This document shows positions 1 through 64,000 of a stretch of 64,000 bases of DNA, in pieces. The notes beneath the pieces were generated by a model. The model saw nothing but the letters and a program-made list of their open reading frames with translations. It was not told where the DNA came from and ran no database searches. The stretch is from Orobanche coerulescens (taxonomy: Eukaryota > Streptophyta > Magnoliopsida > Lamiales > Orobanchaceae). The position numbers and the translations under genes were made by a program. Where the stretch lies: the NCBI GenBank assembly GCA_033398695.1, contig CM065815.1:102328501-102392500 (forward strand), read 5' to 3'. How positions within the stretch are numbered: the first letter of the stretch is position 1; each line of letters starts with the position of its first letter.

Positions 1-2
1 AT

Positions 3-965
3 ATGCGGATGAAATCGAGGGTGCGCCACTACATGTCTGGTCTGGGGTGCACGACTTTGAAAGAATATCAGAATAAAGCGATGGCTTATGAGATGTCGTT
101 TTCTGCGACAGAGACGGCAGCCGAAGGAAAGAAGCAGAAGACCACCAGTCAATTTTCGGGAGGCAAGTCTGGAGGGTATCCGAAGGCTCAATCTGGTTCG
201 CGAGTCTTCGGGAGTCAGTCGCCGTCAGTTGGGCGAGGAAACGAATCTAGGTCTGCTCCTACTGGTTCCATTCGTGGTCCTACGTGCTTCAACTGTAGTC
301 GCCCAGGCCACATAATGAGTGAGTGTGATAGGCCTCCGATTCAGTGTCTTGCTTGTGGTCGGATGGGTCATTGTGCTATGTTTTGTACGGATGCGGCTCG
401 AACTCCAGTTACTCAGATATCAGCCCCATCTGCGGGAGAGCCGAGTGTGAATCAGGCACCGACAGTTCCTCAGCCGCAGCAGAGTTTTGGCAGAGGTCGA
501 GGACGTGGGCAGCCTTCTAGAGGGGGAGCTTCTAGTGTGGGGTCTGTTCCACCCCGAGTGTATGAGATGAGACGAGCAGGAGATCCTGACGCGACGGTGG
601 CGACAGGTACCGTCCACATCCTTGATCATCCTGTTTCCGTATTGTTCGATTCTGGTGCTACGCATTCTTTTATATCTATGGATTGTGTGCGTCGTCTGCA
701 TGTTGATTGCCTTGTTGCTTGTGAGCCTTTTGTTGTTAAACTTCCTAGTGGGGATAGCATCGTGGGGGATCGTGAGGTTAGAGATTTTCCAGTGAGTATC
801 GCGGGGAGGGTTTGGCCTTCTAATCTGATTGCGGTAGATATTAGAGATGAGGATTTGATTCTGGGTGAGGATTGGCTGGACCGTCATGGGGCGATCATGA
901 ATTATAGAACGAGAATCGTTTCGATGTTAGCCTCGGCAGTGCGAGCATTCTTTTGTGGGGCGTAA
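3..965 (+). pseudogene. gag: gag C-terminal half and aspartic protease, element A
   Basis: An open frame of 320 codons that begins inside gag because the window cuts it; the first Met is internal. It holds two CCHC zinc knuckles (CFNC...GH...C and CLAC...GH...C, nt 288-390), which bind the RNA genome in the Gag nucleocapsid region. An aspartic-protease active site ([10 protein letters not shown]) follows near nt 640-675; it would cleave the polyprotein. The frame is lost near nt 936, where the sequence differs from B by a small rearrangement, so protease and RT are no longer joined. The segment between knuckles and protease is rich in Gly, Arg and Pro. Confidence 0.88.
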
Positions 966-1670
966 GCGGAGTAGCCAGAGGTTACTGATCAGCGCCTTGA
1001 GGGCCGTGAGACTGCTTCGAGGAGGTTGCACGGGCTATTGGTGTTACGCTTTGAGATCGGAGGAAGGGGGAGTCGAACTCTCGTCTATTCCGGTAGTATG
1101 TGAGTATCCTGACGTTTTTCCAGACGAGTTGCCGGGTTTGCCGCCAGACCGAGAAGTTGAGTTTACCGTCGATTTAGAGCCGGGTGCAGCACCTATCTCT
1201 AAGACGCCATACCGTATGGCGCCCGCCGAGATCCGGAGTGAAGAAAGCTTGATTGGGAGAGTTGCTAGACATGGGGTATATTCGACCGAGCGCTTCACCT
1301 TGGGGCGCACCGGTCCTGTTTGTGAAGAAGAAGGACGGGTCACTTCGTTTGTGTATCGACTACCGAGAGTTGAACAAAGTGACCATCAAAAACAAGTATC
1401 CGCTCCCGAGGATTGATGACTTGTTTGACCAGTTGCAAGGGGCAACCGTATTTTCGAAGATTGATTTGAGATTGGGGTATTATCAGCTCCGAGTGAAGGA
1501 TACTGATATTCCGAAGACAGCCTTTCGGACGAGATACGGTCACTATGAGTTTGTGGTTATGCCTTTTGGGCTAACCAACGCACCAGTTGTGTTCATGCAG
1601 CTTATGAACAAAGTCTTTATCGAGTACCTCGATAAGTGTGTAGTCGTTTTTATGGACAAAATCCTGATTT
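955..1670 (+). pseudogene. pol: reverse transcriptase N-terminal part, element A (frameshifted, truncated)
   Basis: The protein continues in two further frames (955-1416 and 1253-1670), so at least two frameshifts separate it from the protease. The first part carries the linker before RT ([21 protein letters not shown]). The second carries RT motifs [35 protein letters not shown] and [10 protein letters not shown]. The catalytic loop reads FMDK where Ty3/gypsy elements have two Asp; B has the same change. The sequence stops matching B two codons later, at nt 1670. No RNase H or integrase remains. Not functional. Confidence 0.85.
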
Positions 1671-2094
1671 TGTCAGCAGGCAGGAAGTCATCAGAATCTG
1701 CCAGAAAGTTATCAAACCTGAACATCTTACCCCTACGACGGGACAAGCTACCAATACCAAAGATAAGCGGACTATGATCAGAGGTCCGAGGCAAATCGCA
1801 AGTATAGGAGTAGTCAGAATGAGAAATAAACCACTGCGGATTACCCAGGACTCTATCTAACCGCTTCCACAAGGATCTAGGAGAAGGGCTCTTATTATGC
1901 CACGAGAACCAGGAGCCCAACATCGGAAGCGTCTCTAGATCAGCACGCTGACAGAACTCCCTGAACTCCAACATAGGGAGCTCATCATCATGATGAGTCA
2001 CCTCTCCACCTAAGATCTCGCTACAATCCAAAACAGCATTAAAGTCGCCCATAATCACCCAAGGCTCGCTAACATGCAGAACAGAAAAATCAGT
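1671..2094 (-). pseudogene. LINE (non-LTR retrotransposon) endonuclease fragment
   Basis: Read on the minus strand, this gives one frame of about 140 codons with hallmarks of the exonuclease/endonuclease/phosphatase fold of plant L1-type LINEs. PWVIMGDFNAVLD comes first, then FSWHNKSPSPRSLWKRLDRVLGN, then [15 protein letters not shown] and SDH are the metal-binding and catalytic motifs that nick target DNA for target-primed reverse transcription. Upstream ORF1, the rest of ORF2 and a poly(A) tail are absent. Both ends abut broken retrotransposon sequence: RT of element A on the left, LTR of element B on the right. It is an internal scrap, not a normal 5'-truncated LINE insertion. Confidence 0.85.
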
Positions 2095-3062
2095 GATTGA
2101 ACGCCTATTGTCGTGAATTGTAATCGGGGTTATGGGAGTATTCCTTTCGTTTATTGATGTCCGTTGGGACTGAGTTATGTTAATTCTTCGTTAGGAACCG
2201 TCGTATTCCACTCAGATCATCCGTAGTCGTTTTTCACTTCCGATTCTTCGAAGATGTCACAAAGGCAAGTACTTTACATTTGTTTACATGTTCTAGTATT
2301 TGAATTATGGCTGTATTGTGGTTGTTGTGGATGGATATGTGTATGTTCACCTAGGGACGGTCCGATGGGGCCTCTAGGGATACGTTGCCGTGAGTTTCGT
2401 ATCGCGAACTATGGTTGACCACCCAGGGATGTCCGACGGGGCTCTGCGGGGTACGGTGGCCGTGAGTCACGTACCAAGGTTAACTTTGAATTGTTTTGGT
2501 TGGAAAAAATGTGTTTTGTGCTTGTGCATCGTAAATATTCCGGAATATAAAATGTTTTCTAAAATGATTTTTGGCGCATATATTCATCTGATTAGAATGT
2601 AGTTCAAATGGATTGTACTTGCACTAGCAGTTGTCGCTAACCCCTTAAATGGGGGAAATACTTTTTGTATTTCAGGTATTGATCGTGGGGACAAACATAT
2701 GACAAGCGAGCACCCAATCCGTATGAGGATGATGGGCAAGCATGATATTGTCCAGAAATTGATTATTGGTGTCCTGTCTGTCAATTATTATTGATGTCTG
2801 ATTTTGGGATTCTGTATTATAAAATTTGTTTAAGTACTCGAGTACTTCCGATTTGAATTTGTTAATGTTGTGTTCCCGTTTTGGGAAAATAGATTTGAAG
2901 TCAGAATTTTATTTGTCGGTTATAGTCTTTTATTTAGCTTGTCGTTTTATTTATGATGGTTTGTCGTTGTCGAATGTCTTGTTTGGTACGTTAGCCTGGT
3001 GGATTCCATAGTGTGGGGTCCACGGCGCTGTAATATGCCCTGAATGTCTTGGGGGTGTTACA
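2095..3062 (+). repeat. Left LTR of element B (3' half only)
   Basis: Matches 8973-9928 of the right LTR with few differences and ends in TGTTACA. The first roughly 975 bases, including the putative U3 and TATA box, are missing and the LINE fragment sits in their place. Retains two copies of a CACCTAGGGACGG-type module (2347-2394 and 2419-2466) and the terminal block starting GCCTGGTGGAT near 2992 that is shared with the LTRs of D and F. Confidence 0.9.
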
Positions 3063-3067
3063 GAATA

Positions 3068-3080
3068 TGGTATCAGAGCC
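3068..3080 (+). other. Primer-binding site of element B
   Basis: TGGTATCAGAGCC, the sequence complementary to the 3' end of plant initiator tRNA-Met, five bases after the LTR end. It primes minus-strand DNA synthesis. This site also fixes the LTR 3' end at 3062. Confidence 0.93.
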
Positions 3081-3270
3081 TAGGTTTATGGATACCTAGG
3101 CTGTCGGTTATTTGGGTCTAGTTAAGTGTCGTTTTTGGGACAGTATCACTGTTATGCCATCATCTCAGTACGCCGGTGCTCGTAAGTTTTTCCTAACTTG
3201 ACTCGTTTCACCGTTCTGTTCTATTACTGTCTTATTATCTTGTTTCGTTTTGCGTTTGAATTGTACTTAA

Positions 3271-3546
3271 CCATTACTTCTTGAATTCCTGCTGGTAGAG
3301 GACGCGACGCGGTCGCGACGCGGTAGGGGACGTGGCGCAGCCGGTGGGGCGGCCATGTCCGATCACTCGGGAACTGATTCGGCGATGCCCTCTTTGTCGA
3401 ATAGTATTCCCCCTAGTTGCGGAGGTCAGCAGGACCAGTCTGCTAGTTCCGGTAATGCACATGAGAATGTTGGTGTGGCCAACATTTTGCAACAGGTAGC
3501 GAACCAGATGACGCTCGACTCGAGCCGTTCTAGTCGGCCAAGCTAA
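3271..3546 (+). pseudogene. gag: gag N-terminal segment, element B
   Basis: Open frame from 3271 with no Met before 3355. It contains an Arg/Gly-rich start (TRSRRGRGRGAAGG) typical of Tekay-like Gag, then a Ser-rich linker and NILQQVANQM. It stops at 3544-3546. The next frame (3599 onward) continues without a gap in meaning from about 3520, so one base has been lost or gained near 3535. The true start codon is either mutated or upstream in another frame. Confidence 0.65.
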
Positions 3547-3598
3547 TGCCAACCCGGTTCCGCCTACTGGATCCGGCAATGATAAGTTACTTCAGGAC

Positions 3599-5980
3599 GT
3601 GATTCGTATGCGTCCTCCGCAGTTTGATGGTGCTTCCGACCCCTCTGGTTGGGAGAATTGGCTATTTGAGATGGAGAAGGTATTCGAGGCTGCTAACTGC
3701 TCTGAGGAGAGGAAGGTACCCATCGCTCAGTACTTCCTCGCCAAAGAGGCAGCAACGTGGTGGCAAGCGGTGAAACCGCGCGACCGGGCAGCTACGTGGG
3801 CAGAGTTTCGGGATTTGATGGAAGATGAATTCTGTCCTTGGCCAGTGAAAGAGGGGAGGATCCGAGCCTTCTTTGAGGCTAAGCCCCAAGACGTTCCTAT
3901 TTCTCAAGCTATCAAGGACTACAATCAACAGCTGCATTATGTGAGGAACCAAGTCCGAGATGAGCTTGATAAGATCCGCCACTTTGATATGCGGATGAAA
4001 TCGAGGGTGCGCCACTACATGTCTGGTCTGGGGTGCACGACTTTGAAAGAATATCAGAATAAAGCGATGGCTTATGAGATGTCATTTTCTGCGACAGAGA
4101 CGGCAGCCGAAGGAAAGAAGCAGAAGATCACCGGTCAATTTTCGGGAGGCAAGTCTGGAGGGTATCCGAAGGCTCAATCTGGTTCGCGAGTCTTCGGGAG
4201 TCAGTCGCCGTCAGTTGGGCGAGGAAACGAATCTAGGTCTGCTCCTACTGGTTCCGTTCGTGGTCCTACGTGCTTCAACTGTAGTCGCCCAGGCCACATA
4301 ATGAGTGAGTGTGATAGGCCTCCGATTCAGTGTCTTGCTTGTGGTCGGATGGGTCATTGTGCTATGTTTTGTACGGATGCGGCTCGAACTCCAGTTACTC
4401 AGATATCAGCCCCAGCTGCGGGAGAGCCGAGTGTGAATCAGGCACCGACAGTTCCTCAGCCGCAGCAGAGTTTTGGCAGAGGTCGAGGACGTGGGCAGCC
4501 TTCTAGAGGGGGAGCTTCTAGTGCGGGGTCTGTTCCGCCCCGAGTGTATGAGATGAGACGAGCAGGAGATCCTGACGCGACGGTGGCTACAGGTACCGTC
4601 CACATCCTTGATCATCCTGTTTCCGTATTGTTCGATTCTGGTGCTACGCATTCTTTTATATCTATGGATTGTGTGCGTCGTCTGCATGTTGATTGCCTTG
4701 TTGCTTGTGAGCCTTTTGTTGTTAAACTTCCTAGTGGGGATAGCATCGTGGGGGATCGTGAGGTTAGAGATTTTCCAGTGAGTATCGCGGGGAGGGTTTG
4801 GCCTTCTAATCTGATTGCGGTAGATATTAGAGATGAGGATTTGATTCTGGGTGAGGATTGGCTGGACCGTCATGGGGCGATCATGAATTATAGAACGAGA
4901 ATCGTTTCGATGTTAGCCTCTGACGGTACCGAGCATTCTTTTGTGGGGCGTAAGCGGAGTAGCCAGAGGTTACTGATCAGCGCCTTGAGGGCCGTGAGAC
5001 TGCTTCGAGGAGGTTGCACGGGCTATTGGTGTTACGCTTTGAGATCGGAGGAAGGGGGAGTCGAACTCTCGTCTATTCCGGTAGTATGTGAGTATCCTGA
5101 CGTTTTTCCAAACGAGTTGCCGGGTTTGCCGCCAGACCGAGAAGTTGAGTTTACCGTCGATTTAGAGCCGGGTGCAGCACCTATCTCTAAGACGCCATAC
5201 CGTATGGCGCCCGCCGAGATGCTGGAGCTGAAGAAACAGTTGGGAGAGTTGCTAGACATGGGGTATATTCGACCGAGCGCTTCACCTTGGGGCACACCGG
5301 TCCTGTTTGTGAAGAAGAAGGACGGGTCACTTCGTTTGTGTATCGACTACCGAGAGTTGAACAAAGTGACCATCAAAAACAAGTATCCGCTCCCGAGGAT
5401 TGATGACTTGTTTGACCAGTTGCAAGGGGCAACCGTATTTTCGAAGATTGATTTGAGATTGGGGTATTATCAGCTCCGAGTGAAGGATACTGATATTCCG
5501 AAGACAGCCTTTCGGACGAGATACGGTCACTATGAGTTTGTGGTTATGCCTTTTGGGCTAACCAACGCACCAGTCGTGTTCATGCAGCTTATGAACAAAG
5601 TTTTTATCGAGTACCTCGATAAGTGTGTAGTCGTTTTTATGGACAAAATCCTGATTTACTCGAGGAGCGAGGAGGAGCACGCCCGCCATTTGCATATCGT
5701 GTTAGACATTTTGAGAGCTCAGCATCTTTTTGCGAAGTTCTCAAAGTGTGAGTTTTGGTTGCGGGAGGTTATGTTTCTCGGTCATGTGATCTCGGCCGAG
5801 GGTGTTCGTGTGGACCCACATAAGGTAGAGGCAGTGTTGGATTGGGCGCCGCCCAAGAACGTGAAGGAGGTCCGATTTTCAGGATTAGCCGGGTATTACC
5901 GTAGATTCGTCGAGGGTTCTCTAAGCTCGCTCGGCCGACTCGGTTGTTCTGAAGTCAGAGAAGTTTGTGTGGACCGATGA
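3599..5980 (+). pseudogene. gag-pol: gag-protease-RT polyprotein segment, element B
   Basis: A 793-codon frame; Met1 is internal to gag. Residues about 8-90 form the retrotransposon capsid-type gag domain ([21 protein letters not shown]). CCHC knuckles use C225/C228/H233/C238 and C245/C248/H253/C258. The protease site [10 protein letters not shown] has its Asp at residue 346. RT runs from about residue 540 with [39 protein letters not shown] and [20 protein letters not shown]. The catalytic loop is [10 protein letters not shown] rather than the usual x-Asp-Asp, which should abolish polymerase activity. The frame fails near 5875-5940, at the RT-RNase H connection. Confidence 0.92.
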
Positions 5981-6884
5981 GAGGCAGAATAGTTTTGAGG
6001 AGTTGAAGAAGCGGTTGACGACCGCTCCTGTTTTGGCCTTACCGAGTGGTAATGAGGGTTTCTCAGTTTTCAGTGATGCTTCGGGCCAAGGGCTCGGATG
6101 TGTACTTATGCAGCACGGGAGGACGATTTCTTATGCTTCCCGTCAGTTGAAACCGTATGAGTTGAATTACCCTACGCACGATCTTGAGTTGGCCGCAGTT
6201 GTATTTGCGTTGAAGATTTGGCGTCATTACTTGTATGGCTCGTCGTGTCAGATTTTCACCGATCACAAGAGCCTAAAGTACATTTTCACCCAGAAAGAGC
6301 TTAATATGAGACAGAGGAGATGGTTGGAGTTGATTAAGGACTACGACCTCGAGATTCTATATCATTCGGGTAAGGCAAATGTGGTGGCAGATGCCTTGAG
6401 CCGGAAATCGGTAGCGCTTCGGGCGCTTGAGCTACTTACAGCCCAGTCGGGACTTCAGCGAGAGTTTATGAGGTTGAGCATTGAGGTTGTACTACCAGAG
6501 AGTTCCGGGCAGTTGCGTACTCTTGAGATTTCTTCATCTCTGGTCGATGATATTAAATCGGGACAGTTGGAGGACGTGATGTGTATTCAGCTCCGAGAGA
6601 GTGTAGGAAAGGGGAAAGCCCCGGGATTTGTTATTCATGAGGACGGAGTGTTGAGATTCCGAGGTCGGTTGTGTGTTCCGAACGACTCGGGATTGAGGCA
6701 GAGTATTATGCGAGAGGCTCATGCGTCACCTTACTCAGTCCATCCGGGCTCGAGTAAAATGTATAAAGATCTGAGGAAAAATTTCTGGTGGAACGACATG
6801 AAGAATGAGGTAGTTCAGTTTGTGGCTAAGTGTTTGACTTGTCAGCAAGTCAAGATTGAGCATCGTGACCCGGTAAGTTATTGA
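5967..6884 (+). pseudogene. pol: RNase H and integrase zinc-binding domain, element B
   Basis: A 305-codon frame continuing pol after a frameshift. RNase H covers about residues 25-150, with acidic motifs [33 protein letters not shown] and the terminal [15 protein letters not shown]. It degrades the RNA strand during reverse transcription. Residues about 245-300 hold the HHCC zinc finger of integrase ([20 protein letters not shown] then CLTCQQVK). It stops at 6884 because one G appears lost in the codon after HRDP; the next frame resumes at once with [19 protein letters not shown]. Confidence 0.9.
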
Positions 6885-7270
6885 AACCACTTCCGTCCCA
6901 GTGGAAGTGGGAGGATATCTCTATGGATTTTGTCACGGGTTTGCCGAGGACGAAGGCTGGTATGAATATGGTGTGGGTGATTGTAGACCGACTGACTAAG
7001 TCGGCACATTTTCTGGGCATCAAGGATACTTGGGGTCCAGAAAAGTTGGCTCGTATTTTTATCGCACAGATAGTGAGGCTTCATGGTACGCCGAGGACCA
7101 TTATTTCAGACAGAGATGGCCGATTTGTATCGCATTTTTGGAAGGCGGTGCATAAGGCATTGGGGACACAGTTACGTTTGAGCACTTCGTTCCATCCCCG
7201 ACGATGGCGATCGACGTACCATTCAGACGTTCGAGGATTTGTTGCGCGCGTGCGCGTTAGATTGGAGTAG
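6881..7270 (+). pseudogene. pol: Integrase catalytic core, element B
   Basis: Carries two of the three catalytic acidic residues of the DDE integrase core: Asp in EDISMDFVTGLPR and Asp in TIISDRDGRFVSHFW. The third, the Glu that normally follows a PQTDGQSER-type motif, is destroyed: near 7195-7225 the sequence is scrambled by small deletions (SFHPRRWRSTYH). The frame then ends at 7270 and the downstream part continues in a third frame. Inactive as it stands. Confidence 0.88.
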
Positions 7271-7961
7271 TGACTGGGAGGAACATTTGGCCTTAATTGA
7301 GTTTACTTATAATAATAGCTGGCACGCGTCGATTAAGATGGCACCGTATGAGGCACTTTATGGACGATGTTGCCGATCGCCGATATGTTGGGATGAGCCG
7401 TCCGATCTAGTTGGTACCGAGCCAGACCTTGTGTTAGAGACGAGGGAGAAAGTTGAATTGATTAGAAAGAGAATGTTGGCTGCCCAGAGTCGACAAAAGT
7501 CTTATGCGGATGTTAGGCGTCGACCCTTAGAGTTTGAGGTGGGAGATCATGTTCTGTTGAGAGTGTCTCCGACGAAGGGAGTTTTCCGTTTTGGGAAGAA
7601 AGGGAAACTCAGCCCGAGATATATTGGACCCTTCGAGATATTGGAGAGAGTCGGTGAGTTGGCATATCGTTTAGCTTTGCCTCCGTCGTTGAGTCATGTT
7701 CATAGCGTATTTCACGTCTCCCAGCTGAGGAAGTATGTTCCAGACCCGTCCCACATTATTGACTTCGGGGACGTGGAGATCGAGAAGGATGTTACGTTTG
7801 AGGAGAGGCCCGTTAAGATTTTGGAGCGTCGAGACAAACAGTTAAGGCACAAAACCATTCCTTTGGTTAAGGTGCAATGGTCGAGGCACGGAGTAGAAGA
7901 AGCGACCTGGGAGTTAGAGGAGGATATGCGTTCGAGGCATCCCGAACTTTTTGATTCTTAA
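7239..7961 (+). pseudogene. pol: Integrase C-terminus with chromodomain-like tail, element B
   Basis: A 240-codon frame. Contains EFTYNNSWHASIKMAPYEALYGR from the end of the core. A GPY/F module follows (KLSPRYIGPFEILERVGELAYRLALPP). The final segment IPLVKVQWSRHGVEEATWELEEDMR resembles the chromodomain-like end of Del/Tekay chromoviruses, which is thought to steer insertion into heterochromatin. A normal stop (TAA, 7959-7961) lies 35 bases before the LTR. This piece is intact in itself but cut off from the core by a frameshift. Confidence 0.88.
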
Positions 7962-7984
7962 GTTTCGGGTCGAAACTTTATTTT

Positions 7985-7996
7985 AGAGGGGGAGAA
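7985..7996 (+). other. Polypurine tract of element B
   Basis: AGAGGGGGAGAA immediately before the right LTR. Polypurine tracts resist RNase H and prime plus-strand DNA. Confidence 0.9.
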
Positions 7997-8510
7997 TGTA
8001 ATATCCATAATTTTCCATTTTTAGCAGTTTCCATTTTTGGTGTATGTCCATTTTTATCGACTCGCTTGTAACCGTTTCGACATTTCGAATCTACTTTGTT
8101 CTTGGAGTTTTTCCGTTTGGACGAGTTTTGATGATGTTTTCACGTAATTTCATTTTATGACATGTTTTGGCGTATGAACATCCGATTCTCGTAAAACTCG
8201 TTCGTTTTCATTGTTTCTTGGCTTGTACAAGTTCGTATGGTTGAGTTGGTCATGTTGAAACTTTCGGTTTGTAAATCCGACGTCGTTTCGTAATTTTCGG
8301 GCACTTGGGCCATTTTCGTAATTTCCTATAAGTTTAGGGAATTTCATGTTCGTGTCGTATTTCGGATTCCCGGATAGTCGGATTGATGTTTTCTTGTGCT
8401 GGTTAGAGTCGTCATCGAATATTCTTCGTAGTCGTATTTTTGGTTCGATAGCAGGTTCGGGTTTCGGGGTCGTCCGGAATCGTTTGGACAAAGTGCCCGA
8501 TCTTCTAGCA

Positions 8511-8568
8511 GGTGTTACGGCCGTAACACCCGAGTTCTGGCCGTAAGTTGGCCATGTTACGGCCGTAA
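8511..8568. promoter_or_regulatory. Palindrome cluster in the U3 of element B
   Basis: A perfect 20-base palindrome (GGTGTTACGGCCGTAACACC, 8511-8530) and a 12-base palindrome TTACGGCCGTAA (8557-8568) share one core. A half-site GGCCGTAAG lies between them. They sit about 240 bases upstream of the putative TATA box. Regulatory function is inferred from position only. Confidence 0.6.
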
Positions 8569-8804
8569 GTGTCCCCTTCTGGCATGTGACCCATTGCTTT
8601 AAAATACGGGCAGAGGTCCAAGACCTCATTTTCTATCCTTCCTTTCGTTTTTCTTCACGGGGCGACTCCAGAGGCGATTCCTTCAGTTTTGGTCGGAGAA
8701 TTTGTCGTGTTCCATCATCGTAGAATCGTAGTAGCATATCACCATCAGCGTAATCATCCTCCATCATCCGAATCCGAGGTATTTTCTTCAGGAACCCTAA
8801 CTTG

Positions 8805-8811
8805 TATAAAT
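8805..8811 (+). promoter_or_regulatory. Possible TATA box, element B LTR
   Basis: TATAAAT within a plausible U3/R boundary, about 810 bases into the 1.93-kb LTR. Missing from the truncated left LTR, so the left copy would not drive this element. No other TATA-like word in a comparable place caught my eye. Confidence 0.4.
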
Positions 8812-9928
8812 TGGGGGGTTTTCGGGTTTTCGTGTTTGATTCCGAATTGTTCATGTATGTTGTGAAACTTCTTACCGATTGTTGTTATTGGGTGATTCCC
8901 AATCCAATTTCCTTGATTTTAATCCGTGAATTATCAATACGGGGAGATTTTGCGTAAACCCTCGCCCGTATCGATTGAACGCCTATTGTCGTGAATTGTA
9001 ATCGGGGTTATGAGAGTATTCCTTTCGTTTATTGATGTCCGTTGGGACTGAGTTATGTTAATTCTTCGTTAGGAACCGTCGTCTTCCACTCGGATCATCC
9101 GTAGTCGTTTTTCACTTCCGATTCTTCGAAGATGTCACAAAGGCAAGTACTTTACATTTGTTTACATGTTCTAGTATTTGAATTATGGCTGTATTGTGGT
9201 TGTTGTGGATGGATATGTGTATGTTCACCTAGGTACGGTCCGACGGGGCCTCTAGGGATACGTTGCCGTGAGTTTCGTATCGCGAACTATGGTTGACCAC
9301 CCAGGGATGTCCGACGGGGCTCTGCGGGGTACGGTGGCCGTGAGTCACGTACCAAGGTTAACTTTGAATTGTTTTGGTTGGAGAAAATGTGTTTTGTGCT
9401 TGTGCATCATAAATATTCCGGAATATAAAATGTTTTCTAAAATGATTTTTGGCGCATATATTCATCTGATTAGAATGTAGTTCAAATGGATTGTACTTGC
9501 ACTACCAGTTGTCGCTAACCCCTTAAATGGGGGAAATACTTTTTGTATTTCAGGTATTGATCATGGGGACAAGCGAGCACCCGAGCCGTATGAGGATGAT
9601 GGGCAAGCATGATATTGTCCAGAAATTGATTATTGGTGTCCTGTCTGTCAATTATTATTGATGTCTGATTTTGGGATTCTGTATTATAAAATTTGTTTAA
9701 GTACTCGAGTACTTCCGATTTGAATTTGTTAATGTTGTGTTCCCGTTTTGGGAAAATGGATTTGAAGTCAGAATTTTATTTGTCGGTTATAGTCTTTTAT
9801 TTAGCTTGTCGTTTTATTTATGATGGTTTGTCGTTGTCGAATGTCTTGTTTGCTACGTTAGCCTGGTGGATTCCATAGTGTGGGGTCCACAGCGCTGTAA
9901 TATGCCCTGAATGTCTTGGGGTGTTACA

Positions 9929-10411
9929 AACATCACATCGGTTAACCATATACCGAAACATTGCCGATTTCATGCAAGGCAAACTAAGTGTCGGTGAATA
10001 TATTAAAGAGTTCGAAAGTTTGGTCTTGATGGGAGAGCTAGAAGAAAACGAAGAGCAAAATATGTCACGTTTTTTACGTGGCTTAAATAAAAATATAGCC
10101 AGCACGGTGGAATTATACCCATATGAAGATTTCGACACTTTATGTGGATTATGTGTGAAGATAGAAGCCCAAAATAAATTGAAGTTTTCAAGACCCGAAT
10201 TTCCTTCCAAATTCGGGAATCCAAGTGCCGGTTCGAGTTCGGGTACTAAAAGCACCACACCAAGTCATGTTCCTGTCACGGAACCTAAGGCTCCCTACGT
10301 ACCCAAAGAAACAAGTTTGGCGAAGGTACGATGTTTCAAGTGTCAAGGATTCAGCCATTACCAAAATGCATGTCCGAACAAACGGGTGGTGACACTAAAA
10401 GAGGCTCTTGA
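9929..10411 (+). pseudogene. gag: CRM/Reina-type gag fragment
   Basis: Aligns with 54132-54613 of element G at about 95% identity. It encodes gag residues from HRLTIYRNIADFMQG, through NTxELYPYEDFDTLCGLC-like sequence, to the zinc knuckle CFKCQGFSHYQNAC. The left end coincides with the right LTR of B and the right end with the LTR of H. It is therefore a remnant of an older element interrupted on both sides. The aligned frame is intact here, but the start and everything after the knuckle are missing. Confidence 0.85.
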
Positions 10412-11545
10412 TGATACGAATTCTCCGGGAGAGGCGGATACGTATCGTTCGGAGTATACGTATGAATATCGTAGCGGAAGTCTTTTTATAAATATGGTAA
10501 TTCGAGTGTATGAATATGGATGAAATATCGGATAAGGTGATAGTATCGATCAAGAAGACTTGAACGATCAAGAACAAGGGTTTATTGAATTAAACCTATA
10601 ACTCGATAAGGTGATTTCTTCCCAAGACCTATTGAGAATCAATCGGATTAATACTCGAAAACGCGTCGAATAAAAATCAAGTTTCGGTAAAAATCATTTG
10701 CCAAGGATAGAAATACAAAATGTATTCTTTCACTTCAACATTCATCATACATTATACTCTCTATTACAAGGCTAAGTGAAGACTACTTATAGGAGTGAAG
10801 TCTTCAACTTAAGGAATCAAACAAAAAATAAAATAATTCAAAGATTTATAAAATCTTTGAATAATCAAAACAAATCAAATAAAATAAGAAAAAGAAACAT
10901 ACATCATAAAACATGGGAACACAATCCCTAAAAGAGTAAAGAAAGGAAAAGAGAAGACAAAACACACAAAAATCAACAATAAAAAAAAGGTGGCTGGCTG
11001 CCGGACACGGGCCGTGTCGCTTGACAAGGTCGCGGCGCGCATCTGGCCGGTAGTGACTCGACCCTGTCCGACTGACACGGTCGCGGCGCGACAGAGACGT
11101 CCGACAGCGACTCGTCCGACAGTGACTCGGCACGAGCGCGGCGCTGACAAGGACGTTCGGCGTGGGCCCGATCGTGTCCTGGAACACGGTCGGGTCGTCT
11201 GGGCGGTCGGTTTTGGTTTATCCGGAAGAGTTCGACTCGACCGTGCTGCATAACACGGTCGAGTCACGTGGCGATGACTTTTGCATTTCGGACGAGTGCA
11301 GACGGGCCGTGTCGGACGGCAGCCGGTCAAATCCGGCCCGTGATCGGCATTTTCCTACAGTGCGATATTTTCCGGCAGCTCGACATTTTCCGTGACGGCG
11401 ACATTTTCCGGCATGTTGTGTCATTTTCCGGCTTGTGTCCGTTTTCTCGCCTAAAAATGTTGCCGTACGTGCATGACGCGTTGTAAGGTCATTTACGTCG
11501 ATCCTTGCTTCGGTTTCTTTATTCGGACTATTCAATTCCGTATTA
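10412..11545 (-). repeat. 3' LTR of element H (non-autonomous CRM-type, minus strand)
   Basis: Begins TGATACGAATTC; ends TATTA, where relatives end TATCA, so the last base pair of the terminal dinucleotide is mutated. Its orientation follows from internal landmarks: the twin ATAGGTCT stem-loops appear reversed (10582-10638), the TATA-like CTATAAG lies at 10786-10791 on the minus strand, and the hairpin array is at 10995-11310. Nearly identical over most of its length to the LTR at 62710-63848. Confidence 0.85.
10995..11310. repeat. GC-rich hairpin array in the H LTR
   Basis: Several inverted repeats built from CGACCGTGT and ACACGGTCG words with spacers of about 4-10 bases, alternating with GGCCGTGTC words. 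In minus-strand sense it lies just upstream of the TATA-like site. The long Arg/Pro/Thr-rich frames across it on both strands are a by-product of these repeats. Confidence 0.7.
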
Positions 11546-12303
11546 TCCTCTCCCCCTTTAAAGCGATTCGTCCTCGAATCGGCATTGATCTCATCTCCAA
11601 AGGGATAAAAGAAAGTCACCAAACAGATAATAAGCCCAAAAATATCGGGCGTTCGAGTGTGGCGCAGAACTTTGAGGTGATAAACGAATGGATATTTCAA
11701 AGGGCAACCGACAAAATAACTATCATGATTAACATAAAAATGATAATTATTTTGCGAGGCAAAGCCTTTATCATCGTGGTTGAACTCACCGGATGCAATT
11801 TCAAGAATGAAGAAAATTGCCTCGTAATCGTCTTTCACATCAAAATATTGGAAAGGCTCGTCTTTAGGCTCGGTATCATAAACAGGAACCCTTTGGATAA
11901 ATATAGCCTTTGTTCTTCATCTTTATCAAAAATAGGTGACCCATCATAATCATGGATTTCAGGAAGTATGGTCGTGGGGATGTGGATTATGGTGGATGAC
12001 TGGTGGTCCATCGTGGCGGCGGTCGTGTGGCATGGTGGTTGTGAGACATGGGAAGCTGGATCTCGATCTGGTACTGCTGTACTAGCGACAATCAGGGCTA
12101 CCAAAACTGGGGAAGACGGCGGTGGCGGCACAGGTAAATTTTTGTCATCCCATTGACAAGAACTGTCAAAAACTCCATCAATGGCGGTAGCCAAGTGAGA
12201 CCTCAAATTCCTCCATTTTAGTTCCAGAATCGGTATGGCTAGAGTCAAGAGATAGTTCTTCACAAGAACTCGTTGAATAAATCACCCAAGGAGATGACCC
12301 TGG
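11546..12303 (-). pseudogene. gag: Element H internal region, decayed gag-like frame
   Basis: Starts with a polypurine tract on the minus strand (11546-11560 reads TCCTCTCCCCCTTTA on plus). Two minus-strand frames (12263-11835 and 11838 on into the LTR) keep recognisable pieces. One resembles the C-terminal part of J (NNYHFYVNHDSYFVG then YHLKVLRHTRTPDIF); the other holds a Pro/Thr-rich stretch unlike J. The N-terminal capsid part of J is not recognisable. Leader sequence near the primer site (AAGGAGATGACC) is present at 12289-12300 and is cut there by the Galadriel element; its continuation is at 60462-60478. No pol. Confidence 0.6.
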
Positions 12304-12731
12304 TGTCACGGGCAAACTTCAGTCCGTCGAGTTATGCCGTGCGCCCCTTAGCAACTCAGTCCTTCGGCCACTAAGGCAGGCTTTCCCAACCCTTGCCGGT
12401 TAAGTGCGGAAGATTGAAGTATTTTAGAGAGAGAAAGTTAGAAAGAGAAACTGCTCTTTAGAAAGGAACTTTTATTGCTCAACTTCGGATGATGTACAAA
12501 TGAGGGGCTTGGAGCTCCTTTCATAGGTCTCCATCTACATCTTCTAGAATGTACAATAATATACAAGTATCTAGAACATACAAGAGATTACAAGACAATC
12601 TATATCCTTCTAACCCTTTCTATGATCATTCCGGAGGGCTTCCGGAATGTTACAACATCTATCAAGTAAACTCTAGAATTCTGGAGAAGAATCTCGACCC
12701 TTCTAGAAGCTTCCAAAGCCAAAGTGTGACA
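12304..12731 (-). repeat. 3' LTR of the Galadriel-like element
   Basis: 428 bases, TGTCACGGG...GTGTGACA. Differs from 60034-60461 at about four positions. One difference changes the TATA region: here the plus strand reads TTTCATAGG, where the other LTR reads TTTTATAGG, so the minus-strand TATAAAAGG is lost. A 9-bp-arm inverted repeat (CATTCCGGA/TCCGGAATG, 12627-12649) lies in U3. Confidence 0.93.
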
Positions 12732-12743
12732 ATTCTCCCCCAC
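12732..12743 (-). other. Polypurine tract of the Galadriel-like element
   Basis: Plus strand ATTCTCCCCCAC directly beside the LTR, i.e. GTGGGGGAGAAT on the coding strand. It fixes the element orientation as minus. Confidence 0.88.
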
Positions 12744-12762
12744 CTGAGTCTTGACGTCCCTG

Positions 12763-13497
12763 TCAAGGTTTTGCCTTGTATACTTCAATTTTGGTTTTGA
12801 ATTGCCACAAGTCTTGTTCCTTTTCCCACGAAGCTTCGCTGTCTGGTAAACCTCTCCAGCGTACTAAGTACTCCGTACAGCAGGGTGTTCCCCGTTTTCC
12901 AACTTGTCGATCCGCCAGGATTTCTTCGATTTCCTTATCAAAGGACATTGTGTGGGCAGGCGGGGCTCGATCTGACTTATTTAGGGTTGGGCCTTCCTCA
13001 TCCTTGTAATATGGTTTCAAAAGACTCACATGGAAGACCGGGTGAATTTTGAAGTCATTAGGAAGATTGAGCCGATAGGACCGCGTTCCGACCTTCTTTA
13101 CTACCTCAAAGGGTCCTTCATACCGCCGTGTCAAGCCTTTGTGTACTTGACGGATCGCCTTAATGTTTCTTCCGATCATTCGGACCAACACTTGGTCCCC
13201 TACTTGAAATTCCCTCGGACGGCACTTGTCGTCCGCCCACTTCTTCATTCGTTTGGCAGCCTTAGTCAAATACGCCCTTGATATGTCATGTTCCTCATTC
13301 CAACCTTTAGCAAGTTTGTATGCTGCCGGACTCGCACCTTCGTATTTCCGGACTAGTTCCTGGGGTGTCGTCGGTTGTTGCCCCATCACCAGTTCAAATG
13401 GACTCCGTTGGGTGGACTCGTTCCGCTGCAAGTTATAAGAGAATTGCGCAACATCAAGTAAATGAGCCCAGTCGGACTGGTTGGCACTTACAAAGTG
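12763..13497 (-). pseudogene. pol: Integrase C-terminus and chromodomain, Galadriel-like element
   Basis: Continues the integrase frame after an in-frame stop at about 13498. Contains the substrate-exit part of the core (QRNESTQRSPFELVMGQQP) and a GPY/F-type module (KGLTRRYEGPFEVVKKVGTRSYRLNLP). A classical chromodomain follows (IEEILADRQVGKRG...TEYLVRWRGLPDSEASWEKE). Chromodomains bind methylated histone tails and are believed to direct chromoviruses to heterochromatin. The final residues (LWQFKTKIEVYKAKP) end about 20 bases before the polypurine tract. This domain shows no damage. Confidence 0.9.
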
Positions 13498-13761
13498 TCA
13501 GAGATAAATCTCCAGCAAATGATTTACGCGTTCAGTTTGGCCATCCGTTTGGGGGTGAAAGCTTGTCGAGAAGTGGAGGTTTGACCCCATCAACTTGAAC
13601 AGCTCCCTCCAAAACTTTCCAGTGAATCGCGGGTCTCGGTCGCTTATGATACTCCGAGGAACTCCCCAGTACTTTACCACATGTTTTAAGAATAGTCGGG
13701 CAGCTTCCTCGGCCTTACAGTCCTTTGTTGCCGGGGTGAATGTCCCATACTTAGAGAACAA
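13498..13761 (-). pseudogene. pol: Integrase catalytic core segment, Galadriel-like element
   Basis: Encodes SIISDRDPRFTGKFWRELF with the second catalytic Asp and [13 protein letters not shown] with the catalytic Glu. The first Asp is in the neighbouring frame (SLTKDFISALPRSEG). A frameshift near 13745 breaks the chain after IMVIVD. A TGA at about 13498, probably CGA mutated to TGA as expected from deamination of methylated CpG, separates it from the C-terminal part. Confidence 0.9.
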
Positions 13762-15191
13762 TCAACTATCACCATTATCGACCCGCATCCTTCCGACCTT
13801 GGTAGTGCCGATATAAAGTCCTTCGTAAGACTGTCCCACGGACGTTCGGCAATAGGCAATGGCTCTAGCAGTCCCGCTGGTTTGCTTTGTTCGACCTTGT
13901 CTTGTTGGCAGACCAAGCAGGTCTTTACGTAGGCGTTCACGTCATCCTGCAAGTTAGGCCAGTAAAATGACTGCTCAACAAGCGCTTTAGTACGAAGAGT
14001 ACCTGGGTGTCCCGCCCATTTCGAATCATGGCACTCCTTCAGCACTTCCCTTCTAAGGTTGTCCCACCGGGGTACATACAACCTATCTCCAACAGTAAAG
14101 AGTAAGCCATTCTCTTGCCAGAACTTCCTTGTCTTGCCCTCCTTTGCCAGTTCCACAAGATTTTTGGCCAAGGGGTCTTGGGCAATTCCATCTCTTATCC
14201 GGTCGGCAAGGTCGCACTGCACTTGGGTGATAGACGCCAGTGAGGCCTTCCGACTTAGAGCATCCGCAACAACGTTCGTTTTTCCTGGCTTATATTCCAT
14301 AGAATAATCAAATTCAGCCAAGAAGTCTTGCCACCGTGCTTGCTTCGGGGTGATCTTCTTTTGATTTTGGAAATAGCTAGTCGCCACATTGTCCGTCTTG
14401 ATCACGAAGTGACTCCCGAGCAAGTAATGTCTCCACGTACGAAGACAATGGATTATCGCCGTCATTTCTTTGTCATGGACCGGGTACCGTCGTTCTGTCT
14501 CGTTTAGCTTCCGGGATTCGTATGCAACAGGATGCCCATCCTGCATTAAGACTCCTCCAATGGCATAGTCAGAGGCATCCGAGTGTAATTCAAAAGGCTT
14601 TGTGTAGTCCGGAAGTTTCAGCACTGGGTCATTCATGACTGCCACCTTCAGATCCTCGAAGGATGCTTGGCACTCATCCGTCCAGTCCCATGCAACCTTC
14701 TTTTTGAGTAAGTTAGTTAATGGCATTGCCCTCGCCGAATATCCGTCAATGAATCGCCGATAGTAGTTCACCAAGCCTAAGAACGACTGAAGCTCGGAGA
14801 CATTCTGAGGAGGCTCCCACTCGGCAATAGCCTGCACTTTCTTTGTGTCCATTAAGATCATTCCTTCTTTCACCTTGTGCCCCAAGAACATTACCTCCGT
14901 TTGGGCAAACGAGCATTTTTCCAGTTTTACGTATAGTTCGTTCTCCCTCAGGACTCGGAACACTTTCCGTAGATGTTCAGCATGTTCATTCAAGGACTCG
15001 CTGTATATTACTATGTCATCCAGATACACAACAACAAACTTGTCCAAGAATGGGTAAAATATCTTATTCATGAGAGTGCAGAAAGTCGCAAGTGCATTTG
15101 TCAAGCCAAAGGGCATAACCAAAAACTCAAATGAACCATACCTCGTCACGCAGGTGGTCTTTGGCTCATCTCCTTCTGCGATACGGACTTG
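13686..15191 (-). pseudogene. pol: RT (main part), RNase H and integrase zinc finger, Galadriel-like element
   Basis: The 487-residue frame begins at its first Met (15149) in the RT palm. The catalytic YLDD loop is intact (FVVVYLDDIVIYSE). RNase H motifs are present: FELHSDASDYAIGG, DKEMTAIIHCL, VIKTDNVATSYF and [13 protein letters not shown]. The integrase HHCC finger follows (ECHDSKWAGHPGTLRTKAL then CLVCQQDK). The frame is continuous with the upstream piece except for one stop at 15192-15194. Confidence 0.92.
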
Positions 15192-16160
15192 CTAATACCC
15201 CGACTGCAAGTCGAGTTTTGAGAACCACTTTGCCTTCCCCAAGCGATCGAATAGGTCAGCCACCAAAGGTATTGGGTATTTGTTCTTTATTGTAACCTTG
15301 TTAAGCGCCCGGTAGTCAATGCACATTCGCAAGCTACCATCCTGTTTCTTCTGGAATAACACCGGGGCGCCATAAGGAGCTTTGGAAGGACGAATATAGC
15401 CAGCATCAAGTAAATCTTTTAATTGCCTTCGAAGTTCTTCCAACTCTGGCGGAGCCATCCGGTACGGCCCCATTGCAGGAGGTTTCGCCCCCTGTTCCAG
15501 CTCAATCTCGTGATCCACCTCCCGCCTCGGTGGTAACTTTTTGGGCAACTCGGGATGCATCACGCCCTTAAATTTGGCCAGCACTTCTTCGATTTCTGCC
15601 GGGACTTCCTTGTCAATACTTAGGTCGTCCGCCTTTAGAGCAGCAAGATACGTCTCTTGCCCCTTTTTACACCCTTTTGACACCTGCATAGCCGACAACA
15701 TATGGGACTCGATCTTTCCACGAAGTAATGGAATATCGAAGGTTACCTTGTTCGGCGTTATGCTCAGAATTTGGGCATCTTGGATGGTTACCGTCTTCAT
15801 CCTTTCCAGGAATTCTATGCCCAGCACCATCCGATAATCATCCATTCGGACTGTCAAGTCAAGCTTGCCCTGCCAATCCGCCAGTTGGACCGGGACTTGC
15901 TTAGCTACGCCAATTATGGATCTTGATGGTGTGTTCACTGTTTTCATCCATCTCATTTCCTTGGTAACTCTTACACCCAGACGAACCGCCTCGTCCTCAG
16001 CTAAGAAGTTGTGAGTGGCTCCCGTGTCTACTAAGGCCTTTGTGACTCCCTTATTTATCTTTGCCTCAACATACATGAGACCATTCCTGACCTTTTCCGC
16101 CTTGGGTACCATCACGGTTTCTTCCTTCGCCTTCATTGCATTAAGGAGTTGCATCGACCC
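15192..16160 (-). pseudogene. pol: Protease and RT N-terminal part, Galadriel-like element
   Basis: From the D insertion point inward: [16 protein letters not shown], then the protease site [18 protein letters not shown], then the spacer with [22 protein letters not shown] begins [26 protein letters not shown]. It ends at SGY followed by TAG, most simply a Trp codon TGG mutated to TAG, after which the same frame goes on. Element D interrupts the coding sequence between the gag zinc knuckle and the protease at 16160; gag resumes at 34891. Confidence 0.92.
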
Positions 16161-16361
16161 TGTAATACCCGGTTGTGAATTCATTTATTATCATTCAGTA
16201 ATTGTCACTCAGAATTTTTTTTCACTCAGTAATAATCGTTCATCATTCATATTCAGTCAACTATGTTCACCATTCGGCGTATTTTAAGATCATCACTGTT
16301 TGAGATCGACCCGAGATTATTGTCATCATCATCATCATGTTTTAATTTTCAGTTTGAGAGG

Positions 16362-16792
16362 TAGCGCACGCTACACATTCTGGTTAGCGCGCGCTAATGG
16401 GGTGTAGGTAACGGACGCTATGATTCAGTATTAGCGCACGCTAGCGCAAGTGGGGCAGACAGTCCAGAAGGTACTGGGCTGATTTGGGAAATTCATAGCG
16501 CACGCTACGAGTGGTAAGTAGCGTACGCTAATTGTGCTGGTAACACACGCTAAGTCACATTAGTAGCGCACGCTAACGCGTACAAGGCAGAGGACAGTAG
16601 GTTCTGGACTTCAGTTTTTGAATATCAGACATCAGTTAGCGCACGCTAACAATCTGGGTTAAAGCACGCTATCGGTAAGGTGTTAGCGCACGCTACCAAG
16701 TCCTAGCGCACGCTAACGAGGCATTTTAGAGCTCACTGGACTGCCCAGTAAACCGCTAGCGCACGCTAAATATCAGGTCATAGCGTGCGCTA
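16362..16792. promoter_or_regulatory. Array of TAGCGCACGCTA near-palindromes in the D LTR
   Basis: Fourteen or so copies in 430 bases, in either half-orientation, with variants such as TAGCGCGCGCTA (perfect palindrome), TAGCGTACGCTA and TAACGCACGCTA. The last copy ends 12 bases before the TATA box. This placement suggests binding sites in a U3 enhancer; no protein is identified. The same array is in the right LTR (31973-32403), and four copies lie in solo LTR F. Confidence 0.75.
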
Positions 16793-16803
16793 AGCTGGGA
16801 CAG

Positions 16804-16812
16804 TATATATAA
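16804..16812 (+). promoter_or_regulatory. TATA box of the D LTR
   Basis: TATATATAA, followed by the sequence AGTCCAACCTTCGTCATTTC. Solo LTR F has the same arrangement (TATATAA then TCAACTTTCGTCATTTC), supporting a shared core promoter. The counterpart in the right LTR is at 32415-32423. Confidence 0.7.
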
Positions 16813-18231
16813 GACAGTTCAGTCCAACCTTCGTCATTTCTTCATTTCTCAACCATTTCGGACGAGCTTGGGCGATTCGGAAAGGTCTTTTCGAGCTACA
16901 ATCATCTATCATCATCTTCAAGCTCCTAAGTTGGATTAATCATCATCTAATCAGTTTCATCACTCCAAATCAAGGTAATGATTCTTGGATCTAGAATTTC
17001 GGATCTTGGGTGTTTTGCTTTCGATCTCTTCGTGTTAAATCGATATTGTGTTGGAATATATTAGATATGGATTATCTATCTTGGATACATGTATTTCTAC
17101 GGATTCATTGGTGTAATTTTCGGAATTTGTGAATAATTGAGGAATTGTTCAAGAACCCTTACGGGTTGACTTTGGGTTTTTGGGGGTTTTCGACTAAATG
17201 TTGTTGAAATATCGATTTAAGTATTCCTATTGGATTATTGATGATATTCATGAGGTTTTGTTGGATTGAATCATTCATTGGAAGTTGGTTTCAAATTTAA
17301 TTGAGTTTTGGTTGTAAACAATTGGAGATTGTTTACAACGCGTTTGTTTTAATGCCCCAATGAGTTCGGGTATGGTTGTATCGACTTTTGAGTTGGTTGT
17401 GATCATGCTTGATTCGTGTATTAAGAGAATTGTTGATATTTGTGTTGTTCAAGGTTGTTCGAGCGGCCGATAGTTTCGTTAAGGACGTTGATCGTGGAAG
17501 TACCTTCTCGCCTTCGGTTTGAGGCAAGTTTTATACTTGTACTAGTCAATGGGATTAATGTCATCATATATGTGTATGAATGTGTTGTATCATTCCGAGA
17601 CTTAGTCTCTTCATGAATTCATTGATATTAAGAGATCGTTTGATACGATACCTTTCGGCAACTATGCTAGATGTTTATTATTGTCCGTTAATGGCCGATT
17701 CAAGGCATTGTGATACTTGTTATTAATGTCATTGTCGATAGCCGGTTCGCGGTATCGATGTATCGATTGTTGTTAATATTGATGTCAATCTAATACATCG
17801 TTCGAATCATTGTTATTCCTGTTGGGGTTGTCATTAAAACTGTATTGGCCGATTAAAGGCATTGGCGTATTCATTTCTCATCTTCGTCGTCGGTCACCGA
17901 TTAAAGGTGCCGAGGTATCCTTCGTATCATTGTCATCGATTGGCCGTTCTCAGGCAGATCGAAATGTTCACTCATTCACCATATCATTGTTATCGATTGA
18001 CCGTTCTAAGGCAATCGAGGTATTTAATCATTCATCGTATCATTCGTAGCGATTGGCCATTCTAAGCCAATCGAAGCGCGTAATCATTCATGGGATCATC
18101 CGCTGCATCATTGTTATCGGTTGGCCATCCTAAGGCAATCGAGGTGTTAAATTGGGACTTTCAAGGACGGTGTCTATCCGTGTGTTACTGTCATCGTGTT
18201 GGCCGACTCAAGGCAGCACACTATCATTCAT

Positions 18232-18440
18232 TGTGATACGGCTTCGTGCCGTGGCTTCGGCCCTAATTGTGATACGGCTTCGTGCGTGGCCGCCCTAATT
18301 GTGATACGGCCGTGCCGTGGCTTCGGCCCTAATTGTGATACGGCTTCGTGCGTAGCCGGCCCTAATTGTGATACGGCCGTGCGTGGCTTTGGCCCTAATT
18401 GTGATACGGCTTCGTGCGTGGCTTCGCCCTAATCGATACA
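18232..18440 (+). repeat. 36-base minisatellite in the left D LTR
   Basis: Irregular repeats of a unit starting GTGATACGGCTTCGTGCCG and ending GGCCCTAATT. About six units, several shortened. The right LTR has about eight, longer and more regular. Confidence 0.8.
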
Positions 18441-19210
18441 ACTTTCTGTTTTGGCTTCATGCGATTGTGATATTTGACGGCTTGGTGAGCGGCTTTCAAG
18501 CCTTTATTATTGTCCTGGTAATTTCATTGGAGCCTTCGGGCATTGTGATTCATAATTAATTCAGTCCTGGTTTGGTTCATGTCGTGTAATTCATTGTGGT
18601 ATTTTGTGATTTTGATTCGCCGTTGGGCACTTATGTTCTAACTTCGTCGAATGTATTAATAGTATGCCGTGGGCATAGTATTTCGCGAATGCTCGGTTCT
18701 TACCTTGGTTTGTGAGCATCTCGTATTATTATCATTGTACCGTTTCATTACGCTTTGGATGCATATCATGTTATACATGTATTTGATGTTCATTATCTGG
18801 ATGATCGAATTCGTGGGGGCGGAACATGTTTTCATGTTTTAGGTGATTGCGAGGAGAGAGTTGAGACACAGGGGCATGACGATGGCGACGAGGCATTCGA
18901 GCGATACTAGTCCGAGTTGTTCATTGTCGGTCAGTCAGTTGGAGTGTACTCCAATCTTGTCAGTTGTTGTCGTGTTGTATTACCCGAACAGATGTTCGGG
19001 GATGTTGTTGAATTTCATTTTTGGCCATGTAGGCCACTTTTGTCGTTGAAATTCCTTATCGGAATATTGTGTCGGATGTCATGGTAGGGACTATGATTTT
19101 CCCTTATTGTGTAATTTATTGTATTTTAGTCATGTTCGCCTGGTGGATCTCCTAGCGTGGGGTCCACGGCACTGTAATAACCCAATAGGATTTTGGGGTG
19201 TTACAGAAGA

Positions 19211-19222
19211 TGGTATCGGAGC
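19211..19222 (+). other. Primer-binding site of element D
   Basis: TGGTATCGGAGC, one base different from the usual initiator tRNA-Met complement TGGTATCAGAGC, five bases after the LTR. Confidence 0.85.
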
Positions 19223-19859
19223 TTTTGGGTTGTGAGATACCCTGATATGTGAGTTATGTGGCTCTACCGATGCGGTAGTAGTGGGACTGTCAGGTTATGA
19301 CAATCTGGACAGTCGGGTTTTGTGAGTCGTAATATTAGTACGACTGCACGAGTCATTCATTCATCGAGTCGTTGTCAGTTGGGACTAGTATCGTGAGACC
19401 TCGAAGCTTCGTATGACCTGTGTAAGGACTCGATTCTCTTTATGTTCATACCTTCATCATGTCATTAATTGTTCATGTTTGTTGAAACATATATGTGATA
19501 TTAGTGTTATGATTGATTCATGACTAATTGTTTTGGAGCACGTGTGACTTGTGTAAGCATTAAGGATCAACTCATTCATCAGTTAATAATCCTCAATCAT
19601 CATTTTGATCTCATCACTCAGTTAATTCATTCATCACTCAGTCAATATCATTACTCAGATAATTCATTCATCACTCGGTTAATTCATTCATCACTCAGTC
19701 AATGTCATTACTCAGATAATTCATTCATCACTCAGTTAATTCATTCATCACCCCGTCAATATCATTCATCACTCAGTTAATTCATTCCTCACTCAGTCAA
19801 TATCACTACTCAGATAATTCATTCATTACTCTGTTAATTCATTGATCACTCAGTCAATC
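19223..19859 (+). repeat. Leader of element D with a TCATTCATCACTCAG minisatellite
   Basis: Non-coding. From about 19575 it becomes a simple tandem repeat of words like AATTCATTCATCACTCAGT, about a dozen units. The repeat continues beyond the nested array at 29375-29530, which shows where the leader was interrupted. Confidence 0.8.
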
Positions 19860-20765
19860 TGATACGAGATCGACATGGCCAACCGAAGAAAGACGACGTA
19901 TACGACCATGCAACCATGCATACGGCCATGCACACACATGCACCTACACGACATGCAATTACTTCTTTGGACGAGACGACTAACACGAGACTTGAAGTAA
20001 CCTTGAATATATTTTACGTATGCATGAAGAAATTATGAACCATGCACTCACCCATCTTCTTCATGCATTGAAACCGATGGTTCCCCTCCCTTGAATAAGT
20101 CACCTACATGTCAACAAAGTCGTCAAAGCATGATAATAATAATCATCAAGAATCAAACCAAAGTCTTCTAACATGATTAGTTATTTTATTTTGTTTCTTG
20201 TCTTTGGTGAAGATTTGCTCAAGATTGACTAGTCATGATCCGAAATTTACTAGTCGGAGAGAAAAGGCGAAAAAGCGGACAAAATTACCAATTCCCGCGC
20301 GTATGACTACTTCGTAGCAGTTTTGGTATTTTAATCATAACTCTCTCATACGAAGTCCGATTTAGGTGATTCAAGCGGCCATGGAAAGATAAAAGAAAGA
20401 TCTATAAATCATGTGAAACGGTCCAAGGTCCAATTATGCTTCTATCAAGACACACGAACCGTTCAAATGTGCAGTGATTTTTATGGCCGAAAATTGACAA
20501 AGATTTGTGAAGATTTGGTGAAGACTTGAAGGAAGAAGATGCCAAGAAGTCCCTTTCATGATCAAGTCATTGTCAAGCCTTACAATATATCACATGAGGA
20601 GGATCTTGTCCACTCCTTCTTGGAAGCCCCACGGCCGATTTGTACAAGGAAGGAGCCAAAATGTTGTGATTTCTTGTCAAAGTCTTTGTAGATAGTTTAA
20701 TAAGTGCTTGTATTTTAGCTAGATTTGGTGTGATTTTCTTTGGCCTTGTTAGGAGTCATTATGGC

Positions 20766-20772
20766 TATATAA
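20766..20772 (+). promoter_or_regulatory. TATA box of array LTR 1
   Basis: TATATAA; equivalents are in LTRs 2-4. It lies 139 bases upstream of the first stem-loop, exactly the spacing seen in element G (53326 to 53465). Confidence 0.6.
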
Positions 20773-20904
20773 TAGCCTCACCCTCAACCCTTTGGAATTA
20801 TCTTGAAAGTTATAAATATTGTATTTCTCTTGAAATATACGTTGAACGAGTTCAACAAAATCTTGGTTATTATTTCGACGCGTCTCGAATTATAACTTGA
20901 TCAA

Positions 20905-20963
20905 TTCTCAATAGGTCTTGAGGAGAGATTATCTTTATCGAGTTATAGGTCTAATTCGATAAA
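20905..20963 (+). ncRNA. Twin ATAGGTCT stem-loops, array LTR 1
   Basis: Stem-loop 1: arms TTCTCA and TGAGGA (one G-U pair) around loop ATAGGTCT. Stem-loop 2: arms TTTATCGAGTT and AATTCGATAAA (one G-U pair) around the same loop. Lies in the transcribed R/U5 part. The same structure is in LTR 2 (23657-23715), LTR 3 (26398-26456) and LTR 4 (29156-29214). Structural element inferred from base pairing; not an independent RNA gene. Confidence 0.65.
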
Positions 20964-21127
20964 ACACATTCAATCCCATACACTACCCTACCTCACTACG
21001 AAACCATATAAATTCGGCCACCACCTTTTATTTTCGTTGTTACTTTGATACTTGTAAAAACCGTGATAATCTTCCGTTGTACTTTATACGTTTTACGTAC
21101 ACTTATATACGTAATTCGTATCATAAG

Positions 21128-21140
21128 TGGTATCGGAGCC
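21128..21140 (+). other. Primer-binding site, array unit 1
   Basis: TGGTATCGGAGCC, initiator tRNA-Met type with one mismatch; the same at 23880-23892 and 26622-26634. Its last three bases are also the start of a hairpin, GCCCAAGG(TCATCT)CCTTGGGC at 21138-21159. Confidence 0.88.
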
Positions 21141-21383
21141 CAAGGTCATCTCCTTGGGCGATTTATTCAACGAATTTTTTTTTTTGAGATTAGCGCAGTC
21201 GGAAGAAAATATAGTTTTCCGTGGATTCGACCGTTGGATCGTCACGAAATTTTGGCAAAAGTAAGCCAACTCATTGAACTACAGTCTGAACGGTGGAGAT
21301 CATATTCTTTGATCATCTTCTTGGTTCATTCTTCACGGATTTGTTGGCAAATTTTCTGTCCGATTTCTTGATGATTAGAAGAG

Positions 21384-22610
21384 ATGGACTTTTCCAATAC
21401 CGAATTCTTGGTAAAGCTACGTGATGCTTTACATGACTTACCGGAACCTCGACGAGGAGGAGAAGGCCTGTGTTCCCCACGTCATACTAACGAGTTCGAG
21501 TTGAACGAACTTCCAAAGTTCATCGGAGGTGCCGACCCCGAAATTTATTTGGAATGGGAACGTAAGATGGATTGCTTGTTCGAGTTTAAAGGTCTTGACG
21601 ATGAGAAGCGTTGCAGATATGCAATTATCAAGTTGGTTAAAGGCGCTTCAGTTTGGTTCGAATTAAAGAAGAAGCAAAGGACTCGTGCTGGAAAAAACAA
21701 GATCCGTTCGTGGGAGTCGTTGAAAAGAAAACTTCGCAAGAGATACGTACCTTTCGGCTCGAGTTCGGCTCTCAAAATCATAACAACATCAGCCCCCAAC
21801 TCGGTTTCTAAAACTCGACCGCCTAATGAGACGAGTTTGCTGGAGGTGAGTTGTTTCATTGGCCAAGGGTTCGATCATGTGCAAGATGTTTGCCCGACTC
21901 TTGCTACCCGAGACGAGTTAATAGCCGAGGAAGAACAAGAAAGGCTAGGCGACATTCTCAAGTTTGATATAGAGGACGAAGGAGAAGAAGAATGTGTAGT
22001 TTACGATGCTCCCGATTATGATACAGACTTAGTTCTTCGTACTTTAGAAACCAAATCGGTTTCAAATGATTTGGAGCATCAGGACGAGTTAACGAGTGAG
22101 GAACTCACAAGTATACTTTTAAGTTCTACACAACCGTCCGTTTCCCGAGCTACAGAAGATGAAGAGATTGAGGACAAGGCGATTGTTCCCCAAAATTTCT
22201 ATGAGGTTATTTCTATTAAAAAATTGGAGGATCCCAATCCAATTGTTCTCATTGATCCGGTTCCCGACACCGACCAACGTAAAAGCTATGTGGCTACATG
22301 TGACTGGAAAATAGTAAAAGACGGACTCATTGATGAAAGGAATGAGGACAAGATTTGTGCCCACATGACGCCGGAAATGGAAATTATTCCGTTAAACCAC
22401 AAATCGTTTTTTGGGGATTCCGTTAAGGGAAATGGTAGACACCTAGATACGTCGTTTGTTTTTATTTTGCAGGTTGGTCTTTTAAAAATGCAATCCCAAG
22501 CAAACGTCAACACATCCGACGAAAATTACATCTTCAACCCGGGAGGAGCACAACCCTATCCGGAATACCAACCGTCCTTGGACTTTAGATTCGAGGACGA
22601 ATCTCTTTAA
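21384..22610 (+). CDS. gag: Truncated Gag-like protein with acidic tail, array unit 1
   Basis: 408 residues, starting MDFSNTEFLVKL, the same start type as J, L and G. Residues 40-123 match the N-terminal capsid-type gag region of G (LEWERKMDCLFEFKGLDDEK, SWESLKRKLRKRYVP). The next about 120 residues of G's gag are missing. A degenerate zinc knuckle follows: C157, then Gly160 where Cys is expected, H165, C170. A Glu/Asp-rich tail matches G as far as APDYDT and LVLRTLE. Where G begins protease, this protein instead has about 180 residues of unknown kind. The stop falls just before the polypurine tract. The frame is intact, so it may be translated. Confidence 0.82.
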   Translation: MDFSNTEFLVKLRDALHDLPEPRRGGEGLCSPRHTNEFELNELPKFIGGADPEIYLEWERKMDCLFEFKGLDDEKRCRYAIIKLVKGASVWFELKKKQRTRAGKNKIRSWESLKRKLRKRYVPFGSSSALKIITTSAPNSVSKTRPPNETSLLEVSCFIGQGFDHVQDVCPTLATRDELIAEEEQERLGDILKFDIEDEGEEECVVYDAPDYDTDLVLRTLETKSVSNDLEHQDELTSEELTSILLSSTQPSVSRATEDEEIEDKAIVPQNFYEVISIKKLEDPNPIVLIDPVPDTDQRKSYVATCDWKIVKDGLIDERNEDKICAHMTPEMEIIPLNHKSFFGDSVKGNGRHLDTSFVFILQVGLLKMQSQANVNTSDENYIFNPGGAQPYPEYQPSLDFRFEDESL

Positions 22611-22622
22611 AGGAAGAGGGGA
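22608..22622 (+). other. Polypurine tract, array unit 1
   Basis: TAAAGGAAGAGGGGA before LTR 2. Same sequence before LTR 3 and LTR 4. Confidence 0.88.
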
Positions 22623-23875
22623 TGATACGAGATCGACATGGCCAACCGAAGAAAGACGACGTATACGACCATGCAACCATGCATACGGCCATGCACACAC
22701 ATGCACCTACACGACATGCAATTACTTCTTTGGACGAGACGACTAACACGAGACTTGAAGTAACCTTGAATATATTTTACGTATGCATGAAGAAATTATG
22801 AACCATGCACTCACCCACCTTCTTCATGCATTGAAACCGATCCCTCCCTTGAATAAGTCACCTACATGGCAACAAAGTCGTCAAAGCATGATAATAATAA
22901 TCAAGAATCAAACCAAAGTCTTCTAACATGATTAGTTATTTTATTTTGTTTCTTGTCTTTGGTGAAGATTTGCTCAAGATTGACTAGTCATGATCCGAAA
23001 TTTACTAGTCGGAGAGAAAAAGGCGAAAAGCGGACAAAATTACCAATTCCTGCGTATGACTACTTCGTAGCAGCTTTTGGTATTTTAATCATAACTCTCT
23101 CATACGAAGTCCGATTTAGGTGATTCAAGCGCCATGGAAAGATAAAAGAAAGATCTATAAATCATGTGAAATGGTCCAAGGTCCAATTATGCTTCTATCA
23201 AGACACACGAACCGTTCAAATGTGCAGTGATTTTTATGGCCGAAAATTGACAAAGATTTGTGAAGATTTGGTGAAGACTTGAAGGAAGAAGATGCCAAGA
23301 AGTCCCTTTCATGATCAAGTCATTGTCAAGCCTTACAATATATCACATGAGGAGGATCTTGTCCACTCCTTCTTGAAGCCCCACGGCCGATTTGTACAAG
23401 GAAGGAGCCAAAATGTTGTGATTTCTTGTCAAAGTCTTTGTAGATAGTTTAATAAGTGCTTGTATTTTAGCTAGATTTGGTGTGATTTTCTTTGGCCTTG
23501 TTAGGAGTCATTATGGCTATATAATAGCCTCACCCTCAACCCTTTGGAATTATCTTGAAAGTTATAAATATTGTATTTCTCTTGAAATATACGTTGAACG
23601 AGTTCAACAAAATCTTGGTTATTATTTCGACGCGTCTCGAATTATAACTTGATCAATTCTCAATAGGTCTTGAGGAGAGATTATCTTTATCGAGTTATAG
23701 GTCTAATTCGATAAAACACATTCAATCCCATACACTACCCTACCTCACTACGAAACCATATAAATTCGGCCACCACCTTTTATTTTCGTTGTTACTTTGA
23801 TACTTGTAAAAACCGTGATAATCTTCCGTTGTATTTTATACGTTTTACGTACACTTATATACGTAATTCGTATCA
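22623..23875 (+). repeat. Array LTR 2
   Basis: 1253 bases, TGATACGAG...GTATCA. It serves as 3' LTR of unit 1 and 5' LTR of unit 2. Followed by a primer site and the PBS hairpin (23890-23911). Confidence 0.92.
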
Positions 23876-24134
23876 TAAGTGGTATCGGAGCCCAAGGTCA
23901 TCTCCTTGGGCGATTTATTCAACGGATTTTTTTTTTGAGATTAGCGCAGTCGGAAGAAAACAAAGTTTCCCGTGGATTCGACCGTTGGATCGTCACGAAA
24001 TTTTGACAAAAGTAAGCCAACTCATTGAACTACAGTCTGAACGGTGGAGATCAGATTCTTTGATCATCTTCTTGGTTCATTCTTCACGGATTTCTTGGCA
24101 AATTTTCTGTCCGATTTCTTGATCATTAGAAGAG

Positions 24135-25354
24135 ATGGACTTTTCCAATACCGAATTCTTGGTAAAGCTACGTGATGCTTTACATGACTTACCGGAACCT
24201 CGACGAGGAGGAGAAGGCCTGTGTTCCCCACGTCATACTAACGAGTTCGAGTTGAACGAACTTCCAAAGTTCATCGGAGGTGCCGACCCCGAAATTTATT
24301 TGGAATGGGAACGTAAGATGGATTGCTTGTTCGAGTTTAAAGGTCTTGACGATGAGAAGCGCGTATATGCAATTATCAAGTTGGTTAAAGGCGCTTGATT
24401 TGGTTCGAATTAAAGAAGAAGCAAAGGACTCGTCTTTGGAAAAACAAGATCCGTTCGTGGGAGTCGTTGAAAAGAAAACTTCGCAAGAGATACGTACCTT
24501 TCGGCTCGAGTTCGGCTCTCAAAATCATAACAACATCAGCCCCAACTCGGTTTCTAAAACTCGACCGCCTAATGAGACGAGTTTGCCGGAGGTGAGTTGT
24601 TTCATTGGCCAAGGGTTCGATCATGTGCAAGATGTTTGCCCGACTCTTGCTACCCGAGACGAGTTAATAGCCGAGGAAGAACAAGAAAGGCTAGGCGACA
24701 TTCTCAAGTTTGATATAGAGGACGAAGGAGAAGAAGAATGTGTAGTTTACGATGCTCCCGATTATGATACGACTTAGTTCTTCGTACTTTAGAAACCAAA
24801 TCGGTTTCAAATGATTTGGAGCATCAGGACGAGTTAACGAGTGAGGAACTCACAAGTATACTTTTAAGTTCTACACAACCGTCCGTTTCCCGAGCTACAG
24901 AAGATGAAGAGATTGAGGACAAGGCGATTGTTCCCCAAAATTTCTATGAGGTTATTTCTATTAAAAATTGGAGGATCCCAATCCAATTGTTCTCATTGAT
25001 CCGGTTCAGACACCGACCAACGAAAAGCTATGTGGCTACATGTGACTGGAAAATAGTAAAAGACGGACTCATTGATGAAAGGAATGAGGACAAGATTTGT
25101 GCCCACATGACGCCTAAATGGAAATTATTCCGTTAAACCACAAATCGCTTTTGGGGATTCCGTTAAGGGAAATGGTAGACACCTAGATACGCTGCTTGTT
25201 TTTATTTTGCAGTTGGTCTTTTAAAAATGCAATCCCAAGCAAACGTCAACACATCCGACGAAAATTACATCTTCAACCCGGAGGAGCACAACCCTATCCG
25301 AATACCAACCGTCCTTGGACTTTAGATTCGAGGACGAATCTCTTTAAAGGAAGA
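24135..25354 (+). pseudogene. gag: Broken Gag-like gene, array unit 2
   Basis: Homologue of the unit 1 gene, damaged by many 1-3 base deletions. It loses codons after DDEKR, hits a stop at about 24396 (GCTTGATTTGG against GCTTCAGTTTGG) and is frameshifted again near 24775, 24968, 25007, 25115 and 25280. It cannot make the full protein. Almost all lesions are short deletions, often in runs of one base. That could be decay, or consensus error in long-read assembly. Confidence 0.85.
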
Positions 25355-25359
25355 GGGGA

Positions 25360-26617
25360 TGATACGAGATCGACATGGCCAACCGAAGAAAGACGACGTA
25401 TACGACCATGCAACCATGCATACGGCCATGCACACACATGCACCTACACGACATGCAATTACTTCTTTGGACGAGACGACTAACACGAGACTTGAAGTAA
25501 CCTTGAATATATTTTACGTATGCATGAAGAAATTATGAACCATGCACTCACCCACCTTCTTCATGCATTGAAACCGATCCCTCCCTTGAATAAGTCACCT
25601 ACATGGCAACAAAGTCGTCAAAGCATGATAATAATAATCAAGAATCAAACCAAAGTCTTCTAACATGATTAGTTATTTTATTTTGTTTCTTGTCTTTGGT
25701 GAAGATTTGCTCAAGATTGACTAGTCATGATCCGAAATTTACTAGTCGGAGAGAAAAAGGCGAAAAAGCGGACAAAATTACCAATTCCCATGCGTATGAC
25801 TACTTCGTAGCAGTTTTGGTATTTTAATCATAACTCTCTCATACGAAGTCCGATTTAGGTGATTCAAGCGGCCATGGAAAGATAAAAGAAAGATCTATAA
25901 ATCATGTGAAATGGTCCAAGGTCCAATTATGCTTCTATCAAGACACACGAACCGTTCAAATGTGCAGTGATTTTTATGGCCGAAAATTGACAAAGATTTG
26001 TGAAGATTTGGTGAAGACTTGAAGGAAGAAGATGCCAAGAAGTCCCTTTCATGATCAAGTCATTGTCAAGCCTTACAATATATCACATGAGGAGGATCTT
26101 GTCCACTCCTTCTTGGAAGCCCCACGGCCGATTTGTACAAGGAAGGAGCCAAAATGTTGTGATTTCTTGTCAAAGTCTTTGTAGATAGTTTAATAAGTGC
26201 TTGTATTTTAGCTAGATTTGGTGTGATTTTCTTTGGCCTTGTTAGGAGTCATTATGGCTATATAATAGCCTCACCCTCAACCCTTTGGAATTATCTTGAA
26301 AGTTATAAATATTGTATTTCTCTTGAAATATACGTTGAACGAGTTCAACAAAATCTTGGTTATTATTTCGACGCGTCTCGAATTATAACTTGATCAATTC
26401 TCAATAGGTCTTGAGGAGAGATTATCTTTATCGAGTTATAGGTCTAATTCGATAAAACACATTCAATCCCATACACTACCCTACCTCACGGCCGAAACCA
26501 TATAAATTCGGCCACCACCTTTTATTTTCGTTGTTACTTTGATACTTGTAAAAACCGTGATAATCTTCCGTTGTATTTTATACGTTTTACGTACACTTAT
26601 ATACGTAATTCGTATCA
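25360..26617 (+). repeat. Array LTR 3
   Basis: 1258 bases. Near its 3' end the plus strand reads CTCACGGCCGAAACC, where LTRs 1 and 2 read CTCACTACGAAACC. Followed by the primer site at 26622 and hairpin 26632-26653. Confidence 0.92.
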
Positions 26618-26876
26618 TAAGTGGTATCGGAGCCCAAGGTCATCTCCTTGGGCGATTTATTCAACGGATTTTTTTTTTGAGATTAGCGCAGTCGGAAGAA
26701 AACAAAGTTTCCCGTGGATTCGACCGTTGGATCGTCACGAAATTTTGACAAAAGTAAGCCAACTCATTGAACTACAGTCTGAACGGTGGAGATCAGATTC
26801 TTTGATCATCTTCTTGGTTCATTCTTCACGGATTTCTTGGCAAATTTTCTGTCCGATTTCTTGATCATTAGAAGAG

Positions 26877-28241
26877 ATGGACTTTTCCAATACCGAATTC
26901 TTGGTAAAGCTACGTGATGCTTTACATGACTTACCGGAACCTCGACGAGGAGGAGAAGGCCTGTGTTCCCCACGTCATACTAACGAGTTCGAGTTGAACG
27001 AACTTCCAAAGTTCATCGGAGGTGCCGACCCCGAAATTTATTTGGAATGGGAACGTAAGATGGATTGCTTGTTCGAGTTTAAAGGTCTTGACGATGAGAA
27101 GCGTTGCAGATATGCAATTATCAAGTTGGTTAAAGGCGCTTCAGTTTGGTTCGAATTAAAGAAGAAGCAAAGGACTCGTGCTGGAAAAAACAAGATCCGT
27201 TCGTGGGAGTCGTTGAAAAGAAAACTTCGCAAGAGATACGTACCTTTCGGCTCGAGTTCGGCTCTCAAAATCATAACAACATCAGCCCCCAACTCGGTTT
27301 CTAAAACTCTCGACTGGCCTAATGAGACGAGTTTGCTGGAGGTGAGTTGTTTCATTGGCCAAGGGTTCGATCATGTGCAAGATGTTTGCCCGACTCTTGC
27401 TACCCGAGACGAGTTAATAGCCGAGGAAGAACAAGAAAGGCTAGGCGACATTCTCAAGTTTGATATAGAGGACGAAGGAGAAGAAGAATGTGTAGTTTAC
27501 GATGCTCCCGATTATGATACAGACTTAGTTCTTCGTACTTTAGAAACCAAATCGGTTTCAAATGATTTGGAGCATCAGGACGAGTTAACGAGTGAGGAAC
27601 TCACAAGTATACTTTTAAGTTCTACACAACCGTCCGTTTCCCGAGCTACAGAAGATGAAGAGATTGAGGACAAGGCGATTGTTCCCCAAAATTTCTATGA
27701 GGTTATTTCTATTAAAAAATTGGAGGATCCCAATCCAATTGTTCTCATTGATCCGGTTCCCGACACCGACCAACGTAAAAGCTATGTGGCTACATGTGAC
27801 TGGAAAATAGTAAAAGACGGACTCATTGATGAAAGGAATGAGGACAAGATTTGTGCCCACATGACGCCGGAAATGGAAATTATTCCGTTAAACCACAAAT
27901 CGTTTTTTGGGGATTCCGTTAAGGGAAATGGTAGACACCTAGATACGTCGTTTGTTTTTATTTTGCAGGTTGGTCTTTTAAAAATGCAATCCCAAGCAAA
28001 CGTCAACACATCCGACGAAAATTACATCTTCAACCCGGGAGGAGCACAACCCTATCCGAATACCAACCGTCCTTGGACTTTAGATTCGAGGACGAATCTC
28101 TTTAAAGGAAGAGGGGATGATACGAGATCGACATGGCCAACCGAAGAAAGACGACGTATACGACCATGCAACCATGCATACGGCCATGCACACACATGCA
28201 CCTACACGACATGCAATTACTTCTTTGGACGAGACGACTAA
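26877..28241 (+). CDS. gag: Gag-like protein, array unit 3, reading into LTR 4
   Basis: 454 codons. Nearly identical to the unit 1 protein up to about residue 395, with an insertion of two or three bases near 27308 that locally changes the linker (SKTLDWPNETS) and restores the frame. A one-base loss near 28057 then shifts the C-terminus, so the frame runs through the polypurine tract and about 120 bases into LTR 4. The changed tail (NTNRPWTLDSRTNLFKGRGDD) is probably not native. The same CFIG zinc-knuckle defect as in unit 1 is present. Confidence 0.78.
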   Translation: MDFSNTEFLVKLRDALHDLPEPRRGGEGLCSPRHTNEFELNELPKFIGGADPEIYLEWERKMDCLFEFKGLDDEKRCRYAIIKLVKGASVWFELKKKQRTRAGKNKIRSWESLKRKLRKRYVPFGSSSALKIITTSAPNSVSKTLDWPNETSLLEVSCFIGQGFDHVQDVCPTLATRDELIAEEEQERLGDILKFDIEDEGEEECVVYDAPDYDTDLVLRTLETKSVSNDLEHQDELTSEELTSILLSSTQPSVSRATEDEEIEDKAIVPQNFYEVISIKKLEDPNPIVLIDPVPDTDQRKSYVATCDWKIVKDGLIDERNEDKICAHMTPEMEIIPLNHKSFFGDSVKGNGRHLDTSFVFILQVGLLKMQSQANVNTSDENYIFNPGGAQPYPNTNRPWTLDSRTNLFKGRGDDTRSTWPTEERRRIRPCNHAYGHAHTCTYTTCNYFFGRDD

Positions 28242-29374
28242 CACGAGACTTGAAGTAACCTTGAATATATTTTACGTATGCATGAAGAAATTATGAACCA
28301 TGCACTCACCCACCTTCTTCATGCATTGAAACCGATCCCTCCCTTGAATAAGTCACCTACATGGCAACAAAGTCGTCAAAGCATGATAATAATAATCAAG
28401 AATCAAACCAAAGTCTTCTAACATGATTAGTTATTTTATTTTGTTTCTTGTCTTTGGTGAAGATTTGCTCAAGATTGACTAGTCATGATCCGAAATTTAC
28501 TAGTCGGAGAGAAAAAGGCGAAAAAGCGGACAAAATTACCAATTCCCGCGCGTATGACTACTTCGTAGCAGTTTTGGTATTTTAATCATAACTCTCTCAT
28601 ACGAAGTCCGATTTAGGTGATTCAAGCGGCCATGGAAAGATAAAAGAAAGATCTATAAATCATGTGAAATGGTCCAAGGTCCAATTATGCTTCTATCAAG
28701 ACACACGAACCGTTCAAATGTGCAGTGATTTTTATGGCCGAAAATTGACAAAGATTTGTGAAGATTTGGTGAAGACTTGAAGGAAGAAGATGCCAAGAAG
28801 TCCCTTTCATGATCAAGTCATTGTCAAGCCTTACAATATATCACATGAGGAGGATCTTGTCCACTCCTTCTTGGAAGCCCCACGGCCGATTTGTACAAGG
28901 AAGGAGCCAAAATGTTGTGATTTCTTGTCAAAGTCTTTGTAGATAGTTTAATAAGTGCTTGTATTTTAGCTAGATTTGGTGTGATTTTCTTTGGCCTTGT
29001 TAGGAGTCATTATGGCTATATAATAGCCTCACCCTCAACCCTTTGGAATTATCTTGAAAGTTATAAATATTGTATTTCTCTTGAAATATACGTTGAACGA
29101 GTTCAACAAAATCTTGGTTATTATTTCGACGCGTCTCGAATTATAACTTGATCAATTCTCAATAGGTCTTGAGGAGAGATTATCTTTATCGAGTTATAGG
29201 TCTAATTCGATAAAACACATTCAATCCCATACACTACCCTACCTCACTACTAAACCATATAAATTCGGCCACCACCTTTTATTTTCGTTGTTACTTTGAT
29301 ACTTGTAAAAACCGTGATAATCTTCCATTGTATTTTATACGTTTTACGTACACTTATATACGTAATTCGTATCA
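28118..29374 (+). repeat. Array LTR 4
   Basis: 1257 bases, the terminal 3' LTR; ends GTATCA and is followed by the target repeat CAATC. Confidence 0.93.
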
Positions 29375-29802
29375 CAATCTCATTGTTCAATCAATTTATT
29401 CATCACTCAGTCAATCTCGTTGATTCAGTCAATTCATTCATCACTCAGTTAATCTCATCGCTCAGTTAATTCATTATCACTCAGTCAATCTCATTGTTCA
29501 ATTAATTCATTAACCATCCAGTCCATCTCACGGTTCAGTTGTTGATCTGTGAAACAAATTTTCAACCTTGTTAACTTGTTCAAGGTAATCATTTCAGGAA
29601 TTTCATCAGATAGTCTTATCACCTCACTTGATCTTTCATGCAATCTTATCGTATTCCGACGTCATGTCGACGATCGTTTTATTGCATTATTAATGCATTC
29701 ATTGTGTTAGAGCGTGTATGCTCATTGTTATCTTTCCGTCTCGTAATCATAATGCGATATTCATGCGGGATCTATAATTATCATGTGGCTTTCTGCTCCA
29801 GT
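29375..29802 (+). other. Second half of the D leader
   Basis: Continues the TCACTCAGT-type minisatellite to about 29530, then unique sequence up to the gag start. No gene. A longer gag reading starting at 29638 would add 55 residues without homology. Confidence 0.7.
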
Positions 29803-31080
29803 ATGGATAGAGCTGTCCGAGGACGCAAGGGAAGAGGCCGCAGTACGGACCAGAACCCGGGATCTTGTATGAACGCCCGCGCGGATGCGAGGGTTAACAT
29901 GTGTTCATCAGATAGATATGCGACTCATTCATTGTCAGATAATCATTCACCGTCAGGGAGTCGTACCCGAGAAGCAGCTCACTCGGAAGGTGTTCGGGTT
30001 GACCCATTCATATTTTTGCAGGGCATGATGGCCCAGATGACTCATATAACGCGAATAGTGGAAGCCATGCAGACCTCGATGGTTCGTGGTCCACCGCAAC
30101 AGGGACTCCAGGTGCCGTTTCATGGACAGACTGAGGGAGTGAATCAGATTGTTGGCGATATCTCTCGTCAGAGTCTGCCTACTTTTGAGGGTTCGTCGGA
30201 ACCAGCTGATATTGTTCATTGGCTTGAGCATTTTGATAAACTCTTCGACATGGTTCAGTGTCCGGAAGAGAGTAAAGTGGCAGTAGCGGCTTATTACTTG
30301 AATAAGGGTGCTTATTCGTGGTGGCTTTCTGTGAAACCCACCGATCGCGATTGTGGTTGGAGTGAGTTCAAGACCCTCATGTTAGAGAGGTATTATCCGG
30401 CTCCACTTCGTAAAGCCAAGTTGTCAGAGGTTTTGAACCCCGAACCGGTCGAGGACGAGGGTGTTATTGTCATTGCTGAGAAGTTTCAGGGACTACTTCA
30501 GTTTGCTTCGTCAGTTATCCGTACTGAGGCGGATAAGATCAAATATTTTAGCAAAAGGCTAAATCCGCAGTTGAGGATGCAGTTGTTCAATCACAATTGT
30601 AGTTCACTTAGCAAATTCATCGGGAAGGCTCTTGGAGCGGAGCTTTTGATCAAGGAGCTTACTCAGAAGCATCCTTCAGTTTCTTCGGGTGAGAGGACTA
30701 GAGTGCCGGCTCGTTCAGAGGGACATCGGGCTCCGACGTCCAAGGGGTCATTTTCTAGTCGTCTTCGTGCCGGGATAGCATCTTCCTCTCAGGCGACGAG
30801 TTCGACTGTTGTTTGCTTTAACTGTGATTCAGCAGGTCACGTTAGTACCCGGTGTACGGTGCCAGCTATTGTTTGTTTTCTGTGCGGGAGGCAGGGACAC
30901 CGGCATAAATACTGCAGGAGTTCTAGTGCCAGTAAATCTCAAAAGAACTCAAGGGCCTCGAGAGACTTCGTTACTCCATCCCGTGCATCATCCAAGGGAC
31001 TTTATCAGGCCTCGAGGGCCAGAGGTAAGGACATTCATCACCGGTTTGAACAAGTTAATTCTTGTTCGTTAGTAGTATAA
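29803..31080 (+). CDS. gag: Gag protein of element D
   Basis: 425 residues if started at ATG 29803, chosen because the following RGRKGRGRST is the basic start typical of Tekay-like Gag; the frame is open from 29638. The capsid-type domain (DIVHWLEHFDKLFD, YSWWLSVKPTDRD, FKTLMLERYYP) lies in the middle third. Two intact CCHC knuckles, CFNCDSAGHVSTRC and CFLCGRQGHRHKYC, span about 30814-30920. The frame is intact. It stops before any protease motif and nothing after it encodes pol. Gag would form the particle around its own RNA, with pol supplied by a relative. Divergent from B's Gag but the same layout. Confidence 0.88.
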   Translation: MDRAVRGRKGRGRSTDQNPGSCMNARADARVNMCSSDRYATHSLSDNHSPSGSRTREAAHSEGVRVDPFIFLQGMMAQMTHITRIVEAMQTSMVRGPPQQGLQVPFHGQTEGVNQIVGDISRQSLPTFEGSSEPADIVHWLEHFDKLFDMVQCPEESKVAVAAYYLNKGAYSWWLSVKPTDRDCGWSEFKTLMLERYYPAPLRKAKLSEVLNPEPVEDEGVIVIAEKFQGLLQFASSVIRTEADKIKYFSKRLNPQLRMQLFNHNCSSLSKFIGKALGAELLIKELTQKHPSVSSGERTRVPARSEGHRAPTSKGSFSSRLRAGIASSSQATSSTVVCFNCDSAGHVSTRCTVPAIVCFLCGRQGHRHKYCRSSSASKSQKNSRASRDFVTPSRASSKGLYQASRARGKDIHHRFEQVNSCSLVV

Positions 31081-31756
31081 TCGTTCATTTCGTTGTCGTT
31101 CATTCATTCATATAATTCATTCATCATACATCAATCATGTTGAGACTTGTCATCATGAAACTAATCACTCAATTCATGAGGAACAACGGCCCCAATAATT
31201 TCACTTGAACTATCACTCATGACGTTATTAATTCACCTTGGTGAGTCATTCTTAATCCTTGCCGGATTTATAGTCATTTATCATTCATCATTCATTTTAG
31301 TCACCTTCATTCTCGTGACCTTCTGAGATCTTATTTAGCGGTGAGTTCATCTTCGGATATACCTTAAATCGTTGAGATAGAGGAGATCGATGATATGGAA
31401 GGATATCGATGTTGGGTACATTTGAGGTGTAGCCTTGTTTTTGGATGACTGTGTAAATCTATCCGTAATAATGTATCGTGACTGTGGATCATTTATTGTT
31501 GATCTATTTTATGATGATCATATTCGAAAATCTGGAGATTTGGGTCATTTGTTGAGTATTCGTCCCTTTGGCGTTGTACTCAAGATTTCGTGATAATTTG
31601 GAAATCGTTCACTGTGATTCGAGACATCAAGTCTTGGGTACTTGGGCGTGCGATTGATTTGGTCCCGGGGACTATTTGGGCATTATTGTTTTCAGATCAT
31701 GATGGATAGTTCATATCCCGAGTTGTTTACCCTTAGTTTCGAGGACGAAACTCATT
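31081..31756 (+). other. 3' untranslated region of element D, no gene seen
   Basis: About 675 bases between the gag stop and the polypurine tract. No RT, RNase H or integrase motif in any frame. This is what remains where autonomous relatives carry pol. Confidence 0.7.
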
Positions 31757-31771
31757 TTAAGGGGGGGAGTA
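31757..31771 (+). other. Polypurine tract of element D
   Basis: TTAAGGGGGGGAGTA directly before the right LTR. Confidence 0.9.
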
Positions 31772-34700
31772 TGTAATACCTGGTTGTGAATTCATTTATT
31801 ATCATTTAGTAATTGTTACTCAGAATTTTTTTTCACTCAGTAATAATCGTTCATCATTCATATTCAGTCAACTATGTTCACCATTCGGCGTATTTTGGGA
31901 TCATCACTGTTTGAGATCGAGCCGAGATTATTGTCATCATCATCATCATGTTTTAATTTTCAGTTTGAGAGGTAGCGCACGCTACACATTCTGGTTAGCG
32001 CGTGCTAATGGGGTGCAAGTAACGCACGCTATGATTCAGTATTAGCGCACGCTAGCGCAAGTGGGGCAGACAGTCTAGAAGGTACTGGGCTGATTTGGGA
32101 AATTCGTAGCGCACGCTATGAGTGGTAAGTAGCGTACGCTAATTGTGCTGGTAACGCACGCTAAGTCACATTAGTAACGCACGCTAACGCGTGCAAGGCA
32201 GATGACAGTAGGTTCTGGACTTCCGTTTTTGAATATCAGACATCAGTTAACGCACGCTAACAATCTGGGTTAACGCACGCTATCGGTAAGGTGTTAGCAC
32301 ACGCTACCAAGTCCTAGCGCATGCTAACGAGGCATTTTAGAGCTCACTGGACTGCCCAGTAAACCGCTAGCGCACGCTAAATATCAGGTCATAGCGTGCG
32401 CTAAGCTGGGACAGTATATATAAGACAGTTCAGTCCAACCTTCGTCATTTCTTCATTTCTCAACCATTTCGGACGAGCTTGGGCGATTCGGAAAGGTCTT
32501 TTCGAGCTACAATCATCTATCATCATCTTCAAGCTCCTAAGTTGGATTAATCATCATCTAATCAGTTTCATCACTCCAAATCAAGGTAATGATTCTTGGA
32601 TCTAGAATTTCGGATCTTGGGTGTTTTGCTTTCGATCTCTTCGTGTTAAATCGATATTGTGTTGGAATATGTTAGATATGGATTATCTATCTTGGATACA
32701 TGTATTTCTACGGATTCATTGGTGTAATTTTCGGAATTTGTGAATAATTGAGGAATTGTTCAAGAACCCTTACAGGTTGACTTTGGGTTTTTGGGGGTTT
32801 TCGACTAAATATTGTTGAAATATCGATTTAAGTATTCCTATTGGATTATTGATGATATTCATGAGGTTTTGTTGGATTGAATCATTCATTGGAAGTTGGT
32901 TTCGGATTTAATTGAGTTTTGGTTGTAAACAATTGGAGATTGTTTACAACGCGTTTGTTTTAATGCCCCAATGAGTTGGGGTATGGTTGTATCGACTTTT
33001 GAGTTGGTTGTGATCATGCTTGATTCGTGTATTAAGAGAATTGTTGATATTTGTGTTGTTCAAGGTTGTACGGGCGGCCGATAGTTTCGTTAAGGACGTT
33101 GATCGTGGAAGTACCTTCTCGCCTTCGGTTTGAGGCAAGTTTTATACTTGTACTAGTCAATGGGATTAATGTCATCATATATGTGTATGAATGTGTTGTA
33201 TCATTCCGAGACTTAGTCTCTTCATGAATTCATTGATATTAAGAGATCGTTTGATACGATACCTTTCGGCAACTATGCCAAATGTTTATTATTGTCCGTT
33301 AATGGCCGATTCAAGGCATTGTGATACTCGTTATTAATGTCATTGTCGATAGCCGGTTCGCGGTATCGATGTATCGATTGTTGTTAATATTGATGTCAAT
33401 CTAATACATCGTTTGAATCATTGTTATTCCTGTTGGGGTTGTCATTAAAACTGTATTGGCCGATTAAAGGCATTAGCGTATTCATTTCTCATCTTCGTCG
33501 TCGGTCACCGATTAAAGGTGCCGAGGTATCCTTCGTATCATTGTCATCGATTGGCCGTTCTCAGGCAGATCGAAATGTTCAATCATTCACCATATCATTG
33601 TTATCGATTGACCGTTCTAAGGCAATCGAGGTATTTAATCATTCATCGTATTATTCGTAGCGATTGGCCATTCTAAGCCAATCGAAGCGCGTAATCTTTC
33701 ATGGGATCATCCGCTGCATCATTGTTATCGGTTGGCCATCCTAAGGCAATCGAGGTGTTAAATTGGGACTTTCAAGGACGGTGTCTATCCGTGTGTTACT
33801 GTCATCGTGTTGGCCGACTCAAGGCAGCACACTATCATTCATTGTGATACGGCTTCGCCCTAATTGTGATACGGCTTCGCCGTGGCTTCGCCCTAATTGT
33901 GATACGGCCGTGCCGTGGCTTCGCCCTAATTGTGATACGGCCGCGTGCGGCTTCGGCCCTAATTGTGATACGGCTTCGTGCCGTGGCTTCGGCCCTAATT
34001 GTGATACGGCTTCGTGCCGTGGCTTCGGCCCTAATTGTGATACGGCTTCGAGCCGTGGCTTCGGCCCTAATTGTGATATGGCTTTGTGCCGTGGCTTCGG
34101 CCCTAATCGATACAGCTTCGGGCTGTTTTGGCTTCATGCGATTGTGATATTTGACAGCTTCGGCTGAGCGGCTTTCAAGCCTTTATTATTGTCCTGGTAA
34201 TTTCATTGGAGCCTTCGGGCATTGTGATTCATAATTAATTCAGTCCTGGTTTGGTTCATGTCGTGTAATTCATTGTGGTATTTTGTGATTTTGATTCGCC
34301 GTTGGGCACTTATGTTCTAACCTGTCGAACAGGTATTAATAGTATGCCGTGGGCATAGTATTTCGCGAATGCTCGGTTCTTACCTTGGTTTGTGAGCATC
34401 TCGTATTATTATTATCATTGTACCGTTTCATTCTGCCTTTGGATGCATATCATGTTATACATGTATTTGATGTTCATTATCTGGATGACTGACCCCGTGG
34501 GGGCGGAACATGTTTTCATGTTTTAGGTGATTGCGTGGAGAGAGTTGAGACATAGGGGCATGACGATGGCGACGAGGCATTCGAGCGATACTAGTCCGAG
34601 TTGTTCATTGTCGGTCAGTCAATTGGAGTGTACTCCAGTCTTGTCAGTTGTTGTCGTGTTGTATTACCCGAACAGATGTTCGGGGATGTTGTTGTATTTC

Positions 34701-34890
34701 ATTTTTTGGCCATGTAGGCCACTTTTGTCGTTGAAATTCCTTATCGGAATATTGTGTTGGATGTCATGGTAGGGACTATAATTTTCCCTTATTGTGTAAT
34801 TTATTGTATTTTAGTCATGTTCGCCTGGTGGATCTCCTGGCGTGGGGTCCACGGCACTGTAATAACCCAATCGGATTTTGGGGTGTTACA
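31772..34890 (+). repeat. Right LTR of element D
   Basis: 3119 bases, TGTAATACC...GTGTTACA. Contains the near-palindrome array (31973-32403), TATA (32415-32423), a longer minisatellite (about 33842-34110, eight units) and the terminal block. Very similar to the left LTR, so D is young. Confidence 0.93.
33842..34110 (+). repeat. 36-base minisatellite in the right D LTR
   Basis: Eight units of GTGATACGGCTTCG...GGCCCTAATT. The 100-130 codon frames across it on both strands (repeated RGFGPNCDTA or AEATARSRITI) are a consequence of the repeat, not genes. Confidence 0.82.
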
Positions 34891-35191
34891 GACCCCATCT
34901 GCATTTCTTCGGCCCGTTCCTCCTGTTGGCTTATTATGGCATTTAGTGCTTTCTTCTTCGGGCACTCCTGGACGAAGTGTGGACCCCCGCATAAGAAGCA
35001 CTCTCTCTTCTTGACTTCATGGGTCTTTTCTTTCCCTTTGAAGGTTGGCTTATATCCCGTCTTGTGAGTCCTGTCTCCCCCACCTTTTTCCTTGCCTCCC
35101 GTCTTGTCCTTTCGCTGCGCGAAGTCCTTTCGAAATTCCACAATTTCTTCGGCCGCAGCAATTGCTTCCGACAGATCTTGGACGTTCTGCC
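34891..35191 (-). pseudogene. gag: gag zinc-knuckle segment, Galadriel-like element
   Basis: Minus-strand reading gives NVQDLSEAIAAAEEIVEF, a Lys/Gly-rich stretch and a CCHC knuckle ECFLCGGPHFVQECP, then KKKALNAIISQQEERAEEM. It is the C-terminal part of Gag. The right end (35191) is the insertion point of K and the left end that of D; the frame continues across both once the insertions are removed. Confidence 0.9.
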
Positions 35192-35877
35192 TGTTGCTAC
35201 CCAAAATATTATCCGGAGATAGATATTGCTGGAATGGATGGGATAGCAAACAAATGCAAGAGCACTTCCGTGAGAAAGATAAATAACACAAGATTTGCCG
35301 GGGTTGTTAGTCCCGGGCTTGAATGCTCTCGCGAGATATTATTAATACCGATATTCGGGGATACAAGTACTAATATAAGAATACAATTACAATGAGTGTA
35401 AAGTTTCTTGTTATCTTAGCTAGTGAGCGTGTAGATTGCCGGAAGAACCAGATTTGATGCTCTGTGAGTTCTTGTAACAAAGGTGATGAACAGTCGCGGC
35501 GGTGAGAGATCGACCGCCTCTCACGGCGAGTATTTAGCCTGTTGTTTGGGCTTCGGGCTTGTGAATCCCTTGGAATCTGTCTAGTGGAGACTTGCTGCTT
35601 CGCCGATCGTCTTACGGACGAGAGATTTGGAGAGAGAAGTCCCGAGATGGATTAGGTGAGATAGCCGGGAGCTTGGTGATATGTGTGTTCTTCAGTATTT
35701 CCGTGGATGTATCGGAATGTGAGAGAATGTGAACTTTTGGTGGAATGTATTTCGGACGTAAGTCAAATGAATTCCGAACCGTATATTCAGTGATCTGGGA
35801 ACCGTTGAGTGAATTCCGAGCTGTTGGTTAAAATGAATCTAGAACTGAGAACCTTTTTCCAGTAGGAGGAGGTTCTC

Positions 35878-35885
35878 TATTTATA
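35878..35885 (-). promoter_or_regulatory. TATA box of the K LTR
   Basis: TATAAATA on the minus strand, with the GATCG-rich block directly upstream. The counterpart in the other LTR is at 43081-43088. Confidence 0.65.
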
Positions 35886-35901
35886 GGGCTTGGATACGCC
35901 G

Positions 35902-36313
35902 GGCGATCGCCTTTACTGCAATATAATAATCGGGCGATCGTCTTTTAGCACATGGGCCTGTCCCTTCAACGTCTGCAGGAAATGCTGGCAGTCAACTGTG
36001 CGGTCCAATGGGGAGCTTACACGCGTCCTGAGTTGCTGTCGCGGGTGGTCCCACTGACAACTTTCGGCGCGCATGCTGGTAGGTGAGGTAGGTGACAGGC
36101 TGTGGTCAAATGTCTTGTCTGTCAGCAAAAGATCTTATCTGCTGGCGAAGATCTCGTCAGCGCCTTTGGTGGATCTGCACGTGGGTGCTTTCCTGAGATC
36201 CAGTCCTTGATGGTTTTGACGGGCGATCGTCTCTGCTCGGGGCGCAGGTCGATTGCCCTTAGCCGGTTAGTAGAGCAGATCGCCAGCTGCCAAAGGGCGA
36301 TCGCCCTGGGAGT
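35902..36313. promoter_or_regulatory. GGGCGATCG palindrome cluster in the K LTR
   Basis: At least six CGATCG or GATCGCC words, among them GGCGATCGCC (35902-35911) and the 14-base palindrome AGGGCGATCGCCCT (36294-36307). Located just upstream of the minus-strand TATA box. Confidence 0.6.
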
Positions 36314-36444
36314 CGATCGCTAGGTACCTGATGGTGGTTTGATATCTTTGATTTGGCGAGCTAGCCATAGTTTGACTGATGTTGACTTGGTCGCTCGGCC
36401 TTATAGTCGATCTCCTGTCGGGATGAATAAATCGTGACACAACC

Positions 36445-36801
36445 ATTGCCCCCCAGCTCGCTCATACGTTGGAAACGTGGGGTGAGGTGGCTCTCTTGGC
36501 GATCGCTGAACCATTGACGAGCGACTTCGTGTTTAATGGAACTGGCGATCGTCTTTGAGCTGATATACTCTGGATTTGGACGACCTGGTTGGCCGAATCG
36601 CAAGGAAAAACAATGGGCGTTGAAAAGTCTCCTCGCACGTGTCGGGCTTCTATTGGAGGACGCCAACGGTCCTTAATGACTCCTCGGTTGACGCGTCCTC
36701 GAAAAGATGCGTACGCGGGCCTCGAGGGGGTCAACTGGTGCGCCGTTTGAGATTCGACCCCTGAGGTTTTCTCTTATTGCAAACGGGTCCCTGCCTTCTC
36801 T
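36445..36801 (-). other. 3' end of the K interior: polypurine-like tract and spacer
   Basis: The plus strand reads ATTGCCCCCCAGC beside the LTR, a weak polypurine tract on the minus strand. The rest, up to the opposite-strand TATA box, is CGATCG-rich with no convincing gene. Confidence 0.5.
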
Positions 36802-36808
36802 TATAAAA
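36802..36808 (+). promoter_or_regulatory. TATA box of the opposite-strand gene in element K
   Basis: TATAAAA in CTTATAAAAGGGCGCGG, 148 bases before the ATG at 36950. The region between is unique and contains a possible splice donor (GGGTAAGAAA at about 36912). Confidence 0.6.
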
Positions 36809-36949
36809 GGGCGCGGGGTCAGATCTCACTCACGCGTGCTTTTTGGAGAAAGAAGGACTCGCGCCGAATTTTACGAAGATCTAAGAGCCGATCGTCGATC
36901 GATTTCACTTTAGGGTAAGAAAAATCCTTCTCTTCCCTTCTAACTGAAA

Positions 36950-39628
36950 ATGGCCGGAACCTCATCATCGTTTGGAGCGGGAACCAGTTCTGCCGCCGGG
37001 ACATCGGCTGCCCGGGGAGAAACTTCTTCCGTCTTCCACCTGGAGACGGCGGCTGAAGCAATTCGAGCCGGAATCGACCCGGCTGAAGTTGAGGCTTTGT
37101 TCAATGAGGCCGATATTGCTAGGGAGTCGGCTGCTGAGGAGAGACGATCGCAGATCGAGAGAGATCGCGATCGGGGCTTCGGGAGCAACATAGTGATTTT
37201 GGACGGGCTATAGGGCCTTTCTTTGAAATAATGGAGAGATTGGCGGTCCTACTCCGCGATTCGATTTCGGGGATATTCGGTCGCTTATCCCTATGTGCTC
37301 CCCAAGCGGTCGCGATATCGTGCCGCAAATGATCGTTGTGGTCGCTCGGCCAAATACGAGCTCGGCGACCGTGAGAGATCTCGGCCGTCTGGAGGACAAG
37401 ATTCCATGTTCCTTGAGATGTGGACATGTTCGCGCCCGCGGAGAATGAACGAGCCGACCAGCCTCCGATGGGTATGGTCGCAGTGAGTGAGGCCGTTATG
37501 GAGGCCGGCCGCGCTTCCCTCTGTCCTTTGCGGTCTCCCATCGTTGGCCGCTTGGAATGTGGCGCCACTTGGTCGACGCCGAACGCCCGGCTCCAAATCA
37601 TATGCACTTTCACCCTATTCGGCGGTCACCGCCGCCTCCCGTCGCCGTTGGAGATGAATCATCTGTTTAAACCGACGGCTCATAGAGGGTTGGTCGGCGG
37701 TTACCACATCCAAGGCCGATCTGGCCGGGTGATTCATGGAGTTCGAATAAGATACGGGGCGATCGACGAAGTGGTTGCGGGTCGGCAAGTGGAGAGCTTC
37801 GAGCGACAATCCCACACGCGAATCGAGATCCCCAGATTTCGGGAGAGGAATCCGTGGGGTTTAGACTCTCCCTTCGCTTGGATGCGTTTTGGGTGATCTA
37901 ATTTGATTTACATTTTGCAGGCTTTCATATTCCGGCGATCGAGGAGCCGCCTTCGACTTCCTCGTTGTTTGGGAGCGAATTAGGAGCTTGTCGGACGACC
38001 TAGACGCCACTCGGATCAACAAGGAGAGTCGGTTGTCGGCTCGACTATTCCGCTTCCCGAGACATCTCGCGGTGCAGTATGTGGTCTGCGATCTTCACTT
38101 ACTAGCGATCGCCTTATTTTAAGGAGCAGTGTCGGCCGTTAGTCGATCGTCTTTAAGCTGCAGAGATTCGTTTCCTCGCTTTTTGGAGCCTCGTGAGATC
38201 GCTATGTCGAACCCAGGAGTCCTAGGCCGTCTTCACGCGAAGAGGTCGACTCGGGTTCCACCGTCGCATTGCCTATAGTTCGGAGGCGGAGCCTCGTGCG
38301 GAGCCGGAGCCTCGCGTAGAGCAGTCGTGGTTGAGGAGGAAATTCGGAGGAGGGGCTTGGGCGAATCGCAAGAGGCCGAGGCCGGAAGCAACCGTTTCTG
38401 TCCCGGGCGATGAAGTGCCGATCGCCGCGCCTCCGATCACCATCGTTGCTCCGAGCGCGAGCCGCCTCTGCGGCTTTGCGGGAGACGGCGATCGCGGATG
38501 CAGAGATTCCTCGAGGGAAGCCGTTTTTGGTCGGGATCCCGAGAAGGCCGAGAGGTAGATAGCATTTGTGTTTGACAATTGCATCTGCGTAGGAGTTGTA
38601 CTAACTTAGTTGTTTTGATGCGGGATCCGTCGCGCAGATCCTTCTTGTCCACCGATGGTCGTGGATTTCTGGCGAGCCGATCTCTCGCCATTCTGTGATA
38701 TTCCTCCCTATGTTAGCAAGGCCGCTTCCGCCGCCGAAGGCGTGGACAATCGATCTGGATGCGATCGCTCGCGGCGATCGTCGAGTTCGATGCATCTTTG
38801 TTGTCGCCCTTTCTCTTGAGACGGCGACCATGGCCTTCCAGTGCTCGGGAGTTTGAGGAGGCCCTCCACTATTCGCCTTCGGGAGGATCTCGAGGCGGCT
38901 CGGAAGAGAACGCCGAGTTTGCCGACAAGATCGTGGCGATGGAGAAGGACTCCTGGAGGCGGCCAAGCGGGCGAGCCATGAGCTTGAGCCGAGAAGAGGG
39001 AGACCGAGAAATTCGAATGGCGGTCGACCGATTTCGGGACCAGATGCAGAGTGCCGTCAGGCGAGGAATGTTCTTGAGGAGGAGGTCGATCGCGAGAAGG
39101 TGACGATCGCCGGTGACCCAGGTAGCGGAGGCGAAAGAGAAGGTTGCTGCGAGGGAGGCCGAGCTCCAGGGATCGCAGCAGGCGATGGCCGAGCTGAGAG
39201 GAGAGGTTGAGGCGACCAAGGCCGATCCCTTCCAAAACTTGGAGTATGTCAGCGAGTTCGCCTATTATTTGGCGTTCGCCGACTCGATCCGAGCGGCTAA
39301 GAAGGGAGGCTTGGAGGTCGGTCCTCTTGCCGAGAAGTTCAAGTCATATGCATTGGAGCATCCTCTCAATTCGGCTTTCTCCCTGCCGATCTTGGACCTG
39401 GCGGACATCGGTGTGTATTTGAGCTGGTATCCGTCTCCAGACAGTCTTGCTCATCCCGATGCTCCGGAAGATGAGGGAACCGCGCCGAATGCTGATGGTG
39501 AAGGCCCGGCAGGGGCCTGAGGCGCTTCCTTTTTTACGCTTCTAGCTTACTTTCTTTGAAGTTTGTAGCTTTCTTTTGTAGTACTTAGGCCTTCGGGCGA
39601 TCGTGTACTCTATTTTTCAAGTAATAAA
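36950..39628 (+). pseudogene. Opposite-strand gene (aORF type) of element K, fragmented
   Basis: Runs antisense to gag, between gag and the 3' LTR, where Tat-lineage elements are known to carry extra antisense ORFs. The first segment (36950-37213) starts MAGTSSSFGAG and is Ala/Ser/Gly-rich, then acidic. Further open pieces lie at 37420-37896, 38331-38558 and 38759-39103. An acceptor-like site (TTTACATTTTGCAG) ends at 37919. The last piece (39113-39518 plus stop) is a Glu/Ala-rich coiled-coil-like stretch, then an aromatic segment (FAYYLAFADS...LSWYPSPDS) and an acidic end. AATAAA lies at 39623. I cannot tell introns from frameshifts. Function unknown. Confidence 0.6.
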
Positions 39629-40877
39629 ATGAGCATTTGGATTTCTGACTTATCACTTGAATGAATGGTTATTTTTGAGTCTTTGTTTGACTTTGTACAA
39701 ATGCGTGAGGAGAGATCGTTGCGAGGGTAGTTCCAAATGAATTGATAAACTCATAAGACAACTTTTTACAACAAGTTCGATCGCTGCACTACTTCTAAAA
39801 AAATGACGATCTCCGTATGTGGTTGAATAGCGATGATCGTCGTGTAGGTAGTCCGCACTCTTCTTGCCCCTTGTTTTTATTCACTTAGTGGAAGTAAGGG
39901 GATGAAAATAATTCCTTGAGTGAGCGGTCTTTAACTTTGTCGAATCCTCGGGGACGGTCGTCCATCTTGAGGAACCGTGCACGATCGCGGAGTTCAATGG
40001 GCCGACTCCTTGATCATGTCTTGATGCGCGAAGACATTGAGTGTCTCGTGACTCACTTTATTATGAGGGTCCTCCGTTAGGCTGCGCCTCGCCTCGTATT
40101 TAAACGAAAGGCGTGCGGTCTTGGTCTAGAGGAGTCCTTGCGCGGGGCAGCGTCGGATGAATCAACTCCACGCCCGCGGCTTGTTAGCTCTGCTTCCACC
40201 TCGGCCAGCCATGGAGATGGCCGACCTCGACGGTGTACGTTGAGACGGGGTTGTGGCACGTCGCATTGTCCGGGTTCACCATGTCAGATGATGAACCTTT
40301 GAGGGCGAGCGATCGTGTCCACTGATTTGTTTTGGAGGGCCCTCAGACTACGCCGGCCTCGTATTTAAACGAAGGGCGGGCGATCTTGGCCTAAAGGGAC
40401 CTTGCATGGCCTAAGCAGTCGGAATTATCGACCACCAGGACCATGGCTGCACTCTTCCACCTTGGATCGTCATGTAGATGCCGACCTTCGACGGTGTACG
40501 TTGTGCGGGGGAGGCGATCTCGTGCCTTAGTCCATCGTGTTAGACGGTGAAGCTGCAGATGGCGATCGTGTCCTCCGTTTTCTTAAATATGTTGGGAGAT
40601 CGTAATGACTTCCGTGGTCTCATTCTCTTGATTGAAGCATATAGAGACGGTCGCGAGGTTGATCCGGGTCGGCTCGTATGAGCTTCCCGGCTGTTTTGCG
40701 TTCGACTCGGGCGATCGTCTATAGAGATAGGCGGGGGCTTCGGCTAAACCAATAAGTCATCGACTTGCCCTCCTCGAGCAGTCTCAGAGTGTTTGAGGAG
40801 GTCGCGGCAATTGTTGGTCTTGTGTGGGACTCTTGTGGTAGGCACAATATTGATTGTTGTCCAGTGACCGTGGTCCC
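39629..40877. repeat. K interior without a gene; two-copy tandem repeat
   Basis: Contains two diverged copies, about 270 bases each, of a segment (about 40062-40335 and 40340-40600). Both include CCTCGTATTTAAACGAA and a GACGGTGTACGTTG block. Otherwise CGATCG-rich. No pol motif found in any frame. Confidence 0.65.
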
Positions 40878-41378
40878 TTATCGCCTTTGGCTTTTTGAGC
40901 TCTTCGTGCCCCTTGATGGCATAGAAAATATGTGCCGAGTTACATTGAACGTATGGAGGAGATGGGCTTCCATGTCCTCGAAAGCCTTGAGATCTCCGGG
41001 TGTCTTGGCGATCGCCTTCTTTGCTTTGGCGATCGCTATCTTCCGGGCAAGAGGTGGCGTTTCCTCGTCTAAGCGGAGGGTGAGTAGCCTTTGCACGGCC
41101 AGAAGTTGGCGGCTTTAGCGCGGAAGATCGTGTAAGTTGGGGAATGTCCTTGGAGAGGTGTCTCGAACATGGGAGAGTGACCGTGAATCCCCCATGACCG
41201 AATAGAGAGCGAGCTCATCACCGACGGGTTCACGGTAAGGATGATTTCGTCTACCCGGTCGATGTAATCTGCGGATTTCGTCCTTCCCCGCTTGATTTTT
41301 ATCATGCGGCTGGGGCCTTCAGTCTGGCGACCTTCTTTGGCGAAGTATGACGTGAAGTCATCCGCCGTTTCTTAAAAG
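40878..41378 (-). pseudogene. gag: gag C-terminal part of element K, frameshifted
   Basis: The gag frame shifts near 41375. The shifted frame gives ADDFTSYFAKEGRQTEGPS, then an Arg/Lys stretch and a degraded tail. Another short frame (41096-40878) is Lys/Ala-rich. No complete zinc knuckle could be read. Confidence 0.5.
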
Positions 41379-42267
41379 AGGTGACCGATCGTGGTGGTAG
41401 TGAGACGTACCACTTATGGGCCAGCTCGCCCAATGTCAGCGGGAAGATCCGGCACTTGGTTGCATCAGATGCCCCACACCCAGTCATGTAAATTCGGAAT
41501 TTACTCAGGTGGGTTTCTGGGTCCGATCTCCCCTTATACAGAGGTGTTTTAGGAGGAGCGATCGTTGGTTGTATGGGGGCAAGCTCGATGTGGACCGCGA
41601 GTGGCTCGGTCGGCCCGGCGATCTTCTTGCTGGTGCTTGCCCCATTGTCCAAGAGTGCTCTCATCTCGTCGAGCTGACGTTGCATGGCGGCCATCGCCGT
41701 GGCCTGACTGTTAACGGCTCGGCGATCGGAGCGGGAGCCGAGGCGATTGAGTACTGAGTCCCTGGCGATCGGGGCGGGAGTCAGATGGCTGACATGCGTT
41801 CGGCTATGAAGTGAGTAGGCCGAACTCCTGGTGACGGATTCGGATTCCGTCATCTCAAGGTTGGAAACAGAGTGCCCCGGTCGCCGGGATGGGTCGCGTC
41901 CCAAGCGATCGAATATGGATCCGTCCGGTCGTGCGAGAGCCTTTCCTCGCGAATTGGGGCTTTTTGACGATCGCTCGTTCAGTAGCCCATTGAATTTCCG
42001 TTTTCCCATGCGGCGGATGATCGAGGGAGTTATCGCGGGCGGCGCGCATGCTCTCCGTCGCTCCTCCAGGATGGCCATAGCCTCCTCGATCTGTTCCTCG
42101 GTTTGGAACTGATCGAGTGAGAGGTTGGGGCCATCTCTCGGATGCGGGATCGAGAGTCTCGCGTTGCCGCGGCTTCCCCCTGTCGTCGGCTGGGGTTCGG
42201 ACTGAGCCGGGAAATGGTGTCCGGCGGTTCGGAGAGTAGCTTTCTTCGATGGACCGGTGGATGTCAT
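41302..42267 (-). CDS. gag: Gag protein of element K (Tat-like)
   Basis: 321 codons from an ATG 128 bases inside the 5' LTR. The N-terminal half is low-complexity, Arg/Ser-rich, with a Glu-rich helix (EEQIEEAMAILEERRRAC) and QRQLDEMRALLDNG. The C-terminal part is the Tat-type capsid core: TPLYKGRSDPETHLSKFRIYM, SDATKCRIFPLTLGELAHKWYVSLPP. After SVTSFK the frame is shifted, so the last about 15 residues are spurious and the true protein continues on another frame. Gag would assemble particles; pol is absent from this element. Confidence 0.82.
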   Translation of the reverse strand: MTSTGPSKKATLRTAGHHFPAQSEPQPTTGGSRGNARLSIPHPRDGPNLSLDQFQTEEQIEEAMAILEERRRACAPPAITPSIIRRMGKRKFNGLLNERSSKSPNSRGKALARPDGSIFDRLGRDPSRRPGHSVSNLEMTESESVTRSSAYSLHSRTHVSHLTPAPIARDSVLNRLGSRSDRRAVNSQATAMAAMQRQLDEMRALLDNGASTSKKIAGPTEPLAVHIELAPIQPTIAPPKTPLYKGRSDPETHLSKFRIYMTGCGASDATKCRIFPLTLGELAHKWYVSLPPRSVTSFKKRRMTSRHTSPKKVARLKAPAA

Positions 42268-42374
42268 GATTCTGGAGGTTTTCTTTGAAGCGCAGTGAGT
42301 GTCACTTCAAGTATATGCCCCGAGAACAGTGAGTGTTCTTCGGGACGGTAGAAATAAAAGTTTGAGGGTTAGAT

Positions 42375-42392
42375 GCCCTCCTTCTAGCGCCA
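42375..42392 (-). other. Primer-binding site of element K
   Basis: Minus strand TGGCGCTAGAAGGAGGGC, two bases from the 5' LTR. Unlike the initiator-Met sites of all other elements here; the tRNA is not identified. Confidence 0.6.
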
Positions 42393-42394
42393 AT

Positions 42395-43647
42395 TGTTGC
42401 TACCCAAAATATTATCCGGAGATAGATATTGCTGGAATGGATGGGATAGCAAACAAATGCAAGAGCACTTCCGTGAGAAAGATAAATAACACAAGATTTG
42501 CCGGGGTTGTTAGTCCCGGGCTTGAATGCTCTCGCGAGATATTATTAATACCGATATTCGGGGATACAAGTACTAATATAAGAATACAATTACAATGAGT
42601 GTAAAGTTTCTTGTTATCTTAGCTAGTGAGCGTGTAGATTGCCGGAAGAACCAGATTTGATGCTCTGTGAGTTCTTGTAACAAAGGTGATGAACAGTCGC
42701 GGCGGTGAGAGATCGACCGCCTCTCACGGCGAGTATTTAGCTGGATGTTTGGGCTTCTGGGCTTGTGAATCCCTTGGAATCTGTCTAGTGGAGACTTGTC
42801 GTCGCCGATCGTCTTCTGGACGAGAGATTTGGAGAGAGAAGTCCTGAGATGGATTCCGGTGAGATAGCCGGGAGCTTGGTGATATGTGTGTTCTTCAGTA
42901 TTTCCGTGGATGTATCGGAATGTGAGAGAATGTGAACTTTTGGTGGAATGTATTTCGGACGTAAGTCAAATGAATTCCGAACCGTATATTCAGTGATCTG
43001 GGAACCGTTGAGTGAATTCCGAGTTGTTGGTTAAAATGAATCTAGAACTGAGAACCTTTTTCCAGTAGGAGGAGGTTCTCTATTTATAGGGCTTGGATAC
43101 GCCGGGCGATCGCCTTTACTGCAATATAATAATCGGGCGATCGTCTTTTAGCACATGGGCCTGTCCCTTCAACGTCTGCAGGAAATGCTGTCAGTCAACT
43201 GTGCGGTCCAATGGGGAGCTTACACGCGTCCTGAGTTGCTGTCGCGGGTGGTCCCACTGACAACTTTCGGCGCGCATGCTGGTAGGTGAGGTAGGTGACA
43301 GGCTGTGGTCAAATGTCTTGTCTGTCAGCAAAAGATCTTATCTGCTGGCGAAGATCTCGTCAGCGCCTTTGGTGGATCTGCACGTGGGTGCTTTCCTGAG
43401 ATCCAGTCCTTGATGGTTTTGACGGGCGATCGTCTCTGCTCGGGGCGCAGGTCGATTGCCCTTAGCCGGTTAGTAGAGCAGATCGCCAGCTGCCAAAGGG
43501 CGATCGCCCTGGGAGTCGATCGCTAGGTACCTGATGGTGGTTTGATATCTTTGATTTGGCGAGCTAGCCATAGTTTGACTGATGTTGACTTGGTCGCTCG
43601 GCCTTATAGTCGATCGCCTGTCGGGATGAATAAATCGTGACACAACA
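42395..43647 (-). repeat. 5' LTR of element K
   Basis: 1253 bases, TGTTGCTACC...CACAACA; differs from the left LTR at few positions. TATA box 43081-43088 on the minus strand. Confidence 0.92.
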
Positions 43648-44088
43648 CTGCCTTCTCAGCTCAAGGGCTGCCTAGGACTGCAACCCGTCCAAGAAATAGA
43701 ATAATCGATCCTTGTCCGACATTTCGGGAAGTTCCAACATGAGTGAGGAGAACTCATTGACATAATCCTTCACACTCCCCGATTGCTTCAGGCCACGCAG
43801 CTTCTTCATGGCCAGACTCTCGGCATTCTCCGGATAGAACTGCTTCTTCAAGTCCGCCTTGAATTCTTCCCAAGTGTCTATCTGGCATGTCCCTCGTGCA
43901 ATATCTTGATGGCGCCGTCTCCACCATAAGGCAACGTCATCACTTAGGTACAAGATTGCCGACTTGATCTTGTCCTCGTCATCCCTTATACGTACTGCAT
44001 CCATATAGGTTTCGAGAGACCAAAAGAAGTTATCAAGTTCTTTGGCATTACGCTTACCTAAGTACTTTGGAGGTTCTGGTGCCCGAAT
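43648..44088 (-). pseudogene. gag: gag capsid segment, Galadriel-like element
   Basis: Minus-strand frame with RAPEPPKYLGKRNAKELDNF, YMDAVRIRDDEDKIKSAI, VALWWRRRHQDI, FKADLKKQFYPENAE and VKDYVNEFSSLMLELPEMS. This is the retrotransposon gag (capsid) domain. Flanked left by K and right by F, each with its target repeat; the reading frame is intact. Confidence 0.92.
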
Positions 44089-47000
44089 TGTAATACCCGA
44101 GATTCTCGGTTCCGATTATTTTTGAATTTTTGTCGATTGCGCCATTCATTTTGTTATGTTGGCGATTTCTTGAGATTTTCCCCTATGTTGGGTACGACAC
44201 GATGCACCGTGTTGTGGTGTTCGTCGGGTATGACTTATCGTTGCGTAAGTCGAGCTAATAGTATGTCTTGCTTTGTTATGTGTTCGTTTTTTATTTGGAT
44301 CGTTGGTGTTGTCCGTTAGTGTTTCGTTGCATGTTGAATAATTATTGTTTTGTCGAGGAGTATCGTTTTTGTGCATTTGGTCGACTTTGTAAGATCACCA
44401 CCGGCGCTTATAAAGTCTAAAAATTCTGAAACTTTACAATGTTATAGAGCATCAAACTAGCTTTCCAATGGTTCAAACGGCGAGTCAATCGGAGTCCGGA
44501 CGAAGGAGTTATGGTCGTAATAGCAAAGACTACTCACTGTATAATTAGCGCACGCTAAATACATATATTAGCGCGCGCTAACGGATCTGGCAGAGGGTTC
44601 TGGACTGCATTTTACATCCGTTAGCGCACGCTACACATACCTTAGCGTGCGCTAATCGCTGATGTGATATATAAGACTGCAGAGGTCAACTTTCGTCATT
44701 TCTTCCTCCCCTTTCTTCCTTCCGGCGATCTAGACGATCTTGAGGGCGTATAAGCATGGATTTTGGCCTGATATCATCACCCATCAATATCTTTGAGTTC
44801 CTAATACGGATTTAACAACATCCCAACATCTTTCGCCATTTTAATTGAGGTATTTTCTTCTTAAAACCCTACTTTCGGGATAATTTGGGGTTTATCGTGA
44901 TTTCATGATTCCAATCCGAAATTGTTGATTCCCTTGTTGTTATCTAGTCTTGTTTATCTTAACCCCCAGTTTGAAGTTTCGTTTTCATGTTTTTATCGGG
45001 TTGATTTATGTTCTTGAGATATTTTGGGGTTTTCCTTTTTGATTTCAATTCTGGGCCGATTATGATGAATTGGTCATGTAATTCTTGTTGTATTGGTTGT
45101 AATCTACGGATTAGTAACTCGTTTATCGACTTCATCTCACCCGGAACATGATTTTGGCTTTCTTTGAACGAACCCTTGAACCCTTGTAGTTTCTTAGTGT
45201 CGATTGAGTTTTCGTTTAGTGTTGTTGATTCGTAGCGATGTTATTCTCGTGGTGATTGTGTTGTTATTGATTTATCGTGAAGGTGGTCGGTTTTTGGGGC
45301 TGTTTCTGGGCAGTTTTGGAACATTTGGCCGCTATTTTGGGACTATTTTGGAATTTCATTTTAGTAATTTGTTTCGGAGACATTTGGGGCTGTTTTGGCC
45401 GAGCCGCTTTCGTCGGAGTATTCACAAATTGATTTCGAGGCAAGTATCTTGCCCATACATTACGTGTTTTGTGGATATAATGGTTGCTACGTGTCGATAT
45501 GTGCTAAATAAATATTTATAATCATTTTTCAAAAGAATCGGTATATTTACCATCATGGTTTTCGTAAAGGTGACCCGTGTGAGTCGGGAATTAATATGCT
45601 TAGTTGATTATGTGTGCTAGTGTCGAGTATATGATCACCTTACTTTCGTGTGATGTCATTATGTATGATTATGGCGTCGGTAAATGTAAAGTGTAATTCT
45701 CTTGTCAAGTTATGTGCTTGGAGTCACGTGGTTATGGATAAATATGTGAGTTTTTGTGATATTGGTTGTGTCGTTCGGTGCTGTTGAGATCTTGTGCTCC
45801 CTTGTGAATTGATAGAGTTCTGGGTCGTGAGTACGTGTTGGATAATATGGCCATTCTAGCAAGGTACCTCGACTATATATATTTTATGTGTTTGACCTTT
45901 GAGAGTTTTGGTTTTGTAATCTGTGAGTTGTTACTCTTCCACCTGGGGATGGCATGTGGCCTCTGGGGGCCGATACTAATGGGTACGGCCACGGAAGTAG
46001 ACTTGGGTGTGTGTGTTGATGTTCTTCCACCTGGGGACGGTTCGACGGGACCTCTGGCGCCCGATACTAATGGGTACGGCCGCGGAAGTGGTTTCCCACC
46101 TGGGGACGGTCCGACGGGGCCTCTGGGGGCCGATACTAATGGGTACGGCCATGGGTTACCAAGTGTGGTTTCTGTGATGTTGATGTTGATGTTTTGATGA
46201 TTAATTGTGATATGTCCGGAGTATCACAATACTTTGCACTCGGGGTCGAGATACATTATATATCAGGTCTTGGTGTTTGGCTAGAATGGCATGAGAATAA
46301 TGTGTTATGTGTAAAGTGTCTTTGTAAGTGAATCGCAGTGGATGATCGGGTCGTGGGCCCTGTTTTTTGTGATCGAAATGGTTGGGCCGTGGACCCCGTG
46401 TCTTGTTAATGGATTTGCATTTTTGGAAAAATGAACTTTGGGGCTGTGACCCTATGTGGCTTTCGAGGAATTTAGAACTTTTCTATTTCAAATATTTTCA
46501 AAACTCCCGAGATTTGGAAGTGTTTTCAAAGTGCTTACTTGTTTCGTTTCTAGTTTCAAGACTTGAACTATTTTTTAACCAAATAACATATCTCGGGAAG
46601 TCTTTCGTTGTATTCTCGGAATGTGTTGTGTATGGCTCGTATTTGCACTTTATACTTGCACTAGCGAAACAGTGGAGTTTTGCTAACCCCCGAGTAATCG
46701 GGGGGTGGATATCTGTATTGTGTCCAGGTACATGCAGGTTTTCGGGAGCAAGACACAGGATCGGTACGAGGAATGATGAAAGACGAATGATACTAATCAC
46801 ACGAAGGCCAATTTTGGGTTCAGTTAGTCGGAGTCCATTGTATTGTCTTTTTCGCTGTCATATTGTCTATGTTATGAAGTATTTTACCTTTGCGTGGGTA
46901 CGAGTCTGGATAGAGTTATGTATTTTTGATTTTTAAGACAGTGACAAAAGACCAAATCGGTCTAATGGTTCGTGATTTTGCCGTGTCGATATGTGATGTA

Positions 47001-47089
47001 TTATGTTGTTTCGATGTTTAGCCTGGCGGATCCTCACAGAGAGGGTCTGTGGCGTGTAATATTCCCGGTTAGATTCTAGGGGTGATACA
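44089..47089 (+). repeat. Element F: 3-kb solo LTR
   Basis: Starts TGTAATACCCGAG, ends GGTGATACA, and is flanked directly by CGAAT on both sides (44084-44088 and 47090-47094). There is no primer site, polypurine tract or second LTR, so it is a solo LTR left by LTR-LTR recombination. Related to the LTRs of D (four TAGCGCACGCTA words, 44544-44655, then TATATAA at 44668 and the same downstream sequence) and B (CACCTGGGGACGG module repeats at about 45939-46160; terminal GCCTGGCGGATCC block). Plus orientation by these landmarks. No coding. Confidence 0.9.
45939..46160 (+). repeat. Three-copy module repeat inside solo LTR F
   Basis: Units start at 45939, 46027 and 46096 with CCACCTGGGGA, then CCTCTGG and CGATACTAATGGGTACGGCC. 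The first half matches the two-copy module in the LTR of B. The 120-codon frame across it (repeated PPGDG.TGPL) is not a gene. Confidence 0.8.
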
Positions 47090-47178
47090 CGAATGCGCGG
47101 CGTCTCCCTTGTCATGGTGCCACCTACCACGGCTGCCTTGCACAATGCACAATCCTCCTCGGTCTTATCCATCCGTGC
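47090..47178 (-). pseudogene. gag: Short gag segment, Galadriel-like element
   Basis: 89 bases between F and I. Minus-strand reading MDKTEEDCALCKAAVVGGTM joins the N-terminal coiled-coil part (52269-52514) to the capsid part (43648-44088) in frame. Confidence 0.85.
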
Positions 47179-47542
47179 TGTCACGGGACGGGAGTTCCAA
47201 AGCCCGTGCGGCGTCCCAAGGGCCCTCACACCCCGGGACCAGCCTATTCCTCATCGCATGCCAACTGGTTTCGCCCTGCCATGGGCTCATCAGGGAGACG
47301 GCATTAGCCCCCGACCAGTTGTGCCCTACCCGCAACGATCCCCTTCATAGTCAAGTCCTCGACCAGCGACAAGCTCTCCGGACTAAACTGGGTCGGCATG
47401 CCTAACTCGGCCAGACCGATGCATCCGGGCAAACAACGCCTTAACGCTAATGTCGCCCCCTTTACCCCACTTGTGGCAAGCTAACCAGAAGGCACGCCTC
47501 ATTTGGACGGTCAACACGGACACGACATATCGGGTCGTGACA
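47179..47542 (-). repeat. 3' LTR of element I
   Basis: 364 bases, TGTCACGGG...GTGACA, followed by the polypurine tract in reverse. Confidence 0.9.
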
Positions 47543-47864
47543 TCCTCCCCCACTCAAATCACAGCACGTCCTCGTGCTGGGAAAGAATGTTTCTTTCCGC
47601 ACACTGTATTGTCTCACGCACACAAAACGGTCGTGGCCAAACACATACGGCACCATCCCCCGATGGACAGGCTCTTCACTCGCGCACCTCGCGCTAGCCC
47701 GCAGTGCACCACGCACATACCGCATCACCAATCGACATCAACCTTCACCCTACGTGCTTCCTGGCGTTAGTACCTCGGTTGAACGGCATTCCCTCGCCGC
47801 TGCATTTTTCCCGCATGTCGAGGTTCCCATAGTGGCCCACGATGATCCACGCTCATACACCCCG
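47543..47864 (-). other. Interior of element I, left part, no gene
   Basis: About 320 bases beginning TCCTCCCCCACTC (polypurine tract on the minus strand). C-rich, no protein motif in six frames. Confidence 0.75.
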
Positions 47865-49065
47865 TGATACGAATTATCCGGGGAGAAGCGGATACGTATT
47901 GGTCGGAGTATATGTAGGAATATCGTAGCGGAAGTCTTTTTACGAGTAAGGGTGTTTTTGGATGTATCTTGTGATGTAATATCGAATATGACGAGGAAAA
48001 TTCGAACAAATGGAAAATGGAAGTAATATCGGAAAAGTGATAAAAATATCGATCAAGAAGACTTGAACGATCAAGAACAAAGGTTTATCGAATTAGACCT
48101 ATAACTCGATAGGGTGATTTCTTCCCAAGACCTATTGAGAATCAATCGGATTAATATTCGAAAACGCGTCGAATAAAAATCAAGTTTCGGTAAAAATCAT
48201 TTACCAAGGATAGAAACACAAAGTGTATTCTTTCACATTCAAATTCATCATACAATATCTAATACATGATGAACCAAGCCTACTTATAGGAGAGTAGTCT
48301 CTTACAACTAAGGAATCAATAACTACAAGATCACATGATCTTAGAAATTAAAAACAATAATCAAGATAAAAAAAATAAGATTACAAGGAATCAAATATTA
48401 GGGGTGGGGATCACACACATGAACATGATTATAAGCCATCCTACCATGTGAGGAAAAGGGAGACAAATTAATACACAAAGTGTATAAAATAAAGGAGGCT
48501 GCCGGCTGGACACGGGCCGTGTCGATGGACACGGCCGCGGCTGCATGTGCCATGTGTGGCAGGACTCGACCGTGTTCGACTGACACGGTCGGGCTGGTCG
48601 GCAGGCGTTTCGGCGCTTCTAGGCGAGTAGGACTCGACCGTGTTCGTATGACACGGTCGGGCTGGTCGGCAGACTTGCGACACTTTCCGGAGGAGTGCGA
48701 CACGATCGTGTCCTGGGACACGGTCGAGCTCGGCAGCAGTTCGTTCGGCCAATTCCGGAAGAGTAGGACTCGACCGTGTCGGACGACACGGTCGGGTTCG
48801 GCCGACAAGATCGATTGGCTTATCCGGCACATCTCAAGACGGCCGTGTCGGACGACATCACGGTTCGGCCGGCGTTGCTCGCCATTTCCAGAAGTGCGAT
48901 ATTTTCCTAAGAAAGAGATATTTTCCGGCAGGTTGGACATTCCTTTTACGTCTTATGTCCGTTTTCTCGCCTAAAAATGTAGTCGCACGTGCACGGCGCG
49001 TTGTAAGGCCTTTAACGTCGATTCTTGCTTCGGTTTCTTTATTCGGACTATTCAATTCCGTATCA
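47865..49065 (-). repeat. 3' LTR of element J
   Basis: TGATACGAATTATCC...CCGTATCA. Twin stem-loops reversed at 48084-48141. GC hairpin array at about 48505-48865, with a perfect 10-bp-arm hairpin (CGACCGTGTC/GACACGGTCG). Confidence 0.92.
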
Positions 49066-50180
49066 TCCCCTCCCCCTTTAAAGGGAATTGTCCTCAATTC
49101 CGAACTTCCTCCGTCATCAAGATAATTAATCAAAGCCTCCAAGTACTTGATCTCGAAAATGTCCGCAGTACGTACATGACCCAAAATCTTGAGACGATAG
49201 GTAGTGGGGGGCCCTCGAGAATCACCAACAAAATAACTATCATTATTAATAAAATAATAATAATTACTCCGCCAGGTAATACCGATATCATGAAATGAGT
49301 GGACATCTGAAATGGGACGCACGGTTAATTTCACATCGGGCTCATCCTCCAGAATTGGAAACACTGATAATTCCACATCGGGTTCATCATCAAGAATGGG
49401 AAACACATGATTTATTACGGACTCCTCTTCGTCAACTGGTTCTGCATCAAAGACCGGTGGCCCTTCATAATCCGACCCAATTTCCATGACACTAAAAGGC
49501 TCCTCATCACTAAAATAATTTGGTCCGTTTTGGTCAATTTGGCCAACACAACCAACTGACCCATGCTCAAAGTAGCAAGGTCCAGGTTCGTCGACTAGGG
49601 AGACACGGCTCAACTCATCTTCTTCGTTGAATTGCTCCGTTGAAAACTCTCTCTTGTCTACTTCATTAAAAATGGTGGTAGGGACATCGTCTTCGTCAAA
49701 AAAAATTTCGCTGGAAATTCTTCGATAAAAAAAAAATCTTTGATCAAAGGTTGGTGGCGGGGCGTCGAAGGATTGGTGGTGGGGAAACAACGACTGGTGG
49801 TAAGATGTGGCTTTGAACCTTCGCTTGAAATATTTCTTGAATTTTTGCCAATCTGTAATTTTAGGCTTACGTTGTTTTGAACGGGACTCTTTCAATTTTT
49901 GCCACCAGAAGGCGGCGCTACCGCGGAGGCGCTTTGTCACCAGCGAAACGCGGTGGTTGATCGGGGCAGCCTTGAAGTCCGAGTGCTCCTCACAAGCATG
50001 GAGCCAATCTATGCACGCATCTGGATTACTATCTCCGTGAAATTCCGGTATGCTGCGGAATTTGGCCAAGAAATCAATATCGTTGGCATCGTCTCTGCGT
50101 CTTTCTTGCATACGTTGCTCCGGTAAGCCGTTTAGTGTGTCACGGAGTTTCATCAAGAAATCGAGCTCGGAGAAATCCAT
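48858..50180 (-). CDS. gag: Truncated Gag-like protein of element J, reading into the 3' LTR
   Basis: 440 residues from the ATG at 50180, chosen over one four codons upstream because the relatives start MDFS. Residues about 1-125 are the N-terminal capsid-type region (IPEFHGDSNPDACIDWLHAC, AAFWWQKLKESRS, WQKFKKYFKRRF). No zinc knuckle, protease or RT. The middle is strongly acidic with three tandem units of the type FPILxDEPDVxLxV. A C-terminal block (YYYFINNDSYFVGD, YRLKILGHVRTADIF) recurs in H. The frame crosses the polypurine tract ([10 protein letters not shown]) and about 200 bases of LTR, where LTTRxARATTFLGEKTD is conserved with G, H, L and the LTR at 60482. Function unknown. Confidence 0.8.
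   Translation of the reverse strand: MDFSELDFLMKLRDTLNGLPEQRMQERRRDDANDIDFLAKFRSIPEFHGDSNPDACIDWLHACEEHSDFKAAPINHRVSLVTKRLRGSAAFWWQKLKESRSKQRKPKITDWQKFKKYFKRRFKATSYHQSLFPHHQSFDAPPPTFDQRFFFYRRISSEIFFDEDDVPTTIFNEVDKREFSTEQFNEEDELSRVSLVDEPGPCYFEHGSVGCVGQIDQNGPNYFSDEEPFSVMEIGSDYEGPPVFDAEPVDEEESVINHVFPILDDEPDVELSVFPILEDEPDVKLTVRPISDVHSFHDIGITWRSNYYYFINNDSYFVGDSRGPPTTYRLKILGHVRTADIFEIKYLEALINYLDDGGSSELRTIPFKGGGDDTELNSPNKETEARIDVKGLTTRRARATTFLGEKTDIRRKRNVQPAGKYLFLRKISHFWKWRATPAEP
49066..49080 (-). other. Polypurine tract of element J
   Basis: Plus strand TCCCCTCCCCCTTTA, i.e. TAAAGGGGGAGGGGA on the coding strand. Confidence 0.9.
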
Positions 50181-50417
50181 AACAAGAATCAAGAGATAGT
50201 TCTTGACAAGAAATCGGACAGAAAATTTTCCAAGAATTCCGTGAAGAATGAACCAAGAAGATGATCAAAGAATCTGATCTCCACCGTTCAGACTGTAGTT
50301 CAATGAGTTGGCTTACCTTTGTCAAAATTTCGTGACGATCCAACGGTCGAATCCACGGGAAACTTTATTTTCTTCCGACTGCTCTAATCTTAACAAAAAA
50401 AATTCGTTGAATAACTC

Positions 50418-50449
50418 GCCCAAGGAGATGACCTTGGGCTCCGATACCA
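50418..50449 (-). other. Primer site and adjoining hairpin of element J
   Basis: The primer site is 50437-50449 (minus strand TGGTATCGGAGCC). Overlapping its end is a perfect 8-bp-stem hairpin, GCCCAAGG(TCATCT)CCTTGGGC on the minus strand (50418-50439), identical to that of the array. Confidence 0.85.
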
Positions 50450-50453
50450 CTTA

Positions 50454-51639
50454 TAATACGAATTATCCGGGGAGAAGCGGATATGTATTGGTCGGAGTAT
50501 ATGTAGGAATATCGTAGCGGAAGTTTTTTTACGAGTAGGGGTGTTTTTGGATGTATCTTGTGATGTAATATCGAATATGACGAGGAAAATTCGAACAAAT
50601 GAAAAATGGAAGTAATATCGGAAAAGTGATAAAAATATCGATCAATAAGACTTGAACGATCAAGAACAAAGGTTTATCGAATTAGACCTATAACTCGATA
50701 GGGTGATTTCTTCCCAAGACCTATTGAGAATCAATCGGATTAATATTCGAAAACGCGTCGAATAAAAATCAAGTTTCGGTAAAAATCATTTACCAAGGAT
50801 AGAAACACAAAGTGTATTCTTTCACATTCAAATTCATCATACAATATCTAATACATGATGAACCAAGCCTACTTATAGGAGAGTAGTCTCTTACAACTAA
50901 GGAATCAATAACTACAAGATCACATGATCTTAGAAATTAAAAACAATAATCAAGATAAAAAAAATAAGATTACAAGGAATCAAATATTAGGGGTGGGGAT
51001 CACACACATGAACATGATTATAAGCCATCCTACCATGTGAGGAAAAGGGAGACAAATTAATACACAAAGTGTATAAAATAAAGGAGGCTGCCGGCTGGAC
51101 ACGGGCCGTGTCGATGGACACGGCCGCGGCTGCATGTGCCATGTGTGGCAGGACTCGACCGTGTTCGACTGACACGGTCGGGCTGGTCGGCAGGCGTTTC
51201 GGCGCTTCTAGGCGAGTAGGACTCGACCGTGTTCGTATGACACGGTCGGGCTGGTCGGCAGACTTGCGACACTTTCCGGAGGAGTGCGACACGATCGTGT
51301 CCTGGGACACGGTCGAGCTCGGCAGCAGTTCGTTCGGCCAATTCCGGAAGAGTAGGACTCGACCGTGTCGGACGACACGGTCGGGTTCGGCCGACAGTCA
51401 GTTTGGCTTATCTGGCACATCTCGGCACGGGCCGTGTCGGACGACACGGTCGGGTTCGGTCGGCAGTGCTCGGCCATTTCCGGCAGGCGAGATATTTTCC
51501 GGCAGGTTGGACATTCCTTTTACATCTTATGTCCGTTTACTCGCCTAAAAATGTAGTCGCACGTGCACGGCGCGTTGTAAGGCCTTTAACGTCGATTCTT
51601 GCTTCGGTTTCTTTATTCGGACTATTCAATTCCGTATCA
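50454..51639 (-). repeat. 5' LTR of element J
   Basis: 1186 bases. Its first dinucleotide on the plus strand is TA (TAATACG) instead of TG, a point change. Twin stem-loops at 50673-50730; hairpin array at 51094-51465. Confidence 0.9.
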
Positions 51640-51906
51640 CCCCGATCACCGAAAGGTGGAGCTACCAAAAGTGCGCAATACAAGTGTGTCCACATTCCGG
51701 ACCGTCTGATCTCACAAGCCTAGGACCACCTCTCATTCCGACATAGAATCGGTTCATGTTCTCCACCTAGAAGCCTTGTCAGGAGCCGCACTTTGACCGT
51801 GCCCTCTTTGCACCGGCGTTCACTCCCCGCCCTCATCGGTTTCGGCAGAACTTGACCACACCCGAACCATGCCGTACTGAGAGAGGTTTTGGTCTCCGAT
51901 ACCATG
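51640..51906 (-). other. Interior of element I, right part, with primer-binding site
   Basis: No reading frame. The primer site is at 51892-51904 (minus strand TGGTATCGGAGAC), two bases from the LTR. Confidence 0.8.
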
Positions 51907-52268
51907 TGTCACGGGACGGGAGTTCCGAAGCCCGTGCGGCGTCCCAGGGCCCTCACACCCCGGGACCAGCCTATTCCTCATCGCATGCCAACTGGTTTCG
52001 CCCTGCCATGGGCTCATCAGGGAGACGGCATTAGCCCCGACCAGTTGTGCCCTACCCGTAACGATCCCCTTCATAGTCAAGTCCTCGACCAGCGACAAGC
52101 TCTCCGGACTAAACCGGGTCGGCATGCCTAACTCGGCCAGACCGATGTATCCGGGCAAACAATGCCTTAACGCTAATGTCGCCCCCTTTACCCCACTTGT
52201 GGCAAGCTAACCAGAAGGCACGCCTCATTTGGACGGTCAACACGGACACGACATATCGGGTCGTGACA
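51907..52268 (-). repeat. 5' LTR of element I
   Basis: 362 bases; nearly identical to 47179-47542 with a couple of single-base indels. Confidence 0.9.
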
Positions 52269-52514
52269 GTGCGGTCAGTTCTTCCCGCAATTTGGCTACC
52301 TCGCCAAGAAGTGTGGACTTCAACTCGTTAAGAGCAAGCAACACCTTGTCCTCAATATCGCTGGCATTTTCTTCAAGGACATCCATCCGTTCGATGGTTT
52401 CACCAACAGCCACCTCGATCTTAGTCATCCTTGCTTCCATCGAGGATGCAAGATCCCTGGACTTGTCCCTACCACCTTTCTTGGTCTTGCGACCATCATC
52501 GCCAGCATTGTTCC
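52269..52514 (-). pseudogene. gag: gag N-terminal coiled-coil segment, Galadriel-like element
   Basis: Minus-strand frame: a charged start (GRKTKKGG-like), SSMEARMTKIEVAVGETIER, then heptad-rich IEDKVLLALNELKSTLLG and KLREELTAL. A predicted coiled coil before the capsid is usual for plant gypsy Gag. It lies between I on the left and G on the right. Confidence 0.88.
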
Positions 52515-53676
52515 TGATACGGAATCATTTGATATGAACGAAGAAGACGAAGTAAGGATCGATATAAATGACCTTACTACACGCCATGCATGGGCTACTA
52601 CGTATTTAGGCGAGAAAACGGACATAAGACGTGGAGTCTCGGTCTCAGCCGTGTCATATAACACGGCCCGTGTCATGCTATGCCGGAAGGTCGACAATCG
52701 ACCGGAAAATGGACGAACTGCCGGAAAAATCACCACCGGCCGGAAAATTCACCACCTGCCGAATCGGCCGATCGCCGACCACCACCACGGAATCGCCGAT
52801 CATCACTCGGAATCGGGCCGATCACTGCCGAGGGAATCCGGCCGTGTCATCCGACATGGCCCGTGCCGAGGTGTCCTGGATAATGAAATCTCGCTGCCGA
52901 CCGAACCCAACCGTGTCGTCTGACACGGCCCGTGCCGACACAACCCGACCGTGCCAGGCGACACGGCCGAGTCACACTCTTCCGGATAGTACAATTCTCG
53001 CTGTTCGACCAACCCGACCGTGCCAGGCGACACGGTCGAGTCCCTGCCGGCCAGATGCGCGCCGCGACCGTGCCGATCGGCACGGGCCGTGTCCGGCAGA
53101 CCAGCAAATGCCATTATTGCTGTTTTTTTTTTTTGTTGTTGTTTTTCCTCCCCTCACATGTCATGATTAGACTTGCATGTTATGTGGGGTGTCTTATATT
53201 CATTTTGTTGTGTGATTCCCCCTCCCTTTGATTTGATTCCCTTGTATTTTATCTTGTGTTTTGTTTTTCATTTCAAGATCATGTGATCTTGTTTGATTCC
53301 TTAGTTGCTAAGAAGACTACCATGCTATAAGTAGTCTTGTTGATGCTTTCATTATGGATATTGTATGTTGAAGAAATAAGAATACACTTGTGTTTTCTTG
53401 GTGAATGCTTTTCGTCGAAACCTTGGTTATAATTCGACGCGTTTTCGAGTTTTAATCGAATCGATTCTCAATAGGTCTTGAGAAAAGATTATCTTATCAA
53501 ACTATAGGTCTAGTTTGATAAATCATTCATATTGTTCTTGTTTATGTAAGCCGAATTGCCCTACTTTCGGTTATATCTTACGAGTGTTACACATATACGA
53601 GTGTTGTGAGGTAACAAATTATATCCGCTGCATTTTCCGGCGAATTTACGTTCATCTTAATACGTAATTCGTATCA
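52515..53676 (+). repeat. Left LTR of element G
   Basis: 1162 bases, TGATACGGAATC...TTCGTATCA. The first about 150 bases are open in the frame of pol ([23 protein letters not shown]). Hairpin array 52650-53100, TATA-like CTATAAG at 53325-53331, twin stem-loops 53465-53521. Confidence 0.93.
53465..53521 (+). ncRNA. Twin ATAGGTCT stem-loops, element G left LTR
   Basis: Stem-loop 1: TTCTCA and TGAGAA around ATAGGTCT. Stem-loop 2: TTATCAAACT and AGTTTGATAA, fully paired, around ATAGGTCT. Relative to the other families, stem 2 differs at several positions on both arms so that pairing is kept. Repeated in the right LTR at 59751-59807. Role inferred; it lies in the R/U5 part of the transcript. Confidence 0.68.
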
Positions 53677-53680
53677 TTAG

Positions 53681-53711
53681 TGGCATCGGAGCCCAAGGCT
53701 ATTTCCTTGGC
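53681..53711 (+). other. Primer site and adjoining hairpin of element G
   Basis: Primer site TGGCATCGGAGCC (53681-53693), two differences from the usual initiator-Met complement. A six-pair hairpin CCAAGG(CTATTT)CCTTGG follows at 53693-53710. Confidence 0.82.
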
Positions 53712-53758
53712 AATTTTATTGAAGATTTCTTGTTCAAAACTATCTCTTGATTCTTGTT

Positions 53759-53929
53759 ATGGATTTCTCCGATCCCGATTTCTTGATGAAACTCCCGCAC
53801 TCACTAAGCGGTCTCAGGAACCACGTATGCAAGCAAGACGCGGGATGACGACGCCAAATACACCATGCGGATGAGTTTAAAGTAAACGAACTTCCGGAGT
53901 TCGTTGGAGGTACCGATCCCGAAGCTTAT
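53759..53929 (+). pseudogene. gag: gag start of element G (frameshifted)
   Basis: ATG at 53759 gives MDFSDPDFLMKL, matching the starts of the array, J and L genes, but reaches a stop after about 30 codons. The homologous sequence continues in other frames (DEFKVNELPEFVGGTDPEAY) into the long frame at 53930. Small deletions near 53800-53850 explain the break. Confidence 0.75.
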
Positions 53930-55930
53930 TTGGAGTGGGAACGGAAAATTGAACGCATGTTCGAATTCAAAGACCTTAACGACGAGAAACGTTGCAAATA
54001 TGCAATTCTCAAGTTAGGGAAGGGTGCTTCTCTTTGGTTCGAAGGAGTAAAGACGCGAAGAACTCGGGAGGGAAAAGCAAAAATCCGTTCGTGGGACTCT
54101 TTAAAAAGAAAACTTCGTAAGAGGTATGTGCCAACATCACACCGGTTAACCTTATACCGGAAGATTGCCGACTTCATGCAAGGCAAACTAAGTGTCGATG
54201 AATATATTGAAGAGTTCGAAAGTTTGGTCTTGATGGGAGAGCTAGAAGAAAACGAAGAACAGAAGATGTCCCGTTTTTTACGTGGCTTAAATAAAAACAT
54301 AGCCAACACGGTGGAGTTATATCCATATGAAGATTTCGATACTTTATGTGGATTATGCATAAAGATAGAAGCCCAAAATAAATTGAAGTTTTCAAGACCC
54401 AAATTTCCTTCCAAATTCGGGAATCCAAGTGCCGGTTCGAGTTCGGGTACTAAAAGCACCACACCAAGTCATGTCCCTGTCACGACACGTAAGACTCCCT
54501 ACGTACCCAAAGAAACAAGTTTGGCGAAGGTACGATGTTTCAAGTGTCAAGGATTCGACCATTACCAAAATGCATGTCCGAACAAACGGGTGGTGACACT
54601 AAGAGAGGCTCTTGAGGCCCGGGAAGAATTATTGGCCGAGGACGAAGAAGAAAGACTCGGCGACGTGTTTGACGTAAACGCCGAAGAAGAAGAGGAGTGT
54701 GAGGCTTACAATGCTCCGGACTATGACACGAGTCTAGTCCTTCGCACTTTACAAGTCAAGACGGTTTCGAGGGACACGGAGCAACGAGATCAAATATTCC
54801 ACACCAAGTGTCAAATTAAAGACAAATGGTGTAGTTTGATAATCGATGGAGGAAGTTGTACGATTGTTGCTTCAAGCGAGATGGTGACAAAGCTCGGACT
54901 CATCACTACTACTCATCCAAAACTATACGCGTTACATTGGCTCGATGATGGGAGTAAGGTGAAAGTTTCGAAACAAGTACGGGTCGGATTAACTATGGAT
55001 TCGTATGGTGACAACGTACTATGTGATGTACTCCCGATGGATGCATGCCACATACTTCTGGGCCGACCGTGTCTATTTGATAGAGACGTTTTACATCGAG
55101 GAAGGAGTAACGAATATGAATTACGGGATAAAGGCAAGAAGATTGTGCTCAAACCAATGGCACCCCAAGCCATTCGATCGATGAGTTCTAATCAAATGGA
55201 GAAACCGAAGCTTACTATGTTTGTTAGTGAGAAAGAGGTAAGACACGCTATTGACGATGGCGAGCGTGTGTATTTATTAATGATTAAAGAAACACGAGAT
55301 GTTGACGTAGTTGTGCAAGGCAAGAGAGACATCGATACCTTGCTACAAGAATTTGCGGATGTCTTCCCGGAAGACTTACCGCCGGGTTTACCACCTTTGC
55401 GTGGGATTGAACACCAAGTCGACCTTGTACCGGGTGCATCACTCCCTAACAAGGCCGCCTATCGATGTAACCCCGAGGAGACAAAGGAGTTGCAAAAGCA
55501 AATCGAGGAGCTAATGAACCGCGGGTACGTTCGAGAAAGTTTGAGCCCTTGTGCGGTTCCGGTTTTACTTGTTCCAAAGAAGGATGGGTCATGGCGGATG
55601 TGTATAGATAGTAGAGCCGTGAACAACATAACCATCAAATATCGGTTCCCAATTCCGAGACTTGATGATATGTTGAACGAGTTGCATGGTTCGGTGATTT
55701 TTTCGAAGGTTGATTTGAGAAGCGGCTATCATCAAATTCGCATGCGGGAAGGAGATGAATGGAAAATGGCTTTCAAGACAAAACATGGATTATATGAATG
55801 GCTCGTCATGCCCTTTGGCCTTACAAATGCGCCAAGTACTTTCATGCGATTAATGAATGAGGTACTTAAGCCATTTTTGGGAAAATTTGTCGTCGTATAC
55901 TTGGACGACATCTTAATTTATAGTCGATAA
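53930..55930 (+). pseudogene. gag-pol: gag-protease-RT polyprotein segment, element G
   Basis: 666 codons; Met1 is internal to gag. Residues 1-150 are the capsid-type gag domain (WDSLKRKLRKRYVP, DFMQGKLSVDEYIEEFESL, NTVELYPYEDFDTLCG). The zinc knuckle uses C203, C206, H211 and C216. An acidic spacer follows, then the protease site LIIDGGSCTIVASSEM (Asp306; Gly replaces the usual Ser or Thr). RT has [44 protein letters not shown] and an intact catalytic VVYLDDILIYSR at the very end. The stop at 55928-55930 falls directly after this motif, where relatives continue. RT motifs are otherwise undamaged. Confidence 0.92.
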
Positions 55931-56169
55931 TTGCAAGAGCATACCGGACACTTGAGGAAAGTCTTCGAGATCCTTAGGGATCAAAAACTTTATGGAAAAA
56001 GGAGAAGTGTTCGTTTCTAGTCGAGAGTGTAGCCTTTCTTGGCTACATCGTTTCTAAAGAAGGAGTGTCGGTTGATCAAACCAAGATCGAGGCGATTAAG
56101 TCTTGGCCTACGCTTAAAACCATCACGGAAGTCCGATCCTTTCACGGACTTGCTTCATTTTATCGGAGG
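55931..56169 (+). pseudogene. pol: RT thumb/connection segment, element G
   Basis: Continues in shifted frames: LQEHTGHLRKVFEILRDQKLYGK, then after a one-base change near 55990 GYIVSKEGVSVDQTKIEAIKSW and SFHGLASFYRR. Interrupted at the Arg-Arg codons by a solo LTR; the same reading resumes at 57013 with [12 protein letters not shown]. Confidence 0.85.
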
Positions 56170-57007
56170 TGATACAAATTACGTATAAAATACGTATGAA
56201 ATACAACGGAAGATTATTATGTCTTGACAACTATCAAAGTATCACTCGAAAATTACAAGGGGTGGCCGAATTTGAATGGGGTTCGGCCGTGAGGTAGTAT
56301 GATATACGGATTTTGATGTGTTTTATCGAACTAGACCTATAACTCGATAAAGGTAATCTCTTCCCAAGACCTATTGAGAATTGATCTAGTTAAAATCTCG
56401 AGACGCGTCGAAACAATAACTAAAGTTTTGTTGAACTCGTTCAACGTATATTTCAAAGAAATACAAGGTTTATTAATATTCAAGATGATTTACAAATATC
56501 ACAAGTACTACTATATATAGTAGTTTCCAACCGTAAGAAAATACAACAAAACGAGAAATGAAACTTCCTATCTTGCTACAATTCGGCCGAATTATCCAAG
56601 GACAAGATACCAAGTATCTTGGTTTTATTAGGTGATGGTGACATGAAGAAATCTTTGATGAATCTTGGTTTTATTAGGTGATGGTGACATGAAGAAGATA
56701 TTTGATGAAAGTCTTCATCAAATCTCATGTTTGGGCCGATTTTGTAGTGAGGTGGGGAAGGAGAAATCTCTTCATGCATCTTGACAAATCATGAGTCCCT
56801 TTCAAGCATGATATGGCCGATTTTTCATGCTTTCGGACCAATTCCGTCGTCGAATTTTACGTTACTCCGATTCCGATTAACAACGTAATTCCAATCCGCG
56901 TGTTCTTTTCTCCCAAGTATAATGATGCATGGCCATGCGAATTTGCATCGTCGTGGATGTCGATTTTTATTGGAGCTTCTTCGATTGGAATATTAGATAT
57001 CGTATCA
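56170..57007 (-). repeat. Solo LTR inside the pol gene of element G
   Basis: 838 bases, TGATACAAATTACG...GATATCGTATCA, with GGAGG on both sides (56165-56169 and 57008-57012). Reverse-oriented: the twin stem-loops read on the minus strand (56322-56380). Related to, but shorter than, the array LTR family (rc start TACGTATAAA...CAACGGAAGATTAT). No internal sequence, so a solo LTR. Confidence 0.92.
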
Positions 57008-57012
57008 GGAGG

Positions 57013-58134
57013 TTCATACGAGACTTTAGTACCATTTCTAGTCCGATAACGGAATGCTTGAAAAAGGGACCGTTTATGTGGAACGGGGCTGCCCAAGGGG
57101 CGTTTGAAAAATTGAAGGCGAAAATGTGTGAAGCACCTATCTTGGCTTTACCCGACTTTTCACAACCTTTCGAGGTAGAATGTGACGCAAGTGGAGTGGG
57201 TATTGGGGCGGTCCTCGTCCAAGGGAGGCGACCAATTGCCTACTTTTCGGAGAAATTGGGTGGGGCTCGACTCAACTATTGTGCTTATGACAAGGAGTTC
57301 TATGCCATTGTGAGAGCTCTTGATCATTGGAGCCATTACCTTCGGCCGAAACATTTCATCCTACATTCGGATCATGAGTCCTTGAAATATATCAACGGCC
57401 AACTAAAGTTGAGTCCGAGACATGCTAAATGGGTGGAATTCTTGCAATCATTCCACTTTTCATCGAAGTACAAAGATGGCAAGAGCAACGTTGTGGCGGA
57501 TGCTTTGTCTAGACGGTATGCCTGGCTCTCTACTCTTGACATTCGGTTGCTTGGGTTCGAAGCATTGAAGGAGTATTATGATGGGGATGTGGATTTTGGT
57601 GAGGTTTTCATTCGGTGTAAATTCGGTCCGTTTGGAGAGTTTACGTTGCAAGAAGGATTCCTTTTCAAAGGGAATCGCCTATGTTTACCCAAACACCCGA
57701 TTCGGGAATTATTAGTTTGGGAAGCTCACGGTGGAGGCTTGGCCGGTCATTTTGGTTCGGCCAAAACGTTGGAGGTCCTTAAAGAGCATTTTCATTGGCC
57801 GAAGATGCAAGTGAATGTACACGACATAATTAATAAGTGTGTGACATGCCATATTGCTAAAAGTTCATTCAAACCGGGAGCATACATGCCTTTGCCAATT
57901 CCGGAAAGACCGTGGGAAGATGTCTCAATGGATTTTATTGTTGCTTTGCCTCGTACTCAACGAGGGAGAGATGCTATTTTGGTTGTCGTAGACCGATTTT
58001 CGAAGATGGCTCACTTTGTGGCTTGCCACAAGACAGGGCAGCGAGTAACGTCGCCGATTTGTATTTCCAGAAATCGCACGATTGCATGGGGTTCCAAAAA
58101 CGATTGTTTCGGATCGGGACTCAAAATTCCTTAG
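57013..58134 (+). pseudogene. pol: RNase H and integrase N-terminal part, element G
   Basis: RNase [58 protein letters not shown]. Integrase zinc finger: [20 protein letters not shown] with CVTCHIAKS. Catalytic core begins [17 protein letters not shown] with the first Asp, then [15 protein letters not shown] frameshift near 58040 spoils the next part ([13 protein letters not shown] appears in another frame), and the frame ends at 58134. Full length is otherwise as expected for the family. Confidence 0.9.
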
Positions 58135-58966
58135 TTATTTTTGGAACACCTTGTGGAGAAAGGTGGGAACCAAACTACTATTTAGCACGTCACATCATCC
58201 ACAAACGGACGGTCAAACCGAAGTGACCAATCGAACGTTGGGCACATTACTACGTGGTCTTGTGAGCAAGACACAGAAGGATTGGGACTTGAAACTTGCA
58301 CATGCGGAGTTCGCTTATAATCGTTCTCCTACTCATGCCACGGCACACTCTCCGTTCGAAGTAGTTTACGGACTAAACCCGTACATGCCGTTAGATCTAA
58401 TTCCATTGCCAAGTGACGAGTTAGTGCACAAGGATGCAGAATCAAAATTGAAATCGATGATGAAATTACACGAGCAAGTACGTAATCGAATCAAGGAAAT
58501 AAATGAGGCTTACAAAAGAAAGTCGAACAAACAAAGAAGGCCGAGATTGTTCGAAGTTGGCGATTTGGTTTGGTTGCATTTAAGAAAAGAGCGATTCCCA
58601 AATAAACGTAAGAACAAGTTAATGCCGCGAGCGGAGGGACCGTTTAAAGTAATCGCGAAAGTGAACGACAACGCTTACAAATCAGAACTTCCGGGAGATT
58701 ATGGGATTCATGCAACCTTTAATGTTGGGGACCTCTCACCTTACATCGATGATGACGGAATTTCGGAATTGAGGACAATTCCTTTTAAAGGAGGAGGAGA
58801 TGATACGGAATCATTTGATATGAACGAAGAAGACGAAGTAAGGATCGATATAAATGACCTTACTACACGCCATGCACGGGCTACTACGTATTTAGGTGAG
58901 AAAACGGACATAAGACGTGGAGTCTCGGTCTCAGCCGTGTCATATAACACGGCCCGTGTCATATAA
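58082..58966 (+). pseudogene. pol: Integrase core and C-terminus, element G, reading into the 3' LTR
   Basis: Contains the second and third catalytic residues ([29 protein letters not shown]) and [22 protein letters not shown] basic GPF module follows ([24 protein letters not shown]), then [14 protein letters not shown]. There is no classical chromodomain. No stop occurs before the polypurine tract: the frame passes through it ([11 protein letters not shown]) and continues 55 codons into the LTR, ending after [18 protein letters not shown]. Extension of the pol frame into the LTR is, as I recall, known for CRM-lineage elements. Confidence 0.88.
58787..58800 (+). other. Polypurine tract of element G
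   Basis: AAAGGAGGAGGAGA directly before the right LTR; it is also coding (KGGGD). Confidence 0.9.
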
Positions 58967-59962
58967 CACGGCCCGTGTCATGCTATGCCGGAAGGTCGAC
59001 AATCGACCGGAAGATGGACGAACTGCCGGAAAAATCACCACCGTAGGAAAATTCACCACCGCCGGGCGGCCGATCGCCCGACCACCACTGCCGGGCCGGC
59101 GATCACTGCTAGGCCGGCGATCAACTGCCGAGGGAATCCGGCCATGTCATCCGACACGGCCCATGCCGAGGTGTCCTGGATAATGAAATCTCGCCGCCGA
59201 ACCGGCCGTGTCGTCCGACACGGCCGTCCGACACAACCCGGCCGTGCCGAGCGACACGGCCAGTCACACTCTTCCGGATAGTACAATTCCATTGTTCGAC
59301 CAACCCGTGCCGGGAGACACGGTCGAGTCCCTCGCCGGCAGATCTGCGCGCAGCCGTGCCGATCGGCACGGGCCGTGTCCGGCAGACCAGCAAATGCCAT
59401 TATTGCTCATTTTTTTTATTTTTTGTTGTTTTCCTCCCCTCACATGTCATGATTAGACTTGCATGTTATGTGGGGTGTCTTATATTCATTTTGTTGTGTG
59501 ATTCCCCCTCCCTTTGATTTGATTCCCTTGTATTTTATCTTGTGTTTTGTTTTTCATTTCAAGATCATGTGATCTTGTTTGATTCCTTAGTTGCTAAGAA
59601 GACTACCATGCTATAAGTAGTCTTGTTGATGCTTTCATTATGGATATTGTATGTTGAAGAAATAAGAATACACTTGTGTTTTCTTGGTGAATGCTTTTCA
59701 TCGAAACCTTGGTTATAATTCGACGCGTTTTCGAGTTTTAATCGAATCGATTCTCAATAGGTCTTGAGAAAAGATTATCTTATCAAACTATAGGTCTAGT
59801 TTGATAAATCATTCATATTGTTTTTGTTTATGTAAGCCGAATTGCCCTACTTTCGGTTATATCTTACGAGTGTTACACATATACGAGTGTTGTGAGGTAA
59901 CAAATTATATCCGCTGCATTTTCCGGCGAATTTACGTTCATCTTAATACGTAATTCGTATCA
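58801..59962 (+). repeat. Right LTR of element G
   Basis: 1162 bases. Compared with the left LTR it has an extra copy of a short CATATAACACGGCCCGTGT unit and several differences in the hairpin array (about 58930-59385). Outside the array the two are nearly identical. Twin stem-loops 59751-59807. Confidence 0.93.
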
Positions 59963-60018
59963 GTTCCCTTCGACCATGCTGCTGTTTCCGCTCATTCTCT
60001 CACTTTACCAACAAACCG
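59963..60018 (-). pseudogene. gag: gag start codon region, Galadriel-like element
   Basis: The minus strand gives ATG at 59995 followed by SGNSSMVEGN, 38 bases from the LTR edge; G is inserted after about 11 codons. The frame continues at 52514. This shows the leader is very short. Confidence 0.82.
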
Positions 60019-60031
60019 GGCTCTGATACCA
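60019..60031 (-). other. Primer-binding site of the Galadriel-like element
   Basis: Plus strand GGCTCTGATACCA, i.e. TGGTATCAGAGCC, the exact initiator tRNA-Met complement, two bases from the 5' LTR. Confidence 0.93.
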
Positions 60032-60033
60032 CG

Positions 60034-60461
60034 TGTCACGGGCAAACTTCAGTCCGTCGAGTTATGCCGTGCGTCCCTTAGCAACTCAGTCCTTCGGCCA
60101 CTAAGGCAGGCTTTCCCAACCCTTGCCGGTTAAGTGCGGAAGATTGAAGTATTTTAGAGAGAGAAAGTTAGAAAGAGAAAGTGCTCTTTAGAAAGGAACT
60201 TTTATTGCTCAACTTCGGATGATGTACAAATGAGGGGCTTGGAGCTCCTTTTATAGGTCTCCATCTACATCTTCTAGAATGTACAATAATCTACAAGTAT
60301 CTAGAACATACAAGAGATTACAAGACAATCTATATCCTTCTAACCCTTTCTATGATCATTCCGGAGGGCTTCCGGAATGTTACAACATCTATCAAGTAAA
60401 CTCTAGAATTCTGGAGAAGAATCTCGACCCTTCTAGAAGCTTCCAAAGCCAAAGTGTGACA
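60034..60461 (-). repeat. 5' LTR of the Galadriel-like element
   Basis: 428 bases, same length as 12304-12731. The TATA box is intact on the minus strand (TATAAAAGG, 60247-60255). Followed on the right by CTGGTCTCCGATACCA, the primer-site end of element H. Confidence 0.93.
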
Positions 60462-60481
60462 CTGGTCTCCGATACCAAGAT
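60462..60481 (-). other. Primer-site end of element H
   Basis: CTGGTCTCCGATACCA plus a short spacer. Joined to 12289-12303 across the Galadriel insertion, it matches the leader and primer site of J (50421-50449). Confidence 0.7.
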
Positions 60482-61727
60482 GATACGAAATTAACCACTC
60501 AAAATGAAAAAGGCGGAGCAAGGATCAAAATAAACGGCCTTACAACGCGTCATGCACGTACGGCGACATTTTTAGGCGAGAAAACGGACACAAGCCGGAA
60601 AAAGACAACCTGCCGGAAAATGTCATCGCCTGCCGGAAAAAGTCACGCTTAGGAAAATGCGGCACCGCCGACCGAACTCGGCCGTGTCGATGCACGGCCG
60701 ATCGAGTCTTGCTCGTCCGGAGCGACCAAGGTCATTGTCGGCCGAACCCGACTGCCGTGGGAGACACGGTCGAGTCCTACTCGCCCACAACTATCGGAAC
60801 CCATCGCCCGACGCCCGACCGTGTTCCAGACACGATCGAGTCTCGCCAAACGTCCTTGTCACGCCGCAGTCGGCTGCCGGTCCTTGTCGCGCGCGCCCAT
60901 GCCGAGTCACCGCCAAACGTCCTTGTCACGCCGCACGGCCGAAGTCATCGCTGGTCCTTGTCACGCCGCGCCCGTGCCGAGTCATCTGTCGACGTTCTTG
61001 CCGCCGCGACGCGTGTCAAGCGGACACGGTCGAGTCCTCGCCGGGCGCTTGCCGATCGCGCCGCGGCCGTGTCACGGGACACGGTCGAGTCCTGCCGACA
61101 GCCCACTTATTTTATACACTTTTGTGTATTTTTTACTTCTCTTTTCCTTTTTACTTATTTTAGGGATTATGCTTTCCCCATTTTGTGATTTATGTTTCTT
61201 GTATGTATTTTATTTGATTTGTTTTGATTATTAAAAGATTTTATAAATCTTTGAATTATTTTCTTTTTTTTGTTTGATTCCTTAGACTATGGCTTCACCT
61301 CCTATAAGTAGGAGTTGATTATCATTTGTAAAGAGAGAGAGTATGATGAATGTTGAAGTATAAGAATACACATTGTGTTTTCTATCCTTGGTAAATGATT
61401 TTTACCGAAACTTGATTTTTATTCAACGCGTTTTCGAATATTAATCCGATTGATTCTCAATAGGTCTTGAGAAGAAATCACCTTATCGAGTTATAGGTCT
61501 AATTCGATAAACCCTTGTTCTTGATCGTTCAAGTCTTCTTGATCGATATTATCACTTTCCCGATATTACTTCCATTTTCCATTTGTTCGAATTTTCATTG
61601 CCATATTTGATATTACATCACAAAATACATCCAAAAACACCCATACTCATAAAAAGCCTTCCGCTACGATATTCTTACGTATACTCCGAACGATACGTAT
61701 CCGCCTCTCCCAGAGAATTCGTATCAT
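60482..61727 (+). repeat. CRM-type LTR in the orientation opposite to element H
   Basis: 1246 bases, TGATACGAAATTAACC...GAATTCGTATCA. Twin stem-loops at 61454-61510, TATA-like TATAAG at 61303 and hairpin array at 60670-61095 all read on the plus strand. No primer site follows and no polypurine tract precedes it, and its flanks (CAAGA and TACTT) are not a repeat. It could be a rearranged or recombined solo LTR. Its start also encodes LTTRHARTATFLGEKTD. Confidence 0.78.
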
Positions 61728-61733
61728 ACTTAT

Positions 61734-61769
61734 GATACGAATTATCCGGGAGAGGCGGATACGTATCAT
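61734..61769 (-). repeat. Scrap of a CRM-type LTR end
   Basis: TGATACGAATTATCCGGGAG... for 36 bases matches the edge of the J-type LTR, then stops. Probably a deletion remnant between the LTR at 60482 and element L. Confidence 0.55.
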
Positions 61770-61771
61770 AC

Positions 61772-62617
61772 TTATAACAATATTGATTCGGGTTCATCCT
61801 CCAGAATTGGAAACACCGATAATTCCACATCGGGTTCACCATCAAGAATGGGAAACACATGATTTATTACGGATTCCTCTTCCTCAACTGGTTCCTCATC
61901 AAATGCTGGCGGTCCGTCATAATCTGACCAACTCTCCATTTCAATATTGTTGGGCTCCTCCAATAATGTCTCATCAAAAATTAATCCACTAAGCTCGTTT
62001 CGTACCGCAACAAAGTCACACGACCCACTTTGCTCCGATAGGGCAGCTCGACTCCAACCATCATCTTCTTTGTCATCAGCAAATGCCGCAGGAAATTCTG
62101 TCATATCAAAGTCGGTAGTGACAAGGATTTCATCTTCAAGATTAGCCGTTTCAGAATGCATAAAGCCGTGATCTTGTTTCGCGTTTGGGATAAACCTTAG
62201 ATCGAAGGTCGGTGGCGGGGCGTCGAAGGATTGGTGGTAAGATGGGGATTTGAACCTTCGATTGAAATATTTTCTGAATTTTTGCCAATCTGTCATTTTA
62301 GGCTTACGTTGTTGTGAACGGGACTGTTTCAATTTTTTCCACCAGAAGGCGGCGCTACCGCGGAGGCGCTTTGTCACCAGTGAAACGCGGCGGTTGATTG
62401 AGGCAGCCTTGAAGTCCGCGTGCTCCTCACAAGCACGGAGCCAATCTATGCACGCATCTAGATTACTATCTCCGTGAAACTCCGGTATACTGCGGAATTT
62501 AGGCAAGAAATCAATATCATTGGCGTCGTCTCTGCGTCTTGCTTGCATACGTTGCTCCAGTAAGACGTTTAGTGCGTCACCGATTTTGATCAAGAAATCG
62601 AGATCGGAAAAATCCAT
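61772..62617 (-). CDS. gag: Truncated Gag-like protein of element L
   Basis: 281 residues from the ATG at 62617 (MDFSDLDFLIKIGDAL; a start nine codons upstream is also open). Residues up to about 125 match J closely (IPEFHGDSNLDACIDWLRAC, AAFWWKKLKQSRS, WQKFRKYFNRRF). The middle differs from J and is acidic. Two FPILxxEP units appear at the end, then the sequence breaks off at the truncation, so the stop is not native. No zinc knuckle or pol. Confidence 0.78.
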   Translation of the reverse strand: MDFSDLDFLIKIGDALNVLLEQRMQARRRDDANDIDFLPKFRSIPEFHGDSNLDACIDWLRACEEHADFKAASINRRVSLVTKRLRGSAAFWWKKLKQSRSQQRKPKMTDWQKFRKYFNRRFKSPSYHQSFDAPPPTFDLRFIPNAKQDHGFMHSETANLEDEILVTTDFDMTEFPAAFADDKEDDGWSRAALSEQSGSCDFVAVRNELSGLIFDETLLEEPNNIEMESWSDYDGPPAFDEEPVEEEESVINHVFPILDGEPDVELSVFPILEDEPESILL

Positions 62618-62709
62618 AACAAGAATCAAGAGATAGCTCTTCACAAGAAATCGTTGAAGAAATCGTTGAATAAATATGGATGATGTGTATTCTTATAAAA
62701 ATCCACTTA

Positions 62710-63848
62710 TGATACGAATTCTCCGGGAGAGGCGGATACGTATCGTTCGGAGTATACGTATGAATATCGTAGCGGAAGTCTTTTGAATATGGTAATTCGA
62801 GTGTATGAATATGGATGAAATATCGGATAAGGTGATAGTATCGATCAAGAAGACTTGAACGATCAAGAACAAGGGTTTATCGAATTAGACCTATAACTCG
62901 ATAAGGTGATTTCTTCCCAAGACCTATTGAGAATCAATCGGATTAATACTCGAAAACGCGTCGAATAAAAATCAAGTTTCGGTAAAAATCATTTACCAAG
63001 GATAGAAATACAAAATGTATTCTTTCACTTCAACATTCATCATACATTATACTCTCTATTACAAGGCTAAGTGAAGACTACTTATAGGAGTGAAGTCTTC
63101 AACTTAAGGAATCAAACAAAAAATAAAATAATTCAAAGATTTATAAAATCTTTGAATAATCAAAACAAATCAAATAAAATAAGAAAAAGAAACATACATC
63201 ATAAAACATGGGAACACAATCCCTAAAAGAGTAAAGAAAGGAAAAGAGAAGACAAAACACACAAAAATCAACAATAAAAAAAAGGTGGCTGACTGCCGGA
63301 CACGGGCCGTGTCGCTTGACACGGCCGCGGAGCGCATCTGGCCGGCAGTGACTCGACCGTGTTCGACTGACACGGTCGCGACGCGACAGGGACGTCCGAC
63401 AGCGACTCGTCCGACAGTGTCTCGGCACGGGCGCGGCGCTGACAAAGACGTTCGGCGTGGGCCCGATCGTGTCCTGGAACACGGTCGGGTCGTCTGGGCG
63501 GTCGGTTTTGGTTTATCCGGAAGAGTTCGACTCGACCGTGCCAGACAACACGGTCGAGTCCTGTGGGCAGTGACTTTTGCATTTCCGGACGAGTGCGGCA
63601 CGGGCCGTGTCGGACGGCACGGTCGGGTCCGGCCGGCAGTGATCGGCATTTTCCGGCAGGTGCGATATTTTCCGGCAGGCTCGACATTTTCCGGCAGGCG
63701 ACGACATTTTCCGGCAGGTTGTGTCATTTTCCGGCTTGTGTCCGTTTTCTCGCCTAAAAATGTTGCCGTACGTGCATGACGCGTTGTAAGGTCATTTACG
63801 TCGATCCTTGCGTCGGTTTCTTTATTCGGACTATTCAATTCCGTATCA
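62710..63848 (-). repeat. 5' LTR of element L
   Basis: 1139 bases, TGATACGAATTCTCC...CCGTATCA. Almost identical to the H LTR at 10412-11545. Twin stem-loops reversed at 62877-62933; hairpin array about 63295-63640. Confidence 0.88.
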
Positions 63849-64000
63849 AATCTTCAATAAAATTGCCAAAGAAATAGCCTTGGGCTCCGATACCACTAAT
63901 GATACGAATTATGTATGAAAATGGACGTAAACTCGTATGTAATGCAGCGGAAATATAATTGATCCTCACAACACTCGAATATGTGTAACACTCGTAAGAT
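63849..64000 (-). mobile_element. Element M: 5' end of a CRM-type element, cut by the window
   Basis: 63849-63899 is leader with a primer site (63883-63895, minus strand TGGTATCGGAGCC). Its hairpin matches that of G except for a G-U change (CCAAGG/CTTTGG). From 63900 a minus-strand 5' LTR begins TGATACGAATTATG and matches the end of the G LTR. L was inserted about 35 bases from the primer site. Confidence 0.8.

Follow-up and report, generated by a model that had tools for sequence, protein, structure and literature searches.

The window analysed here is G000:C15:102328501-102392500, a stretch of 64,000 nt, and it contains an LTR retrotransposon, G, on the plus strand. The 5' LTR of G (52515-53676, TGATACG...CGTATCA) and its 3' LTR (58801-59962) were paired by self-BLAST and are about 93% alike, with a 5-base direct repeat, GTTCC, outside both ends. 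A primer binding site (PBS) of near initiator tRNA-Met type, TGGCATCGGAGCC, was read from the sequence at 53681-53693 (+); it is two letters, and the corresponding site TGGTATCGGAGCC of the array elements described below one letter, away from TGGTATCAGAGCC, which we take to be the tRNA-Met-complementary site. Pfam detected Gag, RT, RNase H and integrase pieces, with Retrotrans_gag and RVT_1 in the Gag-to-RT open frame at 53849-55930 (+) and the integrase end in a frame at 58049-58966 (+) whose tail is CR-like by eye; no chromodomain was reported by Pfam in G. G is a complete but decayed element. Among the 120 best proteins listed, out of 404 matches to its Gag-RT frame, those of Silene latifolia scored highest, with 73% identity across 99% of the query, and a Spinacia protein reached 70%; the host is on this basis probably a member of the Caryophyllales. 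Group A CRM elements have a coding region that extends into the 3' LTR (Neumann 2011), and in G the last frame runs to 58966, the LTR starting at 58801. The LTRs of that group mostly begin with TGATG and end with T/CATCA (Neumann 2011); the 3' TATCA of G fits and its 5' end reads TGATA. In the explanation favoured below, the group is labelled CRM-type Ty3 retrotransposons.

The window also holds elements with a single long ORF. That of J (48858-50264, minus strand) has a Gag-like start, which was just above the Pfam cut-off for Retrotrans_gag and shares 28% identity over 93 residues with the Gag of G; its tail shares 71% identity over 63 aa with the end of the integrase frame of G, including the CR-like motif, and the pol-less J may still carry a presumed centromere-targeting peptide. 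The single ORF of the array element (26865-28241, plus strand) gave no Pfam match, its start being 72% identical to the Gag of G over 90 aa, and it retains a weak trace (E 0.002) of the integrase-end tail. Pfam found no RT or integrase in these two long ORFs, to which that statement applies. As originally predicted, the block described next is common to the pol-bearing G and to elements whose only ORF of at least 200 aa is Gag-like.

This block lies at 53465-53521 in the 5' LTR of G, where two adjacent stem-loops had been proposed from the letters. Fold prediction bore this out, giving two hairpins at -15.7 kcal/mol (z -3.62), with none of 200 shuffles as good. The first hairpin (SL1, 53459-53490, plus strand, lower helix included) has an upper stem 53465-53471/53478-53484 around the hexaloop UAGGUC (53472-53477) and, across a 2x2 internal loop, a lower helix AAUC 53459-53462/GAUU 53487-53490. 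The second (SL2, 53494-53521, plus strand) has an 11-bp stem 53494-53504/53511-53521 around the hexaloop UAGGUC (53505-53510). Exact ATAGGTCT occurs 25 times in the window against 1.33 expected. The twin arrangement was found 12 times, one fewer than the thirteen LTRs first counted; 11 copies are exact matches to a two-loop pattern that had 0 matches in 100 shuffles, and the remaining one, in LTR H, has ATAGGTTT as its second loop, in agreement with the mutated loop noted there before. The claim of identical loops ATAGGTCT holds for these 11 of 12 copies, but as its terminal A and T pair with each other, the actual loop is of 6 nt.

On the plus strand, besides the copy in the 5' LTR of G (loop 1 starting at 53471), the twin hairpins are located in array LTRs 1 to 4 at 20905-20962, 23657-23714, 26398-26455 and 29156-29213 (loop 1 from 20911, 23663, 26404 and 29162), in the 3' LTR of G at 59751-59807 (loop 1 from 59757) and, in the LTR earlier placed at 60482, at 61454-61510 (loop 1 from 61460). 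The minus-strand copies are in LTR L (62877-62933, loop 1 from 62927), in the solo LTR inside G (56323-56380, loop 1 from 56374), in the two LTRs of J (50674-50730 and 48085-48141, loop 1 from 50724 and 48135) and in LTR H (10582-10638, loop 1 from 10632). Across the 12 copies the right arm alone of stem 1 varies and pairing is kept, since the arms TGAGAA, TGAGGA and TGGGAA all pair, as had been claimed. In stem 2 two pairs have changed on both sides, A-U for G-C and C-G for U-A as originally described, with one U-G intermediate in the solo LTR; the description has to be amended for the J copies, in which stem 2 starts CTATC and the outermost pair is lost. Covariation within the window is weak, as there are 7 distinct rows and 18 of 500 shuffles reach the same level.

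A TATA box, TATAAGT, was read from the sequence at 53326-53332 (+), 139 bases before stem 1 (53326 to 53465); the same distance, predicted for G and the array, was found in both and in the solo LTR, and the block starts 137-153 bases past the TATA box in 70 of 77 copies. Judged by its TATA distance, the block would lie in R/U5. In G an AATAAG word stands about 85-90 bases upstream of stem 1, the block being downstream of it. Whole-leader folds of five LTRs (J and H not among them) made both hairpins highly probable and added the lower helix of SL1 across the 2x2 internal loop. This helix reads AAUC/GAUU in one family and GAUU/AAUC in others; among 47 diverse copies, 32 have G-C, 8 have A-U and 3 have G-U as its outer pair. 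Beside the internal loop, pair 49-74 is C-G in 11, U-A in 11 and broken in 25.

Just upstream of SL1 lies a probable third hairpin, SLB (53425-53457, plus strand), with 12 counted pairs, the loop CGCGUUU and the palindrome ACGCGU (53437-53442), which is intact in 27 of the 47 copies; of the 20 copies that have lost it, 15 differ by one C-to-T or G-to-A change within its CG words. Confidence in SLB is lower than in SL1 and SL2, because RNAalifold gave its right arm another partner and because a slid control version yielded 17 double-changed cells against its own 14. An alternative helix, 53422-53426/53445-53449 (A3 columns 7-11 with 31-35), competes with SLB; its outer pair is C-G in 25, U-A in 12 and U-G in 8 of the 47 copies, and it showed no double-change branch on the LTR-flank tree. 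A conformational switch between SLB and this helix is possible. Further upstream, the minimum-energy fold contains a possible 8-bp hairpin with a variable loop, SLA (UUGGUGAA/UUCGUCGA, 53398-53418, plus strand), which is thereby only suggested as a fourth hairpin; its arms are family-specific, and by eye their pairing nevertheless seems kept. Hairpin probability exceeded 0.5 for SL1 in 62 of 76, for SL2 in 67 of 75 and for SLB in 44 of 69 copies, counted over rows with a found anchor. The SLB-SL1-SL2 stretch is the most conserved between TATA box and PBS (64 representatives of 77 copies), with conservation of 0.84-0.95 over the block, 0.87-0.88 just upstream and 0.53-0.79 elsewhere. Rfam returned two matches in 52500-54000, both below their gathering scores and neither at the block.

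In the host genome (3.65 Gb) the stem-1 pattern matched 14,325 times, the stem-2 pattern 16,521 times and the unchanged stem 1 4,391 times, and reversed control patterns matched nowhere. The copies for alignment came from 23 loci on contig C1, as stretches around stem-1 pattern matches, together with the window, all searched with a model of the block; stem 1 is therefore pre-selected in the C1 copies. At E up to 1 the model gave 121 matches, of which 77 were strong (57-97 bits) and 44, at 24.2 bits or less, were set aside. One strong copy, L014_9496, which is without most of stem 2, was left out of most pairing and tree analyses and kept in the conservation and TATA-distance counts; the 47 diverse copies are those, from the remaining 76, that differ at 4 or more places. 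At G000:C1:115555116-115584208 the copies follow one another about every 2.43 kb, and the mutation AATTAGATA is common to 8 of the 11 listed stem-2 copies of this stretch; the run and the 2.75-kb array of the window both appear to stem from tandem duplication, not from independent insertions. At two loci, L015 and L063 (C1 and C15), stem-loop types are newly combined, examples being the SL1 type of one family joined to the SL2 type of a different one and a fully paired CAAATT/AATTTG stem 2; such combinations suggest recombination within the leader.

Beyond the host, the two-hairpin pattern was found in 0 viral contigs. The 16-base stem-1 pattern occurred in 21 viral contigs and was dismissed as chance, the block model scoring at most 23.5 bits in all 21 compared with the 57-97 bits of the strong copies. 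The RNase H-integrase frame of G had no match in viral contigs and matched one plant-like stretch, L029 (NZ_PYFX01000053.1, filed under Bradyrhizobium). This contig, 5 kb long, belongs to a bacterial assembly but has the appearance of a plant CRM element, CR-type motif included, and is hence probably contamination. By eye, the integrase tail of G resembles the PITRARARQL of this grass-like contig. L029 holds no exact ATAGGTCT, and the block model returned nothing in it at E up to 10.

We then asked how far the pairing itself is conserved. For SL1 and SL2 in the 47 copies there are 41 double-changed cells compared with 20.0 ± 3.1 in shuffled alignments, a level that none of 500 shuffles reached, and slid structures gave at most 10; these cell counts are inflated by related copies. 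Paired cells made up 95.6% compared with 93.6% in shuffles. The number of pairs with both sides changed (4 vs 4.4 shuffled) and of further pair types (15 vs 16.4) showed no excess. SLB had 14 double-changed cells compared with 4.8 shuffled, the version slid by -2 being the control with 17, and with all three hairpins taken together, a slid version had 8 both-side-changed pairs compared with 7 in the real structure. On a tree of the LTR flanks, three branches carry double changes (two of them in SL2 and the third in SLB, with SL1 contributing none) compared with 0.32 in variability-matched pairs, a value reached in 41 of 5000 draws; an earlier alignment had given 4 double-change events in 9 variable pairs, of which two fell in the lower helix of SL1, compared with 0.027 per control pair. 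Single-sided changes kept or broke pairing in ratios hardly different from control pairs, both on the tree (31/35 vs 2239/3237) and in the earlier alignment (17/21 vs 7951/10610); in our own reading, most copies are probably old and decaying, and this would blur the contrast. Many stem positions say little for the structure, because they hardly vary. Given the few tree events and the near-control kept/broken ratios, the structural support is real but comes from few events, and the compensatory changes claimed across families stand in the same way, as double-sided changes in excess of shuffles with few independent events. SL1 and SL2 thus likely form a conserved RNA secondary structure, as looked for in a packaging signal, with few independent events and contrary measures, and the data support pairing that is conserved between LTR families, with some double-sided changes, in a block located downstream of the TATA box.

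Tentatively, at close to an even chance, we propose that the block is part of a structured R/U5 leader RNA by which Gag or its nucleocapsid picks the genomic RNA of all partners. The Gag-binding or RNA-selecting role originally guessed is likewise what we infer here. In such a scheme SL1, SL2 and probably SLB would fold in the plus-strand transcript, some 65 to 165 bases past the start expected from the TATA box and far ahead of the PBS. The hairpin row would mark genomic RNA for recognition by Gag or its nucleocapsid, with SL1 and SL2 as two equal Gag-binding sites and the palindromic loop of SLB as a possible start of RNA dimerisation; pol-less elements could thereby enter the same particles as pol-bearing ones. 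A shared signal for the Gag of G is not forced, because the pol-less elements themselves encode Gag-like proteins. Kissing between the twin loops as an HIV-like dimer site was considered and rejected: AGGUCU is self-complementary via G-U, but the predicted duplex is weak (-0.8 kcal/mol, compared with -3.4 for UAGGUCUA and -10.9 for GCGCGC), and judged by predicted duplex energy only the twin loops are not stable self-complementary loops. Since they self-pair weakly by prediction, SLB would be the better candidate if dimerisation is involved. A more elaborate version, in which the palindromic SLB and the twin UAGGUC hairpins, inter-pairing with a tandem G-U centre, form a packaging and hetero-dimerisation signal of a CRM guild, kept amid LTR divergence, so that pol-less families would be recognised, co-packaged and recombined with pol-bearing ones in centromere-bound particles, we consider unlikely.

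The same structural evidence would serve a real RNA structure that acts at another step, namely 3' end formation, first-strand transfer, initiation of reverse transcription or leader translation, and the place of the hairpins between TATA box and PBS, downstream of the AATAAG word, would suit such a role. However, the identical twin loops and their sharing across different Gag-like frames single out none of these steps, and we hold this alternative to be possible but rather unlikely. On our analysis, it is packaging or dimerisation that would most probably require a single structure shared between different Gag-like frames and LTRs.

The block could also be kept as DNA, its inverted repeats forming a dyad to which a protein binds, be it a transcription factor or one that positions nucleosomes or CENH3, and nearly the whole block is indeed kept as sequence, unpaired loops included. 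If it acts as plus-strand RNA, G-U pairs are expected to be tolerated and A-C mismatches not. A search that allowed five mismatches per hairpin at most yielded 78 distinct copies from 39 sources, with 53 G-U cells compared with 12 A-C cells in SL2, and 90 compared with 13 in SL1 and SL2 together. Among them, the 16 distinct copies of the window and its C15 flanks, taken without pattern choice, gave 12 G-U and 0 A-C cells for SL1 and 11 and 3 for SL2. In the first 100 of the 16,521 SL2 copies (all on C1), for which the search pattern prescribes the loop and the outer pairs, the four free pairs held 47 G-U compared with 8 A-C, and the inner variable pair was UA in 67, UG in 22, CG in 11 and CA in 0. 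With SLB and the lower helix counted in, the 47 copies have 93 G-U compared with 46 A-C cells. Stem 1 is unchanged in 4,391 copies, and if the counts, which are possibly lower bounds, are complete, some 9,900 of its 14,325 matches have at least one U-G arising from a right-arm A-to-G change. The G-U preference is clear in these twin-hairpin copy counts and unclear in tree events (31 Watson-Crick-to-GU compared with 23 Watson-Crick-to-AC), which do not differ clearly and leave room for a DNA site. A DNA dyad would not favour the excess of the copy counts, and the precedent that could be cited for it, the nucleosome-placing LTR motif of the wheat element Quinta, is described in the 5' half of the LTR, outside the half shared after the TATA box (PMC11302176). 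We regard a DNA site as quite improbable, and the hairpin row probably acts in RNA. Shared descent and recombination alone, with the block a young, little-changed piece whose pairing is incidental, would agree with the exchanged blocks of L015 and L063, with many changes being inherited by many copies, with tandem arrays that copy single variants and with single-sided changes that keep pairing little more than control pairs do, but is quite improbable against the greater divergence of the flanks of the same LTRs, the shuffled and slid controls for SL1 and SL2 and the tree-matched control for double changes.

Recognition of the leader by Gag is retained as our tentative reading, and a small RNA fold that partners from different families have in common would be a concrete candidate recognition signal, testable in vitro with short RNAs. 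Plant CRM elements are described as encoding the integrase end in the 3' LTR and as having a tRNA-Met type PBS, and G is like group A in that its last frame enters the 3' LTR with a CR-like tail (PMC3059260); the main text of that paper uses none of the terms hairpin, secondary structure, packaging or TATA. Among the titles and abstract openings listed, in which subscription literature is thinly covered, there was no mapped packaging signal for a plant LTR retrotransposon. In yeast Ty3, of the same superfamily, a short palindrome near the 5' end of the genomic RNA, PAL6 (nt 391-396), is linked to in vitro dimerisation, and the dimerisation-site section describes no twin loops (PMC11381356). 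The likeness to our leader is a short palindrome in the 5' RNA; unlike SLB, PAL6 lies in the GAG ORF, judging by order. In the gammaretroviral leader, GACG loops of the same sequence and palindromic loops are tied to packaging and dimerisation (PMC516450). There too, loops of one sequence and a palindromic loop occur in one RNA leader, but the loop sequence is another one, and function was tested there and is predicted here. The GACG and dimer hairpins of murine leukaemia virus sit after the PBS, whereas the hairpins here are before it. The wheat elements RLG_Cereba and RLG_Quinta, CRM partners of which one bears pol and the other is gag-only, share the PBS and the LTR half from near the TATA box on, within otherwise different LTRs; this sharing is attributed to promoter and terminator, and the case for mobilisation of the pol-less element is built on the LTR ends, PBS and promoter that the two have in common (PMC11302176). 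The words stem, hairpin and secondary structure are absent from the main text of PMC11302176. As in that pair, the pol-bearing G shares its block with elements whose only long ORF is Gag-like; unlike in that pair, a row of hairpins sits here in the shared half of the LTR.
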